Shown piece after piece: positions 1 through 64,000 of a stretch of 64,000 bases of DNA (within the stretch, counting starts at the first letter, position 1; every line of letters starts with the position of its first letter). The notes below the pieces were generated by a model. The model searched no databases, had not been told where the DNA came from, and saw only the letters and a list, made by a program, of their open reading frames with translations. Source of the DNA: Terriglobia bacterium (GTDB lineage: Bacteria; Acidobacteriota; Terriglobia; Terriglobales; Acidobacteriaceae); the NCBI GenBank assembly GCA_020073495.1, contig JAIQFD010000002.1:310001-374000 (forward strand), in the 5' to 3' direction. Both the position numbers and the translations under genes were made by a program.

Positions 1-62
1 CCGCGCTTCGGCGTAATCGAGTCGGCCAGTGGGGCGTTTTCGGTCTGCAGTTGTTCGCTCAT
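1..62 (-). CDS. 5' end of an unidentified protein (partial)
   Basis: An open frame runs on the minus strand from an ATG at 60-62 off the left edge of the window, giving about 20 residues beginning MSEQLQTENAPLADS. It lies downstream of the oxidase-assembly genes in the same direction, so it is probably part of that operon. Too little is visible to name a family; a further oxidase-assembly or SCO-like protein is only a guess from position. The 49 bases before the start carry short direct repeats of a CACAAATC motif. Confidence 0.45.
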   Translation of the reverse strand, partial: MSEQLQTENAPLADSITPKR

Positions 63-111
63 CGTCGACTTCACAAATCACAATTCACAAATCACAAATC
101 GATCATCTCCG

Positions 112-378
112 TCATTCAACATCTGCATCCAACACTCCCGGCTGCTCCAGGTAATGTGATACCGCATACTGCGCCAGCAATGGCGTCTGCAGCTTGATCA
201 CCGCTCCGCGCCATTCTCCCATGGCATGCGGAGCCCCGGGCGCGTGCTTGCACTCGCCGCTCGACCCATACTCCGCCCCGAACGTGGCGCTCTGGATCTC
301 GCCGAAATGCTCGATTCGGCGCCACGCTTCATCGCCAACGGTACCGCCAATATCGATTCTTAATCGCACGCTTGCCAT
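112..378 (-). CDS. Small hypothetical protein, 88 aa
   Basis: This minus-strand frame starts with ATG at 378, three bases after the stop of the DUF420 gene, and ends at a TGA 49 bases before the next gene start. Codons in its central part favour G or C at the third position, as in neighbouring genes, which supports coding. The protein has no signal peptide, membrane segment or motif that I recognise, and no clear Shine-Dalgarno sequence precedes it. Its place in a cytochrome-oxidase assembly operon is the only hint of function. Confidence 0.5.
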   Translation of the reverse strand: MASVRLRIDIGGTVGDEAWRRIEHFGEIQSATFGAEYGSSGECKHAPGAPHAMGEWRGAVIKLQTPLLAQYAVSHYLEQPGVLDADVE

Positions 379-381
379 AGA

Positions 382-804
382 TCACGCATAGAGCCGATAT
401 AGCATTATGTAGATCACCACTCCCGTCACCGACACGTACAGCCATATTGGATACGTCCACTTCGCGATCGCCTTGTGCCGGTCGAACCTCTCCCGCAGCG
501 CGCGGACCAGGGTGACGATCACCAGCGGCACGACCACCGCGGCCAGTACCGTGTGCGTCAGCAGGATCGCGAAATAGACCGGCCGGATCCACCCCTGCCC
601 GGTGAACCGCACCGACCCGACGTGCGCGTGATAGTAAAGATATGAAGCCAGGAAGAGGGAAGACGAGACCACCGCCGCGATCATCACTCCACGGTGTGCA
701 GTTCGCCGCCCGGCGCGGATCAATCCGATTCCCGTCGTGATCAACAGCGCACTGGTGGCATTCAGGCTGGCGTTGATGACCGGGAAGATCGCGTAGTCTG
801 GCAT
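382..804 (-). CDS. DUF420 membrane protein, likely oxidase assembly
   Basis: A 140-residue protein with about four hydrophobic segments, beginning MPDYAIFPVINASLNATSA. Conserved histidines sit in SYLYYHAHVGSVRF and in ILLTHTVLAAVVVP. This matches the DUF420 family (CtaM/YozB-like), small membrane proteins linked to cytochrome aa3 oxidase maturation. The start is fixed by a TGATG overlap: its ATG shares one base with the stop codon of the upstream ABC permease gene, so the two are translationally coupled. It belongs to an operon with haem A and haem O synthases, which supports a role in oxidase assembly in the cytoplasmic membrane. Confidence 0.85.
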   Translation of the reverse strand: MPDYAIFPVINASLNATSALLITTGIGLIRAGRRTAHRGVMIAAVVSSSLFLASYLYYHAHVGSVRFTGQGWIRPVYFAILLTHTVLAAVVVPLVIVTLVRALRERFDRHKAIAKWTYPIWLYVSVTGVVIYIMLYRLYA

Positions 805-1649
805 CAGGCGGCAGGTTTCGTGCTCCGCCGGTTGGCGATCAGGAACGCGGCCAGGAAGACCACGACGGAAAATCCCGCCAGCACCGACACGCACGTGCTC
901 ACCGGGAATTCCGCGGCTGCGCTGCCCGGGAACAGCACTGCCCGCAGCCCTTCATTGCCGTAGGTGAGAGGGTTGGCGCGCATGATCCACCGGATCCACC
1001 CCGACGCTCCACTCAGCGGGAACAGTGCCCCCGACAGCAGCCACAGCGGGATCAGCAGCAGGTTCACGATGGCGTGGAACCCCTGGGTCGAGTCCATCTT
1101 CCAGGCGATGGCGAATCCCAGCGCGGTCAGGGAGAACGAAACCAGGACGACGATCAGCGCCACCAGCCCGAATTGCTCCAGGCCGAAATGCACGCCGATG
1201 AACGGCGCGAACACCAGGAAAATGAGCCCTTGTGCCGCCGCCAGCGTCGTTCCGCCCAGCACCTTGCCCAGCACGATCACCGTCCGGCTGATGGGCGCCA
1301 CCAGCACCGACAGCAGGAACCCTTCCTTGCGGTCCTCGATCACCGACATCATGGCGAAGATCGAGGTGAACAGCACGATCATGGTCAGCGCGCCGGGGAA
1401 GAAGTATTCCAGGTAGTGCCCGCTTCCGTCCTTTGCGCGGAACGACGTCCCGAAGCCCGATCCGATCACCAGCCAGAACAGCAGCGGAGACAGGATCACC
1501 CCGATCACCCGGCTCCTCTGCCGGTAGAAGCGCACGATCTCCCGCCACCACAGCGAAGCCGCCGGCAGCAGGATTCCGCTGCTCCCCTGGCGCGTCACCG
1601 CGCGTCTCTGGGCCGTTTCCTCCGCCGCAATGGTGGTGCTATGCGCCAT
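804..1649 (-). CDS. ABC-2 type transporter permease
   Basis: A 281-residue integral membrane protein with about six hydrophobic segments. Features typical of ABC-2 permeases are visible: a short amphipathic N-terminal part (WWREIVRFYRQRSRVIG), the stretch EDRKEGFLLSVLVAPISR in the cytoplasmic loop, and the C-terminal MRANPLTYGNEGLRAVLF motif. It should form a complex with the ATPase encoded just upstream at 1879-2826. Its start overlaps the end of the 71-residue membrane protein gene by 11 bases, and its stop overlaps the DUF420 start. The substrate is unknown; location among oxidase-assembly genes suggests a cofactor or assembly-related exporter. Confidence 0.9.
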   Translation of the reverse strand: MAHSTTIAAEETAQRRAVTRQGSSGILLPAASLWWREIVRFYRQRSRVIGVILSPLLFWLVIGSGFGTSFRAKDGSGHYLEYFFPGALTMIVLFTSIFAMMSVIEDRKEGFLLSVLVAPISRTVIVLGKVLGGTTLAAAQGLIFLVFAPFIGVHFGLEQFGLVALIVVLVSFSLTALGFAIAWKMDSTQGFHAIVNLLLIPLWLLSGALFPLSGASGWIRWIMRANPLTYGNEGLRAVLFPGSAAAEFPVSTCVSVLAGFSVVVFLAAFLIANRRSTKPAA

Positions 1650-1854
1650 TCGCCGCTTTCTTGTCCGAACCGGGGATCAACCCCATCGCTTTCGCCTGCA
1701 AGCCGGCATTCAGCAGGAACACGCCCGCCATCGCCGTCAGGATCAGGCTCATGAACAGCCCGTCCACCGTCTCCAGCCACCCGCTGGCCCCGATCCACCC
1801 GATCCCCGCCAGCGGCAGCAATCCCAGCACGACACTGATCACCAGCATCCCCAC
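1639..1854 (-). CDS. Small two-helix membrane protein, 71 aa
   Basis: The protein has two hydrophobic stretches (VISVVLGLLPLAGIGWIG and LFMSLILTAMAGVFLLNAGL) separated by a short WLETVDG linker. It starts with GTG at 1852-1854, preceded by a GAGGG sequence about nine bases away; an ATG two codons later is possible. The N-terminal 60 residues resemble those of the 157-residue protein at 28209-28682, so this is a paralogous family within the window. It lies between the ABC ATPase and permease genes and overlaps the latter, which suggests it is an accessory part of that transporter. No function is known to me. Confidence 0.75.
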   Translation of the reverse strand: MGMLVISVVLGLLPLAGIGWIGASGWLETVDGLFMSLILTAMAGVFLLNAGLQAKAMGLIPGSDKKAANGA

Positions 1855-1878
1855 GCGATCCGTCCCTCTGCTTATATT

Positions 1879-2826
1879 TTACTTTCTATCGCCATTTCCT
1901 TCGTTCCAGAACCTGTGTCCTGTCCGGTCGATGAACACATCCTCCAGCGTCGGCTTGCTCACCGACACCGACTGGATCTCCCCCGGAAACGCCTCCACCA
2001 CGTCGGTGACGAACCTGTGTCCCTGCTCGATCTCCAGCCGCACCTTGCCGTCCATGACCGCGGGCTTCACTCCGAATCTTTGCCCGATCTTTCCCGCCAG
2101 CGCTTCCGCATCTCCCGCCGTTTCCAGCAGGATCACGTCTCCGCCGATCTCATGCTTGAGCTCCGCCGGCGTGCCCAGCGCGACCAGCTTTCCGTGGCTG
2201 AGGATCGCCAGACGGTCGCAGTGCTCAGCCTCTTCCATCAGGTGCGTGGTCACGATGATGGTGATTTGCTCCTCATCTCTCAGCTTGCTCAGGTACAGCC
2301 ACAGGTCCCGCCGCGCCCCCGGATCCAGTCCCGTGGTCGGCTCATCCAGCAGTAACACCGACGGATGGTGCAGCAGCCCCTTGGCCAGCTCCACCCGCCG
2401 TTGCATCCCGCCGGAAAAGGTCTCGACCTTGTCGTCGGCGCGGTCGCCCAGCGCCACCCGGCCCAGCATCTCCAGGATGCGCTGCTTCAGCGGCGCCCCT
2501 CGCATCCCGTACAGATGCCCCTGGTGCCACAGATTCTCCGCGGCAGTCAGCTTGACGTCCACGCTCTCCGCCTGGAACACCACCCCGATCTGCCGCCGCA
2601 CCTGGTTCGGGTCGCGCGCCGTATCGAATCCCATGATCGTCGCCCGTCCCGCGCTGGGCAGCATCAGCGTGGACAGGATGCGGAACAGCGTGGTCTTCCC
2701 GCTTCCATTCGGTCCCAGCAGGCCGAAGATCTCCGCCTCCCGCACTTCGAACGACACATCGTCCAGCGCCACGCGGTCGTCGTACCGGTGCCCCAGCGAC
2801 GCGACTTGGATCACGGCATTGTCCAT
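1879..2826 (-). CDS. ABC transporter ATP-binding protein
   Basis: A 315-residue ATPase with Walker A GPNGSGKTT near residues 38-46, signature motif FSGGMQRRVELAKGL, Walker B VLLLDEPTTGLDPGA and an H-loop in VTTHLMEEAEHCDR. A C-terminal region of about 90 residues follows the nucleotide-binding domain, as in ATPases that pair with ABC-2 permeases (the DrrA/CcmA-like group). ATG at 2826 is chosen because upstream residues of the open frame overlap the end of ctaB and look non-coding. It is the energy-coupling partner of the permease at 804-1649. Confidence 0.92.
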   Translation of the reverse strand: MDNAVIQVASLGHRYDDRVALDDVSFEVREAEIFGLLGPNGSGKTTLFRILSTLMLPSAGRATIMGFDTARDPNQVRRQIGVVFQAESVDVKLTAAENLWHQGHLYGMRGAPLKQRILEMLGRVALGDRADDKVETFSGGMQRRVELAKGLLHHPSVLLLDEPTTGLDPGARRDLWLYLSKLRDEEQITIIVTTHLMEEAEHCDRLAILSHGKLVALGTPAELKHEIGGDVILLETAGDAEALAGKIGQRFGVKPAVMDGKVRLEIEQGHRFVTDVVEAFPGEIQSVSVSKPTLEDVFIDRTGHRFWNEGNGDRK

Positions 2827-2864
2827 GGAGAGGAAACTCGTGTGGGACAGCCGCCCTCGGCTGT

Positions 2865-3797
2865 CTACATCGCCGGATTCAGCATCATCACGGCGAACAG
2901 GATCGGCAGGTAGACGACGCTGGCGATCAGCACATGCCGCGCCGGGGCTTTCGACCGCGGCGCCGTCGCAGCCAGCCGCATGCGGCCCAGCCGCAAACCC
3001 ATCCACAGGAATCCGATGCCCAGCAGCAACGCCGCGATGAAGTATATCCGGCCCGCCATGTGCAGGAACGTCGGCGCCATGCTGACCGGGATCAGACCCA
3101 ACGAGTATAGAACGATGGCCCGCACCGTCGAGCGCCCGTCGGCGTGCACCACCGGGAGCATGCGGATCTGCGCCCGCTCATAGTCCTCGCGGTACAGCCA
3201 GGCGATGGAATGGAAGTGGGGGAACTGCCAGAAGAATACGATTGCGAACAACACCAGCGCTTCCCATTCCAGCCGGCCGCGCGCCGCCGTCCAGCCCAGC
3301 ACTCCCGGCATCGCCCCGGGAAACGCTCCCACGAAGGTGCACAGCGGCGAGATCTTTTTCAGCGGGGTGTACAGCCCCAAATACGCCGCCGACGTCGCCA
3401 GTGCCAGCAGGCCGGTCAGCAGGTTGCACGCCAGCGCCAGGTACACCACCCCGATGCACGTCGCCAGGATGGTCACGATGGTGGCGTGCCGCATCCCCAT
3501 GCGCTTGGCGGGCAGCGGACGCCGCTCCGTCCGTCGCATCAGCGCATCATCCTCGTGCTCGATGACCTCGTTCAATCCCGCTGTCCCGCCGGCCACCAGC
3601 CCGATGCCCAGCAGGGCGTGCAACAGCCCCCACGACAGGGAACTGGCCCCCGACCGCAGTGCGCCGAAGTAGAACCCGCACCACGCCGTCATCACGATCA
3701 GCGAGGTCACGCGCGCCTTGAACAGTTCGGCATAGTCCTGCGCCAGCGACAGTACGCCGTTGCGTGCCACCGGAGTGGGATAGGTGATGCTGCTCAT
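2865..3797 (-). CDS. ctaB: Protohaem IX farnesyltransferase (haem O synthase)
   Basis: A 310-residue UbiA-superfamily membrane protein that adds a farnesyl group to haem B to give haem O for haem-copper oxidases. Visible features are a KARVTSLIVMTAWCGF start, the first acidic motif NEVIEHEDDALMRRTERRPLP, the YTPLKK loop, and FFWQFPHFHSIAWLYREDYERA typical of CyoE/CtaB. About eight to nine membrane segments can be counted. The ATG at 3797 overlaps the ctaA stop in an ATGA arrangement, so the two haem-modifying enzymes are coupled. Length is normal for the family. Confidence 0.95.
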   Translation of the reverse strand: MSSITYPTPVARNGVLSLAQDYAELFKARVTSLIVMTAWCGFYFGALRSGASSLSWGLLHALLGIGLVAGGTAGLNEVIEHEDDALMRRTERRPLPAKRMGMRHATIVTILATCIGVVYLALACNLLTGLLALATSAAYLGLYTPLKKISPLCTFVGAFPGAMPGVLGWTAARGRLEWEALVLFAIVFFWQFPHFHSIAWLYREDYERAQIRMLPVVHADGRSTVRAIVLYSLGLIPVSMAPTFLHMAGRIYFIAALLLGIGFLWMGLRLGRMRLAATAPRSKAPARHVLIASVVYLPILFAVMMLNPAM

Positions 3798-4696
3798 GCG
3801 CCTGCCGCCTTGGCCGCCGGCGCGTGCGCCAGCACCACCAGCGGACGCATCGCCACGTGCCGCTGCGTCTGGATGGCCAGCACCACGCAAATCGCTAGCA
3901 CCAGAGCGCCGTTCACCACGTGCGCCACCGTCGCCAGCACCGCCGGCAGCATCGGCTGCGGCGCTGATGCATACGTCATCCGCGTCATCCAGCCGATGAA
4001 ACCCAGCGACAGTTGCAGGATCAGCAGCCACAGCAGCGCCATCGCCGGACGGCCCAGTTGTTTGTAGTGGGAGAATTCCGACAGCACCCGCATCACCGTC
4101 CACACCAGCAGAGTGGTCACCACCACCGCTCCGAACAGGTGGGGCACCAGCTTCATCCCGTTGTGCCGGAACCCCGCTCCCAGGATGAGCTGCACGAAGA
4201 CCGCCCCCACCGATAACAGCGTGAGCGTGTGCAGCCTCGGATGCTTCGCTTCCGCCAGGTGCAAGGGTTCACTCTCGATCCATCCGCGGCTGGTGAACAG
4301 CGCCATCGCCACCGTGATGCAGAAGAACGTTTGCGCCAGCGCCGCGTGCGCTGTCGAGATCGCCCAGGGCAGGTAGAGCATCACCGTCAGCCCGCCCACG
4401 ATCCCTTGCCCCAGCACCGTGCCCAGCGCCGCCCAGCCCAGTTGGCGCATCCACAGGCGCTGCTCCGACCGGTACGTCCAGATGGCTAGAATGATGGTGA
4501 GCACTCCGATCACCTGGGCCACGATGCGGTGCCCGTGTTCGTACATGATCCCGCCCGCCATGGGCACTTGGAAGTAGGAATAGGTGACCGGCCAGTTGCC
4601 GAACGAGGTCGGCCAATCCGGCACCGCCAGCCCGGCCTCGTTGCTGGTGACCAGCGCCCCCACGATCAGCAGCAGGAAGGTGCAGCCGGCGAGCAC
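3794..4696 (-). CDS. ctaA: Haem A synthase, CtaA family
   Basis: An integral membrane protein of about 300 residues that oxidises the C8 methyl of haem O to make haem A. Family features include NEAGLAVPDWPTSFGNWP, the EHGHRIVA motif with a haem-ligand histidine, STAHAALAQ and MKLVPHLFGAVVV with further histidines. The coordinates use the GTG at 4694-4696, but this has no ribosome-binding site. The open frame extends upstream through family-like residues (NRRLHRFTC) to a TAG at 4769-4771 without an ATG; a CTG at 4745-4747 preceded by AGGAG may be the true start. It is followed by ctaB with a four-base overlap. Confidence 0.9.
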   Translation of the reverse strand: MLAGCTFLLLIVGALVTSNEAGLAVPDWPTSFGNWPVTYSYFQVPMAGGIMYEHGHRIVAQVIGVLTIILAIWTYRSEQRLWMRQLGWAALGTVLGQGIVGGLTVMLYLPWAISTAHAALAQTFFCITVAMALFTSRGWIESEPLHLAEAKHPRLHTLTLLSVGAVFVQLILGAGFRHNGMKLVPHLFGAVVVTTLLVWTVMRVLSEFSHYKQLGRPAMALLWLLILQLSLGFIGWMTRMTYASAPQPMLPAVLATVAHVVNGALVLAICVVLAIQTQRHVAMRPLVVLAHAPAAKAAGA

Positions 4697-4899
4697 GCAC
4701 GTGAACCTGTGCAGCCGCCGGTTGTATTGGACCTCGGTGATTTGCAGACCCCTGCTCCTGTGAAGCTTCTACGGGAGAATCGATTCCGCCATGCCGGCGG
4801 ACGATGGAATTTCTTGCTTCCCGATCCGGGAAAAGACCCCCAGTGATCCCGGTCACACGCCGACGTGACAGTGTACCAAAGGCTGGGCCTGCTTCCCGC

Positions 4900-4942
4900 A
4901 GGCCGTTGCGGCGGGCATCTCCGCCCGCCGCTCCTGGCCACT
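4900..4942. repeat. Palindromic intergenic element between lipoprotein gene and ctaA
   Basis: A perfect nine-base inverted repeat (GCGGCGGGC, six-base loop, GCCCGCCGC) lies in the 218-base gap before ctaA, followed by short CCACTATCCACTAA direct repeats. There is no T-run after the stem on the transcribed minus strand, so it is not a classical terminator; it looks like one of the short palindromic repeats scattered through this window. Confidence 0.5.
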
Positions 4943-4965
4943 ATCCACTAACCACTATCCACTGC

Positions 4966-5736
4966 TTACGCGCCTTCCTTGAAGGTGAAGTCCGCGGCCT
5001 TGCTCTCCTTGGGCCCTACCGTGACCTTCACGTCCTGCGCCCCGTACTTCTCGTGCACGGCCGTTACTGTGTACGTTCCCGGCGGCAGGCCCTTCAGTTC
5101 GAACTTGCCATCCTTGCCGGTCACCGCGAAGAACGGGTTCTTCACCACCCCGATGTACATCTTCATCCACGGGTGCTGGTTGCACTTCACCGGGATCAGC
5201 ACTTCCTGGCGGGCGAAGGTCTTGTCGATGGGCGCGCCCTTGGGCGGCTGCGACTCGTTCCACTCTTTGTTGTCCTTGGGCGATGGGTGGATGTTGTGCG
5301 TGGTGTTGTCGCTGTTGACGATTTCCACCGTCTGCCCCGCCATCACGCCGATCACGTGCGGGTGGTAGCGGCAACCCTGCTGGTCGAGCTTCGCCGGTTC
5401 CTTCGGGACGTCGAAGGTCCGGTCTCCCAGCCCCTCCTTCACGTACACGAAGACGTTGGCCAGCTTCCCGTTGTCCACCACCACTGCCTCGTTGACGTTG
5501 TCGCCCTTGCAGGCCGGGTCCTGGCTCATGTCGATCTTTTGCGCTTTCGGCGCCTTGCCGTCGAACTTCACCGTGCCTGTCACCGTGGCCGCGGTGGCTG
5601 GATCGATCGGCGCCGCCTTCTTGGCCTCCGGTTGGGCGGCCGGTTGCGCCGCCGGTTCTTCCTTCTTGCTGCAGCCTGCCACCGAAAGCAGCAGGCCCAG
5701 CATGGTCACTAATGCGATCAACTTTGCCATTTTCAT
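4966..5736 (-). CDS. Cupredoxin-like lipoprotein with C-terminal carboxypeptidase-regulatory-like domain
   Basis: A 256-residue exported protein. Residues 1-22 form a lipoprotein signal ending in the lipobox SVAGC, followed by a Lys/Ala/Pro-rich linker. The middle part contains QQGCRYHPHVIGVMAGQ, NSDNTTHNIHPSP and VKCNQHPWMKMYI, a spacing of His and Cys residues like that of plastocyanin-type copper sites. The last 60 residues (GKFELKGLPPGTYTVTAVHE) resemble a carboxypeptidase-regulatory beta-sandwich. ATG at 5736 follows an AAGGAAGG sequence. It sits directly after the multihaem cytochrome gene and before ctaA, so a role in periplasmic electron transfer or copper handling is likely but inferred. 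Confidence 0.8.
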   Translation of the reverse strand: MKMAKLIALVTMLGLLLSVAGCSKKEEPAAQPAAQPEAKKAAPIDPATAATVTGTVKFDGKAPKAQKIDMSQDPACKGDNVNEAVVVDNGKLANVFVYVKEGLGDRTFDVPKEPAKLDQQGCRYHPHVIGVMAGQTVEIVNSDNTTHNIHPSPKDNKEWNESQPPKGAPIDKTFARQEVLIPVKCNQHPWMKMYIGVVKNPFFAVTGKDGKFELKGLPPGTYTVTAVHEKYGAQDVKVTVGPKESKAADFTFKEGA

Positions 5737-5900
5737 GACGTCTGTACCTTCCTTATGCGTTTAGATCTCTTAGTCAAATCAGACATTCTAACTCTAGCGA
5801 GTCTAATGTGGTGATGTGGGGGCGTATCTGCGACCCGCCCAGCAGGTATCCCTTCGTGACCTTTGTGCGACCGTTGTGCCCTCTGTGGTGAGGCCTTGCT

Positions 5901-8900
5901 TTACCTTCCGCTACCGGCTGCTGACGACGAAGGCTTCACCGGCTTCGCGCTCGACGCTTTGGCCGGCCCGCTCTTCATCATGCCCGATACCCGCCTCTGC
6001 TCTTCCGCCGTGAGCGCGAAGATGTACCGCACCAGCAGTTTGGTGTGGTCCTTGTCGTACCCCTGGAACGAGGCTGGCGTCGGCCCGCTGAACACCCACT
6101 GCTCGCCTTGCCTGTGGAACAGCCCCGACGGCATCGACGTCCCCGGGCTGATCGACTGCGGATCGATGATCCACCGCTCCGTCCATCCTGGCTTCAAGCG
6201 GTCCTTGGCCATCAGGAAGTTGGGCGCCGTCGCGTGCTGGTCGTGCGCGGCGTCGCCTGTGGCATGGCATTTCAGACAGGGGGCCGCCACCGACGAGAAC
6301 AGGCTCCGCCCCATCTCCGTTTCTTTCGGCGTCAGCGCCTCCAGTTGCTGCCGGATGTACGGCATGGGCTGCTGCTGCGCCGCCTGGAAGAAACGCACCA
6401 GCTTCCGCAGCTCGCTCTCCGAGAAGTTGAACGTCGGCATCCGCACTTTCAGGTACGGACGCACCCCGTTGCGATTTGTGTCCGACTCGCTCAGCGAGGG
6501 ATTGTGCAGGAACCGCAGCAGCCATTCGGGATCGACGCGCGCGCCCTCGGTAAGTAGCTTGGGCGGCAACTGTTCTTTCCAGTCCGGATCCTGGTAGCGC
6601 GGCAGTTGCATCAGAGTGCTCGGCTGTCCGGAAAGGAACTGGTGGCAACCCATGCAGTTGTACTTCTTGACGATCCACCAGCCTTCCTGCACGTCATGCC
6701 GCCAGTCTTCCGGCTTGTACTGGTAGCTCGCGGGAAGGGAAGTCTCCTGGCTGCCCAGCAGGAACGTGGTCAGAGCCCGCACCTGCTCTTTGCTCAGGTG
6801 CAGGTTGGGCATGCGCAGCTTCTCCGTCTCCGACTTGATCTTGCCCTGGTCGTAGATGTTCGGCTCCGCCAGCTTGTGCTCGAAGAAGCCCTTGTGGTCG
6901 TACCACGGGCCCTTGGCCGGGCCTTCCGGCAGCCGCTCCAGGTCTTCCGCGTCGGTGATCGGCTCTTTGCCGCCCACTTCCGCCGGATGCGTCAGCAGCG
7001 CGAAGTCCAGGCGTTCGATCGGCTTCGAGCCTTCCGCAGTCAGCTCCGTCCCGATGCGTCCTTCCTCCTCGAACCCCGAGATCTCGTGGCAGCCCGCGCA
7101 GCCGAAATGCCGGATCCACCCCCGTCCCGCCTCCTTCAGCTTCGGATCGTCCATGAACGAGGCGTTTGCATACGACGACGGGTCCTTCTTCTTTTGCCCG
7201 ATGAGGTAGGTGGCGATGTCCCGCGCGTCGTCCTCCGACAGCCGCAGGATCGGCATCACCGTCATGTTCTGGATTTGCAGCTCGTGGCCGTCGTTCGGGC
7301 ACCGGCTGTGCGCCTCGTCGAACACGTAGGGCAGGCCCTTCTTCGCGTAATCCTCCGGCCCGATGTCCTTCTTCTCGTACGCGCAATAGGGGCGCGTGCG
7401 CTGCCGCGGGTTATGGATCCAGCGCACCAGGTAGTCGTAGTTCGCCTTTTCGCCCACCCGCGTCAGGTTGGCGGCGAACGTCCCGCCCACCAGCTCGCTG
7501 CCCTCGCCCATGGAGTGGCACGCCATGCAGCCCCGGGTCTCGAACAGGTCCTTGCCGTGCGCCGCGTTGCCCGGCTTCTGCTGCGGCAGGGCATCGCTCA
7601 CCGCCGTCTGCCACAGGTACGCCGAAATCGACTTCACCTGCTCGTCATTCAGCCGGAAGTTCGGCATCTTCGACGTCGGCCGGAACTCCGTCGGCTTGTG
7701 GATCCAGACCGGGATCCAGTTCTTGTTCAGCTTCGCCCGCACGTCCTTCAGGTTCGGCCCGATCTTCTTCATGTCGCGCAGAAGGTTGCGCGATTGCAGG
7801 TCGAGCTGCTCGATCCGCCCGAAGATCTTGCTGTTCTCGATCTTCAGCGCCTCCGCCCTGGCATACAGCCGGTTGGCCTCCGCGTTGTCGCTGGCGTTGT
7901 CGCCCTGCTTGGTGAAGATCGCCGCCTGCTTCAGGTTGTCCTTATTCTGCTGCTCCAGTTGCTTGATTTGCTGCCGCGCGCTCTGCAGGTCCTCCGGCTC
8001 CTTGTCGTAGCCCTCGTAGCGGTGGCAGCCGTTGCATCCCCGCTGCCGGAACAGGTCCTTGCCCTCGTTGATGATCTCCGCGGAATCGCCGGCCAGCACC
8101 ATGTCCGCCGCGTGGCAGCTCTGGCACCCCGCCTGCACGTTCTCCTTGGCAAAGAGCGGCCACAGCCAGTGTTCGTAGTGCCCGTGCGCCTTCTCCACGC
8201 TGGTCGTCGCTCGCCCGTTGCCCCCATGACACGGCGAACAGCCGAATTTTTCCGGGTCGTGAGTGCTCAGCAGCTCTCTGGGATGGCCCACGAAGGCGCG
8301 CGCGTACTCATCCGGCTTGGCCCCCTTCGGCGTCATCGACGCCAGGGTCAGCTTCACCGGCTCGCGCACTCCCATGTGGCACGATTCGCAGCGGTCTACG
8401 ATGTTCGCCGACGCCACGTTGATCTGCTGGATCTCCGGCTCGAACCGCTGGGAGTCCTTCAGCGACGAATCCCCCATCTTCCTTTGCAGGCCCGCGATCT
8501 GCTCCGGCGTCAGCTCCGACATGTGATCGGAGAGGTACTGGTCGCGCCTGGCCGCCGCTGCTTTGGCTGGTTTCGTGACCTCGGCCAATTGCCCGATCTG
8601 CGCCGCTTTCTGGTTCTTCAGGTCGGCGTAGAGTGCGTCGAGTTCGTTGAACGACAGCTTCTTGCCCTTGTACTCGGGCAGGTTGACCTCGAACTGCTGC
8701 TGCTTCTTGTATTCCTCCAGGGCGGCCAGCTTGCGCTCCCGGCTGCTCCCGCTGCTGGTCTCGGCGTCGTAAGTGTCGGCCGTGACGTGCGCCCGCGCGT
8801 CCGTGAACGTGCTCTGCACGATCGCGATCTTCTCGTTCAGTTCGTTGATCCTCTGCTGGATCTGCTTCGCTTCTCCGGAAACCGAAGCCTCCGCCGCCTT

Positions 8901-9158
8901 GGCCACCGCGTCCAGCTTCTTGTATTCCTCGTCATCCTTGACCTGCTCTTCCGCCTTGCCGGAAGTGCTGCGCGTCTGCCGCAGCAGCGACAGGTAGCGT
9001 GTCCGGAACTCCTCCTGGTAACGCTTCCACGGACGTTGCCCGTAGGCCTCGTCCCACAGCGCCCAGAACAGCGTCGCGATCAGCAGCACCGACGCGATCA
9101 GGTAGTGCAGCGTGTACGATTTCGTGACTATCGGATCGTCTTGAAGTTCTTCCGCCAT
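5901..9158 (-). CDS. Eight-haem membrane-anchored cytochrome c of the bc complex
   Basis: A 1085-residue protein with one N-terminal membrane anchor (about residues 17-36) and a long periplasmic part. Eight CXXCH haem-binding motifs are visible at about residues 257, 307, 345, 375, 544, 687, 835 and 961. Possible axial methionines occur in repeated MPNFRL, MPILRLS, MPNLHLS, MPTFNFS and GTSMPSG motifs, consistent with several class I cytochrome c domains. Long coiled-coil-like segments lie at roughly 70-150 and 385-465. It follows Rieske, cytochrome b and subunit IV genes in the same direction, so it is probably the c-type subunit that takes electrons from the complex. Confidence 0.9.
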   Translation of the reverse strand: MAEELQDDPIVTKSYTLHYLIASVLLIATLFWALWDEAYGQRPWKRYQEEFRTRYLSLLRQTRSTSGKAEEQVKDDEEYKKLDAVAKAAEASVSGEAKQIQQRINELNEKIAIVQSTFTDARAHVTADTYDAETSSGSSRERKLAALEEYKKQQQFEVNLPEYKGKKLSFNELDALYADLKNQKAAQIGQLAEVTKPAKAAAARRDQYLSDHMSELTPEQIAGLQRKMGDSSLKDSQRFEPEIQQINVASANIVDRCESCHMGVREPVKLTLASMTPKGAKPDEYARAFVGHPRELLSTHDPEKFGCSPCHGGNGRATTSVEKAHGHYEHWLWPLFAKENVQAGCQSCHAADMVLAGDSAEIINEGKDLFRQRGCNGCHRYEGYDKEPEDLQSARQQIKQLEQQNKDNLKQAAIFTKQGDNASDNAEANRLYARAEALKIENSKIFGRIEQLDLQSRNLLRDMKKIGPNLKDVRAKLNKNWIPVWIHKPTEFRPTSKMPNFRLNDEQVKSISAYLWQTAVSDALPQQKPGNAAHGKDLFETRGCMACHSMGEGSELVGGTFAANLTRVGEKANYDYLVRWIHNPRQRTRPYCAYEKKDIGPEDYAKKGLPYVFDEAHSRCPNDGHELQIQNMTVMPILRLSEDDARDIATYLIGQKKKDPSSYANASFMDDPKLKEAGRGWIRHFGCAGCHEISGFEEEGRIGTELTAEGSKPIERLDFALLTHPAEVGGKEPITDAEDLERLPEGPAKGPWYDHKGFFEHKLAEPNIYDQGKIKSETEKLRMPNLHLSKEQVRALTTFLLGSQETSLPASYQYKPEDWRHDVQEGWWIVKKYNCMGCHQFLSGQPSTLMQLPRYQDPDWKEQLPPKLLTEGARVDPEWLLRFLHNPSLSESDTNRNGVRPYLKVRMPTFNFSESELRKLVRFFQAAQQQPMPYIRQQLEALTPKETEMGRSLFSSVAAPCLKCHATGDAAHDQHATAPNFLMAKDRLKPGWTERWIIDPQSISPGTSMPSGLFHRQGEQWVFSGPTPASFQGYDKDHTKLLVRYIFALTAEEQRRVSGMMKSGPAKASSAKPVKPSSSAAGSGR

Positions 9159-9204
9159 AGCCTTCTTTATCCCGCCTTCAGTTCACGACAAAGACTTGAT
9201 TGGC

Positions 9205-9252
9205 GTCATCCTGAGCGAGCGCGGCGCTTTTTGCCGCGCGAGTCGAAGGACC
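9205..9252. repeat. Palindromic repeat, family A, copy 1
   Basis: A 48-base element reading TCATCCTGAGCGAGCG, then an inverted GCGCGGC/GCCGCGC arm pair, then GAGTCGAAGGACC. Related copies are at 10321-10369, 21272-21325 (other strand) and 24751-24799 (other strand, inside a gene). It lies between subunit IV and the multihaem cytochrome gene. Confidence 0.8.
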
Positions 9253-9266
9253 GCTACTTCTGAAGC

Positions 9267-9291
9267 TCAAACATTGAACCATGGTGTCACC
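9267..9291. repeat. 25-bp copy of the subunit IV gene end
   Basis: These 25 bases are identical to 9372-9396, which encode the last residues (TPWFNV) and stop codon of the cytochrome b/subunit IV gene. The two copies are 105 bases apart and enclose a family B repeat. Confidence 0.9.
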
Positions 9292-9366
9292 TTGAGGCGC
9301 TTGGCGGGCGTGAGCGAGCACGCGCGGGAGCCCGCCGCCGAAATCCTGAGCGCGAAGCGCGAAGGA
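9292..9366. repeat. Palindromic repeat, family B, copy 1
   Basis: The element begins TTGAGGCGCTTGGCGGGCGT and contains GGGAGCCCGC followed by GCCGAAATCC. A clearly related element lies in the opposite orientation at 21108-21190 next to the isocitrate dehydrogenase gene. In both places a copy of the neighbouring gene end lies on its far side. Confidence 0.75.
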
Positions 9367-9371
9367 CCTCT

Positions 9372-10301
9372 TCAAACATTGAACCATGGTGTCACCCACA
9401 CGTACTTGATGTGGAACAACAGCCGGATCAGGATCTTCACCGGCAGCGACAGCATCAGCAGAATGAAGATCATCAATGTGTTGTATTGCAGAAAGCTCAT
9501 GCGCCGGTAATTCTGCGGGTTGTACCTCTTGAACAGCGTGTGCACCGCCAGCCCGCCGATCACGAAGTACGCTCCCACCACCACCGCCCCGAAGATGATC
9601 TTGCCCCAGTTCGACACGATGCCGAACAGGTCCGGCAGGTCCCGGTTCACCTCGTAGATCACCTTGTTGTGGTCCCACGTCTGCCCAGGCCAGAACCACA
9701 TCCATCCCGGTCCGCGGATGAACGTGCCGATGATGATCATGCTCACCCACAGGATGATGAACCCGAACACGAACGTCCCGATCGCGAACCCGCGCTGCTT
9801 GAGGGTGTAGTAACCGGACCCCAGCGGATTCGTGTCTATGTACGGGATCACCATCAGCCCCACGATGATCAGCGTCGGCATCACCACGCCCGCGATCCAG
9901 GGGTCGAAGTACACCAGCATTTCCTGCAATCCCAGGAAGTACCACGGCGCCTTCGCCGGGTTCATGGTCAGGTTGGGATTCGCCGGCTCTTCCAGCGGCG
10001 CGCTCAGCGTGATCGACCAGATCATCAGGATGATGGTCACGATGATCGCCGCCAGGAACTCCACCCGCAGCAGGAACGGCCACACGTGGATTTCCTTTTG
10101 CCAGCCCGGCTTGAACGGCCAGGTCTTGCGGTGGTGCGTCTTGGCCATCGCCGGGTCGGTCTCCAGTTGGGCGATGAGCTGGTCGTTGGCCCGCGCCTGC
10201 TTCCACGCCAGCCAGCAATAGAAGATCACCAGCGGCAGCAGCGCCACGATTGGCACGTTGTCAGGCGTCGATGCGATCGTCCATAGCTGGTACCAGTCCA
10301 T
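9372..10301 (-). CDS. Cytochrome b C-terminal part / subunit IV-like protein
   Basis: A 309-residue membrane protein corresponding to the C-terminal half of cytochrome b, as in split b6f-type complexes. The quinol-oxidation (Qo) region appears as PAKAPWYFLGLQEMLVYFDP, where PEWY of the classical motif is replaced by APWY. About seven hydrophobic segments can be counted, including an N-terminal helix and a C-terminal addition, so it is longer than plant subunit IV. It follows the cytochrome b gene (10390-11352) and precedes the multihaem cytochrome. Its last 25 bases are duplicated just downstream at 9267-9291. Confidence 0.88.
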   Translation of the reverse strand: MDWYQLWTIASTPDNVPIVALLPLVIFYCWLAWKQARANDQLIAQLETDPAMAKTHHRKTWPFKPGWQKEIHVWPFLLRVEFLAAIIVTIILMIWSITLSAPLEEPANPNLTMNPAKAPWYFLGLQEMLVYFDPWIAGVVMPTLIIVGLMVIPYIDTNPLGSGYYTLKQRGFAIGTFVFGFIILWVSMIIIGTFIRGPGWMWFWPGQTWDHNKVIYEVNRDLPDLFGIVSNWGKIIFGAVVVGAYFVIGGLAVHTLFKRYNPQNYRRMSFLQYNTLMIFILLMLSLPVKILIRLLFHIKYVWVTPWFNV

Positions 10302-10320
10302 TTACCTTTCCTCCACTGGT

Positions 10321-10369
10321 GTCATCCTGAGCGAGCGCCGCCCATTTTCGGCGGCGCGAGTCGAAGGAG
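10321..10369. repeat. Palindromic repeat, family A, copy 2
   Basis: This copy of the element at 9205-9252 has the same outer arms (TCATCCTGAGCGAGCG and GCGAGTCGAAGGA) but different central arms (CGCCGCC/GGCGGCG). It lies in the 88-base gap between cytochrome b and subunit IV genes. Compensating changes in the arms suggest that the hairpin is the conserved feature. Confidence 0.8.
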
Positions 10370-10389
10370 CCCTACCTGCACTTGATTCG

Positions 10390-11352
10390 TCAAGCACTCC
10401 GGGCGCTTTTCACCATCGTGCGCCCTTCCTTGATCTCAGACTCAAGCTGCACCGGCGCCGGGCCGCTGATCCCGCCGTCTTTTCGCACTCTCCAGAAGTG
10501 CACGATCATGAAGATGGACGCGATGATCGGGATCCCGATGCAATGCCAGATGTAGGCTCGCAGCAGCGCATTCGCGTCCACGATCGATCCGCCCAGCAGC
10601 CCGAAGCGCACGTCGTTGTACGGCGTCATGCCCAGTTGCGGACCGAACGGGCCCTCGTGTCCCAGCCCCGGCGTCGCCCGCGCCATGTTCGTGCCCACCG
10701 TCACCGCCCAGAACCCCAGCTGATCGTCCGGAAGCAAATACCCGGTGAACGACAGCAGCAGGGTCAGCACCAGAAGAATTACGCCCACGTTCCAGTTGAA
10801 CTCGCGCGGCTTCTTGTAGCTGCCCGTCAGGAACACTCGGAACATGTGCAGCCACACCGCGATGATCATCAGGTGCGCCGCCCAGCGATGCATGTTTCTC
10901 AGGATTTTTCCGAAGGGTACGTCATGCTCCAGGTACAGGATGTCCCGGAACGCCTGCACTTTACTCGGATGGTAATAAAACATTAGTAATACGCCGGTGA
11001 AGGTGAGGACGATGAAGAGGTAAAACGTGATGCCGCCCATGCCCCAGGTGTAGCTGTAGCGCACAGCGTCGCGATTGATCTTGGCGGGATGCAGGTGCAG
11101 GAAGACGTTCGACAGCACGCCCAGGGCGCGGTTGCGCGGCGTGTCGTCGTGCTTGTGGCGGAAGATGGAGGTAAAGACCTGGGTCTTAGTCGGATCTTTC
11201 AGCAACTCCTTCTGTTCTTTGGCCTTGGCGAGCATCTCCTCGGGCAGAGTGCTCATACTGTCTTTCAGGTCCTTGATGAAGCTGCCGTCGCCGTGTCCGT
11301 TGCCGCCAGCCGGCGTCTCCTTGACCTGCGCGTCTTTCTTTTCTTCCGCCAT
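10390..11352 (-). CDS. Cytochrome b (b6-type N-terminal part)
   Basis: A 320-residue membrane protein of the bc complex carrying both b haems. Ligand pairs are visible as HX13H (about H155 and H169, in HRWAAHLMIIAVWLH) and HX14H (about H270 and H285, in HCIGIPIIASIFMIVH); the 14-residue spacing of the second pair is the b6-type spacing. An unusual hydrophilic N-terminal extension of about 90 residues rich in Lys and Glu precedes the first helix. ATG at 11352 is preferred over a TTG three codons upstream. It sits between the Rieske and subunit IV genes. Confidence 0.92.
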   Translation of the reverse strand: MAEEKKDAQVKETPAGGNGHGDGSFIKDLKDSMSTLPEEMLAKAKEQKELLKDPTKTQVFTSIFRHKHDDTPRNRALGVLSNVFLHLHPAKINRDAVRYSYTWGMGGITFYLFIVLTFTGVLLMFYYHPSKVQAFRDILYLEHDVPFGKILRNMHRWAAHLMIIAVWLHMFRVFLTGSYKKPREFNWNVGVILLVLTLLLSFTGYLLPDDQLGFWAVTVGTNMARATPGLGHEGPFGPQLGMTPYNDVRFGLLGGSIVDANALLRAYIWHCIGIPIIASIFMIVHFWRVRKDGGISGPAPVQLESEIKEGRTMVKSARSA

Positions 11353-11410
11353 GAACCACAACCCCCAATTCCTGCTCGACCGCCGAGGGCGGCCGTCCTA
11401 CACCAACCGG

Positions 11411-12022
11411 CTAGACCGGGATGTACGCTCCGGGATCGTTGAACTTGCTGGGCTGCCCCTTGGGCCACTGGTACAGCTTGCTGGTATCCACGACGATCTG
11501 CCCGGTGGGATCGAGTTCGATGTGGGCGCGGTCCATGGGACGCGGGGCCGGGCCCTCGAAGTTGATCCCTTCGCTGTCGTAGCCCGAGCCGTGGCACGGG
11601 CACTTGAATTTGTTCTCCGCCGACTTCCAGTCGGGGGTGCAGCCCAGGTGGGTGCAGCGCGCATAGATGATGAACATGCGGTCGGGCGTGCGGTCCACCC
11701 AGATGCGATACGCCTGCTGCCATTTCGTATCCACGCCCAGCCCGTAGTCCGCCGGGTAGCCGATCTTGAAGACGGTGTTGGGTTCGAAAAGAGTGCGGGG
11801 AAGGAAGAAGCGGAAGAAGGCGATCAGCCAGGCGGCGAGGAAGGCGACGATGGCGCTCCAGATGAGGGTGCGGCGCCGCTGGTCCACCTCGGTGTTGCGC
11901 GGCCCGACGGCGGCGATGCCCCCGGCGGCAGCGGCCTTGGAGGTGCCGACCGCGGGAGTGCCCACGTACTTGGTGGCAGGCGCCGCTGGTGCCGGCGGTG
12001 TCTTGGTTTCGGTATCAGCCAT
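11411..12022 (-). CDS. Rieske iron-sulphur protein of the bc complex
   Basis: A 203-residue protein with an Ala/Pro-rich N-terminal tail, one membrane anchor at about residues 53-75 and a periplasmic Rieske domain. The cluster-binding boxes are CTHLGC (C123, H125, C128) and CPCHGSGY (C141, H144), the classical two-Cys two-His 2Fe-2S site with the disulphide cysteines. It transfers electrons from quinol at the Qo site to the c-type subunit. It is the first bc-complex gene after ferrochelatase and is followed by cytochrome b 58 bases later. Confidence 0.95.
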   Translation of the reverse strand: MADTETKTPPAPAAPATKYVGTPAVGTSKAAAAGGIAAVGPRNTEVDQRRRTLIWSAIVAFLAAWLIAFFRFFLPRTLFEPNTVFKIGYPADYGLGVDTKWQQAYRIWVDRTPDRMFIIYARCTHLGCTPDWKSAENKFKCPCHGSGYDSEGINFEGPAPRPMDRAHIELDPTGQIVVDTSKLYQWPKGQPSKFNDPGAYIPV

Positions 12023-12079
12023 TCACAATCCTTCGCTGCTCAGTCGTCCCTACGGGACTCACGTTGACTGTCCCGCATT

Positions 12080-12099
12080 CCCGGCACTGACGTGCCGGG
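12080..12099. repeat. Perfect hairpin between ferrochelatase and Rieske genes
   Basis: Arms CCCGGCAC and GTGCCGGG enclose the loop TGAC, within the 101-base gap. No T-run follows on the minus strand, so transcription may continue into the bc genes; it is more likely a palindromic repeat or an mRNA processing or stabilising hairpin. Confidence 0.5.
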
Positions 12100-12123
12100 C
12101 TACATTCATCCGGCCCGACGGGC

Positions 12124-13164
12124 CTAATCCGCCGCCAGCATAGCGTCACTGATCTCCAGCCCGCACAGCGACGGAGATTCGTGGCGCACCGTACCCGGGA
12201 CCGCGGACATCACCAGCTCGGCCAGGGCCGCGATGAAGCGCGGCGAGTCGTTCAAGCCCTCGGTCATCTCGAAGCGCCGGATGCCGAGCGTGGCGGCCAG
12301 CTCGCGCGCCTCGTGGTCGATCTCGCCCAGGGTCTCCACGTGGTCGGAGACGAACGAGACCGGCACCATGCAGACGTCCTTCGCTCCGGCGGCGGCCAGA
12401 TCGCGCAGCGTGCTGCGCAGCGACGGTTGCAGCCATTTGCTGGCCCCGACCTTGCTCTGATAGCAGAGCCGGTGGGGGTTTGCCCATCCGCCCTGCTCCA
12501 AGACCAGGGCCACCGTCTCCTCGATCTGCCGCTGATACGGATCGCCCTTCTCTATAACAGAGAGCGGCAGGCTGTGGGCGCTGAAGACGAGATGCACGCC
12601 GTCCCGCTTCCCGAAGCGGGACAGGGCGGCCTCGACCTTCTCCGCCAGCGCCGCCAAATACATCTTACTACGATAGAACTCCCGCACCACGCAAGCCGGG
12701 ACGTCGCCCTGCCAGCGGCGCGCCCACTCGTTCAGGCTGCTGCCCGTGGTGGTGGAGGAATATTGCGGATAGAGGGGAAGCAGGACCAGTTCGTCGCATC
12801 CGGCGGCCTTGACCTGGGCCACGGCCTCGGCGGTGAAAGGATGCCAGTAGCGCATGGCGACAAAGCACCGCGCGTCCACCCCGGCCTGGCGCAGGCTGGA
12901 CTCCAGCGCTTGCGCCTGCCGCTCGGTGTGCCGCCGTATGGGCGAGCCTCCGCCGATCACGGAATAGTGGTGCTGCACCTTCCTGGCGCGCGCCACCGAG
13001 ATCAGCTTGGCCAGCGGACGTCGTCCCAGCCGCGCGAAAGGGAAGTCGATGATGTCCGGATCGCAGAAGAGGTTATAGAGGAACGGCTCGATGGCTTCGA
13101 GCGTATCCGGACCTCCGAGTTGGAAGAGGACGACCCCGAGTCGCTTGCCTGGCATTCTCCCCAC
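12124..13164 (-). CDS. hemH: Ferrochelatase
   Basis: A 346-residue cytoplasmic enzyme that inserts ferrous iron into protoporphyrin IX. Typical features are GVVLFQLGGPDTLEAIEPFLYNLF at the start, YSVIGGGSPIRRHTERQA, the LLPLYPQYSSTTTGSS motif, LVFSAHSLPLSVIEKGDPY with the active-site histidine, and the late VSFVSDHVETLGEID motif with the conserved His and Glu. Coordinates use GTG at 13162-13164, which has an AGG sequence five bases upstream; an ATG at 13155 is an alternative. It heads the respiratory gene series and supplies haem for it. Confidence 0.95.
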   Translation of the reverse strand: MGRMPGKRLGVVLFQLGGPDTLEAIEPFLYNLFCDPDIIDFPFARLGRRPLAKLISVARARKVQHHYSVIGGGSPIRRHTERQAQALESSLRQAGVDARCFVAMRYWHPFTAEAVAQVKAAGCDELVLLPLYPQYSSTTTGSSLNEWARRWQGDVPACVVREFYRSKMYLAALAEKVEAALSRFGKRDGVHLVFSAHSLPLSVIEKGDPYQRQIEETVALVLEQGGWANPHRLCYQSKVGASKWLQPSLRSTLRDLAAAGAKDVCMVPVSFVSDHVETLGEIDHEARELAATLGIRRFEMTEGLNDSPRFIAALAELVMSAVPGTVRHESPSLCGLEISDAMLAAD

Positions 13165-13605
13165 ACCAGTACCTGAGTGGTGCGAGATAGTAAATGGGAG
13201 GCGGAGCAGGCGTCAACCCGGACGGCGAAGACCCGCGCCAGGAGCGGGACTTCATGTTCCGTGGGAGCGAACAACGAACCACGGAGGACTCGGAGGACGC
13301 GGAGGATTCAAGGCCCGCCGGCGGAGTGCCTATACAGTGGCGCTTGGTTGTTTCTCACAAGCCGGCCGGGCGAGGAGGACTGTTCGCACAGCGGTCCCTC
13401 TTGTGGTCGCTGATATCACGGCCACAACAGGTGGGATAACAGTTCGTAACTGGTGAGAAGGTCTGTTATCAACAGTTACGGGCTCTTGATAGATGGATCG
13501 GCTTACTCTAGCGTTCAGCCGTCAGAAACGCTTGCGGGGCGATGAAAGATGCGCGCCACTAAAGTCGCGAAAGATTCCTCCTGCTACTAAGCTGTAGATG
13601 TTGAT
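13165..13605. other. Intergenic region upstream of hemH, no gene seen
   Basis: About 440 bases without a convincing gene. It holds a three-fold nine-base repeat of the CGGAGGACK type near 13282-13312, and GTAACTGGTGAG at 13446-13457, which is repeated in inverted orientation at 15087-15098 on the other side of the transposase gene. The hemH promoter should lie near its left end but I could not define one. Confidence 0.5.
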
Positions 13606-13865
13606 AATGTATGGTCCGCCGCGCGACTGCAAGAGGGAGAAGGTGAAGAACGAAATTCAGTCTGCGCAAATGTATCCGGCCTCTTGGTGGAGATCCTCTC
13701 CGGGCCATGATGAGTTCCGCGCGTGCCTGTCCTGGTAATGTATGGTCCGCCGCGCGACTGCAAGAGGGAGAAGGTGAAGAACGAAATTCAGTCTGCGCAA
13801 ATGTATCCGGCCTCTTGGTGGAGATCCTCTCCGGGCCATGATGAGTTCCGCGCGTGCCTGTCCTG
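13606..13865. repeat. Perfect 130-bp tandem duplication at the IS left end
   Basis: Bases 13606-13735 and 13736-13865 are identical, and identity runs three bases further. Each unit starts TAATGTATGGTCCGCCGCGC and ends GCGTGCCTGTCCTGG. The duplication doubles the left inverted end motif of the IS110 element and lies in its non-coding region, where IS1111-type elements encode a bridge RNA. Confidence 0.95.
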
Positions 13866-13986
13866 GTAAATCCCGCGGTCGTGGAAGACCATTTATCGCC
13901 CCAGGTTCTCCGGCACGCCGTTTGACTGTTCTTTCGTCCTTGCTGTTCTCCTCTGCAGACCTTGGTGGGAAAGCTTGTGGAACTGC

Positions 13987-15012
13987 TTAGGCCGCCACGG
14001 TAGCGGCTCGGTACGGTTCGCCGCTGGACAGCACGGCCCAGGTGATCCGCGCCAATTTGTTGGCCATGGCGACGATCAGGACGTTGCGCGGCGCTCGTGC
14101 CTCCAGTCCGTTCATCCACCTGCCGATCGGAGATTCCTCCCGCTTTAGGCGGAGAACTGCTGCCCGTGCGCCGTGGATGAACATCTTGCGCAGGTACGGG
14201 TTTCCTCGCTTGCTGATGCCCAGCAGTTTGGGCTTGCCGCCGGTCGAGTACTGTCTCGGCACCAGACCGAGCCAGGCGGCAAACTCGCGTCCCTTGCCGA
14301 AGGCTGCACCGTTGCCGATGGCGGCGACCACGGCGGTCGCCACCAGCGGTCCGACGCCGGGGATCTGCCGCAGCCGCTGGCAGGCTGGATCGCTGGCGCA
14401 GATGCTCTCGATCTCGCCGCTGAGAGAGCCGATCTGTTCTTCCAGTTGCTTCCACTCCTGCCACAGCGAGGCCAGCAGGCCGCGCATCCGAGGGGACAGA
14501 TGCTGGTCGCCGTTCTCCAGGATCTCGGGCATCTGCCGCCGCAGGGTGGCCGGCCCTTTGCAGAAGGTGAGGCCGCGCTCCAGCAGGAAGGCACGAATCT
14601 GGTTGATGACCGCGGTGCGGCGCGAGACCAATCGCTCCCGGACTCGGTGCAGGGCCTGCAGGTCGAGCTGATCGTCGGTCTTGATGGGCACGAAGCGCAT
14701 GTTCTGGCGCTCGACCGCTTCCGCGATCGCCTCGGCATCCAGGTAGTCGTTCTTGTTCGACTTTACGAAGGGTTTTACGAACTGTGCTGGGATCAGGCGC
14801 ACGTCGTGGCCTTGCAGGGAAAGCGCCCGGCCCAGGAAATGCGATCCCGAGCAGGCTTCCAGCCCGATCAGGGATGGTTCGAGGTTCGCGGTGAAACTCA
14901 GAAGCTGCTGGCGGGAGAACTTCTTCTTGATGATCGCTTTGCCTCGTTCGCCAAGCGCCACCAGATGGAAGGTTGTCTTGCCCAGGTCGATGCCGATGGA
15001 ACGAATCTTCAT
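13987..15012 (-). CDS. IS110-family transposase
   Basis: A 341-residue DEDD recombinase. The N-terminal RuvC-like part shows the acidic residues in GIDLGKTTFHLVALG, LIGLEACSGSHFLGR and KNDYLDAEAIAEAVE; the C-terminal transposase part has the helix-hairpin-helix IPGVGPLVATAVVAAIG and YSTGGKPKLLGISKRGNPYLR with the conserved serine region of IS110 enzymes (GARAAVLRL follows). ATG at 15012 is chosen because AGGAGG lies nine bases upstream. The frame is intact, so the element may be active. Confidence 0.93.
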   Translation of the reverse strand: MKIRSIGIDLGKTTFHLVALGERGKAIIKKKFSRQQLLSFTANLEPSLIGLEACSGSHFLGRALSLQGHDVRLIPAQFVKPFVKSNKNDYLDAEAIAEAVERQNMRFVPIKTDDQLDLQALHRVRERLVSRRTAVINQIRAFLLERGLTFCKGPATLRRQMPEILENGDQHLSPRMRGLLASLWQEWKQLEEQIGSLSGEIESICASDPACQRLRQIPGVGPLVATAVVAAIGNGAAFGKGREFAAWLGLVPRQYSTGGKPKLLGISKRGNPYLRKMFIHGARAAVLRLKREESPIGRWMNGLEARAPRNVLIVAMANKLARITWAVLSSGEPYRAATVAA

Positions 15013-15100
15013 GTCGATGGTCCTCCTGTCGTGCTCGATCATCCCATCCGGTTGATCGTGCGGCGGACCATCTCATTAATCCCCTGCTCACCAGTTACAG

Positions 15101-15160
15101 GGCGGGTGGGCCGTCCTAGCCCGGGGTTGGCTAGGGCGAGGATGCTCCGAACTCTGGAAT
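15101..15160. repeat. Repeat family C, copy 1
   Basis: The stretch starting GGCGGGTGGGCCGTCCTAGC and running through GGTTGGCTAGGGCGAGGATG closely matches 16261-16318. It adjoins the right flank of the IS110 element. The inner CTAGCC/GGCTAG arms form a hairpin. Confidence 0.75.
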
Positions 15161-15255
15161 GCGGCGGCCCCGATCGCAGAGGTTGCGGAGAAGCGTACCC
15201 GCCCTGGACAGCCCGGTGCCCAGCAGAAGCGTGGATTCAGCGCTCAGCCAGCGGC

Positions 15256-15777
15256 TTAAGCGACCCTTTGTTCGACCTTTGCTCGTGGCCGAACGACAGC
15301 CAAGGGAATGGAGGGCGATGCTCCTGGACCGTGCTGGCCGAGCACAGCGAGGTCGCGAACGCGTGAGCACTGCCACCCAACCGCCTCCGGCGGTTTGCGC
15401 AACGACATGACCTCGAGGCGCTGCGGGTTGGAGAGGAAGGGCGAGGCAGTCACGGCCGAATCGACGGCCGCTTCGAGCAGTTGTGCCTGAACCCGGAATC
15501 CCGCGCCCACAACGCGTGAGACTAATACGATCCACAGCGCGGCGGCGATCAGGGAAACCGACACAACGGGGAAGCCGGAACGCTCGGCCGGGATCGCCTG
15601 GTAGGCGACGAGGGCGCAGAGCCACAGAGCGCCCGCTAGAGAGATGCCAACGAGACGGATTGTTTCGCCGAACCCGGAGGTCATCCTCGACACCGAGTAG
15701 CCATGCTCGTACCGCTCCATGGCGGCTGTGGTTTCAGTTGTCTGCGGAGCGAAGGGGATGATGACTGCGGTGCTCAT
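15256..15777 (-). CDS. Hypothetical membrane protein, 173 aa
   Basis: The start at 15777 is supported by AGGAGG six bases upstream. The protein has a hydrophilic N-terminal region (MSTAVIIPFAPQTTETTAAM), two hydrophobic segments (LVGISLAGALWLCALVAYQA and VVSVSLIAAALWIVLVSRVV) and a cytoplasmic C-terminal tail of about 75 residues. I do not recognise a family. It is isolated between repeat-rich stretches beside an insertion sequence, so it may be part of accessory DNA. Confidence 0.7.
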   Translation of the reverse strand: MSTAVIIPFAPQTTETTAAMERYEHGYSVSRMTSGFGETIRLVGISLAGALWLCALVAYQAIPAERSGFPVVSVSLIAAALWIVLVSRVVGAGFRVQAQLLEAAVDSAVTASPFLSNPQRLEVMSLRKPPEAVGWQCSRVRDLAVLGQHGPGASPSIPLAVVRPRAKVEQRVA

Positions 15778-16135
15778 ACGAGCCTCCTGCCGCTGCGGGC
15801 GGATGCCGGGCGTCGCCGCGCTCACGCCCGCTTCGCTGGCTGGGGTGGAGTGCTGACTTTCGGACGACTCCCGGCCTATCTCCTTGTTAGCAGAAGAGAG
15901 CGCCAGGGTTCAGTGACTGAGCGCACCTGGGCGCGTGAGCACCTTGATTGAGGCGGCCACGAGATTTTCCCGCCGCGCCTTCCCCGCCGCAGCCTCGCCC
16001 CAACCTCTTGCTCAGTGGCGGCCGTCCTCCAGTTCCGATACACAGCGTCGCGGGTCCCACATGGTCCGAGATCCTTCGGGACTCAAGTCCCTCAGGATGA
16101 CAAAGGTTGTGAATTTGCGTTTAGAGAGGGTCACA

Positions 16136-16220
16136 GCCCGCTTCAGCGGGCGTAAGAATCTAGCCCCGGGCGTGAGCCCGGGGTAAGCATTCGTTTAGCG
16201 ATCGGAGCCCCTTCAGGGGC
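16136..16220. repeat. Chain of three short perfect hairpins
   Basis: Three inverted repeats follow one another: GCCCGC-TTCA-GCGGGC (16136-16151), CCCCGGGC-GTGA-GCCCGGGG (16164-16183) and GCCCC-TTCA-GGGGC (16207-16220). All have four-base loops. No T-runs follow, so they are repeat elements rather than terminators. Confidence 0.75.
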
Positions 16221-16260
16221 GACAGAACTTCCGCGAGGGCGCGAGCCCAAGCATTCTTAT

Positions 16261-16318
16261 GGCGGGTGGCCCGTCCTAGCCCGGGTTTGGCTAGAGCGGG
16301 GATGTTCTGAATTGGGGT
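16261..16318. repeat. Repeat family C, copy 2
   Basis: This copy of 15101-15160 differs by several substitutions but keeps the GTCCTAGCCCGGG core and the GGCTAGAGCGGGGATG arm. The two copies have the same orientation and bracket the 173-residue membrane protein gene. Confidence 0.75.
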
Positions 16319-16335
16319 GAGGTTCAACAATGTCG

Positions 16336-16752
16336 TCAACCGCGCAGCAGGTGCCAGGCTTCCCGGTACTTCTCAAAGCGGCCCGCGCTCCTCTTCCCGG
16401 GGGCGCGCGTCGGGAACAAGCAGATTGCCAGCTTTCTCGCGCACTCCCGGATGGGAACCACGTACCACGCCTTGGCCGGGATCACGTACACTGCGATGAA
16501 ATCCGTGTCGGCCGCCGTGTATCCCCTGTATTTCAGCGAGTGTGCCAGGATCGCTTGGTAACTGCGCCACCTGCGCTTTCGCGTTGACTTCACCTGCACC
16601 CGCCACCATCGCGTGCCGCCTCCCACCAGGAAGTCGAAGGGCAGGTTGTCGCCCCAAGGCTTGGCCACCACCAGTCCCTCCGTCGTTGCCTTGCACATGA
16701 ACACAAGTTCGGCCAGCTCGCCTTGAGCTTTGGGACGGCGGCGAACGGGCAT
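16336..16752 (-). CDS. PD-(D/E)XK nuclease-like protein
   Basis: A 138-residue basic protein. An acidic residue in GELAELVFMCKA, the aspartate in PFDFLVGGGTRWW and the QVKS tripeptide that follows fit the E...D...(D/E)XK layout of small PD-(D/E)XK endonucleases, with Q replacing the second acidic residue (a known variant). The rest (KYRGYTAADTDFIAVYVI ... WYVVPIRE) matches the usual strand-rich continuation. ATG at 16752 has no clear ribosome-binding site. It stands alone in repeat-rich DNA, so it may be of mobile-element origin. Its substrate is unknown. Confidence 0.7.
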   Translation of the reverse strand: MPVRRRPKAQGELAELVFMCKATTEGLVVAKPWGDNLPFDFLVGGGTRWWRVQVKSTRKRRWRSYQAILAHSLKYRGYTAADTDFIAVYVIPAKAWYVVPIRECARKLAICLFPTRAPGKRSAGRFEKYREAWHLLRG

Positions 16753-16787
16753 AGTCAGGGGGCAGCGCGCAGGATGCAGGAGGCAGG

Positions 16788-16814
16788 AAAAAAAAGCGCG
16801 GGCAAGGCCCGCGC
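16788..16814 (-). terminator. Rho-independent terminator, minus strand
   Basis: On the minus strand a perfect eight-base stem (GCGCGGGC, three-base loop, GCCCGCGC) is followed by eight T residues. It lies upstream of the nuclease-like gene (start 16752) and there is no minus-strand coding gene before it for several hundred bases, so it may end a non-coding transcript or act as a leader attenuator. Confidence 0.8.
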
Positions 16815-16834
16815 TGCTTTCTCACTCTCTTAAT

Positions 16835-17167
16835 TCCAGTATGACAGATTGACGGGGGTGGAAGTACCACGCTCCAGATTTTTGTTTCCGGACTGTTTTC
16901 AAGCAGTTGCAGAGGAATCCAGATCTTGGGGGGGATTGACAAGAAGTACCAAGTACCAAGTACCAAGTACCCAGTACTCAGCAAAACCTCGACCCTCTAC
17001 CTCCAGTATGACAAATCGGAGGGGGCAAATCCGACATTTTCCACAATTTTATATTTCGTTTGCCGAGAACACGTTACGGATGAATCCAGATTTTGGGGGG
17101 ATTGACAAGAAATACCCAGTACCCAGTACTCGGTACTCAGCAAAACCTCAGCCCGCTACTTCCAGTG
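16835..17167. repeat. Diverged tandem repeat of about 160-167 bases
   Basis: Two units (16835-17001 and 17002-17160) begin TCCAGTATGACA, have a variable middle, and share a well-conserved second half: GAATCCAGATYTTGGGGG, GGGATTGACAAGAA, a GTACC-rich microsatellite, and CAGCAAAACCTC. A third start (TCCAGT) follows. No coding frame spans it. It fills most of the 548-base gap before the DinB-like gene. Confidence 0.8.
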
Positions 17168-17300
17168 AGGAGCTGTGCCCCGGAACCTGCTAACGGAGCC
17201 GGGCTGAAATCGTCCAAGCCTTCACCGCCGGGGGTGAGATGCGCCTCAAGGCCTGGTCCGTGATTTCTAGCAGGGAACAACATTCTCCAAGGAGATGCTC

Positions 17301-17819
17301 ATGAAATCTCGCGCCGTTGTCGCGCTCGCTGTTGTGGTTGCGCTTTCGCTCTTTGCGGCGGATGCCGCCGCGGTCCCGGCCAATGCCGCCGGGGAATATG
17401 CCAAGCACTTTGGCGCTCTCAGTAAACTGTCGGTCGAGGTGGCGCAGGCCATGCCGCCGGAGCAGTACGCGTTCCGCCCTCACCCCGACTCGATGGACTT
17501 TGGCCGATTGATGTCGCACATCGCGACCACCAACTACCAGTTTTGCGCTGGTCTGAAGGATTCCGACCCCCCGGCATTGCCGTCCCCCACCGAGAAGGAC
17601 GCTGTCGTCAAATTCCTAAGCGATTCCTTCGACTATTGCTCTGCCGTGATACCCAACCTCACCGAGGAGCAGCTCAGCACGGCGCACAACTCTCCCGATG
17701 GGCGGCTCCTGGGGCGAGAAATCCTGCTCGCCATGTACATTCACGTGGCGCATCATCGCGGCCAGGCTGAGATCTATCTCCGGGACAAAGGCATCAAGCC
17801 GCCCTCCTACAGGATCTAA
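17301..17819 (+). CDS. Exported DinB-family protein
   Basis: A 172-residue protein with a signal peptide (KSRAVVALAVVVALSLFAADAAA) and a DinB/YfiT-like four-helix bundle. Metal-ligand histidines typical of this fold are visible in MSHIATTNYQF and in MYIHVAHHRGQAEIYLRDKGIKPP. The start at 17301 is chosen because AAGGAG lies six bases upstream; an ATG two codons earlier overlaps that site. The reaction is unknown; many DinB proteins are thiol- or metal-dependent transferases. Export to the periplasm is unusual for the fold but common in this lineage, as far as I know. Confidence 0.82.
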   Translation: MKSRAVVALAVVVALSLFAADAAAVPANAAGEYAKHFGALSKLSVEVAQAMPPEQYAFRPHPDSMDFGRLMSHIATTNYQFCAGLKDSDPPALPSPTEKDAVVKFLSDSFDYCSAVIPNLTEEQLSTAHNSPDGRLLGREILLAMYIHVAHHRGQAEIYLRDKGIKPPSYRI

Positions 17820-17958
17820 ACCAGCACTGCGGGCGAGTGTGCAGGGCGGCGCAATGCCGGCGGACACACACAGATCTCTGACCGCCGGGACCGGGAACTT
17901 GCGGAGCACGGTAAAATCCCAGAACCGTGGGGAAATCCTTGTCTAGCGTGTCTGGGGC

Positions 17959-18711
17959 ATGAACCATCTGTTTCGCCGCCTGAGCCGGAGCTTCTGGATC
18001 GTAGCCATCGCCACCCTGGCGCTGGCGCATTTCGCCTGGATGCGGCTGCGGCGGCAGCTCACGCTGGCCGAGCGCGCGCGCTGGTTGCAGAAATACAACC
18101 GGCGCCTGCTGCCGCACCTTGGGGTGCGCTTCGAGATCGAGGGAGTGATTCCGCCGACCGGACTGATCGCCTCCAACCACCTCAGCTACCTCGACATCCT
18201 GGTGTACAGCGCGGCCATGGGGTGCAGCTTTGTGTCCAAGGCGGAGGTCAGGTCGTGGCCGCTGTTCGGGCCGTTCGCGCGGCTGACCGGCACGGTGTTC
18301 GTATGGCGGCATTCGGCGACCGATTCGGTGCGCGCCTACGGTGAGTTGACCAGGTGCCTGAAGACGGGACATCCGGTCATGTTGTTTCCCGAGGGAACGA
18401 CAACCGATGGGACCGGGGTCCTGCCGTTCCGTTCGACCATGTTTCAGGCGGCGATCGACGCTGGCGTCCCGGTCACGCCGGCCACGATCGGCTACACCAT
18501 GGCGGAAGGCAGCGTGGCCAACGACATCTGCTTCTGGGGCGAGATGGAGCCGCTGCCCCACGCCTGGAACCTGTTCTCCAAGGACGGGATCGAGTGCCGC
18601 GTGCGCTTCGGCGGACCGCTGGCAATGGAAGGCGATCGGAAACGCATCGCCAAGCTGGCGTACCAGTGGGTGCAGAGAGCCGCCACGGTAGCCGCTGTGG
18701 CGGAATCGTAG
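17959..18711 (+). CDS. plsC: 1-acyl-sn-glycerol-3-phosphate acyltransferase
   Basis: A 250-residue membrane-associated acyltransferase of phospholipid synthesis. The N-terminal hydrophobic segment (residues 12-30) is followed by the catalytic HX4D motif in NHLSYLD (H74, D79) and by the FPEGTTTDG motif near residue 143, which binds the phosphate of the acceptor. The region GVPVTPATIGYT fits the third family motif. It would esterify lysophosphatidate or a related acceptor with a fatty acid. Neighbours give no operon context. Confidence 0.85.
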   Translation: MNHLFRRLSRSFWIVAIATLALAHFAWMRLRRQLTLAERARWLQKYNRRLLPHLGVRFEIEGVIPPTGLIASNHLSYLDILVYSAAMGCSFVSKAEVRSWPLFGPFARLTGTVFVWRHSATDSVRAYGELTRCLKTGHPVMLFPEGTTTDGTGVLPFRSTMFQAAIDAGVPVTPATIGYTMAEGSVANDICFWGEMEPLPHAWNLFSKDGIECRVRFGGPLAMEGDRKRIAKLAYQWVQRAATVAAVAES

Positions 18712-19001
18712 GATTGGGTGATCGGGGAATCGCGTGATTGCCGTTCGCCCGGTCGGGCACAGGTTTTCGATCACCCGATTGATCCATTACCCGATCATTC
18801 AATCGCGTAAATGGGGCGGGACTTTCCTCGTTTGCCGAGGCGCTCGCCGGTCACCTGCCGGGGTGATTCCTGTCACCGCTTCCGGGACTCGGGAAGCACA
18901 TGCTTATGTGGAGAGGCATTCGCTCGCGGGAGCGGGGGAGCCGGCCCCCGGCCCGGTCACGATGTAGTCTCATTCATGGCGGGCATGAAAGGTGGATTCC
19001 T

Positions 19002-19433
19002 ATGTCTCGCAAGTTTGCTCTGATCTTGATCGTCATGGCGGCGGCGATACCCATCGTCGCGCAGCAGGCAGCCAAGCCCACGGTAAAGAAGGTCCCGGCA
19101 ACCTACACCTCTCCGGCGTCGGGGCAGGAAATGTACGTGAGCTATTGTGCCTCGTGCCACGGAAAGGACGGCAAGGGGCAGGGACCGGCGGCGCCGGCGA
19201 TGAAGACCGTCCCCACCGACTTGACCATGCTGGCCAAGAAGAACAAGGGCACATTCCCCTCGGAGCACTTTGCAGCGATTCTGACCGGAAAGACGACGGT
19301 GACTGCGCACGGATCGCAAGACATGCCGGTCTGGGGGCCCATCTTCTGGAAGCTGAGCCAGAGCCACCCGGCCGAGGTGCAGCAGCGCATCTACAACTTG
19401 CACAAGTACGTCGAGTCGCTACAGCAGAAGTAG
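19002..19433 (+). CDS. Small exported cytochrome c
   Basis: A 143-residue class I cytochrome c with a signal peptide (SRKFALILIVMAAAIPIVAQQ). One CASCH haem-binding motif occurs in MYVSYCASCHGKDGKGQGP, with a likely methionine ligand in SQDMPVWGPIF. ATG at 19002 follows AAGGTGG. It is probably a soluble periplasmic electron carrier. It is unlinked to the bc genes in this window. Confidence 0.9.
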   Translation: MSRKFALILIVMAAAIPIVAQQAAKPTVKKVPATYTSPASGQEMYVSYCASCHGKDGKGQGPAAPAMKTVPTDLTMLAKKNKGTFPSEHFAAILTGKTTVTAHGSQDMPVWGPIFWKLSQSHPAEVQQRIYNLHKYVESLQQK

Positions 19434-19623
19434 CCGCGCTTAGCGGGCGAGCGGGGTCCCCAGCCGGCGCGCATTTTGCGCCGGATGGGGTGCGCGTCCG
19501 AGCCCGCTGCGGTCATCCTGAGCCGAAGGCGACGGATCTCTGGCGGTCAGCCCGAGCCGATGGCGTAGGGACCACGGACTAACCCGAGCGGATGCGCGTC
19601 TGAAAGGACGCTGGAGGTAAGGG

Positions 19624-20004
19624 ATGAGGCTTCAGATCAGCACGCGGATTCTCGGCGACGTGACCGTCGTCGATTGCAATGGGGAGATCGTGTACGGCGA
19701 AGAGGCGCCGTTGCTGCGCCAAAAGGTCAAGGAGCTGCTGCAGGAAGGCCGCCACGTCGTACTCAACCTGAGCGAGGTCCGAGCCATCGACAGCAATGGG
19801 GTCGGCGCGCTGGTCAGCCTGATGACGTCGGCGCGAGCGCCGGGCGGCGACCTGAAACTGGCCGCGCTCGGGCAGCGCATGAAAGACGTCCTCAAGGTGA
19901 CCAAGCTGACCGCTCTGTTCGCCATCTGCGACACGGTGGAAGAGGCTGTGGAGAGATTCCGCCTGGAGACCACGCCGATCGCGGTGAGCGAGCTCGGGCG
20001 CTGA
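19624..20004 (+). CDS. STAS-domain anti-sigma factor antagonist
   Basis: A 126-residue protein of the SpoIIAA/RsbV type. The conserved site AIDSNGVGALVSLM contains the serine (S57) that partner kinases phosphorylate. Flanking strands (GDVTVVDCNGEIVYG, HVVLNLSEV) fit the STAS fold. It would bind an anti-sigma factor kinase and so release a sigma factor, or act in another partner switch. No kinase or sigma gene is adjacent. A GGAGG sequence precedes the ATG. Confidence 0.88.
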   Translation: MRLQISTRILGDVTVVDCNGEIVYGEEAPLLRQKVKELLQEGRHVVLNLSEVRAIDSNGVGALVSLMTSARAPGGDLKLAALGQRMKDVLKVTKLTALFAICDTVEEAVERFRLETTPIAVSELGR

Positions 20005-20064
20005 GGACAGAGGAGCGGGTCCGGCCGCGGCCATTTCAAGCCGAAGGCGAAGGATCTTGCGCGA

Positions 20065-21096
20065 TCAGTTCGCTTTGCCCTCAGCCGCGACGGGGGTTTC
20101 CAGGGCAGCGATGACGGCGTCGGCGAATTCGCTGGTCGAGGCCTGGCCGCCGACATCGCGGGTCAGGTGCTCCTTGGCGCGGTAAACCCGGCAGAGGGCG
20201 TCGTAAACGCGGTCCGCCGCCGCGCGCTCCCCGATGTGGCGCAGCATCAGGATCGAAGACTGCAGGACCGCAGTGGGGTTGGCCAGATCCTTTCCCGCGA
20301 TATCGGGAGCGGAGCCGTGCACGGCTTCGAAGATGGCGCAGGCGTCCCCAAGGTTTGCGCCCGGCACCAGCCCCAGCCCTCCCACAAACGCCGCGCACAG
20401 GTCGCTGATGATGTCGCCGTAGAGATTCTCCAGCAGCAGCACATCGTACTGGTAGGGGTGCATGACGAGCTGCATGCAGGTGTTGTCCACGATGTGCTCG
20501 CCGTAGGTGATCTCGGGATACTCCTTGGCGATGTTGCGCGAGCAGCGCAGGAACAGGCCATCCGAGAGCTTCATGATATTGGCCTTGTGGATGACGTAGA
20601 TCTTCTTGCGTTTCTCGCGGCGGGCGTACTCGAAGGCCCAGCGCGAGATCCGGGTGCACGCCTTCTCGGTGATGATCTTCAACGATTCCACGACGCCGGG
20701 GACGACCTCGTGCTCGATGCCGGAGTACAGGCCCTCGGTATTCTCACGCACGATGATGAGGTCCACGCCGGGATAGCGAGTGGGCAGGCCGGGAAGGTTC
20801 AAGATGGGGCGAAAATTGCAATACAGGTCGAAGCGCTTGCGCAGCGAGACGTTGATGGACGGAAAACCGCCGCCGATGGGGGTGGTGACCGGCCCCTTCA
20901 GCGCCAAATGGGTGCGCTCGATGGAGTCGATTAGTTCCTTGGGGATGTATTCCTTGTAGCGTTCGAAGGCTTCAGCGCCGGCGTGATAAGACTCCCAATC
21001 GATGCGGACGCCGGAAGCCTCGAGGATGCGGCGGGTAGCGTTGGTGACCTCCGGGCCGATGCCGTCGCCGGGAATGAGTGTGATCCGGTGGGCCAT
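20065..21096 (-). CDS. NAD-dependent isocitrate dehydrogenase
   Basis: A 343-residue enzyme of the isocitrate/isopropylmalate dehydrogenase family, catalysing oxidative decarboxylation in the TCA cycle. Motifs include LIPGDGIGPEV at the start, LKGPVTTPIGGGFPSINVSLRK (substrate serine loop), IIVRENTEGLYSGIEH, VIHKANIMKLSDGLF, YDVLLLENLYGDIISDL with metal-binding aspartates, and the NAD-site GSAPDIAGKDLANPTA. These point to the NAD-type IDH rather than LeuB. ATG at 21096 is preceded by a GAGGG that lies inside a family B repeat. A partial copy of its own 5' end lies upstream. Confidence 0.9.
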   Translation of the reverse strand: MAHRITLIPGDGIGPEVTNATRRILEASGVRIDWESYHAGAEAFERYKEYIPKELIDSIERTHLALKGPVTTPIGGGFPSINVSLRKRFDLYCNFRPILNLPGLPTRYPGVDLIIVRENTEGLYSGIEHEVVPGVVESLKIITEKACTRISRWAFEYARREKRKKIYVIHKANIMKLSDGLFLRCSRNIAKEYPEITYGEHIVDNTCMQLVMHPYQYDVLLLENLYGDIISDLCAAFVGGLGLVPGANLGDACAIFEAVHGSAPDIAGKDLANPTAVLQSSILMLRHIGERAAADRVYDALCRVYRAKEHLTRDVGGQASTSEFADAVIAALETPVAAEGKAN

Positions 21097-21107
21097 GGTG
21101 TTATGAG

Positions 21108-21190
21108 ATCCCTCGCTTGGCTCGGGATTTCGGCAGCGGGCTCCCGCTGCACTCGCTGCGCTCGTTTCGCTCACGCCCGCTAAACGCCTC
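21108..21190. repeat. Palindromic repeat, family B, copy 2
   Basis: On the minus strand this element reads TTGAGGCGTTTAGCGGGCGT and continues with GGGAGCCCGC then GCCGAAATCC, matching 9292-9366. It separates the isocitrate dehydrogenase start from a partial copy of that start, and its end supplies the GAGGG sequence upstream of the ATG. Confidence 0.75.
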
Positions 21191-21241
21191 AACCTCGGGG
21201 CCGATGCCGTCGCCGGGAATCAATGTGATGGTATGAGCCAT
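21191..21241 (-). pseudogene. Remnant copy of the isocitrate dehydrogenase 5' end
   Basis: These about 50 bases encode MAHTITLIPGDGIGPEV, nearly the same as the first 17 residues of the gene at 20065-21096 (one substitution, R4T), with most base differences synonymous. The frame then runs into the family B repeat. This is either an old duplication of the gene start or the remnant of a paralogue. Confidence 0.85.
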
Positions 21242-21271
21242 TGCGTGATCGGTTTCCTATGCTTGGCGGAG

Positions 21272-21325
21272 TAGGGGTCCCCTCGACTCACGCCGCGAAA
21301 CACGCGGTGCTCGCTCAGGATGACA
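21272..21325. repeat. Palindromic repeat, family A, copy 3
   Basis: A minus-strand copy of the element at 9205-9252, with GCTCAGGATGAC and GGGTCCCCTCGACTC outer arms and CCGCG/CGCGG-type inner arms. It lies 30 bases beyond the isocitrate dehydrogenase remnant. Confidence 0.75.
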
Positions 21326-21338
21326 CCAGCATAGATTA

Positions 21339-21830
21339 CTACCCGCTGGTCTTGCGTGCTCGAGCGGTGGTCTGCTCCTTGACGCTGAGCAGGTCCTTGA
21401 GCTCGTGCATGAATTCCTTCACATCCTTGAAGTCGAGATAGACGCTGGCGAAGCGGACGTAGGCCACCTTATCGTATTTTTTGAGGCGCTCCATGATGAG
21501 GGAGCCGATCTCGCTGGTCTTGCGCTCGCGCTCGGGGGAGTCGATGACGAAGGCCTCGGCCTCGTTGACGATCTGCTCGAGCTTGCCCATGGAGACGGGG
21601 CGCTTTTCGCAGGCGCGGAGCAGACCGTTGAGCACCTTCTGGCGGTCAAACTTCTCGCGACGGCCGTCCTTCTTGACCACCATGTAGGGGATCTCGTCGA
21701 TGCGCTCATAGGTGGTGAAGCGCTTGCCGCACTTGAGGCACTCGCGGCGGCGGCGGATGGAGTCGCCCTCCTTGCCTTCGCGCGAATCCACCACCTTGTC
21801 GTTGACGAAGCCGCAAAAGGGACATTTCAT
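21339..21830 (-). CDS. nrdR: Transcriptional repressor NrdR
   Basis: A 163-residue zinc-ribbon/ATP-cone repressor of ribonucleotide reductase genes. The zinc ligands are C3, C6, C31 and C34 (MKCPFCG and CLKCGKRFTTYERI). The ATP-cone follows from about residue 46 (YMVVKKDGRREKFDRQKVLNGLLRAC) and ends with VAYVRFASVYLDFKDVKEF. The start at 21830 gives the family-standard MKCPFCG; the open frame extends six codons further without support. No nrd gene is in the window. Confidence 0.95.
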   Translation of the reverse strand: MKCPFCGFVNDKVVDSREGKEGDSIRRRRECLKCGKRFTTYERIDEIPYMVVKKDGRREKFDRQKVLNGLLRACEKRPVSMGKLEQIVNEAEAFVIDSPERERKTSEIGSLIMERLKKYDKVAYVRFASVYLDFKDVKEFMHELKDLLSVKEQTTARARKTSG

Positions 21831-21920
21831 GGGAAAAACTCGGGCCAAGCGAACTGCACATTGTAACAGCCGCGCCGGATCGGGCCATCGGGAGATCGGG
21901 CCGCCGGGTCAAGGGAAAGG

Positions 21921-22952
21921 CTACGCCGTTCCTTCTTCCTCTTCGACAATGCGGGTGGCCTCGCGGAAGGAGATGTGTTCACGGTGTGCTAGGAGGAACC
22001 CGACCGGGATCACCATCATGAACGTGACCAGCCAGATCATCACCCCGCAGCTGGCCGCGAGCTCAGGGGGCACGTCAAAGGTGTAGTGCAGCATGCCGAT
22101 GGTAGCAAGCTGGGTGCCGCCGCCGACCGCCGGCAATTGCACAACCGAGCCGATCATGGCCGACCCCATCAGCAGGATCACGTGCGAGATCTGCATGTGC
22201 TGCAGCTTGCCGCCATAGGCATGGACCACCTGCAGATACGCAGCGGCGATCACCAGCCAGATGGCGAACGAAATCAACACGAGCTTGAAGAAGTGTCCGA
22301 CCGAGTGGATGGTGCGCAGACCCTGGCCGAACTCGCGGATGCGCAGCGAGGTCCTGCGCGCGAACTGCGGGGCGTGGGAGAACCGGCGCTCCACCCAGCG
22401 CGCCATCTCTTCCGTCTTGCGATACAGCAGGACCATGAACAACGAAACCGCCAGAACTACGACAAGGAGAATGACCCCGGCATTCCGGAACGCCTGGTAG
22501 TGCTGCAATGATTTGAGACTGCCGGCGAAGACCAAGTCGAGCGCCACGAGGATGGCGAAGGCCCCGGTGTCGAAGATGCGTTCCACCGCCCATACCGCCA
22601 TCTGCGAGGAAATGGGCAGATTCTCCTTGCGGGCGATGACGTAGGGCCGGACGAATTCCCCCGGGCGTCCGAGCAGGGCGATGCCGGTGAATCCGATCAT
22701 CGTTGGCCCCAGCAACCGCCGCCAAGACACCTCGCACACCGGTTTCAGGAACAGTTTCCAGCGGATGGCGCGAAGAAGGTAGTCCAGATAGATCAAAGCC
22801 ACTGCTGTGGCGAGATAGAAGGCGTTCGCGTCCTGGGTGCGCTCCAAGAAAACGTGCCAGTTGAAGCGCTTCCATTCGCGGAATTGCAGGTACACCAGCC
22901 CCACCAGGAGGGCGATCAGGATCGCGCTGACTATGATGCGCTTCTTGGTCAT
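21921..22952 (-). CDS. Flippase-like integral membrane protein
   Basis: A 343-residue protein with about eight membrane segments, belonging to the lysylphosphatidylglycerol synthase membrane-domain/UPF0104 group. Typical stretches are RAIRWKLFLKPVCEVSWRRL, FTGIALLGRPGEFVRPYVIARKE and SVVQLPAVGGGTQLATIGML. Members are thought to translocate lipids or glycolipids across the membrane. ATG at 22952 begins MTKKRIIVSAILIALL. The gene stands alone between nrdR and the acylase, so its substrate cannot be inferred from context. Confidence 0.82.
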   Translation of the reverse strand: MTKKRIIVSAILIALLVGLVYLQFREWKRFNWHVFLERTQDANAFYLATAVALIYLDYLLRAIRWKLFLKPVCEVSWRRLLGPTMIGFTGIALLGRPGEFVRPYVIARKENLPISSQMAVWAVERIFDTGAFAILVALDLVFAGSLKSLQHYQAFRNAGVILLVVVLAVSLFMVLLYRKTEEMARWVERRFSHAPQFARRTSLRIREFGQGLRTIHSVGHFFKLVLISFAIWLVIAAAYLQVVHAYGGKLQHMQISHVILLMGSAMIGSVVQLPAVGGGTQLATIGMLHYTFDVPPELAASCGVMIWLVTFMMVIPVGFLLAHREHISFREATRIVEEEEGTA

Positions 22953-23073
22953 GAAGGGCCGACCGGGAAAAGTAAATGACGCAGAGGCATTTAGCAATCA
23001 GCAGTCAGCACTCAGCATTCAGCCAGCACTCGTCCGGTCGTGATCATGCTGATCGCCGGATCGTCGGATGTAG

Positions 23074-25632
23074 CTACTTCTTCGGTTCCAGGGTGAGTTC
23101 GTGTTTCTTCGCGGCGGAGACGGCGGCGTCGCTGAAGGGCATGGTGAAGGTGGCGCCCTCGTACCAGGCTTTCCACTGGTCCTCAAAATGCGGGCTGAAG
23201 ATCTGGCCGGACTGGCCGGTGACGACGTTCATGGTGGAGCGGTCGAGATCGGAGAAGTCCACGGTCATGCGCTCGGAGGGAGCGAGGCCAGCGGCGATCT
23301 GCTTGACGGTGTAGCCGTCACCGGAGATGGGAACGGAACCGGGTCCGGCCCAGCGGCGCACGATCATCATCTGGCCGAGGATAGGATGCTCGACGGTCAG
23401 GGTCTCCTGTTTGCCCCAGGTCCATTCCTCAAGCTTGCGGGGGACGTTGCCCTCGTTCAGCGCAGCCTCCAGCGCGGCAACCAGAAGGTCGTTGTAGCTG
23501 GGATAGGTCTTGGGCAGCCAGCGGGGAAGCTGGTGGTCGAGGATGTTCTCCAGCGCGACCGGCGACGTCCACCAGTTGTACTCGACGAATTGCGCGCCGA
23601 GCCTGGGCTGAAGCAGGAGGCGGAAGAGCTGGTTGCGGGCAGCGGTCTCGATGGTGGGAGCGGCGGAATCGGCGGTAACGCGGCCGTCCCAGGAGCGGAG
23701 GATGTCGGCGGCGGCGCGGGCGCGCGGGGAAGCCTTGGGCGTGTGGTCCACCGCATACACCAGCTTGTCCGCCAGGTAGTGGTCGAAGTCGCTGTAGATA
23801 TCCATCTGGAGCGCCAGCATGTCGGCGGCGCTGAATTTCTTGCCCGACTCCAGGACCTTGTAGATGCGCTCGGTGCGATAGGGCGCCATCCAGTGGGTGC
23901 TGATGACGTGGGGATATCCCTTGGGGACGATGCGGCCGTTGGCGGTGGCGAGGATGCCGGAGGGCGGATCGAAAACGGTGGGGAGCTTGTCGAAGGGGAT
24001 GTAGCCGGTCCACTCGTGGTCATCGGTGTCGCCGGGGACCGGCAGGCTGCCGTCGCCGGACTTGCGCAAAGGAACGAATCCCGCCGCCTGATAGCCGATG
24101 TGCCCGTCCAAATCGGCGTACACGACGTTCTGTCCGGGGCCTGGGAAACGGGAGAGCGCGTCGCGGAACTGCTGCCAGTTCTGGGCGGCGTTCAAGGGAC
24201 CGAATGAGATGGGCACGCCCTTGGGGTCGTAGATGGTCCAAGCCAAGGCCAGCTTGCGCTTTTCGCCAGGAGCAAGCTCGCTGACGATGGGGCCGTGGCG
24301 GGTGGCGGCGATGGCGATCCTGACGTCCTTGCCGCCTTTCACCTTGACGACCTCCACGAAGACAGTCGGTTTCTTCCATCCAGCGGGAGTCTTGTACTCA
24401 CCCTTGTCGTTGACGGTCTCGATGAAGAGGTCCTGGACATTGGCGCCCAGGTTGGTGAAGCCCCAGGCGATGCGCTGGTTATGACCGACGATGACGAAGG
24501 GTGTGCCGGGGAGGGTGAATCCGGCAACGTCGAGGTCCGCGGCCTTCAGATGTGCCTCGTACCAGAGGTTGGGCATCTGGACCGGCAGGTGCATATCGTT
24601 GGAGAGGAGTGGCTTGCCGGTGGTGGTGTGAGCTCCGGAGACGACCCAGTCGTTGGAGCCAGGCAGAGTGAGATCCGGAACCCAACGGGCGATCCGTGCG
24701 GCGAGGACTTGGGGCGTGGGCGTTTTGTCGCCGGCATTTGTGGCCGGGTAGGGGTCCTTCGACTCGGCGCGCGAAACGCGCGCCTCGCTCAGGATGACGC
24801 CATCAAAATCCCGCTCCGTCAACCCCGGGAGGCTGTCCCACACGGAGGCGCGCTGGCGGTCCGAGTCGTCATCGTCGTCATCGCCATCTGGGTCCCTTCC
24901 GGTCTCGGAATCGGCGGAGTCGGCGCCGGGAGGGTGGTCGCGCCAGGACGAATCGGGATACAGATCGGCGGCCAGCTCCGGCGTGAGCTTGGCAGTTATC
25001 TTGTCCCGCTGGAGTTCGTAGGGCCAGAAGTTCGTGAGCAGCGAGTTCATGTGCAGGCCGAGGAGAAGGGAATCGGCCGGGGTCCAGGGCGCCGGTGAAT
25101 ACTTGAGCACGCGGAACTCGATGGGCAGGTCGTCGCGATGGGAGTTGATGTAGGCATTGACGCCGTCGCAGTAGGCTTGGAGTTCCGCGCGATCTGGTTC
25201 CGCGAGAGAGGCCGCGGCCCGGGCGGCTATGGGGCCGAGCAGCAGGTAGCGCTCGCCGACGTCGTGGGCGAGAAAGCGCGTCCCGAAGATCTCGGCGAGA
25301 TTGCCGGCGGCGAAGCGGCGGAGCGCGTCCATCTGCCAGAGACGGTCCTGGGCGGTGACGAACCCCTGGGCGAAGAGGAGATCGTGGCGGTTGGCGGCCG
25401 CAATGTGCGGAACGCCCTGGGCGTCGCGGATGACCTTCACCGGCGCGGAAAGGCCGGGAACCGGCAGGGAGCCGTCGAGCTGGGGCAAGGCGCGGCGGGC
25501 GATGGTGACGATCCATACGACCGCGACCAGAGAGACAAGGAGAAGGACGGTCGAAGCGATGGAGACGATCTTCCAGAATAGAGGGACGCGCTCGGAGCGT
25601 TGGGGGGCCGGAGCGGAGGTGGGCGTGGACAT
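23074..25632 (-). CDS. Penicillin acylase-family Ntn hydrolase
   Basis: An 852-residue protein with one N-terminal membrane anchor or signal (about residues 20-44), an A-chain, a linker and a B-chain whose catalytic N-terminal serine is in LPGSNDWVVSG (about S326). Downstream LLSNDMHLPVQMPNLWYE, GHNQRIAWGFTN and NWQQFRDAL are family motifs. It should hydrolyse acyl amide bonds such as acyl-homoserine lactones or penicillins; the true substrate is unknown. The linker between chains contains an Asp run and about 20 residues encoded by a family A palindromic repeat at 24751-24799, read through in frame. It is divergent from fur. Confidence 0.9.
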   Translation of the reverse strand: MSTPTSAPAPQRSERVPLFWKIVSIASTVLLLVSLVAVVWIVTIARRALPQLDGSLPVPGLSAPVKVIRDAQGVPHIAAANRHDLLFAQGFVTAQDRLWQMDALRRFAAGNLAEIFGTRFLAHDVGERYLLLGPIAARAAASLAEPDRAELQAYCDGVNAYINSHRDDLPIEFRVLKYSPAPWTPADSLLLGLHMNSLLTNFWPYELQRDKITAKLTPELAADLYPDSSWRDHPPGADSADSETGRDPDGDDDDDDSDRQRASVWDSLPGLTERDFDGVILSEARVSRAESKDPYPATNAGDKTPTPQVLAARIARWVPDLTLPGSNDWVVSGAHTTTGKPLLSNDMHLPVQMPNLWYEAHLKAADLDVAGFTLPGTPFVIVGHNQRIAWGFTNLGANVQDLFIETVNDKGEYKTPAGWKKPTVFVEVVKVKGGKDVRIAIAATRHGPIVSELAPGEKRKLALAWTIYDPKGVPISFGPLNAAQNWQQFRDALSRFPGPGQNVVYADLDGHIGYQAAGFVPLRKSGDGSLPVPGDTDDHEWTGYIPFDKLPTVFDPPSGILATANGRIVPKGYPHVISTHWMAPYRTERIYKVLESGKKFSAADMLALQMDIYSDFDHYLADKLVYAVDHTPKASPRARAAADILRSWDGRVTADSAAPTIETAARNQLFRLLLQPRLGAQFVEYNWWTSPVALENILDHQLPRWLPKTYPSYNDLLVAALEAALNEGNVPRKLEEWTWGKQETLTVEHPILGQMMIVRRWAGPGSVPISGDGYTVKQIAAGLAPSERMTVDFSDLDRSTMNVVTGQSGQIFSPHFEDQWKAWYEGATFTMPFSDAAVSAAKKHELTLEPKK
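24751..24799. repeat. Family A palindromic repeat inside the acylase gene
   Basis: A minus-strand copy of the intergenic element at 9205-9252, with a perfect central inverted repeat GGCGCGCG-AAA-CGCGCGCC. It is translated in frame as DGVILSEARVSRAESKDP within the linker between the A and B chains of the acylase. Its length keeps the frame open. Confidence 0.85.
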
Positions 25633-25737
25633 GCCTGCGGGGGATTCTAACATCCGGGGATGCGGGGATCTGCGGCCGTCGCTCGCCGATGGAAGAGCGA
25701 AGAAGCCGGACTGCAGATGACCCCCGCAAGCATTTGT

Positions 25738-25767
25738 TTGAGGGGACGGAAGGGCGGATGGTATGCT
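25738..25767 (+). promoter_or_regulatory. Candidate sigma-70 promoter upstream of fur
   Basis: TTGAGG at 25738-25743 and TATGCT at 25762-25767 are separated by 18 bases, in the 231-base gap between the divergent acylase and fur genes. The start of fur is about 96 bases downstream. This is a motif match by eye only. Confidence 0.45.
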
Positions 25768-25863
25768 GATCAAAAGTGGCCGGAATCGGCGGTTGAGTAA
25801 AGCAATGGGGGCGGGGCCAGGGATCCCGGCCGGTTCGCGGAGCTGACGGCGCTCGAATCAACC

Positions 25864-26361
25864 ATGGTGCAAAAGCGGATCGACGATCACGCGGTGATCT
25901 CGCGCGACGCCATGCGCGAGGCCGAGGGGATCTTCCACAAACATCTGAAGAAGGTGGGGCTCAAGCAAACCGGGCAGCGGGACACCATCCTGCGGGCGTT
26001 CATTGAGACGCGCGAGCACCTGTCCACGGAAGAGCTGGCGCGGCTGGTGCGCAAGCGCGACGCGAAGATCGGCTACACGACCGTGTACCGGACGCTGAAG
26101 CTGCTGGCGGAGTGCGGACTGGCCAGCGAGGTGTCGTTCCACGACGGGGTCGCACGCTTCGAGCACCAGTACAACCGGCGCAGCCACCACCACATGGTCT
26201 GCACCGAGTGCGGCAGCTCGGTCGAGTTCTTCTCTCCCGAGGTGGACAAGATCGAACAGGAGATCGGGCGCAAGCACCACTACTTGACCACGCGGCATAC
26301 CTTCCAGGTGTATGGGGTCTGCGAAGACTGCCGCAAGAAGGGCTCGCGGAGACCGGCCTAA
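25864..26361 (+). CDS. Fur-family metal-dependent transcriptional regulator
   Basis: A 165-residue regulator with an N-terminal winged-helix domain (LKQTGQRDTILRAFIET, YTTVYRTLKLLAECGLA as recognition helix) and a C-terminal dimerisation domain. The structural zinc site is C113/C116 and C153/C156 (CTEC and CEDC). The HHHMVC segment and the later HHYLTTRHTF supply further metal ligands. It could be Fur, Zur or PerR; the sequence alone does not decide. A long N-terminal extension of about 20 residues precedes the first helix. Confidence 0.88.
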   Translation: MVQKRIDDHAVISRDAMREAEGIFHKHLKKVGLKQTGQRDTILRAFIETREHLSTEELARLVRKRDAKIGYTTVYRTLKLLAECGLASEVSFHDGVARFEHQYNRRSHHHMVCTECGSSVEFFSPEVDKIEQEIGRKHHYLTTRHTFQVYGVCEDCRKKGSRRPA

Positions 26362-26553
26362 GCAGATCCATTCCGGCCCCCGTTCTCCGGATTGGGGGCG
26401 CCGGCGTGCTCGTTGTCCTTGCCTACAGCAGAGGACTTTGATACTGTGCGCGCCGAAGATACTCGCGCGGAATCAGCGCGGGCGCTGACGGGCAGCAGCC
26501 GCAGGCAGCCGTCCCAACATCAACCGGGAAACCAAGCGAACAGGGAGGAACCC

Positions 26554-26985
26554 ATGGCACGTTTCTGTGCGAGTTGTGGAGCGCAGATGGCGGACACGGC
26601 GACGGCGTGTCCGGCTTGCGGGAAGAGCGGAGCGCCGTCGGCGGGAGGAGGATCGGGCGCGGGTGCACAAGCGTCCGGCGGATTGCAGGACAATCTGGCG
26701 GGCGCGCTCGCGTATCTGTGGATCGTGGCGATCATCTTCCTACTGATCGAGCCCTACAACAGGAACAAATTCGTGCGCTTCCATTCGTTCCAGGCGCTGT
26801 TCCTGGGGATCTTCTCGATCGCCGGGCACATCGTGCTGGGGATCGTGCCGTTCATTGGCTGGGTCATCCTGCCGTTCTTCTCGCTGGCGATCTTCGTGGT
26901 CGCGGTGATCTGCGCGGTGAAGGCATACGGCAACCAGGAGTTCAAGTTGCCGGTGCTGGGAGAGCTCGCGGCGAATCAAGTCTAG
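26554..26985 (+). CDS. Zinc-ribbon DUF4870-like membrane protein
   Basis: A 143-residue protein with an N-terminal zinc ribbon (CASCG and CPACG), a Gly/Ala/Ser-rich linker and three hydrophobic segments from about residue 50. The membrane part contains EPYNRNKFVRFHSFQALFLG, the typical DUF4870 core. ATG at 26554 follows GGAGG by six bases. Function unknown. A good terminator follows 25 bases after the stop, so it is a single-gene unit. Confidence 0.85.
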   Translation: MARFCASCGAQMADTATACPACGKSGAPSAGGGSGAGAQASGGLQDNLAGALAYLWIVAIIFLLIEPYNRNKFVRFHSFQALFLGIFSIAGHIVLGIVPFIGWVILPFFSLAIFVVAVICAVKAYGNQEFKLPVLGELAANQV

Positions 26986-27007
26986 AGTCTCATGGTTGAG
27001 GCAGACG

Positions 27008-27035
27008 GGGCGGCGAGAGCCGCCCCGTTTTATTT
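27008..27035 (+). terminator. Rho-independent terminator
   Basis: Stem GGGGCGGC, loop GAGA, stem GCCGCCCC, then GTTTTATTT. It follows the zinc-ribbon membrane protein gene. Confidence 0.88.
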
Positions 27036-27175
27036 GTGATTTTCGATTTCTGATTTGTGATTGCGGATCAAAGACCGCGGAGTTGCGCCACGCTTGCCGT
27101 GTGGCTTGACTTTGGGAGCGGGGGATGTCATTTGTATCTGCTCTTGGTTTGCGGCACGCGCACCAGTGAAAGGAC

Positions 27176-28150
27176 GTGGCTTTGAGGGTCCGGGTCTTCT
27201 ATCACGACAAGTGTTTTGACGGGGCGTGCTCGGCGGCGCTGTTCTCACGCTTCTACCGCGAGCGCATTCGGGAGGATGTCGAGTTCCAGTACTCAGGGCT
27301 GGTGCACCGCGCCGGCGCGCTGTTCGACGAGAGCAAGTTCGACGGCGACGAGAACGCCATCGTGGATTTCAAGTACTCGACCTCGCCCAAGATCAGCTGG
27401 TGGTTCGACCACCATCAAAGCGCGTTCCTGACGCCGGAAGACGCGGCGCATTTCGAACAGCAGCAGAGCAACAAGAAGTTCTATGACCCGGATTTCAAGT
27501 CGTGCACCAAGTTCATCGCCGTGATCGCCGACAAGCACTTCGGGTTTAACGCCAAGCCGGTGGAGGAGCTGGTGGAGTGGGCGGACATCATCGACGGGGC
27601 GCAGTTCTCAGACCCGGCGACGGCGGTGGAGTTGCGGGCTCCGGCGATGAAGCTGACCATGGTGATCGAGTCCACGCAGGACCCGAAGTTCGTGCCGCGG
27701 CTGATCCCGTTGCTGGTGGAGAAGCCGCTGGGGGAGCTGGTGCGCGAGCCGTTCGTGGCGGAGTTGCTGCCGCCGCTGCTGGAGCGGCACCAGCGGTCGA
27801 TCGAGCTGCTGCGGCAGCGCGCGGAATCGAAGGACGGCACCGTGTTTTTCGACGTCACCGACCAGGAACTGGAGGGATACAACAAGTTCATCCCGTACTA
27901 CCTGCATCCCGAGTCGGTGTACAGCGTGGGATTGAGCAAGTCGAGCTTCCGAACGAAGGTGTCGGTGGGGTCGAACCCGTGGGCGAACCAAGAAAACATG
28001 GTGAACCTGGCGGAGATCTGCGAGCGCTACGGCGGGGGCGGGCACGCACGCGTGGGAGCCGTCTCGTTCGAACCCAACCAGTTCGAGAAGGCGCGACAGG
28101 CGGCGCAGGAGATCGTGACGGAGCTGCGGCAAGCCTACCGGGCCGGCTAG
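27176..28150 (+). CDS. DHH-family phosphoesterase
   Basis: A protein of about 324 residues. The N-terminal YHDKCFDGACSAALFS motif, an acidic FKYST region, and WWFDHHQS (the DHH triad) match the catalytic metal site of DHH phosphoesterases; the C-terminal RYGGGGHARVGAVSF matches the DHHA1 substrate-binding motif. Such enzymes cleave short RNA, cyclic dinucleotides, phosphoadenosine phosphate or polyphosphate; the substrate here is unknown. Coordinates use the GTG at 27176, but the TTG at 27182 has AAAGGA at a better spacing and may be the true start. Confidence 0.85.
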   Translation: MALRVRVFYHDKCFDGACSAALFSRFYRERIREDVEFQYSGLVHRAGALFDESKFDGDENAIVDFKYSTSPKISWWFDHHQSAFLTPEDAAHFEQQQSNKKFYDPDFKSCTKFIAVIADKHFGFNAKPVEELVEWADIIDGAQFSDPATAVELRAPAMKLTMVIESTQDPKFVPRLIPLLVEKPLGELVREPFVAELLPPLLERHQRSIELLRQRAESKDGTVFFDVTDQELEGYNKFIPYYLHPESVYSVGLSKSSFRTKVSVGSNPWANQENMVNLAEICERYGGGGHARVGAVSFEPNQFEKARQAAQEIVTELRQAYRAG

Positions 28151-28208
28151 AGCGGCCAAGCAGAAATCCTTCCAAGCTGCGCCCAAATCATCCCATCCGC
28201 CGCAGTCT

Positions 28209-28682
28209 TCACTCGGAAGCTAACAGAACGTTACCCTCGACCGATGGCTTGTAGGAGATGCGGATGCGGTGTCCGGGGCGCAGGTGCTGGACGTTGCCGG
28301 CAAAAACGATGGAGCGCGGGGCTGGGGATCCGTCGGCGCGAAAGCTGACGAACGACCTGTCGGCATATCCGACCGGCATCTCGTAGAGGTGGACGCCTTC
28401 GACGATACCGGTCTCGGTGACCACGCCGTCGGAGCTGGGCGGGGGAGCAGCGGCGGGCCGTGCGGCGCCAGCGGTGGCTGGATCCGGGCGTTTCAGGAAC
28501 GGCAGCAGGCCGAGCGCGCGCAGTTCGAGGAGAGCGTTGAGGAAGAACACGCCCGACATGGCGGCCAGAATGAGCGAGGTGAACAGGCCGTCCACGGTCG
28601 CGATCCATCCCCCGAGTGCGATGAGAACGATCCCTGCCAGCGGGATGAGCCCGAGAACTACCGACAGCACCAACAAAAGCAT
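28209..28682 (-). CDS. Two-helix membrane protein with C-terminal soluble domain
   Basis: A 157-residue protein. Its first 60 residues (VLSVVLGLIPLAGIVLIALG, WIATVDGLFTSLILAAMSGVFFLN) resemble the entire 71-residue protein at 1639-1854, so both belong to one small family. After an Ala/Pro-rich linker a beta-rich part follows (GIVEGVHLYEMPVGYADRSF, HRIRISYKPSVEGN). A GGGAG sequence eight bases upstream supports ATG at 28682. Function unknown. It is divergent from the OsmC-family gene. Confidence 0.78.
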   Translation of the reverse strand: MLLLVLSVVLGLIPLAGIVLIALGGWIATVDGLFTSLILAAMSGVFFLNALLELRALGLLPFLKRPDPATAGAARPAAAPPPSSDGVVTETGIVEGVHLYEMPVGYADRSFVSFRADGSPAPRSIVFAGNVQHLRPGHRIRISYKPSVEGNVLLASE

Positions 28683-28858
28683 AGCCGACTCCCCACACGA
28701 GCCGATCCGAATGTAGGGCTGGAATGCCCTAGCACCGATTATGAAGATTGGGTGGGTAGGTGCGCAAGTGGCGAGCTTGTGCGATAAAAGGTGTGACTTG
28801 TTGGCGACCGGTGAATCGCATGGGTAAGCCCCGGAGTTTCGGGGGGAAGGAGCTGATC

Positions 28859-29344
28859 ATGGGCGACGTCGTCTATGTCTCTAAGTCACGCATCGAGCGC
28901 AAGGCCGGGCCGGTGCGGATCGCGTACCTGCCGGGAGAAAAGAATCCGGTGACCTTCAGCGTGCACGGTGCGATCGCGGAACACTACAAGATGGACCCGG
29001 CGAAGATCGGTGAGCCGCACACGTCGACCATCGACTACGTCATCGCCGCAACTGGGGGTTGAATGATGGGCACCTTCGCAGGCGCGCTGGAGGCGCGCCA
29101 GATCGATGCCAGCGGCGGCCGGCTGGTGGCCGACGTCACCGGCGAGGTGGAGAGGGAAGAAGGGGTGCTGGTGATCCGGCGCATTCATGTGGCCATGAAG
29201 GTGGCGGCGCCGGAGTCGTCGCGGGAGACGGTGGAGCGGGTGCACGGCCTGTACGCGATGCGCTGCCCGCTCTATCGGACGCTGCACAAGGCGATCCAGC
29301 TCACGTCGTCGTACGAGCTGGTGGCCGCAGCCAGCCCGTCCTGA
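28859..29344 (+). CDS. OsmC-family peroxidase, candidate selenoprotein (in-frame TGA = Sec68)
   Basis: Two same-frame segments, 28859-29059 (67 residues) and 29063-29344 (93 residues), are separated only by a TGA at 29060-29062. Together they make a 161-residue protein of normal OsmC length. The TGA falls where the peroxidatic cysteine lies in OsmC (STIDYVIAATGG-U-MMGTFAGALEAR aligns with the AAC-F/S-M-A-L region); the second, resolving cysteine is present in YAMRCPLYRTLHKAI. ATG at 28859 has AAGGAG six bases upstream. A SECIS-like hairpin begins 18 bases after the TGA. OsmC-like selenoproteins are known. Alternatives are a nonsense mutation or two genes; neither explains the exact position. 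Role: hydroperoxide reduction. Confidence 0.8.
29069..29110 (+). promoter_or_regulatory. Candidate bacterial SECIS element
   Basis: The upper stem GGCGCGC (29081-29087) pairs perfectly with GCGCGCC (29093-29099) around a UGGAG loop whose second base is G. Lower pairings UCG/CGA and GGCA/UGCC can extend it to 29069-29110. The loop starts 25 bases after the TGA, within the 16-37 base range described for bacterial SECIS elements. Confidence 0.7.
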
Positions 29345-29373
29345 GCCGCGCCGATTGTCGTAAACTGGATACG

Positions 29374-29450
29374 GGCCCCGTAGCTCAGATGGATAGAGCA
29401 ACGGTTTCCTAAACCGTTTGTCGGCAGTTCGAATCTGCCCGGGGCCTCCA
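29374..29450 (+). tRNA. tRNA-Arg (anticodon CCT)
   Basis: A full cloverleaf can be drawn: acceptor GGCCCCG/CGGGGCC, D arm GCTCAGATGGATAGAGC, anticodon arm ACGGT-TTCCTAA-ACCGT with anticodon CCT, and T arm GGCAG-TTCGAAT-CTGCC. The 3' CCA is encoded. Its last 30 bases are partly repeated at 39127-39156. Confidence 0.95.
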
Positions 29451-29650
29451 GACTTCTCATTCCACAGCGATCAGTTGCATCACCGCGTTGGCCCTGGGAG
29501 ATGGCTCCCCGGAAGCATCTAACCATAGGCCCTTCAGGTACTTCCGTCACCTTGTCAGGATAGTTCGGCGATTGACAGCGACTCCCGCACGGAACATACT
29601 CAAAAATCGGTCACTCCCTCAAACCAAGCCCCCGAACGATTGAGGATTTG

Positions 29651-32600
29651 ATGTCCGGCGCTTCCGCGGGTTCGTCCAGGTCCCTAATCGTCGTTTTCCT
29701 GCTCCTGCTGGTCGCACTCCCAAGCCTCGGACAGGGAACGCGTCCCGCCAAGGAAGGCGAGGATGCAGGCGAGCGCGACCGCCCCGCTGAACGCGAGCGC
29801 TACTTCCGCCGCGGACGCACTCTGCGCGGAGAGTCCGGCGCTGCACTCCGCCACCGCGCCTACCAGCAGAAGCTGAGCAAGCGTGCGCAGTCGCAGGCGT
29901 CACCGCCCTCCACCCAGGCCCCCGCCTCACAACCTTCAGCGCCCACTCAGGGCACACCCGCCGGATCTCCGTGGGAAAGCCTCGGTCCGGCGCCCATCGG
30001 CGTGGACCCAAGCTCCGGCCAGGATTTTGGCGTCAATTCCGGCCGCGTCACTACGGTGGTAGTGGACCAGAACGATGCGAGCGGGAACACCGTATACGTC
30101 GGCGGGGCCTACGGAGGAGTGTGGAAGTCCACCAACGCCGCCAATCCCAGCCCCGCAAACGTGCAGTGGACGCCGCTCATCGACGACCAGCCCACCCTGG
30201 CCGTCGGGGCCATCGCCCTTAAGCCCGATGACAGCAACACCATCCTGGTGGGCACCGGCGAGTCCAACAGCAGCGGCGACTCCTACTACGGCCTCGGCAT
30301 CCTCCGATCCACCGACGGCGGCAACACCTGGGAGCTGATCACCTCCGCCGACAACGGCACCAAGTCGTTCAAGGGTCTGGCCTTCTCCAAGATCGCGTTC
30401 TCCACCGACAACACCAGCCTGGTGGTCGCCTCGACCACCAACAGCAACTCCGGCACGCTCGGCATCGACACCAGCAATATTCGCGGGATCTACTACTCCA
30501 CCGACGCCGGGGCCACCTGGCAATACGCCGGTGTGCAGGACAGCGGCGTCACCATCACGCCCGCCAGCACCAGCTCGGTCATCTACCATCGCACCCTGCA
30601 CAAATTTTTCGCCGCCGTCCGCTTCCACGGGATCTATTCCTCGGTGGACGGCGTCACCTGGTCGCGCCTGGCAATCCAGCCCGGGGGAGCAGTCCTCTCC
30701 ACCACCGCCTGCCCGCCGGCGGTGTTGACCACTTGCCCCATCCAGCGAGGCGAGATCGCCATCCAGCCGGTCACCGGCGACCTCTACGTCTGGTACATAG
30801 ATGGCAACCTGAAAGACCGAGGAATCTTCAAAACCAGCAACGGCGGCAGCACCTGGCTGACAGTCGGCACAAGCGGGATCGATAGCTGCGGAGACCAGGG
30901 CGGATGCGGCACTATCGACCAGGGCGACTATGACCTCGAGATCGCCGCCGTGCCTAACGGCACTGGCACCGACCTCTACGCCGGGGCCATCAATATCTAC
31001 AAGTGCTCTCTCGCGCAGAACGCGTCGAGTTGCACCTCGTGGTTGAATCTGACCCACGTGTACGGCTGCACCGTGGAGGGCGCTCCCGCGCACGTCCACC
31101 CCGACCAGCATTCCCTCAGCTTCCCGCTGCAGAACCCGAACCTCATCTACTTTGGCCACGACGGCGGCGTGAGCCGCGCCCTGAACGGACCGGGGCTGCT
31201 CGGCGGCACGTGCAGCAGTCATAATGCCTTCGATGACCTGAGCGGCACGCTCGGATCCCTCACCGAGTTCGTGTCGTTTTCCCAACATCCTACCGACGAC
31301 AGCACCGTGCTCGGCGGCGCGCAGGACGTCGGCTCCTCAGCCGTAGACTCCACCCATCCCGGCAGCGGCCTCGGCTGGATGAACGTGAACGCCGGCGACG
31401 GCGGCTTCAACGTCATCAACCCCAGCAATCCCCTGGAGTGGTTCACCGCCAACACCGATGTCTCCATCCAGCGCTGCACCCAGGGAATCAATTGCAATGC
31501 CGGCGTCGGCTTCGCCACCATCACCATCGGCAATTCGAAGGTCGGGAACGACCACGGCGATTTCTATACGCCCTACATCCTCGATCCGGGCATGCCCAGC
31601 CACATCATCATCGGCACTTGCCGCGTTTGGCGGGGCAACAGCGACGGCAGCGGATGGAGTTCGGCGAATGTTCTGACCACGAACTTTGACACCAGCACGG
31701 CAACGACCTGCACCGGTGCGGAGAACAATCTGGTGAGCGCCCTGGCTGCCGGCGGGCCGGTCAGCAACACCGGCACCGGCGGCTCCCAGGTGATCTATGC
31801 GGGTACCAATGCCGGCAATATCTTCGTCACCACCAATGCCAGCGGGGGAGCTTCGACATGGTCCATGCAGAACGTCACCCCCTTCGGATACAAGATTTCC
31901 GACATTGCCATTGACCCCAGCGATCCAACCGGCCGCACAGCCTACGCCACCCTCATGAACTTCGGCAGCGGACATGTGCTGAAGACCACGGCTGCCGGCT
32001 TCCCCTGGCAGAACATCACAGGCGACCTTCCCGACGCCCCGGCCGATTCCGTCGTCGTCGATCCCAACGACCCGACCATCATCTACGTCGGCACCGACGT
32101 CGGTGTCTTCGTCACTATGAATGGCGGCGTGAATTGGACGGAGTGGGGCACCGGATTGCCCAACGCGCCCGTCACCCGCATTCGAGGATTCGCCAGCCAG
32201 GACGGCTCCAAGAACAAGCTGCGCGCCTCCACCTACGGCCGCGGCGTCTGGCAGACCGACCTGTTCACCGCCACCCCCTTCCGCGCCAGCGTCTCACCGG
32301 CCAGCCTGGCCACCTTCGTGGGCGACCCGGCGACGTTCACCGTGACTGTCATCGCGCAGGCCAAGTTCAGCGGCACCGTGACCGTCAGTTGCGATGGCGG
32401 CGGCAATCCGCTTCCTTCCAGCTGCGTCGGCGCGACGGTCAGTCCAACGACATCGGGCACTCCGGTGACCGTCACTGCCTCCGATCCCTCGGTCGCGGAC
32501 TTCAGCTTCTCCCTCAAAGTAGTGGCCCCGGACGCCAACAGCACCACGGTGGAGCTGCCGGTCGTACTGCACACCGTGGACGTCTCCGTCTCAGCCCCGA

Positions 32601-35600
32601 GCCCCGCGTCGTTGGTCATCAAGCGAGGCACGATGTCGGTGCCGGTGGTGTTCACAGTTACAGGGTTCGGTCCGCTTCAGAGCACGACAACCTTGAGCTG
32701 CAGCGGGATGCCCAACGGCACTACCTGCGAGTTCCAGCCGTCACCGTTTCTTGATCTCGCGAACGGCAGCACGGCGGACGTCACCATGGTCGTGCACAGC
32801 ACCCTGACCGCAGACCTAGGAACATTCACTCCGTCGATCGTCGCCACCAACCAGCTTTTTCCTGCTGACACCCGCACCCAGACGTTCACGCTGGAAGTGG
32901 ACCTGAATCCGGACTTCACCCTGGCCGCGAATCCCACCATCCTCACACCGAACGCCTTGACTTCGACCATTACGGTCGCTTCCCGCGACGGGTACGCAGG
33001 GACTGTGAACTTGACCTGCTCGGTGGATCAACCGGGACCCATCTGCTCCATTCCGGTGACCCCGGTGAGCAGCTTCCCATCACAGGTCCACCTGACCATT
33101 AATCCCAACGGTACTGTGGCTGGCACCTTTGTTGTGACCGTTTCGGGCAACGACGGCAACCATACCAATTCGATCCAGTTGTCTCTGGTGTTTCCGGATT
33201 ACATCCTCTACATGCCCAATGGCACGACCTCCACCGGCTTCAGTGGCGGCACCGGAAGCTTCAGCTTCTACGTGGAAGGGATCAATTTCTACGCCGGCCA
33301 GGTCTTGATCAGCTGCGATAGCACCGCCATCGACCCATCGAGCACCTGCTCGGCGAACCCGCCGAGCGTCACCGGCCAGTTCACGAACGTCATCATCACT
33401 TACACCGTTCCGTCCTCAGTGACAGCAGGGAATTTCCCGGTCCACATCCTCACTCATGACGCAACCGGTGCGCCGGTCCATAATGCGGACATCACCGCCG
33501 GCATCCAGGGGTTCATCCTGGCGGCAATCCCGCCGACGAGTCTCACTGGGGTCAAGTTCGATACCTACCCGACCTACAATGTCGCGGCCACACCGACCGG
33601 GGGATATTCCGATTACATTGCCTTCCACTGCGCGGGCAACATTCCGTACTGCGGCAGCAGCAGTGGTTCGTTGGAAATGCTCTCCTCGCCTCGCACCATA
33701 CAGATTGTGACCCTTGTGCCTAGCGACGCCCCACCCGGAGTCTACGGGAACGGCACGATCCCCTTCACTCTCTCGGCGAGCCCACTACGCTTCCCTGCGG
33801 CGAGCGTCCCCGTCCCAGGCAATTACAGCCTGCAGATCCAGGACTTCCGCGTCACCATGCCGAACCGCAACATCAGTATGTTGGCCGGCACCTCGGCGCA
33901 GATCCCGCTGGTAGTCGAATCGTTCGGCACCAACGCCAGTTCCACGCTGGGATGCACCGGGGCGCCCCCGGGAGCGACCTGCACTTTCAACCCGTCCACG
34001 ATCGGGCCTGCGGGCGGCACGTCGGTGATGACGATAAGCGTTCCCTCGACCGCTCCGTTGACTAATTACGCGACGTACATCCGCACGACGGGCACGGCAG
34101 GCTCTCGTTCGATCTACTTCTACTTATGGCTGTTCAATCTTTCCCAGTCCGTCGCTCCCGTTTCCGCAAACGTGCCTCCAGGAGGTTCGGCGAACTTCAC
34201 CGTCAGCTATAGCGCACAGAATTTCTCCGGGCCCACTGCCGCGGTTGCCGTGGGCTGTGGCAATCTTCCCGCGGGCGCGAGTTGCACGGCGAATCCACCG
34301 CAGGTGGTTCCCGGCCAACCCTCGACGGTTACCTTGACCACCACTGCCGGCGTGACCCCGCCGACTTCCACCTTCAGCATCACTGGCACGGCGCTGGGCG
34401 TGACCAAGTCCACCTCCGTCACACTCCGTGTAGTGGATTTCTCCCTCACCAGCACCACCTCGTCCGCCTCCGTGAACGTTGGCACGATGACTCCCGTCTC
34501 GCTCCGTGCGACGGCGCAAAACGGCTTTAACTCGAGCGTCACGCTCACCTGTCCGCCCGTGGCGGCGGGGATCTCGTGCACATTCTCTCCAAGCACGTTC
34601 ACGCCGCTGTCGACGGGAACGGTTGTCAGCGCGAGCATCCTGACCACCGCGGCCACGCCGCCCGGCATCTACAGTGTGCCCCTGACAGCGACCGGCAACG
34701 GCGTCTCTCATGTCGTGAACTTCACGCTCACGGTCAAGGATTTCCACGTCAGCGTTCAGCCCTCCACCGCCATCACTCCGGTGGGCGGAGGCAAAGCGAC
34801 TTACGCACTCACACTCTTCGCCGACCAGGGCTTTAATTCGCTGGTCACGCTTTCCTGCGGCACGCCTCTGCCTACCGGCGTCACTTGCGCATTTGTCCCC
34901 GCGACCGTCACTCCCACGGTTGCGGGTGTCACATCGACCCTGACGGTCACCGTTCTTGCGACCACACCCAAGGCCAGCAACACTCTGACCATCAGAGCCA
35001 CCGCGAGCCCGCTGGTCGTCACCCAGAACGTCACTCTCATGACCGGCGCCGACTTCTCGCTTGCAACCGTCACCGGCCCGCAGACCGTGCAGCAGACACA
35101 GAACGCAGACTTCCACATCACCGCCACCGCCATCGGCGGAATGAACCAGCCGGTGACGCTCTCCTGCAGCGGACTGCCCGCAGGCGCGAGCTGCTCGTTC
35201 AGCCAGAACCCGGTCACGCCGCTCCCGGGCGGCCAGGACGTGGACGTCACCGTCATGACCACGCTCGCTTCCGTGCCCAATCCCTACACCATCACCGTGC
35301 AGGGCGCCGGCGGCGGCGTGACGCACACCACTCCGCTCTCGCTCAACCTGCAATTTTTCCCCGACTTCGTGCTCTCGAGCGGCGCGCCGCTGGCCGCCGT
35401 CCGTCCCGGCCAGACCGCGATGTTCAACGCCGCCTCCGGCAAGAATGGGGCCTTTACCTCGATCGTGGATCTGAGCTGCGCGGGTGCGCTGCCGGCGGGA
35501 GCAAGCTGCCAGGTGCAGCCCGCGAGCGTGGATTTCAGCGTTGCCGTTTCCGCGCCCGTCACCGTCAGCGCGACCACGCCGGGCAACACGCCGTTGGCCG

Positions 35601-38600
35601 ATTCGATGTTCTCGCTGCACGGCGTCGAGCGCGGCGGGACCAAGGTCCACGACCTCCCGCTGACCCTGCGGGTGAACGATTACCATCTCTCCGCGCCGAC
35701 GCCGCTGACCTTTGCTCAAACCGACACGGCGAGCTACACCGTCACCGTTTTCGCCGACAACCAGTTCTCCGGCCCGGTCACGCTGTCCTGCAACAATCTG
35801 CCGGCCAACGTCGGCCCCTGCAACTTCTCGGCGAATAACTTCGTGCCCGGCGCCGCTGGGACGCCGGTCACGGTCACCGCGCCCGTAGGCGCGAACGCCT
35901 CCGTCGGCCAGACTTCGTTCGATGTCGTCGTCAGCGGCGGCAACACCTCGCACACCGTCACCGAGCCGCTGAACCTCATCCTGGTGCAGGACTTCACCTT
36001 TGCCTCGCTGGCGGCGCCGATGCAGACCACCACGCCGGGCCAGACCATCGGCTGGCCTCTGGCGTTGACGCCGCTCAATAGCTTCGCCGCAAACATTTCC
36101 TTCAACATCGCCGGCTGCCCCGCCGGATTCGTGTGCTCGATCGCACCGCCGCCGCCCATCGCCATCTCGAACCAGATCCAGCAGGTGGCCGGCCTGCTCG
36201 TCCAGGTGCCCGCCACCGTCGCCGCGGTGAACAGCAACATCACCGTGACCGCCACCGATCCGGTGAGCGGCAAGACGCACGCCGTCACCGTCATCCTGTC
36301 CGTGCAGAATTTCTCTCTCACCATCTCGCCGACCTCCCGCTCCGTCCCGCCCGGCGCCGGAGGGATGTACAACGTCACTCTCACCGGCCTGAACGGCTTC
36401 ACCCAGCAGGTCCTGATCGCCTGCTTCAATCCGCCGGTGGGTGTGACCTGCTCGGCCGCCGTCGCCTCGCCCGGCAACACTGTCCCTCTGACCGTGATGA
36501 CGGCCTCGAACATCACCTCCGGGGCCAAGACGATCGCTATCGGCGGTGCTCTCGTGCTGGGCGCGCCGCCCAACCTCAATCTGCGGAACGTGTCGCTGGT
36601 GGTCTCGCCTTCGACCCCGACGTACTTCCTGACCACGACCGCCGCGACCAAGGTGGCGCCAGTCGGAACCAGCGCGATCTTCACCCTGAATGTCCGCGCC
36701 AGCACCACCACCTTTATCAGCCCGGTCAGCCTGAGTTGCCTCGGGAACCAGTTCAGCTGCGTGTTCAGCCCAGCGACAGTGACGCCCAACACGGTCGGCA
36801 CCAACCTGACCCTGACCGCGACTCCGGCCAACCCGCTCAGTCCCGGATCCTACCCGCTGACCGTGCAGGCGCTCGGCGGCGTGCAGGTCCGCCAGTTGGC
36901 GCTGACCATCAACGTCGCCGACTTTGCCATCGTCACCAACAGCTCGCCGCAGACGATCCTGAATCCCAACGGCGGCACGGCGAACTACGTCATCACCCTG
37001 TTCACCCAGAGCGGGTTCAACAGCGCTGTGACGCTCACATGTCCGGGGAATCCGGCGGGCGTGACCTGCGCGTTCGTCCCCGCGTCCGTCACTCCGACCC
37101 CTGCCGGCGCGACCTCGACCCTGACCATCACCACTACCGCGGCATCGCAGAAGGGCCAGCTCAACCTCACGGTTCAGGGCACAGGCGCCGGACTCACGCG
37201 TCAATTGCCCATCCAGCTCACCAACGGCCAGGACTTCCAACTGACGGCGACTCCGACGACGATCTCGGTGCCCCCGGGCGGCAACAACTCGATCTCTATC
37301 GCCGCCAACGCCATCGGTCCATTCGCAACGGCGGTCGTGCTTGCCTGCGTGGGAGTGAACCCGCCACCGGCCGGAGCTGGGATCAACTGCACTTTCCCGT
37401 CGGGCGCTATGGTCTCGCCGGGCTCCAGCGTACCGCTCCAGCTCAGTGCGACTTCGAATCTACCCGGAGGTACCTACACCCTGACCGTGCAGGGCATCGC
37501 CGACGGGCTCACGCACACCGTCCCGGTCACCGTGACCGTGCCCGACTACTCCCTCGGCCTGGCGCTCGCGCCTGGGTTCAGTGATGTGCTCGTCGGCGCA
37601 TCGCCAGGCATCAACGGGACGGTCACGGCCATCGCCGGATTCTCCGGAGCGATCAATCTGTCGTGCGTTGTGGCCGCGCCGCTGTCCTGCATCGGGTTCC
37701 CCGTTTCGCCGATCACACCCACGGCCAACGGCACGCCCTACAGCTTCAGCGTCACTGTGCCCAACGGCACAAGCCCTGGCGCCTATCCCTTGCAGATCAA
37801 CGCAGACGACGGCGCCGGCCACCTCCACACTGCGAACCTGAGCCTCGTGGTCAAGGATTTCTCCGTCGCGCTGAACACGGCCAGCGGCACCATCGAGGCC
37901 GGCACCTCGACCACTGTCAGCGGCGCCGTGGCGGGAATGAACGGGTTCATCGGAAACGTGCAGCTCTCCTGCGCGCCCGATCCGAATATCTCTTGCGTGT
38001 TCACTCCGCAGACCCTCGCCGCATCCGCCGCCGGGACGCCATTCTCGGTCACGATCGCAGCAGCGCCAGTGACTCCACCGAACCCCTACACGGTCAACAT
38101 CCAGGGGATCTCCGCGGGCGCGACTCGCGGCGCCTTATTCAACCTCACCGTCACTCCGACCAACGATTTCAACGTCGCCATCGCCCAGCCGTCACAGACG
38201 ATCAATGCCGGCGAAAGTGCGTCATTCGGCCTCCAGGTCACGCCGGTCAACGCTTTCAACGCGACCGTGACGATAAGCTGCACCGGCGCTCCGGCGGGCA
38301 TGACCTGCACACCTCCGGCGCCGTTCCCCGTGCCGCCCGGCGGCAACTTCAACGTGCCGGTGCAGACCACGCTCGGCGTGATCGCCCCCGGCACGTACAA
38401 CCTGACGCTCACCAGTTCGGGTGGCGGCAAGACGCACAACCAGGCGCTCTCGGTGACCGTGCAGGATTTCACTCTCTCGCTCACTCCGCCGTCGCAGCAG
38501 GTACTGCCCGGCTCGGGCGCGGATTACTCCGTTGCCATGAACTCGTCGAGCGGCTTCGCCAACACCGCTCAGCTGACCTGTTCCATCTCCGGATCTCCAG

Positions 38601-39073
38601 CCGGCGCTGCCTGCAAGTTCGACCAGAGCAGCCTGACAGCGGGCGGCTCGACCACTTTGCACGTCACAACCATTGCTGCAACTCCCCCCGGCCCCTATAC
38701 CATCACCGCGACCGCCACCTCGAACGTGACCGCACATAGCGCCACGGCAGCCATTCAGGTGGGCGGACCCGACTTCTCCCTCAGCTCCACGAGCACCTCT
38801 CTGAACTTAGCGCCCGGCGGTTCCGTCAAGGTGCCCGTCACCGTCACCGCGCTATTCGGATTCAATACAAGCGTCAGCTTCACGTGTTCGAGCAATGGCG
38901 CTGGCGTCTCCTGTACCGCCCCCGCAGGGCTTACACCCTCGCCCGCTGGCACGGTCATCTCGTTCCCCATGCGCGCCTCTGGTCATGCCCTGCCAAACAC
39001 GTACCAGATCGCACTCACCGGCACCGGCGGCGGCAAGACGCATACGCTCGGGTTCACGCTGAACGTCCAGTAG
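29651..39073 (+). CDS. Giant secreted beta-propeller and Ig-repeat surface protein, 3140 aa
   Basis: ATG at 29651 follows GAGG by five bases; a signal peptide (SLIVVFLLLLVALPSLGQG) comes next, then a charged linker of about 80 residues. Residues from about 110 to 870 form a propeller with BNR/sortilin-like repeats (STDGGNTWE, STDAGATWQ, TSNGGSTWL, MNGGVNWTEW). The remainder holds about 22 Ig-like units of about 100 residues, each starting with a DFxL-like strand and carrying a paired-cysteine motif like LSCxxLPxGxxCxFxP, and often ending before a GxxHxxxLxLxV strand. The units are diverged, not identical. It is probably a secreted or surface-attached adhesive or binding protein; no anchor is seen at its C-terminus. 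It lies between tRNA-Arg and a tRNA 3'-end copy. Confidence 0.9.
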   Translation: MSGASAGSSRSLIVVFLLLLVALPSLGQGTRPAKEGEDAGERDRPAERERYFRRGRTLRGESGAALRHRAYQQKLSKRAQSQASPPSTQAPASQPSAPTQGTPAGSPWESLGPAPIGVDPSSGQDFGVNSGRVTTVVVDQNDASGNTVYVGGAYGGVWKSTNAANPSPANVQWTPLIDDQPTLAVGAIALKPDDSNTILVGTGESNSSGDSYYGLGILRSTDGGNTWELITSADNGTKSFKGLAFSKIAFSTDNTSLVVASTTNSNSGTLGIDTSNIRGIYYSTDAGATWQYAGVQDSGVTITPASTSSVIYHRTLHKFFAAVRFHGIYSSVDGVTWSRLAIQPGGAVLSTTACPPAVLTTCPIQRGEIAIQPVTGDLYVWYIDGNLKDRGIFKTSNGGSTWLTVGTSGIDSCGDQGGCGTIDQGDYDLEIAAVPNGTGTDLYAGAINIYKCSLAQNASSCTSWLNLTHVYGCTVEGAPAHVHPDQHSLSFPLQNPNLIYFGHDGGVSRALNGPGLLGGTCSSHNAFDDLSGTLGSLTEFVSFSQHPTDDSTVLGGAQDVGSSAVDSTHPGSGLGWMNVNAGDGGFNVINPSNPLEWFTANTDVSIQRCTQGINCNAGVGFATITIGNSKVGNDHGDFYTPYILDPGMPSHIIIGTCRVWRGNSDGSGWSSANVLTTNFDTSTATTCTGAENNLVSALAAGGPVSNTGTGGSQVIYAGTNAGNIFVTTNASGGASTWSMQNVTPFGYKISDIAIDPSDPTGRTAYATLMNFGSGHVLKTTAAGFPWQNITGDLPDAPADSVVVDPNDPTIIYVGTDVGVFVTMNGGVNWTEWGTGLPNAPVTRIRGFASQDGSKNKLRASTYGRGVWQTDLFTATPFRASVSPASLATFVGDPATFTVTVIAQAKFSGTVTVSCDGGGNPLPSSCVGATVSPTTSGTPVTVTASDPSVADFSFSLKVVAPDANSTTVELPVVLHTVDVSVSAPSPASLVIKRGTMSVPVVFTVTGFGPLQSTTTLSCSGMPNGTTCEFQPSPFLDLANGSTADVTMVVHSTLTADLGTFTPSIVATNQLFPADTRTQTFTLEVDLNPDFTLAANPTILTPNALTSTITVASRDGYAGTVNLTCSVDQPGPICSIPVTPVSSFPSQVHLTINPNGTVAGTFVVTVSGNDGNHTNSIQLSLVFPDYILYMPNGTTSTGFSGGTGSFSFYVEGINFYAGQVLISCDSTAIDPSSTCSANPPSVTGQFTNVIITYTVPSSVTAGNFPVHILTHDATGAPVHNADITAGIQGFILAAIPPTSLTGVKFDTYPTYNVAATPTGGYSDYIAFHCAGNIPYCGSSSGSLEMLSSPRTIQIVTLVPSDAPPGVYGNGTIPFTLSASPLRFPAASVPVPGNYSLQIQDFRVTMPNRNISMLAGTSAQIPLVVESFGTNASSTLGCTGAPPGATCTFNPSTIGPAGGTSVMTISVPSTAPLTNYATYIRTTGTAGSRSIYFYLWLFNLSQSVAPVSANVPPGGSANFTVSYSAQNFSGPTAAVAVGCGNLPAGASCTANPPQVVPGQPSTVTLTTTAGVTPPTSTFSITGTALGVTKSTSVTLRVVDFSLTSTTSSASVNVGTMTPVSLRATAQNGFNSSVTLTCPPVAAGISCTFSPSTFTPLSTGTVVSASILTTAATPPGIYSVPLTATGNGVSHVVNFTLTVKDFHVSVQPSTAITPVGGGKATYALTLFADQGFNSLVTLSCGTPLPTGVTCAFVPATVTPTVAGVTSTLTVTVLATTPKASNTLTIRATASPLVVTQNVTLMTGADFSLATVTGPQTVQQTQNADFHITATAIGGMNQPVTLSCSGLPAGASCSFSQNPVTPLPGGQDVDVTVMTTLASVPNPYTITVQGAGGGVTHTTPLSLNLQFFPDFVLSSGAPLAAVRPGQTAMFNAASGKNGAFTSIVDLSCAGALPAGASCQVQPASVDFSVAVSAPVTVSATTPGNTPLADSMFSLHGVERGGTKVHDLPLTLRVNDYHLSAPTPLTFAQTDTASYTVTVFADNQFSGPVTLSCNNLPANVGPCNFSANNFVPGAAGTPVTVTAPVGANASVGQTSFDVVVSGGNTSHTVTEPLNLILVQDFTFASLAAPMQTTTPGQTIGWPLALTPLNSFAANISFNIAGCPAGFVCSIAPPPPIAISNQIQQVAGLLVQVPATVAAVNSNITVTATDPVSGKTHAVTVILSVQNFSLTISPTSRSVPPGAGGMYNVTLTGLNGFTQQVLIACFNPPVGVTCSAAVASPGNTVPLTVMTASNITSGAKTIAIGGALVLGAPPNLNLRNVSLVVSPSTPTYFLTTTAATKVAPVGTSAIFTLNVRASTTTFISPVSLSCLGNQFSCVFSPATVTPNTVGTNLTLTATPANPLSPGSYPLTVQALGGVQVRQLALTINVADFAIVTNSSPQTILNPNGGTANYVITLFTQSGFNSAVTLTCPGNPAGVTCAFVPASVTPTPAGATSTLTITTTAASQKGQLNLTVQGTGAGLTRQLPIQLTNGQDFQLTATPTTISVPPGGNNSISIAANAIGPFATAVVLACVGVNPPPAGAGINCTFPSGAMVSPGSSVPLQLSATSNLPGGTYTLTVQGIADGLTHTVPVTVTVPDYSLGLALAPGFSDVLVGASPGINGTVTAIAGFSGAINLSCVVAAPLSCIGFPVSPITPTANGTPYSFSVTVPNGTSPGAYPLQINADDGAGHLHTANLSLVVKDFSVALNTASGTIEAGTSTTVSGAVAGMNGFIGNVQLSCAPDPNISCVFTPQTLAASAAGTPFSVTIAAAPVTPPNPYTVNIQGISAGATRGALFNLTVTPTNDFNVAIAQPSQTINAGESASFGLQVTPVNAFNATVTISCTGAPAGMTCTPPAPFPVPPGGNFNVPVQTTLGVIAPGTYNLTLTSSGGGKTHNQALSVTVQDFTLSLTPPSQQVLPGSGADYSVAMNSSSGFANTAQLTCSISGSPAGAACKFDQSSLTAGGSTTLHVTTIAATPPGPYTITATATSNVTAHSATAAIQVGGPDFSLSSTSTSLNLAPGGSVKVPVTVTALFGFNTSVSFTCSSNGAGVSCTAPAGLTPSPAGTVISFPMRASGHALPNTYQIALTGTGGGKTHTLGFTLNVQ

Positions 39074-39126
39074 CCACGGCACACACGGACGCGCGCGCTG
39101 AAGAAATAGAACAAATCACCCGCATG

Positions 39127-39156
39127 TGGGCAGCTCGATTGTGCCCGGGGCCTCCA
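39127..39156 (+). repeat. Degenerate copy of the tRNA-Arg 3' end (putative att site)
   Basis: These 30 bases match the last 30 of tRNA-Arg (29421-29450) at 26 positions, with the final 15 (TGCCCGGGGCCTCCA) perfect, in the same orientation. The upstream part of the tRNA is absent. With the intact tRNA it brackets the 9.4-kb surface-protein gene, the arrangement left by integration into a tRNA 3' end. Confidence 0.75.
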
Positions 39157-39209
39157 TCGTTTGTGCAGAAGAAGACGGGTGGCAGGAGGGCAGGCAGCCA
39201 GGCGGGAGG

Positions 39210-39974
39210 CTATTGCCGCGAGTCGGGCTCGCTGCCTTGGCGGCGGCGGAGCCACTCCAGGAACTTCTCGTGCTCGGCGGGTTGCTGGCGGGAGTGCACG
39301 AGGTGGCGAACGCTGTGCCCGGTGATGAGCTGGCAGACCTCACCGACGAGGTTCTTCACGTGATCGCCGACGCGCTCCAGGCTCTGCGTCATGTAGAGCA
39401 AGTGGAAGCTGCCGCTGCGCGATTCGCCTTCCTGGTTCTCGATGTGGCGGAGGAAGATGAGATTGCGCAGGCGGTCGACCTCGGCGTCGGCCTTGAGAAC
39501 GGCCATGACGCGGTTCAGATCGCGGTCGGCAAAGGCCTTCAGCGCGTCGACGAGCATTCCGGTAAGGACGCCGGCCATGGCCGCCAGGTCCTTGAGATCG
39601 CGCTTCTCGAGGCGGGCGGAAACGCTCTGACCGCGGTTCACCACGTTGAGCAGCAGGTCGCCGATACGCTCCAGTTCCAGCAAGAACTTCAGGCAGGCGA
39701 GCAGCTCTCGGATGTCGGGCTCGCTGGCGCCGGAGATTTCCTCGACGATGCCTTCGTTGACCAGGCGATTCAGATGATCGAGCTCTTCCTCGTACTGGCG
39801 GATGCGGTTCAGGAGGTCGGGCTTGTTGCGGGGGAGTTCGCGCGAGACCAGTTCGCAGCCGACGCGAGCGATCTCGCCGGCACGCAGCGTGAGGTCGCGG
39901 ATGCTGGCGCGCGAAGGAACCTGACCGGGATTTGCAATCGATGCCATGGACCGCCCCGTGCCGCGATTTACCAT
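39210..39974 (-). CDS. PhoU-domain protein
   Basis: A 254-residue all-helical protein with two PhoU-type three-helix repeats, marked by ELERIGDLLLNVVNR in the first and QSLERVGDHVKNLVGEV in the second, the E/DRxGD metal-binding signatures. PhoU proteins modulate phosphate uptake and the PhoR kinase. The start at 39974 (MVNRGTGRSMASIANPG) is chosen for a GGAAGTGG upstream; the ATG at 39947 is an alternative. No pst or pho genes adjoin it here. The C-terminal QPAEHEKFLEWLRRRQGSEP tail is extra. Confidence 0.88.
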   Translation of the reverse strand: MVNRGTGRSMASIANPGQVPSRASIRDLTLRAGEIARVGCELVSRELPRNKPDLLNRIRQYEEELDHLNRLVNEGIVEEISGASEPDIRELLACLKFLLELERIGDLLLNVVNRGQSVSARLEKRDLKDLAAMAGVLTGMLVDALKAFADRDLNRVMAVLKADAEVDRLRNLIFLRHIENQEGESRSGSFHLLYMTQSLERVGDHVKNLVGEVCQLITGHSVRHLVHSRQQPAEHEKFLEWLRRRQGSEPDSRQ

Positions 39975-40157
39975 TATGAGCCCACTTCCTAGCATCGAAG
40001 GGAAGAAGATAGCCGGAAGGCAGCACGGCGGGCGGTGACGAATGTCATGTGGGGCTGTGATGTCGAGTGAGGCCTCCGGATTGGGGGAAATCGCGTCGTA
40101 TGTAGTACTACTTCTTTCGCGGCACGGAAAATGCGGCCCCGAAGCGGTGGGTCCGTT

Positions 40158-40538
40158 TCAGAAGACGTGTTCGACTTTATCGCCCGCGAAGACCAGCGAG
40201 GTCAGCTGCCGAGTCCCCGTGGGGGTCTCTTCAAAGCGCTGCTCGGAGCGCGCCGCCTGGCTGGGGAGCGCCTGCATCTTGCAGGAGATCCGGTATTCCT
40301 TCTTCTCGCCGCGCATCGCCTTGAAGAGCATGATATGGCGCTCGCCTTCCATCACGTGCGTGACCCAATAGGAACCGGCGGGAAGCACAACATCACCGGC
40401 GCGAGCGGGCTCGCGCAACGTCAGATCGCGAGTCTTGCCGACAGTGTTGTCCTGGGCCGCGACCAGCGTGGCCAGCACGATGAGGGCAAGCATCAGGAGC
40501 CCAAGTCTCAGGAAGAGAGGAGCGGAATTGCCTTTCAT
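40158..40538 (-). CDS. Hypothetical exported protein, 126 aa
   Basis: ATG at 40538 follows GGAGG by five bases. A signal peptide (LFLRLGLLMLALIVLATLVAAQ) is followed by about 95 residues predicted to be beta-rich (REPARAGDVVLPAGSYWVTH, HIMLFKAMRGEKKEYRISCK). I do not recognise a named family, although short exported proteins of this layout, with a DVVLPAGSYxV segment, appear common in acidobacteria. It is followed by a gap and phoU, both on the minus strand. Confidence 0.75.
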   Translation of the reverse strand: MKGNSAPLFLRLGLLMLALIVLATLVAAQDNTVGKTRDLTLREPARAGDVVLPAGSYWVTHVMEGERHIMLFKAMRGEKKEYRISCKMQALPSQAARSEQRFEETPTGTRQLTSLVFAGDKVEHVF

Positions 40539-40754
40539 AACCGCCTCCAATCAGACTGAGATACAAGGCCGACCCTTGCCTCTCAGCCTAATAAAACGAT
40601 AACCCGTCTGGCCACATTTGGCGGTGACGCGGGTCACATTGCTTGGGACAAAGTCCCGAATGGAGAAAGGTTTTTTCGCAGTTTCTGAACGGGAACAAGC
40701 GCCAGGGATGAAAATGTTCCATTCCGAGAACTATCCCAGGAGGCGGTGAAGCCG

Positions 40755-42059
40755 ATGTCTGATGTGGTGATCGTGGGCGGCGGCGTGGCCGGGCTGCAAG
40801 CGGCGGTGTTGCTGGGCGGCGCGGGACTGAAGGTCACGCTGCTGGAGGCGCACGAGTGCCTGGGAGGGCGGCTCCGCACGCTGAACCTGGGAGGAGGGGA
40901 GCTACCGATCGAACTGGGGGCGGAGTTCGTACACGGGAGGCCGCCGGAGATCCTTTCGATCGCGGAGGCGGCTGGGCTGGGCCTGCGCGAAGTCGCGGGG
41001 GAGCCGTGGTCTTCCGACCAGGGACGGCTGGAGCCATGCGGAGGTCTTCTCCAAGACATCGAGCGTGTGATGCAGAAAATGGCGGAGCCGCGAGAGCGCG
41101 ACCGGTCGTTCCGCGAGTTTATCGACGAGTGCTTCCCAGAGGAAAACGAAGGGAAGGCAGACGCGATGCGCTACGTGGAGGGCTTCCACGCCGCCCGCCC
41201 GGAGAAGATCAGCGTGCGGGCGCTGGCGCGGGGCGAGGAGGCGTCGGCGCAGATCGAGGGCGAGAGGCACTATTGGGTGGCGCAGGGATATGAAGCATTG
41301 GTGCGTTACTTGCGGGCGCAACTTCGGGGCTCGGTCGAGGTGTGCCTGGGGACGGTGGTGCATGAGATCCGCTGGCGTGCGCAGCAGGTGGAGGTGCGAG
41401 CGAACCGCGGGGGAGGGCAGCAGACGTTCACTGCGCCACGGGCGTTGATCACATTGCCGCTGGCGGTGTTGCAGGCAGCGCCGGGAGAGCCGGGGGCAGT
41501 GCGGTTCGAGCCCGAGCTGAGCGACAAGCGCGAGCCGCTCCGCCTGCTGGAGATGGGCGCCGCGCTGCGCATCACGCTCCGCTTCCGGCATCGCTTCTGG
41601 GACGAGTTGCAGGGCGGACGCTTGAAAGGGATGAGTTTTCTTTTTTCGCGCGATCCCGATGTGCCGACCTGGTGGGCGAAGCTCGACAGCCGCATGCTGA
41701 CGGGCTGGGCCGGCGGGCCGAGGGGTGAGCGAATGGCAGAGTGCTCCGAGGGGGAGTTCGCGCAGCGCGCTATGACGTCGCTGGCGCGGATCCTGGGAGT
41801 GGAGCGCGGGCGATTGGAGTTGCTGGTGGAGTCGGCGCACACGCACAACTGGGTCACCGATCCGTATTGCCGGGGCGGGTACAGCTATGTGTTGGCCGGC
41901 GGCGAGAACGCGCCCCGGCAACTGGCGGCGCCCGTGGCCGACACCCTGTTCTTCGCCGGAGAGGCGACGGAGTTCACCGGGCACAATGCCACCGTGAATG
42001 GTGCCATGGCAAGCGGGACCCGGGCGGCGAACGAGATACTGGATCGGGTCATCGGGTGA
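40755..42059 (+). CDS. Flavin-containing amine oxidase
   Basis: A 434-residue FAD enzyme. The dinucleotide-binding motif VVIVGGGVAGLQAAVLLGGAG and the following LLEAHECLGGRLRTL are at the N-terminus; GAEFVHGRPPEIL is the usual isoalloxazine region; the C-terminal FAGEATEFTGHNATVNGAMASGTRAA completes the FAD site, as in monoamine oxidases and polyamine oxidases. The amine substrate is unknown. ATG at 40755 is chosen; a GTG at 40746 sits too close to the AGGAGG ribosome-binding site. Confidence 0.9.
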   Translation: MSDVVIVGGGVAGLQAAVLLGGAGLKVTLLEAHECLGGRLRTLNLGGGELPIELGAEFVHGRPPEILSIAEAAGLGLREVAGEPWSSDQGRLEPCGGLLQDIERVMQKMAEPRERDRSFREFIDECFPEENEGKADAMRYVEGFHAARPEKISVRALARGEEASAQIEGERHYWVAQGYEALVRYLRAQLRGSVEVCLGTVVHEIRWRAQQVEVRANRGGGQQTFTAPRALITLPLAVLQAAPGEPGAVRFEPELSDKREPLRLLEMGAALRITLRFRHRFWDELQGGRLKGMSFLFSRDPDVPTWWAKLDSRMLTGWAGGPRGERMAECSEGEFAQRAMTSLARILGVERGRLELLVESAHTHNWVTDPYCRGGYSYVLAGGENAPRQLAAPVADTLFFAGEATEFTGHNATVNGAMASGTRAANEILDRVIG

Positions 42060-42150
42060 GCGGAGGTCGGGTCAGCAGGGGCGGGGAGCGGATCAATTGC
42101 ATGTGGGCGGTCGTACCCGCTAGGATGCTGGCCCGAGGGTGAGATTCCAG

Positions 42151-43578
42151 ATGAAATCGCTACTATTTCCAATTGTCGCTATCTTCATCGTGATGGGCGC
42201 GGGGGCGGCGCTGTTCCTCCCGGCGCAGGCCAGCCCGGAGGACGCGCGGCTGCGCGGGGCGTACCGCTTCGACAAAGGCGGGTGGATCTACGTTCACCTG
42301 GAGGGGTCGCCGGAGCAGATCGGATTCCAGCACGGCTACCTGCTGGCGCCGGAGATCGCCGATGCGATGGAAACCTACAAGCTGCGGGCGACGCACGACA
42401 CGAAACGGGACTGGAGTTTCTTCCGCCAGGCGGCCCGCGAGATGTTGTGGCCGCACATCGAATTGGAATACCAGCAGGAGCTGCAGGGCATCGTCGAGGG
42501 CTTGAAGGCGCACGGAGTGAAGCTCGAAGTGGACGAAGTGGTGGCGCTCAATGCCATGGAAGAGCTGGCGGATTATTACGTCCCGTGGCTGGACGCGCAG
42601 CAGAGATCGGAGAACCCGCCCAAGCTGGCCGCGCCGGGAAACTGCAGCGCGTTCATCGCCACGGGCAGCTACACGCGCGACGGGAAGATCGTGGTCGCGC
42701 ACAACAACTGGACCAGCTACCTGCAAGGCGAGCGCTGGACGGTGATCTTCGACATCGTGCCGCGGAAGGGGGAGCGCATTTTCATGGACGGCTTCCCTGG
42801 GGTGATCACGAGCGACGACGACTTCGGCGTAAATGCCGCTGGAATCGTGGTGACAGAGACGACCATCACGCAGTTCAAGGGCTTCGATCCCAAGGGCAAG
42901 CCCGAATTCGTGCGCTCGCGGAAGGCGATGCAGTACGCGAAATCCATCGATGACTGGGTCTCGATCATGCGCGACGGCAACAATGGCGGGTACGCCAACG
43001 ACTGGCTGGTGGGGGACAACAAGACGGGGGAGATCGCGCAGGTGGAATTGGGCCTCAAGAACACGCCGGTGTGGCGTACGAAGGACGGATATTTCCACGG
43101 CTCGAATTGGGCGCGCGACCCGAAATTGATCGCAGAAGAAACCGGCTTCGACGCGAAGAACCCTCGCAGCTCGCCGAACGCACGGCGTGCGCGCTGGGAG
43201 CAGCTCATCGAAGGGTCGAAAGGGAAGATCGACACGGCTTTCGCACAGACGGCGCTGGCCGACCACTACGACGTGATCGACAAGCGGGAGCAGGCCAATG
43301 AGCGGACGCTGTGCGGGCACGCGGACGCCACTTCGCGCGGAATCCCGGAGTGGGTTTGGGGTCCCAACTACCCCGGGGGCGCAGTGCAGGGCAAGGCGAT
43401 GGACAGCAAGATGGCGTCGGCGCTCAGCTTCACGGCGCGCGCCGGACACCCGTGCGGCGCCGACTTCCAGGTCAAGGACTTCCTGGCGGAACATCCCGAG
43501 TATTCCTGGCAGGCGTCGAAGTTGCGCGACATGAAGTCCGGCCCGTGGACGCTGTTCACGGCAGGGCAAAAGCCGTGA
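42151..43578 (+). CDS. Exported Ntn hydrolase, C45 / phospholipase B-like
   Basis: A 475-residue protein with a signal peptide (KSLLFPIVAIFIVMGAGAALF). The GNCSAF motif places a candidate nucleophilic cysteine at about C165, which would become the N-terminus after self-cleavage, as in acyl-CoA:6-aminopenicillanate acyltransferases and phospholipase B-like proteins. Support comes from KIVVAHNNWTSY and from FPGVITSDDDFGVNAAGIVVTETT, both family-like. It should cleave amide or ester bonds of lipids or peptides outside the cytoplasm. The gene follows the amine oxidase after 91 bases in the same direction. Confidence 0.83.
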   Translation: MKSLLFPIVAIFIVMGAGAALFLPAQASPEDARLRGAYRFDKGGWIYVHLEGSPEQIGFQHGYLLAPEIADAMETYKLRATHDTKRDWSFFRQAAREMLWPHIELEYQQELQGIVEGLKAHGVKLEVDEVVALNAMEELADYYVPWLDAQQRSENPPKLAAPGNCSAFIATGSYTRDGKIVVAHNNWTSYLQGERWTVIFDIVPRKGERIFMDGFPGVITSDDDFGVNAAGIVVTETTITQFKGFDPKGKPEFVRSRKAMQYAKSIDDWVSIMRDGNNGGYANDWLVGDNKTGEIAQVELGLKNTPVWRTKDGYFHGSNWARDPKLIAEETGFDAKNPRSSPNARRARWEQLIEGSKGKIDTAFAQTALADHYDVIDKREQANERTLCGHADATSRGIPEWVWGPNYPGGAVQGKAMDSKMASALSFTARAGHPCGADFQVKDFLAEHPEYSWQASKLRDMKSGPWTLFTAGQKP

Positions 43579-43654
43579 GCAGCAGCCGTGCTTGCGCTGA
43601 ATCTCAAGAGGGGGCGTGCGACAGGTTGGGGGCGAGGGCGCAGTCACGTGCCTA

Positions 43655-43707
43655 AGAATCAGGGAGGAGGTGGGCGGAAGGGGGAGTCCGCCCACCCTGC
43701 TCGAGAG
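43655..43707. repeat. Perfect inverted repeat downstream of the small-protein pair
   Basis: GTGGGCGGA and TCCGCCCAC pair around an AGGGGGAG loop at about 43671-43696. It has no T-run on either strand. It may end transcription of the two minus-strand small genes or be another intergenic repeat. Confidence 0.45.
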
Positions 43708-43812
43708 CTACCGCTGCTTTCGCTCTCGTGAGAAGTCGCGAAGCTGGAGGAAGCCGAAAGTGGTCGGTATCGCCAGCAAGCACAGGGCGGCGACAACGTT
43801 GATGAGCATCAT
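43708..43812 (-). CDS. 34-aa single-helix membrane peptide
   Basis: A short frame beginning MMLINVVAALCLLAIPTTFG with one membrane helix, then a basic tail. Its ATG overlaps the stop of the 91-residue gene by ATGA, so it should be translated by coupling. The overlap and the clean helix argue that it is real, although too short for usual gene calling. Function unknown. Confidence 0.6.
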   Translation of the reverse strand: MMLINVVAALCLLAIPTTFGFLQLRDFSRERKQR

Positions 43813-44084
43813 GCGTCGAACCTCGCTTCCTCGTGCTTGCCCTTGCCGCAGGAGCGGTCCCACCAGGCGCGCTGGCGACGGGACTCGAGGCTGGCGGCAA
43901 GGTAGTCGCGCCCGGCGGCGAGCATGTGGTCGCGCATACCGCGGCGTCGAATCTCGTTGTTGAGCAGGTCGGCGGCTTCGGCGGGAGTGACGGGCATGCC
44001 CACCTCGCTGGCCAACTGCATGACATCCGCTGCCGAAATCTCAGCGATCACTTTGGCGGTCCAGAATTTCTCTTCAGCTTCCAT
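43809..44084 (-). CDS. Hypothetical protein, 91 aa
   Basis: ATG at 44084 follows a strong GGAGGAGG ribosome-binding site. The protein is acidic at the start (MEAEEKFWTAKVIAEISAAD), with a helical part (PVTPAEAADLLNNEIRRRG) and a basic C-terminus. It has no signal or membrane segment, and I do not recognise the family. It is coupled to the following 34-residue membrane peptide gene. Confidence 0.7.
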   Translation of the reverse strand: MEAEEKFWTAKVIAEISAADVMQLASEVGMPVTPAEAADLLNNEIRRRGMRDHMLAAGRDYLAASLESRRQRAWWDRSCGKGKHEEARFDA

Positions 44085-44335
44085 AAGGGCCTCCTCCCAC
44101 AAGGACGAACCCGATTACAGGTTCCATTGAAATCTGGAGTGGCCACTCGGCACAGGACATGTGTCACCGACTGTTGTGATTTTCATCACATGGGGCGGAG
44201 GGGGCTCTGGTGGGAGTTCGGGAGAATAGGAAAGGCGCGGCTGAAAAAGCGCCGCGCCATACCGCAGCAATCATCAGGAGGGCTGCCCTATGCAGCTAGG
44301 TCGTCTTCTTTCTGCCTGTGGCCCGAATCCTGGTT

Positions 44336-44566
44336 CTAAGCGGCGGCCTTGGGGCTGCGCTCTACAGCACATTCCTCTCCACTGTGCTCTGGGTTCTCGC
44401 CCGGCTCGGGAAAATCGGTGTCAGCGCCCTTGATCATGGGATCCTGATCGCGATGCGGCAATTGTCCCCTCATCGAGGTCTGGGGCTTATCGAAGGGGTT
44501 GTCTTCTTCAAAGGCGCCCTTATGGAAATCGTTGTCGCGATCGTGCAGATGGAGGATGGTGGCCAT
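44336..44566 (-). CDS. Hypothetical hydrophilic protein, 76 aa
   Basis: ATG at 44566 follows AAGGAGGG by eight bases, a strong initiation site. The protein begins MATILHLHDRDNDFHKGAF and is rich in Asp, Glu, His and Pro with little predicted structure. No domain is recognisable. It stands alone. Confidence 0.6.
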   Translation of the reverse strand: MATILHLHDRDNDFHKGAFEEDNPFDKPQTSMRGQLPHRDQDPMIKGADTDFPEPGENPEHSGEECAVERSPKAAA

Positions 44567-45096
44567 CGGTTGACCCTCCTTTTTCCCAAGCGCCGCGCCC
44601 CGTCGGAGACTGCGCAGCGCCCACAGATCTGACCCGACAAGCCGCTGCTGTCCCCGATCGTAGTGGGGCGGAATGCGGGTTTCAGTGTCGGCGGTCACCG
44701 AGCAGTGTGCGGAGAGCAACTTTCTTCCCGATCCGGGTTTGCATGGGCACGGGGAAAATGGCCGACCAAAATCAGCCGCCTCCTTGAGTCGTGCCGTTGC
44801 GTCCGCCCAGAGGGGCCCTTGAGTAAGGGGGGCGAATGCGGCCGGGCGCCTATCGATAAGGGAATCGTTGGGCGCCAGCGACAGCCCGTGGGTGCGGCTC
44901 CCGGACAGCCTCCGGGGGCCGTTTCAGTTTCCGCAACTTCTTGCGATGCGAAGGGTTTTCGGGGGCAGGCCAGGCACAAGAGCGCCGCTCCTGCGGATTC
45001 AGGTCTCTCTCACGACAGGACACTCGCCTCCCGCCGCACGGGAGGCGCTTTTTATTTACGGGGCAGGCGGAGGGTGGATAGAATCCGAGCAACGAT
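44567..45096. other. Long intergenic region with a terminator and no gene
   Basis: About 530 bases between a minus-strand small gene and the plus-strand ferredoxin gene. No convincing coding frame was found. A strong plus-strand terminator lies at 45025-45057 although no plus-strand gene precedes it for more than one kilobase, so a small RNA could be made here. Confidence 0.5.
45025..45057 (+). terminator. Rho-independent terminator without an obvious gene
   Basis: A perfect nine-base stem (CGCCTCCCG, loop CCGCA, CGGGAGGCG) followed by CTTTTTATTT. It lies 40 bases before the ferredoxin start, so it would end a transcript arising in the preceding non-coding region, or act in the ferredoxin leader. 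Confidence 0.85.
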
Positions 45097-45408
45097 ATGA
45101 GCACGCCCGGCCCAGTCTTCCGTCCCTACGAACGGCTGGTCAAAATCACAGTCAAAGGCAAAGAGTACGAGGTGCCGGACGGCAACATGCTGCTGCGCGC
45201 GCTGCAGTACCTTGCGCCGGAGACCATCTCCTATGGCCGCTTCTGCTGGAACGAGGAATGCCAGTACTGCCGCGTGACCTACGATCTGGGAGAGGGAACG
45301 GCCCAGCACGTCGCCCTGTCGTGCAAGGTGATCGTGCAATCCGGCATGCGGGTCGTGGATTGCGCCGCGGAGGTGAAGTACTGCCTGCGGACTCTGCCGT
45401 CGGAATAG
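45097..45408 (+). CDS. 2Fe-2S ferredoxin-like protein
   Basis: A 103-residue protein with a beta-grasp ferredoxin layout. Four cysteines, C50, C55, C58 and C76 in RFCWNEECQYCRV and VALSCKVIV, give a CX4CX2CX17C pattern close to plant-type 2Fe-2S sites but with a shorter last interval. EYEVPDGNMLLRALQYL matches the first helix region of the fold. It is probably a small electron carrier in the cytoplasm; its partners are not apparent. It converges with cpoB, the stops being four bases apart. Confidence 0.82.
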   Translation: MSTPGPVFRPYERLVKITVKGKEYEVPDGNMLLRALQYLAPETISYGRFCWNEECQYCRVTYDLGEGTAQHVALSCKVIVQSGMRVVDCAAEVKYCLRTLPSE

Positions 45409-45412
45409 TCCG

Positions 45413-46246
45413 CTAACGCTTGCCGGCCGGCGGTTTGCGTCCGGTGACGCCGAGCTGCCGGAGGCGGTCGCGGGCCTGGGTAGCCTCCACTGAGCGGGGA
45501 TAGCGTGCGATGAGGTTGTTCAGCTCCTGGGTCCCTTCTTTCTTCTGGCCAAGCTCGAGCAGGGCGTAACCCTTCTTGAGCTGCGCGGCAGCGGCCTTGT
45601 TTCCGCCGGGGTACTGCTGGACAACGAGATCGTAGTCCTTGATGGCCTGCTCGAAGTTCTGCTGCCGGTAGTCGATCTCGCCGATGTAGAACTGGGCGTT
45701 CCCCGCCAGATCCGTATTCCCATAAAACTTCAAGTAATCCGCGAACTCTTGCACCGCAAGCTGATATTTAGCCGCGTTATAGTCGCGCAGGGCATTGTTG
45801 TAGAGAACGTCGGGCGGAGGAGCCTGGTCCGGGGTGGGAGTGGCCGCGCCCGGGGGCAGATTCTGTCCGGCCCCGGTCATGTCGTCCAACTGCTTGCTGA
45901 CCTTGGCGACGCGCGCCTTCATCTCGTCCAGCGAGTCGTGCAAGGCCTGGATCTGGGCGGAAAGCTGGTCGAGCTTGGCCGCGTTGTCGGTGCTCTGTTG
46001 CTGCAGGGTCTTTTGCAGGCCGCCGACAGCAGAGGTCGCCTTGTTGATGTTGTCGGTGCTTTGCTCGATCAGATTGCGCATGACACCCATGCGCTCGTCG
46101 AACGACTGCTGCATCTTGGACATCTGGTCCTGCAGCAACTGTACCTGGGTCTGGAGTTGGATGATCTCCTTGGACACGCCAAGGGCCGGCGTGGTGGAGA
46201 GCACGGCGATAGACAAGAGAGCGAGCAGAGCAATCTTCTTGGTCAT
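45413..46246 (-). CDS. cpoB: Tol-Pal system protein YbgF/CpoB
   Basis: A 277-residue periplasmic protein. A signal peptide (TKKIALLALLSIAVLSTTPALG) is followed by a long coiled coil (about residues 25-125, heptad-rich in Gln, Leu and Asp), a Pro-rich linker, and a C-terminal tetratricopeptide domain (YNNALRDYNAAKYQLAVQEF, IGEIDYRQQNFEQAIKDYDL, YALLELGQKKEGTQELNNLI). In other bacteria this protein links Tol-Pal constriction with peptidoglycan synthesis. It is the last gene of the tol operon, 168 bases after pal. ATG at 46246 was chosen as the signal-peptide start. Confidence 0.9.
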   Translation of the reverse strand: MTKKIALLALLSIAVLSTTPALGVSKEIIQLQTQVQLLQDQMSKMQQSFDERMGVMRNLIEQSTDNINKATSAVGGLQKTLQQQSTDNAAKLDQLSAQIQALHDSLDEMKARVAKVSKQLDDMTGAGQNLPPGAATPTPDQAPPPDVLYNNALRDYNAAKYQLAVQEFADYLKFYGNTDLAGNAQFYIGEIDYRQQNFEQAIKDYDLVVQQYPGGNKAAAAQLKKGYALLELGQKKEGTQELNNLIARYPRSVEATQARDRLRQLGVTGRKPPAGKR

Positions 46247-46414
46247 AAATAGTCCGTAGGATGCGGGACTGCTACGCATCGTGAATAAACTCACAGGGCA
46301 AAAGCAGCCACAGAGGACGCAGAAGAGGCAAAGGTCCGCGATCGCCTGCGTCGCCGTGGCCCGACCGACAAAGGGGCGTGGACCGGGCGCTGGGCCCGGC
46401 CCACACAGGTTGAG

Positions 46415-47125
46415 CTACCTCTGGTACACGAAGTGAGCGCGCCGGTTCCTCTGCCAGCACGTCTCGTTGCTCTCAGTGCAGACCGGCTTCTCCTTGCCGT
46501 AGCTGATGGTCTTGATGCGGTCGGCGCTGACCCCGGCCTGGGCCAGGAAGTTCTTGGCGGCATTGGCGCGGTTGTCGCCAAGGCCGAGGTTGTACTCGGT
46601 GGAACCGCGCTCGTCGCAGTGTCCCTCGATGGTGAAGCGGATGTTGGGATGCTGGGCCAGGAACTGGGCGCCGGCCTGGAGGGCCTGCTGCGCGTCGGGA
46701 CGGATGTCGTACTTGTCATAATCGAAGAACGCATCCTTGACATTCTGCGCGAACAGCTCCTCGTCGGTCGCGCCGACGACGGCCGGCGGCGGAGGCACGG
46801 AGACGGTCACGCGCGCCGTGGCATCCTGGGTGCCGCCCGGGCCTTTGGCGGTCAGGCGGAAGGTGGTCGAATCCGACGGCGAAACCTGGCGTGAGCCGCT
46901 GGGCTCCACCGTACCGAGACCTCCGATAGAGACGTCCGTGGCGTTCTGCGTCTGCCAGGTAAGGGTCGTGGACTGTCCCCTCTCGATGGCGCTGGGATTG
47001 GCCGTCAGCGAGGCCGTGGGGGCCGGCGGAGGCGGCGGAGGCGGCGGAGGCGGTGTCTCCTTCTTTTTGCAGCCGCTTACAGTCATCAGCACCGCGAATG
47101 ATGCAACCAAGAACAACCATTTCAT
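46415..47125 (-). CDS. pal: Peptidoglycan-associated lipoprotein Pal with Ig-like insert
   Basis: A 236-residue outer-membrane lipoprotein. The signal ends in the lipobox VSGC at residue 19, then come KKKE, a run of about ten prolines, an Ig/PKD-like domain (ASLTANPSAIERGQSTTLTW through DATARVTVSV) and an OmpA domain with FDYDKYDIRPDAQ and IEGHCDERGSTEYNLGLGDNRA, which binds diaminopimelate of peptidoglycan. The extra Ig-like domain makes it longer than the usual Pal of about 170 residues. ATG at 47125 gives a clean lipoprotein signal; an ATG at 47170 is possible. It lies between tolB and cpoB. Confidence 0.92.
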   Translation of the reverse strand: MKWLFLVASFAVLMTVSGCKKKETPPPPPPPPPPAPTASLTANPSAIERGQSTTLTWQTQNATDVSIGGLGTVEPSGSRQVSPSDSTTFRLTAKGPGGTQDATARVTVSVPPPPAVVGATDEELFAQNVKDAFFDYDKYDIRPDAQQALQAGAQFLAQHPNIRFTIEGHCDERGSTEYNLGLGDNRANAAKNFLAQAGVSADRIKTISYGKEKPVCTESNETCWQRNRRAHFVYQR

Positions 47126-47239
47126 CCTGTTCTGCTTCACCTCATCCTCCAGTGCGAGCGATCTCGCCATGGCGGCGGTCTGTGCCGCCGTCCGACTTAC
47201 TGAGATGCGACAACAACATGATGGAACACCGGGTACACG

Positions 47240-48613
47240 CTACTTGAAACTCCAGTTGGGCATCGTGTTTCTTCCCTGGGTCGTAAGCTGGCGGACTTGA
47301 GTGCCGTCGGCCAGCATGGTCCAAATCTGATCGGAGCCGGAGCGGTTGGACTGAAAGACTATATGCCGTCCATCGGGAGACCAGGACGGAGAATCGTTGC
47401 GGCCAGTCGCGCTGGTCAACTGCACCCACTGCTTGCTGGCGACGTCCATTATATAGATGTCTTGCGCTCCCGGTTCGCCCGGCCCGTACCTGCGGAACCA
47501 GGCGAAGAGCAGGAATTGGCCGTTGGGCGACCAGGCAGGCGAGACGGCGTAGCCGCCATCGGTCATGCGCTGGAGATTGGCGCCGTCGGCGTCCATGAGA
47601 TAGATCTGCGGCAAGCCGGTGCGACCACTGACAAAGGCGATCTGCGCGCCGCTCTTGGGATTGAAGCAGGGCGAGATGTCCGTCCCGCGGTAGTTGGTCA
47701 GGCGCTTCATGTTTGCTCCTGTCTCTGCGTCCGCGACGTAGATCTCGGGATCGCCGGTGCGGGAGGAAGAGAGAGCCAGCTTGCTGCCGTCGGGGGACCA
47801 GGCGGGCGAAGCATTGGTGCCGCCGAAGCGCGGAAAGGTGACCAGCCGGTTCAGCTCCAGGGACCACACCAGAATGTCCACACCGCCCTTGGCGAAGGAG
47901 CTGAAGGCCACGCGCGAGCCGTCGGGCGAGATGCGGGGCGACAGGGAAATGGAGCCCAGGTGCGTCACTTGCTTCTGGTTGGCGCCGTCGTAGTCCATCT
48001 CCCAGACTTCCTTGTGGCCGCTGCGGTCGCTAATAAAGAAGATCCTGCTTTCGGCGATGCCCTGGATGCCGCCACCAAGACGAAAAATGATCTCGTTGGC
48101 GAAGCGGTGGGCGATGAGGCGCGCGTTGTCGGCAGTGGCGGCCTCGCGGTACTGCTTGCCCAAGACCTGCGGCGACTGCGCGTTCTTGACGTCGTACAGC
48201 CAGCCCTGCACGCTCACCTGGCCGGCGGCGCCGCCGAGATTGCCGAAGGCCACCATGCTGGCGTTGGGCGGGGGATTCGACCACGCCCCCAGATTCATCT
48301 CCTGCGGCGTGCCCGGCACCTGGAGGGGGTAGAAGCTCTTCGAGACCATGTCGAAGATGCCCGCATTCTCCAGGTCGTAGAAAAGGGTCTCGTTGAATGC
48401 CTTGAGCAGGTCGGGAGTCGGGGCTTCCGGGGTTGTGGCCTTGAAGTCCGCGGCGGCGAGCCGGACCCTCTCGACCCCGAGGCCGGTGCCGGTGCGGATC
48501 CAATCCTGCTGGGCGGCAGCCCCGGCCGCGCACGCCAGCACCGCGAACAGGACTGCGAGTGAGCGCCTCATCCACAAGTATCGCTTTCCGATATTACTAC
48601 GCTCCATCGGCAT
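47240..48613 (-). CDS. tolB: Tol-Pal system beta-propeller protein TolB
   Basis: A 457-residue periplasmic protein. The signal peptide (RRSLAVLFAVLACAAGAAAQ) is followed by the TolB N-terminal domain and a six-bladed propeller with repeated SPDGSRVAFSS, SPDGSKLALSS, SPNGQFLLFA and SPDGRHIVFQS blades. TolB binds Pal and the TolA/TolR complex. The chosen start at 48613 leaves 14 residues before the signal; an ATG at 48571 would start it directly. It follows the TonB/TolA-like gene after eight bases. Confidence 0.93.
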   Translation of the reverse strand: MPMERSNIGKRYLWMRRSLAVLFAVLACAAGAAAQQDWIRTGTGLGVERVRLAAADFKATTPEAPTPDLLKAFNETLFYDLENAGIFDMVSKSFYPLQVPGTPQEMNLGAWSNPPPNASMVAFGNLGGAAGQVSVQGWLYDVKNAQSPQVLGKQYREAATADNARLIAHRFANEIIFRLGGGIQGIAESRIFFISDRSGHKEVWEMDYDGANQKQVTHLGSISLSPRISPDGSRVAFSSFAKGGVDILVWSLELNRLVTFPRFGGTNASPAWSPDGSKLALSSSRTGDPEIYVADAETGANMKRLTNYRGTDISPCFNPKSGAQIAFVSGRTGLPQIYLMDADGANLQRMTDGGYAVSPAWSPNGQFLLFAWFRRYGPGEPGAQDIYIMDVASKQWVQLTSATGRNDSPSWSPDGRHIVFQSNRSGSDQIWTMLADGTQVRQLTTQGRNTMPNWSFK

Positions 48614-48620
48614 CTCTCAA

Positions 48621-49397
48621 TCATCTCCGGTAGTCGAACCAGAATTCGACCGACACCCGGCTGCCGGAGTAGTCCGGGGGCAGGGGGCCGAAAGTTTCGA
48701 TGCGCTGAAGCGCACGGACAGCGGACTGGTCCAGCGAAGGGATGCCACTGGACTGCTCCAGTTCGATGTTGGTGGCGGAGCCGTCGCGCAGGATATCGAA
48801 GGTGATGTAGACGCGGCGGGCGGCGGTGATGCTGGGATCGATCTCGTATTTCATCCAGTTCTCGGAAACCTTGCGGCGGACGGCGTCCACGTACCAGGCG
48901 TAGCGGCTGCCGAAGTCCCCGCCGCCGCCGGTGAAGCCAAAGCCGCCCTTTGCGCCCCCGGACTGGAAGACCCCGTAGGGCCCGCTGACCGGCCCGCCCT
49001 GCCCGAAGGGCGCGATGTTCTCTTTCGGAGGCTCGATCTTCCTGGCCGTGGTGCTGCGCTGCGGCCCGGGCCTGCGCTTGGTCTCGCGCTCGGGGATGGG
49101 GATGGCTTCCGGCGCCTCTTCTTTGGTTCGCGGCAGCGACTGGGTGAGCCCCTTGGAGTCGTGGGCGACGATGTTCTGGGTCTGCACCTGGCTGGCGGGT
49201 AACGGGATGCTGTTCACCAGCGTGGCATGGATGGCGCCGCCGCCACCGGTGCCGCCCCATGTCTCGGCGCGGGAGCCGACGAACAACACGGTGTAGAAGA
49301 ACATGCCGCCGAACAGGACGGAGTGGAGGATGACGGACCAGGCCAGCGGCCGTTTCCACTCCTCGCGTTCGAAGAAGATGTCAGCGCTGACCGGCAT
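48621..49397 (-). CDS. TonB/TolA-like energy transducer
   Basis: A 258-residue protein with one N-terminal membrane helix (AWSVILHSVLFGGMFFYTVL), a Pro/Glu/Arg-rich and Gly-rich periplasmic stalk, and a C-terminal TonB-type domain (YAWYVDAVRRKVSENWMKYEI ... LQRIETFGPLPPDYSGSRVSVEFWFDYRR). In this operon position it should play the TolA role, linking the TolQ-TolR motor to TolB and Pal, although its C-terminal domain is of the TonB family. Its ATG overlaps the end of tolR by 17 bases. Confidence 0.87.
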   Translation of the reverse strand: MPVSADIFFEREEWKRPLAWSVILHSVLFGGMFFYTVLFVGSRAETWGGTGGGGAIHATLVNSIPLPASQVQTQNIVAHDSKGLTQSLPRTKEEAPEAIPIPERETKRRPGPQRSTTARKIEPPKENIAPFGQGGPVSGPYGVFQSGGAKGGFGFTGGGGDFGSRYAWYVDAVRRKVSENWMKYEIDPSITAARRVYITFDILRDGSATNIELEQSSGIPSLDQSAVRALQRIETFGPLPPDYSGSRVSVEFWFDYRR

Positions 49398-49803
49398 TCT
49401 TGATCTCGAGCGGCTGGGTCACGATGCTCACGTTGGTGATGCCCGCCTGTTGGACCGCGTCCATGACAGTGGCAAAGGCGCCGAAGGGCACGTTCTCGTC
49501 GGCGCGCACGTAGATCGGCTGGTGCTGCGGGTCGCGGATCTTCTGCCGCAACTTAGCGCCGATCTCGTTGATGTTCACCGGGTCATTCCCCAAAAAGACA
49601 CGTTGCGATCGGGTGATGGAGATGACGACCCGCTCTTCCGTGATCTCCTTGACCGTCTTGGTCTTGGGCACCGCGACCTCGATGCCCGACTGCAGCACCG
49701 GCGCGGTGATCATGAAGATGATCAGCAGCACCAGCACCACATCCACAAAGGGAGTGACGTTGATCTCGGAAAGGGTGCGGCCGCGAGGGACAATGGTCGG
49801 CAT
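49381..49803 (-). CDS. tolR: TolR/ExbD-type biopolymer transport protein
   Basis: A 140-residue protein with one membrane helix (FVDVVLVLLIIFMITAPVLQ) that carries the conserved aspartate needed for proton coupling in SEINVTPFVDVVLVLLIIF. The periplasmic C-terminal domain (RVFLGNDPVNINEIGAKLRQ ... VMDAVQQAGITNVSIVT) is typical. It works with the TolQ-like protein as a proton-driven motor. It lies three bases after tolQ and overlaps the next gene. Confidence 0.93.
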   Translation of the reverse strand: MPTIVPRGRTLSEINVTPFVDVVLVLLIIFMITAPVLQSGIEVAVPKTKTVKEITEERVVISITRSQRVFLGNDPVNINEIGAKLRQKIRDPQHQPIYVRADENVPFGAFATVMDAVQQAGITNVSIVTQPLEIKNAGQR

Positions 49804-49806
49804 CGG

Positions 49807-50499
49807 CTACCCCGGTGGCTCAGGGCGCTCGATGGCGTTCAGGAACTCGAGCGCGAAATCGTCCATGCGCGCGCTGAACTCGCGCAAAGAGTGGGTGAAC
49901 AGGTTGTAAGCGATGACCGCCGGGATGGCGGCGAACAGGCCGGCGGCGGTGGTGACGAGCGCCTCGGAGATGCCGGGGGCGACGGCGCGCAAGGTGGCGG
50001 CGCCGGCCGTGCCCAGCCCGTGAAAGGCGTCGATGATCCCCCAGACGGTGCCGAACAGCCCGATGAAGGGGGTCACGGCGCCGGTGGTGGCGAGCCAGGG
50101 CAAGCGCCGCTCCAGGCGGGTGAGCTCCTCCGAAGCGGCGATCTGCAACGAGCGCTGCACGGCGGTCATGCTGCGCACCACGCCGGTCGGGTTGCCGAGC
50201 TGGCGGCGATACTCCTCGAAGCCGTACTCGAATACCGTGACCAACGGGCTGGGACGGAACTGGTCGGCGACCGTGGCCACGTCCTGGAGGCGCGCCGCCT
50301 TGCGGAAGGCGCGCACGAAGCGGCCGCTCTGCTGGCGGGCGCGGCTGATGGTCTGCCACTTGGAAAGGATGATCGCCCAGGAAAACAGGCTGAAGAACAG
50401 CAGGATGACGAGGACGATCTTGGCGACGATCCCGCTCTGCAGAATCAGACTGACGATCGCGCCGCCGATGTACAGACAGGGGATTGTGAGCACTGACAT
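49807..50499 (-). CDS. tolQ: TolQ/ExbB-type motor protein
   Basis: A 230-residue protein with three membrane segments. The first lies at about residues 14-45, and the paired later ones contain TTGAVTPFIGLFGTVWGIIDAF and SEALVTTAAGLFAAIPAVIAYN, the classical MotA/TolQ/ExbB core. It forms the proton channel with TolR. The ATG at 50499 is used; upstream codons have no ATG start. It is the first gene of the tol operon, divergent from recN, with about 150 bases between them. Confidence 0.93.
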   Translation of the reverse strand: MSVLTIPCLYIGGAIVSLILQSGIVAKIVLVILLFFSLFSWAIILSKWQTISRARQQSGRFVRAFRKAARLQDVATVADQFRPSPLVTVFEYGFEEYRRQLGNPTGVVRSMTAVQRSLQIAASEELTRLERRLPWLATTGAVTPFIGLFGTVWGIIDAFHGLGTAGAATLRAVAPGISEALVTTAAGLFAAIPAVIAYNLFTHSLREFSARMDDFALEFLNAIERPEPPG

Positions 50500-50646
50500 T
50501 TCCGGCTTCGACCGTAGCACCAGCGGGAGCAGGGCGTCAATGACACGACAGGCGCAGGTACCGGGTGCGGAGGGTGTGAACCAGCGAGACAGAGGGTGAA
50601 GGAAGCTGTGCTAGACTGCGCAAAACTTTCCTGACTCGAGATCCTG

Positions 50647-52323
50647 GTGCTGCTCGAACTACGCGTCGAAAACTACGCGGTCATCGACAACGTGGCGGTG
50701 GAGTTCGGCCCGGGGCTGAACCTGCTGACCGGGGAAACAGGCGCCGGGAAATCCATCCTGGTCAATGCGCTCTCGTTACTCCTGGGAGAGAAAGCATCTC
50801 CCGACATGGTTCGCCATGGGGCGGAGAAGGCGGTGGTGTCGGCGGTATTCGAAGTCGAAGGCAAGCGGGTGCCCGCCATCCTGCAAGAGCACGGCATCGA
50901 TTCCGAGGACATCGAACTGATCCTGCGGCGCGAGATTGGCGCCAAAGGGCGAGTCTTCATCAACAACCAGCCAGCCACGGTAGCGGTGCTGAAACAGCTG
51001 GCGTCGGAGCTGGCGGCGGTGCACGCGCAGAGCGAGGCCATCGTTTCCTTCGACGCGGCATCGCGGCTGGAGCTGCTGGACGCATTCGCGGGCGCAGACA
51101 CCAGCGGCGCCGAGGCGGCCTACGGGAAATGGCGAGAGATCCAGGGCCGCATCACCGAGTTGGAGCGCAACGAGCAAGACCGGTTGCGGTTGGTGGACCT
51201 GTGGTCCTTCCAGAAAAAAGAGATTGATTCGGCGAAGCTTGAGTCGGGCGAGGACGAGCGACTTGAAAGCGAGAAGCGCGTCCTGGCGAACGCGGAGAAG
51301 ATCTACGCATCGGCTATGGGGGCTTACGACGCGCTCTATGAAGCGAACGGCTCGGCGGCGACTTCGATGCGCGCTGCCTCGCGGCAGATCGAGGAGCTGG
51401 CGCGCTACGACGGCAAGTTCCAGGAGATGGTGGCGGCGCTGGAGTCGGCGCGGGCGACGGTCGAGGACGCCGGGGCCACGTTGCGCGATTATGCCGGCGG
51501 CATCGACGCTTCCCCGGAGCGCCTGGCCGAGATCGAAGACCGGCTGGCCCTGCTGGATCGCCTCAAGCGCAAGTACGGGCAGACCCTGGACGACGTGATC
51601 GCCTACGGCGCCGAGGCCGCCCGCAAGCTGAATGAAGTCGAGAACCGCGACGAGGTGCTGAAGGAGCTGCGGAAGGAGCTGGCCAAGGCGGCCGGCGAAT
51701 ACCTCGCGGCGGCACGCGGGCTCTCGAAAAAACGGTATGAGGCCGCGAAGAAGCTGGAGAAGCTGGTCGAAGCGGAGATCAACGAGCTGGCGATGAAGGC
51801 ACGCTTCCGGATCGAGATCAGCGGAAGCGACGAAGCAGGGAACTGGGCTGCGAGCGGCTTTGACCGCGTGAGCTACATGATCGCGACGAATCCCGGCGAT
51901 CCCATGCATCCGGTAGAGGAGATCGCCTCGGGTGGGGAGCTGTCGCGGGTGCTGCTGGCGCTCAAGGCCACCGCGGAGAGCGCCACCAGCGGCAAGGCCA
52001 GGCGCAAGGTGCAGCGCACACTGGTCTTCGACGAGATCGACAACGGCATCGGAGGGCGTGCGGCCGAGGCCGTGGGAAGGAAGCTCAAGTCACTGGCCCG
52101 GTCCAACCAGGTCCTCTGCATCACTCACCTGCCGCAGATCGCCGCCTTCGCCGACCTGCACCATTTGATCCAGAAAAAGGAAAGCCAGGGGCGGATGAAG
52201 ACTTCCGTACGGCGCCTGACATCGGAAGAGCGCACGGAGGAACTGGCCCGTATGCTCAGCGGGGCCAAGTTGACCGAAACTTCGCGCAAGCACGCCGAGC
52301 AATTATTGAAGGCGAATGCATGA
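50647..52323 (+). CDS. recN: DNA repair protein RecN
   Basis: A 558-residue SMC-like ATPase acting at double-strand breaks. Walker A GETGAGKS (residues 29-36) is followed by the long coiled-coil middle (about 155-360), the ABC signature in EIASGGELSRVLLALKA and Walker B in TLVFDEIDNGIGGRAA, with the switch histidine in CITHLPQIAAFADLHH. Translation begins at a GTG (50647). The stop overlaps the Coa1-like gene by ATGA. Confidence 0.94.
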   Translation: MLLELRVENYAVIDNVAVEFGPGLNLLTGETGAGKSILVNALSLLLGEKASPDMVRHGAEKAVVSAVFEVEGKRVPAILQEHGIDSEDIELILRREIGAKGRVFINNQPATVAVLKQLASELAAVHAQSEAIVSFDAASRLELLDAFAGADTSGAEAAYGKWREIQGRITELERNEQDRLRLVDLWSFQKKEIDSAKLESGEDERLESEKRVLANAEKIYASAMGAYDALYEANGSAATSMRAASRQIEELARYDGKFQEMVAALESARATVEDAGATLRDYAGGIDASPERLAEIEDRLALLDRLKRKYGQTLDDVIAYGAEAARKLNEVENRDEVLKELRKELAKAAGEYLAAARGLSKKRYEAAKKLEKLVEAEINELAMKARFRIEISGSDEAGNWAASGFDRVSYMIATNPGDPMHPVEEIASGGELSRVLLALKATAESATSGKARRKVQRTLVFDEIDNGIGGRAAEAVGRKLKSLARSNQVLCITHLPQIAAFADLHHLIQKKESQGRMKTSVRRLTSEERTEELARMLSGAKLTETSRKHAEQLLKANA

Positions 52324-52775
52324 GCACCCCACCGGCAGCGTTGTCCTCCTCCCCGATCGAACCGGAGAAGAGCTGGTTCGCCCGTCACCTTCTGGTCACG
52401 ATCATCATGGGGCTCGCGATCGCGTTTACCGCATTCGTCGTCGTGGTGCTGGGTGTGGTCATGATGAGCCTGAGGTCGAGTGACGTGTACCGCGAGGCTG
52501 TCGCCCGGGCGCAGCAGGCGCCTGCCGTGCGCGAGCGGCTGGGAACGCCCATCGAGGCGGGATGGTTCACCTCGGGCAGCATCAACGTGAGCGGGCCGTC
52601 CGGCAGCGCCGATCTGGCGATCCCGATCTCCGGGCCCACGGGGAAAGCCACCATCTATGTTGTCGGGAAAAAGAGGATGGGGAGGTGGGAACTCCAAGCT
52701 CTGGAGGTGGCAGTCGAGGGCCAGGCAGAGCGTGTGCGGCTGCCCGTCGGTGCGGCCTCGGTGCAGGAGCAGTGA
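52320..52775 (+). CDS. Coa1-like membrane protein
   Basis: A 151-residue protein with one membrane helix (LLVTIIMGLAIAFTAFVVVV) and a C-terminal domain with LGTPIEAGWFTSGSINVSG, SADLAIPISGPTGKATIYVV and GRWELQALEVAVEG. This matches the Coa1/Tim21-like fold of cytochrome oxidase assembly factors: a GxPI start, an ISGPxGKA turn and a final W-L strand. It is coupled to recN by an ATGA overlap, an unexpected partner. In bacteria the role of these proteins is not established. Confidence 0.7.
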   Translation: MSTPPAALSSSPIEPEKSWFARHLLVTIIMGLAIAFTAFVVVVLGVVMMSLRSSDVYREAVARAQQAPAVRERLGTPIEAGWFTSGSINVSGPSGSADLAIPISGPTGKATIYVVGKKRMGRWELQALEVAVEGQAERVRLPVGAASVQEQ

Positions 52776-52841
52776 CCACGCCTTTTCACATTCCCCCATT
52801 TCCTGAGCCAATCCTAATTCCCTAAGTTTCTATGAGTTACA

Positions 52842-52868
52842 TTGACCATGAAACGGGAGTGATATAAC
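52842..52868 (+). promoter_or_regulatory. Candidate promoter for the ispH-hopanoid operon
   Basis: TTGACC at 52842-52847 and TATAAC at 52863-52868 are 15 bases apart, slightly short of optimum. They lie 45-70 bases upstream of the ispH start in the 137-base gap after the Coa1-like gene. This is a motif match by eye. Confidence 0.4.
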
Positions 52869-52912
52869 TTTGCACCTCCGTGTCCAGAAGCTTTCGGTAT
52901 ACTGGTTGAGGG

Positions 52913-53887
52913 ATGAGACCACTCGAAAACGGTAAGACCCTGCTCTTGTTGAAGCCGCGCGGCTTCTGTGCCGGGGTAGTGCGCGCCATCGACATCGTGC
53001 GCATCGCCTTGGAGACCTTCGGCCCGCCTATCTACGTCCGCAAGGAGATCGTCCACAACCGCTACGTGGTCGAGGAGTTAACCTCCAAAGGGGCGATCTT
53101 CGTGGACGGTGTGGAGGAAGTCCCGGAGGGCGAGCGGGTCATCTACAGCGCCCACGGGGTCTCGCCCGAGGTGCGGGATGGCAGCAGCCTCCGGCGTCTG
53201 CGGGTGATCGATGCTACCTGTCCCCTGGTGACCAAGGTCCATGTGGAGGCGGTCAAGTATGCCCGCGAGGGCTACAGCATCATCCTGATCGGCCATCGCG
53301 ATCACGACGAAGTCATTGGCACGCTGGGTGAAGCGCCCGAGGTGACGCAGGTGGTGGGGTCCCCGGAACAGGTCGAGGCGCTGGTGGTGCCCGATCCCAA
53401 GCGCGTGGCGTACCTGACGCAGACGACGCTCAGCCTGGACGAAACTGCCGACATCATCGCTGCGCTCAAGAAGAAGTACCCCACGATCGAGGGCCCCGCC
53501 GCGTCCGACATCTGCTACGCCACGCAAAACCGGCAGACGGCGGTCAAAGAGGTGGCCCACCAGACCGACTTGTTGCTGGTGGTGGGGTCGGACAACAGCT
53601 CAAATTCCAATCGCCTGGTGGAAGTGGCGCGCAACCACGGCACGCCCTCCTACCTGATCGAGAATTACAAAGCGATCGACGCGAAGTGGCTGGCCGGGGT
53701 CAAGACCGTGACCCTGACGGCCGGGGCATCGGCCCCCGAGTGCCTGGTCGAGGAAGTGGTTTCGTATCTCACCCAGGTCGGATACGACAACGTCCGCGAG
53801 ATCGAGGTGATGCCGGAGAACGTGCGTTTCGGGCTGCCTCCCGAGATCGTGGAAGCCATCGCCCCCGCCGCGGCGAATGCGGAGTAA
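52913..53887 (+). CDS. ispH: 4-hydroxy-3-methylbut-2-enyl diphosphate reductase
   Basis: A 324-residue iron-sulphur enzyme, the last step of the MEP isoprenoid pathway, giving IPP and DMAPP. The three cluster cysteines are C19 (PRGFCAGVVRAID), C103 (DATCPLVTKVH) and C201 (SDICYATQNRQ). Other motifs are YVRKEIVHN, YSAHGVSP and GHRDHDEVIGTLGEA, SSNSNRLVEVA. It opens a same-strand series that continues with hopene cyclase and squalene genes, providing their C5 precursors. A GAGGG sequence lies directly before the ATG, unusually close. Confidence 0.96.
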   Translation: MRPLENGKTLLLLKPRGFCAGVVRAIDIVRIALETFGPPIYVRKEIVHNRYVVEELTSKGAIFVDGVEEVPEGERVIYSAHGVSPEVRDGSSLRRLRVIDATCPLVTKVHVEAVKYAREGYSIILIGHRDHDEVIGTLGEAPEVTQVVGSPEQVEALVVPDPKRVAYLTQTTLSLDETADIIAALKKKYPTIEGPAASDICYATQNRQTAVKEVAHQTDLLLVVGSDNSSNSNRLVEVARNHGTPSYLIENYKAIDAKWLAGVKTVTLTAGASAPECLVEEVVSYLTQVGYDNVREIEVMPENVRFGLPPEIVEAIAPAAANAE

Positions 53888-53895
53888 ACAGATCG

Positions 53896-55905
53896 ATGGA
53901 TAACTCCCCCGGCGGGCAGCAACGGCCCGCCCCCATGATTTTTGGCAAGATCGACGGCTTGATGAGCCGCGTGGGTGCATCCCTGGATGCGACCCGCAAG
54001 TATTTCTTCTCGCTACAGCACGAGGACGGCTACTGGTGCGGCGAATTGGAAGCCGACACCACCCTCGAGTCGGACTACATCGTGCTCCATGCCCTGCTCG
54101 GCACGGGCGACCCGCGGCGCATCGCCAAGGCGGCGAACTACATCCTCCAGCACCAGAACGAGGACGGCGGCTGGGGCATCTATCAGGGGGGCCCGTCGAA
54201 CATCAGCGCCTCGGTCAAAGCGTACTTCGGACTGAAGCTCGCCGGGTACGAAGCCGGCCATCCGGCGCTGGCGCGGGCGCGGAAGAAGATCCACGAGCTG
54301 GGGGGCGTGACCGCGGTCAACACCTTCACCAAGATCTATCTGTGCTTCTTCGGGCAGTACGATTATGACTGCGTGCCGGCGGTGCCGCCGGAGATCGTGC
54401 TGTTCCCCAACTGGTTCTGGTTCAACATCTACGAGATCTCGTCATGGTCGCGGGGCATCCTGGTGCCGCTGGCCATCGCCTACGCCAGGAAGCCGTTCAA
54501 GAAGATCCCGCCCGAGATGGGGGTGCAAGAGCTGTTCGTCAAAGGGCGCACCAAGAAGAACATGCGCCTGCATTGGGACAAGAAGCTGATCAGCTGGCGG
54601 AACTTCTTCCTGGTGCTGGACCGCATCACCCACTGGTTCGAAATGGTGCATGTGCGGCCGCTGCGCTCCATCGCCATCCGCAAGGCCGAAGAGTGGATGC
54701 TGGAGCGGTTCGAGATGAGCGACGGCCTGGGCGCCATCTATCCGGCGATGATGAACTCGATCATCGCGCTGCGCTGCCTGGGATATTCGCTCGACGATCC
54801 GCAGCTGATCCGCGCCATGGACGAGTTCGAAAAGCTGGGCATCGAAGAGGACGACACCTTCCGCATGCAGCCGTGCAAGTCTCCTATCTGGGACACGGCC
54901 TATGGAGCGTTCGCCCTGGCCGAGAGCGGGGTCTCGCGCACCGACCCCCGGCTGGTGAAGGCCATCGACTGGATGCTCAAGAAGCAGGTCACCCAGCGCG
55001 GCGACTGGTACATCAAGAACAAGAACGCGCCGCCGGGCGGCTGGTACTTCGAGTTCAACAACGAATACTACCCGGACGTGGACGACACGGCGCAGGTGCT
55101 GCTGGCGCTGTCGCGCGTCGACCACCCGGACGAGAGCTACCAGCTCAAGTCCATCAAGCGCGCGATGGACTGGCTGTTCTCCCTGCAGTGCGAGAAGGGC
55201 GGATGGGCGTCGTTCGACCGCGACAACGAAAAGATGGTCTTCCAGTACATCCCCTTCGCCGACCACAACGCCATGCTCGATCCGCCCACGGTGGACATCA
55301 CCGGACGGGTGCTGGAGATGCTGGCAGCGTTCGGGTACACGCGGCAGGACGTGGCCGTGCACCGCGCCATCGAGTTCATCAAGCGGGAGCAGGAGCCGGA
55401 CGGGTCCTGGTTCGGCCGCTGGGGCGTGAATTATCTCTACGGGACCATGCAGGTGCTGCGGGGGCTGGAGGCGATGGGAGAGGACACCCACGAAGCCTAT
55501 ATCCAGCATGCCGCGGAGTGGATCCGCTCGGTGCAGAACCCCGACGGCGGCTGGGGCGAGACCTGCGGGTCGTACGATGATCCGGCGACCAAGGGGGTGG
55601 GGCCGAGCACGCCTTCGCAGACGGCGTGGGCCATCCTGGGCCTGCTGGCGGCCGGTGACACGCGCAGCGATTCGCTGACCCAGGGCGTGGCCTACCTGCT
55701 GCGCACGCAGGAGAAAGACGGCTCGTGGCGCGTCCCGCCATTCACCGGGACGGGCTTCCCGCGCGTGTTCTATCTGAAGTACCACCTGTACGAGGTCTAT
55801 TTTCCGTTGCTGGCGCTGACGACCTACCAGCGAGTGTTCGGCGTTTTGCAGGAGAGCGGCAACAGGATCTCCGAGCGGGGCAGGCGGCAGGCGGAACAGG
55901 AGTAG
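53896..55905 (+). CDS. shc: Squalene-hopene cyclase
   Basis: A 669-residue membrane-associated cyclase converting squalene to hopene. The catalytic DVDDTAQ motif lies at about residues 394-400. QW repeats are abundant ([64 protein letters not shown]). The family-typical FPNWFWFN and [13 protein letters not shown] segments are present. Length is normal. The start at 53896 leaves eight bases after the ispH stop. Downstream genes hpnH, hpnA and hpnG extend its product. Confidence 0.96.
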
Positions 55906-55909
55906 AAGA

Positions 55910-57031
55910 TTGCCGGTACCGATCTCACAGATGTGGACGGTTGCCACCTACGTGGTGCGGCAGAAGCTGAAGGGCCGCAAACGCTATCCGCTCGTCCTGA
56001 TGCTGGAGCCGCTGTTCCGCTGTAACCTGGCATGCGCCGGATGCGGCAAGATCCAGTACCCCGGCCACGTGTTGAAGATGCAGCTTACGCCGGAAGAGTG
56101 CTTCCGGGCGGTCGATGAGTGCGGCACACCAACCGTGGCTATTCCCGGAGGCGAGCCGCTGCTGCATGCGCAGATCGGCGAAATCGTCGAGGGCCTGGTG
56201 GCGCGCAAGAAGTACGTCTACCTGTGCACCAATGCGCTCCTGCTGAAGCAGAAGATCCACTTGTTCAAGCCGAGCAAGTACTTGACCTTCTCCGTCCACC
56301 TGGACGGCCAGCGGGAGCACCACGATTTTTCCGTCTGCCTCGAGGGCGGCTACGAAAAGGCGGTGGAGGGGATCAGAGAGGCGCTGGCTCGCGGGTTCCG
56401 GGTCACGACCAACACGACGCTGTTCGACGGCGCCGATGCGAAAAGCGTCCGCGCCTTTTTCGACGAGATGATGGAGCTGGGGATCGAGGGCATGATGCTC
56501 TCGCCCGGCTACTCCTACGAGAAAGCCCCCGACCAGCACCACTTCCTGGGGCGGGCGCGCACGCGACGGCTGTTCCGCGCCATCCTGTCGAACCGCAAGC
56601 CGAACTGGCGTTTCAACATGTCGCCCCTGTTCCTGGAATTCCTGATGGGCAAGCGCGAGTATCGCTGCACGCCGTGGGGGATGCCGACCTATAACGTCTT
56701 CGGGTGGCAGAAGCCCTGTTACCTGCTCCAGGATGGATACGCCGATTCCTTCGCAGAACTGTTGGAAAGCACGGAGTGGGAGCACTACGGCACGGAATCG
56801 GGGAACCCCAAGTGCGCCAATTGCATGGTGCACAGCGGCTACGAAGCCTCGGCGGTGAACGATACGTTCGGATCGCTGCGCGCCTTGTGGGCCACAGCCC
56901 GCGCGACGTTTTCCCATGAGTACAAGGATCCGGAGGCCCTTGAGCTTCTGACAGAGCCGGTGCAGCCCGTGCATTCGTTCGAGCCACTGGTGCAGATCGA
57001 GGAGCAGGTGCCGCAGGAGACCCGTCCGTGA
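55910..57031 (+). CDS. hpnH: Radical SAM hopanoid protein HpnH (adenosylhopane synthase)
   Basis: A 373-residue radical SAM enzyme that joins 5'-deoxyadenosine to hopene to give adenosylhopane. The cluster motif CNLACAGC is C38, C42 and C45; [10 protein letters not shown] is the GGE SAM motif. The C-terminal part carries further cysteines ([34 protein letters not shown]), typical of HpnH. The start is TTG at 55910, with AGGAG seven bases upstream, so the two hopanoid genes are four bases apart. The next gene begins in its stop codon. Confidence 0.95.
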
Positions 57032-57453
57032 GCGGCCGAGAAGCAGGGCGCGAAATCGATCCGCAGGCGCTGGAGGTGGTTCCCGGAGCCGAGCGGGACC
57101 ACATCGAAGGCTGGGTCCCGGAGGTTGCCACCGAAGAGGATCTGCGGGTAGCCCTGGAGCAGGCGTTCAGTTATCGCGGCGACGTGGTGATCACGCGCAA
57201 GGACGGCTCGAAGATCGAGGGCTATATTTTCGACCGGCGGACTGGCCGGACGCTGGCTGACTCCTACGTGCGGGTGCTGCCCAAGGACAGCAGCGGGAAA
57301 CTCTCGGTCTCATACGCCGATATCGCCGGTCTGGCATTTTCGGGGCGCGACATGGCGGCGGGCAAGAGCTGGGAAAACTGGGTGCGACAGTACCGGGAAC
57401 GGCGAGCCGCGGGCGAGAAGAACATTTCGCTGCAGCCGGAAGCGATCGAGTAG
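57028..57453 (+). CDS. Unknown protein within the hopanoid operon, 141 aa
   Basis: The GTG start at 57028 overlaps the hpnH stop by GTGA. The protein is soluble with no signal; its centre ([51 protein letters not shown]) looks like a small beta-barrel, loosely Sm-like. I do not recognise a named family. Tight coupling to hpnH and position just before hpnA suggest a part in hopanoid modification or in regulating it, but that is inference from place only. Confidence 0.75.
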
Positions 57454-57471
57454 CGGCCACCGAGCGTGGCG

Positions 57472-58458
57472 ATGAAAGTCTTTGTCACAGGCGCTACGGG
57501 TTTCCTGGGAAGCCACGTAGCGCGCGCTCTTTCACAACAGGGAGCGGACCTTCGCCTACTGGTCCGGAAAACGAGCCGTACGGACCTGATCGATCCGCTC
57601 AATGCAGAGCGGGTCACGGGTGACCTGCGGGAACCGGACACGCTCAAGACGGCGATGGATGGCTGCGAGATGGTCTTCCACGTGGCCGCCGACTATCGGC
57701 TCTGGATCCCCGATCCGGACGAGATGTACCGGTCGAACGTCGAAGGAACGCGCACCATCATCCGGGCGGCACAGGAGGCGGGGGTACGGCGGATCGTTTA
57801 CACCTCGACGGTGGCCACGATGGGCTTCACCGCGAATGGACGTCCGGCGGACGAGGATTCGCCGGTCGCGCTGGCGGACATGATCGGCCACTACAAGCGC
57901 TCGAAGTTCATGGCCGAGCAGGTGGCGCTGGAGGCCGGGCGGAGCGGACTGGACGTGGTGGTGGTGAATCCGACCGCGCCGATCGGAGAACAGGACATCA
58001 AGCCCACCCCGACCGGTCGGATCGTGGTGGACTTCTTAAAGAAGAAGTTCCCGGCCTACGTGGATACGGGCATGAACCTGGTGGACGTGGCCGAGGTAGC
58101 GAAGGGGCATCTGCTGGCGGCGGAGAAGGCGCGTCCGGGGGAACGGTACATCCTGGGCGGCGAGAACCTGACGCTGAAGCAGATCCTGGACAAGCTGGCA
58201 GCGATCACCGGCCTGCCCTCGCCAAGAGTGAAGCTCCCGTACGCGGTGGCGCTGGCAGCGGGGGTGGTGGACACGGTGGTGACGGGCCGTTTGCTGAGGC
58301 GCGAACCGCGCGTGACTCTGGACGCGGTCCGCATGGGGCGTAAGAAGATGTTTGCGTCTTCGGCCAAGGCCGAACGCGAACTGGGTTGGAAGACGGTCGC
58401 CGTGGACGGCGCGCTGCGCCGCGCGGTGGAATGGTTCCGGGCACATGGATATGCCTAA
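57472..58458 (+). CDS. hpnA: Hopanoid-associated sugar epimerase HpnA
   Basis: A 328-residue short-chain dehydrogenase/epimerase. The NAD(P)-binding motif is GATGFLGSHVARAL; FHVAADYRLWIPDPDEMYRSNVEGT is characteristic of HpnA. The catalytic YKRSK motif lies in MIGHYKRSKFMAEQVAL, followed by VVVNPTAPIGEQDIKPTPTG. ATG at 57472 is chosen over the GTG two codons upstream. It overlaps hpnG by 14 bases. Its precise reaction in hopanoid synthesis is not settled. Confidence 0.92.
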   Translation: MKVFVTGATGFLGSHVARALSQQGADLRLLVRKTSRTDLIDPLNAERVTGDLREPDTLKTAMDGCEMVFHVAADYRLWIPDPDEMYRSNVEGTRTIIRAAQEAGVRRIVYTSTVATMGFTANGRPADEDSPVALADMIGHYKRSKFMAEQVALEAGRSGLDVVVVNPTAPIGEQDIKPTPTGRIVVDFLKKKFPAYVDTGMNLVDVAEVAKGHLLAAEKARPGERYILGGENLTLKQILDKLAAITGLPSPRVKLPYAVALAAGVVDTVVTGRLLRREPRVTLDAVRMGRKKMFASSAKAERELGWKTVAVDGALRRAVEWFRAHGYA

Positions 58459-59170
58459 GATCGGCATCATTACGGCGATGCCTCGCGAGGTCGCAGGGCT
58501 GGTGAGGAACTGGCGGAGCGTCACGCTGGGATCGCGGGGCAGGAACTGGAACGCGTTCCAGACTGAGCGCGCGGTATTGGTATGTGCCGGGATCGGTCCA
58601 CTGCCCGCAGGCCGGGCCGCCGAAGCGGTTGCCAAGCAGGGTGTGGAGGTGTTGATCTCAGCCGGCTTCGCCGGAGCGCTGGTGCCTCGTATGCGAGCGG
58701 GAGCCCCGTTCACGCCGGAGGTGGTGGTGGACGCGGAAACCGGCGCGCGCTTCCGGGCCGTGTTCGGGGGCGGGGTGCTGGCGAGCGCCACGCGGGTGCT
58801 GCGCGAGGAGGAGAAATCCGACCTGGCGCACAGATACGACGCCCAGTGCGTGGACATGGAAGCCGCCACCGTGGCGGCGGTGGCGGATCGCCATGGCTGC
58901 GGGTTCCTGGCGGTGAAGGCGATCTCCGACACGCTGGAATTTCCCCTGCCACCGGTCGAGCCGTTCATCGACGCGGAGGGCAGGTTCCAGGAGGCGAAGT
59001 TCGTGGGCCATGTGGCGTTGCGGCCCCACCTGTGGAGGAGTGTGGCCCGGCTGGCCGCGAACCAGCGCAAGGCCGCGCAAACGATCTGCGGCGTGCTGGA
59101 CGCGATCCTTCAGATCGATGACCTCCGCAGCGTACGCGGCAAGCTCAGACCAAGCATGAAGTTCTTGTAG
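58445..59170 (+). CDS. hpnG: Hopanoid nucleoside-phosphorylase-like protein HpnG
   Basis: A 241-residue protein of the purine phosphorylase/MTA nucleosidase superfamily. KIGIITAMPREVAGLVRNW at the start, LVCAGIGPLPAGRAAEAV and ISAGFAGALVPRM follow the family layout, and VDMEAATVAAVADRHG is the substrate-binding Met-Glu motif. HpnG removes adenine from adenosylhopane. It overlaps hpnA, and its stop codon (59168-59170) adjoins the start of the first dehydrogenase without any gap. Confidence 0.9.
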   Translation: MDMPKIGIITAMPREVAGLVRNWRSVTLGSRGRNWNAFQTERAVLVCAGIGPLPAGRAAEAVAKQGVEVLISAGFAGALVPRMRAGAPFTPEVVVDAETGARFRAVFGGGVLASATRVLREEEKSDLAHRYDAQCVDMEAATVAAVADRHGCGFLAVKAISDTLEFPLPPVEPFIDAEGRFQEAKFVGHVALRPHLWRSVARLAANQRKAAQTICGVLDAILQIDDLRSVRGKLRPSMKFL

Positions 59171-60289
59171 ATGACCGTCGCAGCACAACCCGTAACAGGC
59201 ACCCGCCGGGATGCGATCCCGGGAACGATGCTCGCGGCGGTGTACCACGGCAAGGGCGATGTGCGCCTGGAAGCTGTACCCGTACCGCAGGCCGGGCCAG
59301 GCGAGATCCTGATCCGCGTCCATACCTGCGGCATTTGCGGGACGGACTTGAAGAAGATCTCCACCGGGTCGCACTCAGCGCCCCGCATCTTCGGCCACGA
59401 GACGGCGGGCATAGTGGCGGCGGTGGGCGACGGGGTGACCGCGGTCACCGTCGGAGACCGGGTAATGGCCTTCCACCACATCCCCTGCGGTGAGTGCTAC
59501 TACTGCCGGCACAAGGTGTTCGCCCAGTGCGCGGTGTACAAGAAGGTGGGATGTACGGCCGGGTTCGAGCCCAGTGGCGGCGGATTCGCCGAGTACGTAC
59601 GGGTCATGGATTGGATCGTCCGCAAGGGCGTGGTCAAGATCCCGGATGGCGTCTCTTACGAGCAGGCGTCGTTCATCGAACCGGTCAACACGTGCATGAA
59701 GGGCATTGAGACCTTGCGCCCGCAGCCGGGAGAGACGGTACTGGTGGTCGGGCAAGGCCCCATCGGGGTCATTCTGGGATTCCTCGCCCAACGATATGGA
59801 GCCCGTGTTATAACTTCCGATTTGTACAGTGAGAGGCTTACAATAGCTAAATCGTTTGGGCTCACGTGCACCATTGACGCCTCGAGGCAGGACACGGTGA
59901 AACAGGTGCATCAATGGAGCGAGGGCCGCGGGGCCGATGCTGTCGTACTGGCCACGGCTGGCAACAGCTTGATCCCGCTCGGCATGGACGCGGCGCGTCC
60001 GGGTGGGCGGGTGATGTTATTCGCCCAGACCGTTCGGGGCGAGGCTTTCATCGACCCGGCGGCGATCTGCGTGGACGAAAAGGCGCTTTTGGGCTCGTAC
60101 AGCGCTTCCGTGGATTTACAGGAAGAATCAGTGCGGTTCGTTTTCAGCGGGGAGATGGATCTGACCCGCCTGATCTCGCACCGCTTTTCACTGGGGCAAG
60201 CGGTGGAGGCGTTGAATCTGGCTGCTCATCCGCATCCGGACTCGATGAAGGTGGTTATTCAGCCGGGCAGCTCTTGGGAAGGAAACTGA
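59171..60289 (+). CDS. Zinc-dependent alcohol dehydrogenase 1 of the hopanoid operon
   Basis: A 372-residue medium-chain dehydrogenase. Catalytic zinc ligands occur in TCGICGTDLKK, FGHETAGIVAAV and CMKGIE/EPVNTC; the structural zinc cysteines are in IPCGECYYCRHKVFAQC; the nucleotide fold is LVVGQGPIGVILGFLAQRYGA. It starts immediately after hpnG and ends in a TGATG overlap with a second dehydrogenase. Position suggests that it reduces or oxidises a hopanoid side-chain intermediate (inference); related enzymes include sorbitol and threonine dehydrogenases. Confidence 0.88.
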   Translation: MTVAAQPVTGTRRDAIPGTMLAAVYHGKGDVRLEAVPVPQAGPGEILIRVHTCGICGTDLKKISTGSHSAPRIFGHETAGIVAAVGDGVTAVTVGDRVMAFHHIPCGECYYCRHKVFAQCAVYKKVGCTAGFEPSGGGFAEYVRVMDWIVRKGVVKIPDGVSYEQASFIEPVNTCMKGIETLRPQPGETVLVVGQGPIGVILGFLAQRYGARVITSDLYSERLTIAKSFGLTCTIDASRQDTVKQVHQWSEGRGADAVVLATAGNSLIPLGMDAARPGGRVMLFAQTVRGEAFIDPAAICVDEKALLGSYSASVDLQEESVRFVFSGEMDLTRLISHRFSLGQAVEALNLAAHPHPDSMKVVIQPGSSWEGN

Positions 60290-61341
60290 TGGTGAACGGA
60301 CACATGACAGCGGCGGTCCTCTACGGAAAAGAGGACGTCAAGATCGAGAAGGTTCCCATCCCCCGTGTGGGCGAGGGGGAAGTCCTGATCAAGGTACAGG
60401 TCGCGTTGACGTGCGGCACCGACCTGAAGGTGTACCAGCGCGGCTACCACGCCCGCATGATCGTCCCGCCGGCCCTGTTCGGACATGAGCTGGCCGGGAT
60501 CATCGAAGAGGTCGGGCCCAACGTCCGCGGCTTTAAGAAAGGCATGCGGGTCGTGGCGCTGAATTCGGCGCCCTGCCAGATGTGCTTCTACTGTTCCAAG
60601 CACCAGGAGAACCTGTGCGAGGACCTGCTATTCAATAACGGCGCGTATGCCGAGTACATCAAGATCCCGCGGCGCATCGTCGAGAGCAACATGCTGGCGA
60701 TCCCCAACAACGTCAGCTACGAGGAAGCCGCCATGGCGGAACCTCTGGCCTGCGTGCTCCGCGGACTGCACGAGACCAACGTGGAGATCGGCGACACCGT
60801 GGTGGTGATCGGCGGCGGGCCCATCGGCCTGATGTTCGTGCAGGTGGCCAAGCTGACCGGCTGCAACGTGATCGCGGTGGTCAAGCGGGACGCGCAGGTC
60901 ACCGCTGCCAAGCGCTTCGGGGCGGACGACATCGTGCAGATCGGTGACGTCGAGGACCCGGTGGAGGCGGTTCGCGCCCTCAGTCCGGACCGGCGCGGCG
61001 CCGACGTCGTGGTGGAAGCTGTGGGCCGTCCCCAGGCCTGGGAGTGGTCGGTGGACATGGTGCGGAAAGGCGGCACGGTGAATTTCTTCGGCGGATGCGC
61101 CAGCGGAACGCGCGTCGCCCTGGACACGAACCGCCTGCACTATTCGGAGATCAGCCTGAAAGCGACATTCCACCACACGCCAGAGGCAGTGCGGAAGGCG
61201 TTCGCGCTGATCACCGAAAGGAAGATCCGCGGGACCGACTACATCACCGGGGAAGCGCCGCTTTCGCGGTTGCAGCAGGTGCTGCGGCACATGCTGAACC
61301 GCAACGGGGACATCAAGACCGCGATCATCCCCGGGCACTGA
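60289..61341 (+). CDS. Zinc-dependent alcohol dehydrogenase 2 of the hopanoid operon
   Basis: A 350-residue medium-chain dehydrogenase, clearly related to its upstream neighbour but diverged. Zinc sites are LTCGTDLKVYQRG, FGHELAGIIEEV and the cysteine lobe APCQMCFYCSKHQENLC; the nucleotide motif is VVIGGGPIGLMFVQVAKLTG. A GGAAGGA sequence precedes the ATG, which overlaps the stop of the first dehydrogenase. The two genes probably encode a heteromeric enzyme or consecutive steps on the hopanoid side chain. Confidence 0.88.
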   Translation: MVNGHMTAAVLYGKEDVKIEKVPIPRVGEGEVLIKVQVALTCGTDLKVYQRGYHARMIVPPALFGHELAGIIEEVGPNVRGFKKGMRVVALNSAPCQMCFYCSKHQENLCEDLLFNNGAYAEYIKIPRRIVESNMLAIPNNVSYEEAAMAEPLACVLRGLHETNVEIGDTVVVIGGGPIGLMFVQVAKLTGCNVIAVVKRDAQVTAAKRFGADDIVQIGDVEDPVEAVRALSPDRRGADVVVEAVGRPQAWEWSVDMVRKGGTVNFFGGCASGTRVALDTNRLHYSEISLKATFHHTPEAVRKAFALITERKIRGTDYITGEAPLSRLQQVLRHMLNRNGDIKTAIIPGH

Positions 61342-61368
61342 CCGCCGGCGGCGGGAGTCGTGCGCCTC

Positions 61369-62316
61369 ATGTCATCGACCATCAGCCACGGTTCCCATCA
61401 GAGCGATTCTATCCCGGCTGCCGGGTGGCAGGCGCTGCCGCCCGAATACGCTATCCCCGAATCCGCGCCGTCGCTGTCCGAGGCCAGGGCCTATTGCGAG
61501 CGCCTGGCCCGGCGCCACTACGAGAACTTCTCAGTCGCCACCTGGTTCCTGCCCAGCAAGCTGCGGCTACACTTCTACAGCCTCTACGCGTATTGCCGCA
61601 TCTCCGATGACTTGGGCGACGAAGTGGGCGATCCGGCCCAGTCGCTCGCGCTACTGGACCAGTGGGAGCAGGAGCTGAATGCCTGCTACGAGGGCGAGCC
61701 GCGGCACCCGGTGTTCGTCGCACTGCGCGAGACAGTACACGCCTGCGACATCCCCAAACACGAGTTCTCCGACCTGCTGACGGCCTTCCGTCAGGACCAG
61801 ACGGTCACGCGCTACGAAACATTCGACCACCTGCTCGGATACTGCCGCTATTCGGCGAATCCCGTGGGGCATCTCGTTCTGTACGCCTGCGGGTACCGGG
61901 ACGCGGAACGGCAGCAGCTCTCCGATCGCACCTGTACTGCGCTGCAACTGGCGAACTTCTGGCAGGACGTGACCGTGGACTACGCCAAGGGACGCATCTA
62001 CCTGCCGCTGGAGAGCCTGCGCAAGTTCGGCGTCAGCGAGGGGGACATCGCCCAGCGCCGGGCGACGCCGCAGTTTCTGGAGCTGATGCGATTCGAGGTG
62101 TCGCGGGCGCGGGCCTGGTTCGAGAGCGGGCTGCCGTTGGCGAAGAAGGTGGACCGCGACCTGGCCATCGACATCGAGCTGTTCAGCCGCGGCGGGCAGG
62201 AGATCCTCAATGCCATCGAGCGCCAGAGCTATGACGTCCTGAAGGGGCGGCCGGTGATCTCCAAGTCCCGAAAGCTCTGGCTGGTGCTGCGCGCGGCGGC
62301 GAGGAAAGTGGCATGA
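61369..62316 (+). CDS. hpnC: Squalene synthase-like HpnC (hydroxysqualene synthase)
   Basis: A 315-residue trans-isoprenyl diphosphate synthase-like protein. The aspartate-rich motifs are YCRISDDLGDEVGD and FWQDVTVDYAKGR. In the three-gene HpnCDE route it converts presqualene diphosphate to hydroxysqualene. ATG at 61369 is used; a GTG three codons earlier is an alternative. It overlaps hpnD by ATGA. Confidence 0.93.
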   Translation: MSSTISHGSHQSDSIPAAGWQALPPEYAIPESAPSLSEARAYCERLARRHYENFSVATWFLPSKLRLHFYSLYAYCRISDDLGDEVGDPAQSLALLDQWEQELNACYEGEPRHPVFVALRETVHACDIPKHEFSDLLTAFRQDQTVTRYETFDHLLGYCRYSANPVGHLVLYACGYRDAERQQLSDRTCTALQLANFWQDVTVDYAKGRIYLPLESLRKFGVSEGDIAQRRATPQFLELMRFEVSRARAWFESGLPLAKKVDRDLAIDIELFSRGGQEILNAIERQSYDVLKGRPVISKSRKLWLVLRAAARKVA

Positions 62317-63203
62317 GGTCGCAGCTGGAGCACGCGTACGCGGTTTGCCGCGGCATCGCCCGCTCGTCGGCGAAGAACTTCTACTACGCATTTCTCGTGC
62401 TGCCCGGGGAGAAGCGCGACGCGCTGTGTGCGGTGTACGCCTTCATGCGCTACTGCGACGATATCTGCGACGCGCCGGGAGTCACCCTGGAGCAGCGCAA
62501 GGAGAAGCTTGCTGCCTGGCTGGACGCGCTCCATCGTGTGCTGGCCGGGGATGCGACCGACGATCCCGTGCTGATGGCGGTGGCGGACGCGCAGAAGCGC
62601 TTCGAGATCCGCTCGGAGCTTTTCGACCAGCTGGTGTACGGAACCGCCATGGACCTGCCCAGCGAAGGCGGCGCGATCGTTTATCGTACCTTCGAAGACC
62701 TGCGGAAATACTGCTATTACGTGGCGTCGGTGGTCGGGCTGGTGGCCATCAAGATCTTCGGGTATCGCGATCCCAAGGCCGAAACGCTGGCCGAGGAGTG
62801 CGGAGTGGCGTTTCAGCTCACCAACATCCTGCGCGACGTCAAGGAAGACGCGCGCATGGGGCGCCTCTACCTCCCCGAGGAAGACCTGGCGCGGTTCGGG
62901 CGGACGCCGGCGGACCTGGATCCGGCGCGCCTGGGCAACGGATTCGATGTGTCCACGGTTCGGCCAGTGCTCGAACTGGTGGCGGAGCGCGCGCGGGGGT
63001 TCTACAACGCCGCCAACGAATTGATGCCGTTGATCGACGAAGACAGCCGCCCGGCACTGTGGACTCTAGTCGAGATCTACCGCCGCCTGCTGGAAAAGAT
63101 CGCCCGCCGCAATTACGACGTCTTCAGCGAACGCGTGCGCCTTACGGTCCCGGAGAAGTTGGGCGTGCTGTCGCGGGGCTTTCTGCTGCGACTGACCGCA
63201 TGA
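62313..63203 (+). CDS. hpnD: Presqualene diphosphate synthase HpnD
   Basis: A 296-residue squalene/phytoene synthase-family enzyme that condenses two farnesyl diphosphates. The two magnesium-binding motifs are YAFMRYCDDICDAPG and QLTNILRDVKEDARMGRLYLP. ARSSAKNFYYAFLVLPGEKR at the start is family-typical. It is coupled to hpnC and hpnE by ATGA overlaps on both sides. Confidence 0.95.
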   Translation: MRSQLEHAYAVCRGIARSSAKNFYYAFLVLPGEKRDALCAVYAFMRYCDDICDAPGVTLEQRKEKLAAWLDALHRVLAGDATDDPVLMAVADAQKRFEIRSELFDQLVYGTAMDLPSEGGAIVYRTFEDLRKYCYYVASVVGLVAIKIFGYRDPKAETLAEECGVAFQLTNILRDVKEDARMGRLYLPEEDLARFGRTPADLDPARLGNGFDVSTVRPVLELVAERARGFYNAANELMPLIDEDSRPALWTLVEIYRRLLEKIARRNYDVFSERVRLTVPEKLGVLSRGFLLRLTA

Positions 63204-64000
63204 ACGCCGCGCCCAAGGTGGCCATCGCCGGAGCGGGTCTGGCGGGACTATCAGCGGGATGCGCGCTGGCAGACGCCGGGTTCCAGGTCACTATCTTAGA
63301 AAAGCGGCCCTACGTCGGCGGACGGGCCTCGTCCTACGAACATCCGGGCACAGGCGAGGTGGTGGACAACTGCCAGCACGTCCTGCTGGGCTGCTGCACC
63401 AACCTGATCGATTTCTACCGTCGCATCGGAGTGGAGCAGAAGATCCGCTGGTACGACCGGTTGACCTTCCTGGAGCCAGGCGGGCGGCGGTCGGACATCG
63501 AGCCGTCGTTCCTTCCCGCGCCGTTCCACAACACGCTGTCGTTCCTGGCGGCGCACTCGCTCGGTTTGGGCGACAAGATGGCGATCGGGCACGCGCTGAT
63601 GTCAATCATGCGCAATCTGCCGGAAGAAACGGATGAGCCGTTCCTGGCCTGGCTCAAGAGCAAACGGCAGACGCAGCGTGCCATCGACCGCTTCTGGAAG
63701 GTCGTGCTGGTGAGCGCGCTAAATGAAGACCTGGACCGCATGTCGATCCGTTACGCGGCGCAGGTCTTTCGCGAATCCTTCCTCAAATCCGCTGCAGGTG
63801 GTCGAATGGGCATACCGAACGTGCCCCTCACGGAACTCTACGGCGCGGCGGGGGAATACATCCGGACACGCGGAGGTGAAGTGAGGCTGCGGGCGGGTGT
63901 GGATGCGATTAAGCCGGAGGCAAACGGGGCACGGCTTTGTGTGACCGGGGGCGAGTTGCTCGCGGACTACGCGATCTCAGCGCTTCCGTTCCAGGCGCTG
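63200..64000 (+). CDS. hpnE: Hydroxysqualene dehydroxylase HpnE (partial, runs off the window)
   Basis: 267 residues of an FAD-dependent enzyme are visible, open to the right edge. The N-terminal KVAIAGAGLAGLSAGCALADAG and ILEKRPYVGGRASSY form the FAD-binding site, followed by VVDNCQHVLLGCCTNLIDFYRRIG, typical of HpnE. It reduces hydroxysqualene to squalene, completing the HpnCDE route. The ATG overlaps the hpnD stop by ATGA. The last third of the gene lies outside the window. Confidence 0.93.
   Translation, partial: MNAAPKVAIAGAGLAGLSAGCALADAGFQVTILEKRPYVGGRASSYEHPGTGEVVDNCQHVLLGCCTNLIDFYRRIGVEQKIRWYDRLTFLEPGGRRSDIEPSFLPAPFHNTLSFLAAHSLGLGDKMAIGHALMSIMRNLPEETDEPFLAWLKSKRQTQRAIDRFWKVVLVSALNEDLDRMSIRYAAQVFRESFLKSAAGGRMGIPNVPLTELYGAAGEYIRTRGGEVRLRAGVDAIKPEANGARLCVTGGELLADYAISALPFQAL

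Follow-up and report, generated by a model that had tools for sequence, protein, structure and literature searches.

A single in-frame TGA (29060–29062) stands in a gene for an OsmC-family protein at 28859–29344 on the forward strand of the window, by which we mean the whole 64,000-nucleotide stretch of DNA that was analysed. Is this a damaged gene, a pair of short genes or one selenoprotein gene, and, if the last, is it covered by the OsmC-like selenoproteins already catalogued? An earlier note, made from the sequence alone, had proposed a selenocysteine-containing OsmC peroxidase with a SECIS hairpin shortly past the TGA. The read-through frame, the conserved UGA, the covarying hairpin, the selenocysteine (Sec) machinery and the cysteine found at the same place in relatives together argue, at the level of sequence, that this is a selenoprotein gene, neither a pseudogene nor two genes, into whose product we infer that selenium is incorporated.

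One reading frame across the TGA

The frame from 28859 to 29344 is preceded by a Shine-Dalgarno-like sequence, GGAAGGAG (28845–28852, forward strand), 6 bases upstream of the ATG at 28859, and it closes with the stop codon TGA at 29342–29344. Its only interruption is the TGA at 29060–29062; read through, it gives 161 residues with Sec (U) at residue 68, the peroxidatic position. The Pfam OsmC model (PF02566) matched the read-through protein with 45.9 bits (cut-off 27.5) over residues 54–149, and the OsmC domain therefore spans both sides of the TGA. This bears out the proposal that two same-frame segments of one OsmC protein are split only by that codon. All 8 of the further members of the branch that were scored also passed the PF02566 gathering score.

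The second conserved cysteine, which the earlier note had seen in RCPLYRTL, is present as Cys136 (TGC codon 29264–29266, forward strand) and is presumed to be the resolving cysteine. It is kept in 139 of the 142 non-redundant homologous rows that carry TGA; of the remaining three, L161 has TGN there, and the C-terminal part is missing from L038 and L098. His36, Asp59, Gly71 and Thr72 are invariant in these 142 rows, and Arg20 is found in 141. Ordinary OsmC rows have Cys at both catalytic columns (8/8), the places held in the window protein by U68 and C136.

Conservation of the TGA among homologues

We read the codon at the Sec column in fetched homologous loci. In the first set this codon was TGA in 132 rows and TGC or TGT in 8 (L044–L051, which had matched at 20–30 bits among 150 relatives). 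After loci from the phylum of G529 were added, including the second copy that occurs there, 164 of the 173 rows had TGA there, and the 9 others (L044–L051 and L182) had TGC or TGT and were ordinary Cys OsmCs by score. Duplicate fetches of one gene occur among the 173 rows, and the non-redundant TGA rows number 142. The TGA thus lies where the peroxidatic cysteine had been expected: position 68 is TGA in close homologues and Cys in OsmCs that are more distant.

The same picture was seen in the match tables, where a TGA inside the match was counted by eye, the exact site being read in the fetched loci only. Among the 150 relatives, TGA was present in 24 of the 25 matches of at least 88 bits, and the gene occurred in 22 genomes; the one exception (L238, in G086) is a shortened copy that reads TCA (Ser) there and passes into unrelated sequence, and G086 also carries a TGA copy beside it. 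Across 396 genomes of the window's own phylum, 32 of 33 matches of at least 65 bits had the TGA, the remaining one being a fragment beyond the site. The phylum of G529 (298 genomes) gave 145 of 147 matches above 50 bits, the other two being fragments that stop at the site or short of it; the phylum of G530 (40 genomes) gave 2 of 2, and the phylum of G535 (396 genomes) gave 42 of 50 matches of at least 90 bits. In a scan of GTDB genomes, from which the best 80 of 309 loci were taken, the titles of these 80 included Acidobacteria, Gemmatimonadetes, Calditrichia and Acidimicrobiia, titles that may be wrong.

Two divergent copies, scoring about 200 and about 120 bits and both with TGA (L186–L205), occur in many of the genomes sampled from the phylum of G529 (titled Gemmatimonadetes). 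Decayed copies of the gene also occur: L229 has TGA, TAG and TAA stops, and the shortened L238 has Ser at the site.

A conserved hairpin within the coding sequence

The putative SECIS element is a hairpin at 29081–29099 on the forward strand (GGCGCGC-UGGAG-GCGCGCC) that overlaps codons 75–81. Each feature described for it earlier was recovered: it starts 18 bases 3' of the TGA, has seven base pairs and the loop UGGAG, and carries a G in the first two loop bases. Published limits for bacterial SECIS elements, as given in a figure legend of a May 2026 inventory of selenoproteins, are a loop of 3–9 nt at 16–37 nt from the UGA, a stem of 4–16 bp, a G in the first two loop bases and a minimum free energy of at most −7.5 kcal/mol (PMC13188914). 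With a loop of 5 nt (3 if the U-G closes), 7–8 bp, UG as the first loop bases, 25 nt from UGA to loop and −14.5 kcal/mol, the window's hairpin falls inside these limits, including the distance range that the earlier note had invoked. None of 200 shuffled sequences folded equally well. With extra flank the hairpin was less distinct (z −2.9 at 29 nt and −0.6 at 49 nt), and since z weakens in this way with longer flank, the case for a SECIS rests on comparison and not on energy.

In the 102 distinct post-TGA windows of the TGA rows, the inner six pairs are formed in 94–100, the loop is UGG in all 102, and the outermost pair is formed in 51. Synonymous variation points to the same place: among 75 degenerate codon sites in the 142 non-redundant TGA rows, the four least variable are codons 77, 79, 75 and 76, all of them hairpin sites. 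The codon for Leu77 is CTG in 141 rows and TTG in one. Codons 76 and 79 occur as GCG/GCG in 88 rows, GCA/GTG in 27, GTG/GCA in 17 and other combinations in 10; from these counts, the third base of the Ala76 codon depends on which residue, Ala or Val, stands at 79. In 9 of the 142 rows at least one of the two pairs at codons 76 and 79 is missing, and L041, L042 and L157 fold poorly.

A covariation test was run on 73 of 131 distinct windows with 500 shuffles. Changes on both sides filled 22 cells against 4.3 in the shuffles (0/500 as high), the covariation score was 0.214 against 0.137 (0/500 as high), and 86% of cells paired, against at most 57% when the register was slid. Two of the five measures do not exceed the shuffles in these 73 windows: pairs changed on both sides (3 versus 2.2, with 187/500 as high) and further pair types (7 versus 7.3, with 414/500 as high). 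Few historical events underlie the covariation (7 and 9 state changes on the tree), and the sign test for independent pairs has 2 supported pairs each, too few. Since such a SECIS is embedded in the coding sequence and covaries with it, the RNA couples amino-acid changes at residue 76 to those at residue 79, which makes this residue pair a natural test of SECIS recognition.

The 24 distinct TGA windows that were added late (2 from the phylum of G530 and 22 from that of G535) were more varied, with the usual stem in 14 and the loops UGG in 17, UCG in 5 and UGU in 1, plus one broken copy. Five TGA copies (L208, L211, L214, L215 and L216) have GCC/GCA or GCT/GCA at codons 76 and 79, four of them with the loop UCG, which suggests a shifted SECIS in this group.

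Selenocysteine machinery

The earlier note had named a search for the Sec machinery as a check, and in the window's own genome every component was found: selA (566 bits), selB (337 bits, over the cut-off, and 373 with a C-terminal piece), selD (376 bits) and a tRNA-Sec with the anticodon tca. An in-frame TGA occurs close to the start of the selD gene itself (L010 1501–2424; C4:415672–416595 of the own genome), in the context KAAG-U-ASKLSP, and SelD is therefore a probable second selenoprotein of this genome.

Of the 150 relatives, 111 have selA over the cut-off. All 22 that bear the OsmC selenoprotein gene have a selA match, 21 of them over the cut-off and one (G133) a fragment, and the association of the two genes gave a Fisher p of 0.001 if two fragments are scored as selA and of 0.008 if they are not, values that are not corrected for kinship. 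G001, a genome of the same genus, has neither the OsmC selenoprotein gene nor selA at E ≤ 0.001. Among distant genomes, chosen from the best 80 of 309 loci, selB was over the cut-off in 10 of 10.

Predicted fold and proposed mechanism

We predicted the structure with AlphaFold2 from 43 sequences, with Sec entered as Cys, and obtained a confident model (pLDDT 93.4, pTM 0.87). The top match to this model was 2onf both in Foldseek (E 5e-9, TM 0.73) and in VIA (Z 14.8 over 139 residues at 2.2 Å), where 1ml8 (YhfA) reached Z 13.9. Among the top 33 rows in VIA (Z from 14.8 down to 8.6, identity 6–22%), 30 bear titles that name OsmC, Ohr, hydroperoxide-resistance or osmotic-stress proteins, and the other three, 1ml8, 2egt and 2ql8, have general titles. 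Rows at Z 8.2 or below are other proteins, except the OsmC-like 3cje (Z 7.8). The model thus predicts a protein with the OsmC/Ohr fold.

We consider it highly probable that the locus encodes one protein in which SelB-aided Sec insertion occurs at UGA68, that the product is of OsmC/Ohr type with putative hydroperoxide chemistry at Sec68 and Cys136, and that it belongs to a distinct branch with the motif U-x-x-G-T. The gene would be translated into a single protein: SelB bound to the hairpin at 29081–29099 would help the ribosome at UGA68, where selenocysteine carried by tRNA-Sec would be inserted, and the product would fold as an OsmC/Ohr-type protein. Sec68 would then attack the O–O bond of an organic hydroperoxide to give a selenenic acid, Cys136 would resolve this to a selenenyl-sulfide, and a thiol donor would reduce the latter. 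In OsmC/Ohr proteins the thiol donors are dihydrolipoyl proteins. We infer the Sec insertion, the reaction, the substrate and the reductant, and the word peroxidase is borrowed by analogy from the family.

Cysteine forms and the direction of change

In the phylum of G535 there are 8 relatives whose frame is free of a stop, 7 of them with TGC or TGT at the Sec site and 1 with GAC, and so the classical sign of a selenoprotein, a pair of Sec and Cys homologues, is present. The Cys relatives (L218–L224) are like the Sec rows in belonging to one branch and in having the motif C-L-x-G-T in 6 of 7, and they differ in their TGC or TGT codon and in the UGG loop, which occurs in 0 of 7. The exception among the stop-free relatives, L225 (in G1353), carries Asp (GAC) in place of either Sec or Cys, and Ser at position 136; this Asp form has the UGG loop.

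Stop-free relatives and Sec rows together formed one branch against 13 other OsmCs (support 96/92, with the bootstrap not settled). In the best tree the stop-free relatives lie among the Sec rows, and a single Sec clade was not rejected (p-AU 0.33). We put forward tentatively, at somewhat less than even chances, that this is an old and distinct OsmC branch that as a rule uses Sec, possibly as its ancestral state, the Cys forms being later replacements. If so, methods that seek Sec/Cys pairs would tend to miss the branch, and it could be a main peroxide-defence selenoprotein of Acidobacteriota and Gemmatimonadota.

Genomic neighborhood

In a genomic neighborhood analysis of 81 loci, no neighbouring family was found at more than 11, and the largest neighbour cluster looks like an out-of-frame translation of GC-rich DNA. 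With no neighbour widely conserved, the OsmC selenoprotein gene appears to act on its own. In 6 loci titled Acidobacteria the upstream DNA encodes a protein that combines DsbD_N and AhpC-TSA domains, the names being taken from L052. In the window, a gene for a FUR-family regulator (25864–26361, 107.8 bits), possibly a peroxide sensor, lies 2.5 kb upstream of the OsmC gene, and a tRNA-Arg gene (anticodon cct; 29374–29450, forward strand) starts 29 bases past its end. Farther downstream, at 29648–39073 on the forward strand, is an open reading frame of 3141 residues with many similar-looking repeated segments, of which a 733-residue piece had no Pfam match. The plasmid search gave no match, and the Rfam search gave none apart from the tRNA and a single hit that scored far under its gathering threshold.

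Alternative explanations

An ordinary Cys OsmC gene whose TGC or TGT had become TGA, by decay or by sequencing error, would differ from the observed gene by a single base, and copies such as L229 and L238 show that the gene does decay in other genomes. We give this explanation almost no weight: 164 rows drawn from many genomes share the TGA at this column, both flanks are conserved, and the hairpin is conserved and covaries. It is very improbable, too, that two short proteins are made, one stopping at the TGA and the other restarting at the adjacent ATG (TGAATG). The window does have ATG ATG directly 3' of the TGA, where a 93-codon open reading frame begins at 29063, and codon 69 is ATG in 68 of the 142 TGA rows; in 35 of the 142, however, it is CTC, CTA or CTT, unusual starts that make reinitiation unlikely, while the OsmC domain and the predicted fold cross the junction and the genes co-occur with the Sec machinery. 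The pseudogene, sequencing-error, two-gene and reinitiation readings were accordingly rejected on the conserved TGA and on codon 69.

A further alternative accepts the UGA as genuine and has it read without Sec, by near-cognate read-through, or has it act mostly as a stop that leaves a main product of 67 residues. The loss of SECIS pairing in a minority of homologues would fit such a reading. Its chance is nevertheless slight in our view, as the UGA is accompanied by a conserved SECIS-like structure and by selA and selB, and the residue found in the stop-free relatives is Cys in 7 of 8 and Asp in 1 of 8.

Relation to known OsmC selenoproteins

That OsmC-like selenoproteins are known as a family, as the earlier note had stated, is correct. 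Three sequences from the Sargasso Sea were described in 2005 with the family PF02566, the motif UxxT and a predicted bacterial SECIS downstream (PMC1088965), and a table row of the GOS survey gives OsmC-like, UxxT and the figures 5, 3 and 161 (PMC2398784). The May 2026 inventory, whose Table 1 has 119 prokaryotic families and subfamilies, gives as its one OsmC entry there a UxxT protein of PF02566, MCS5647933.1, and it places proteins with different Sec motifs in separate subfamilies (PMC13188914).

Could the gene simply be a member of this catalogued family? It is the same Pfam family with Sec, and the NCBIfam model NF041052 (OsmC_like_Se), which to judge by its name models the UxxT family, was weakly touched by 17 of the 22 members of A1 (best E 2.1e-4). 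Against this, the window protein scored 15.6 bits with a cut-off of 95, the 8 further members scored at most 27.9 bits (L158), and none of 250 genomes from the window's class passed the cut-off. Gly, not Thr, stands at +3 of the Sec and Thr at +4 in all 142 non-redundant TGA rows, so that the motif is U-x-x-G-T and not UxxT. Membership in the catalogued family is thus unlikely. The U-x-x-G-T branch is absent from the table of the May 2026 inventory (PMC13188914) and was not found among the published articles that we searched. On the motif, the low NF041052 scores and the motif rule of the inventory, we therefore call it a new subfamily of OsmC-like selenoproteins, one that appears to be set apart from the UxxT references (MCS5647933.1 and MBR72571.1) by its motif.

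The branch is widespread, and the catalogue and protein-family models that we checked do not cover it; it adds a well-supported selenoprotein branch to those in the May 2026 inventory. The branch is carried by phyla abundant in soils. Automatic annotation would probably split or shorten such genes.

The window protein can be set beside known systems. It resembles the OsmC, Ohr and YhfA peroxidases (PDB 1nye, 1qwi, 1ml8, 2onf and 1n2f) in its predicted fold and in the two active-site positions, and it differs from them in having Sec in place of Cys and in sequence, our PDB sequence searches having matched no solved structure. Like the UxxT OsmC-like selenoprotein (PMC1088965), it belongs to the OsmC family, contains a predicted Sec and has a putative bacterial SECIS downstream of the Sec codon; the branch described here differs in its U-x-x-G-T motif and in scores far below the NF041052 cut-off.
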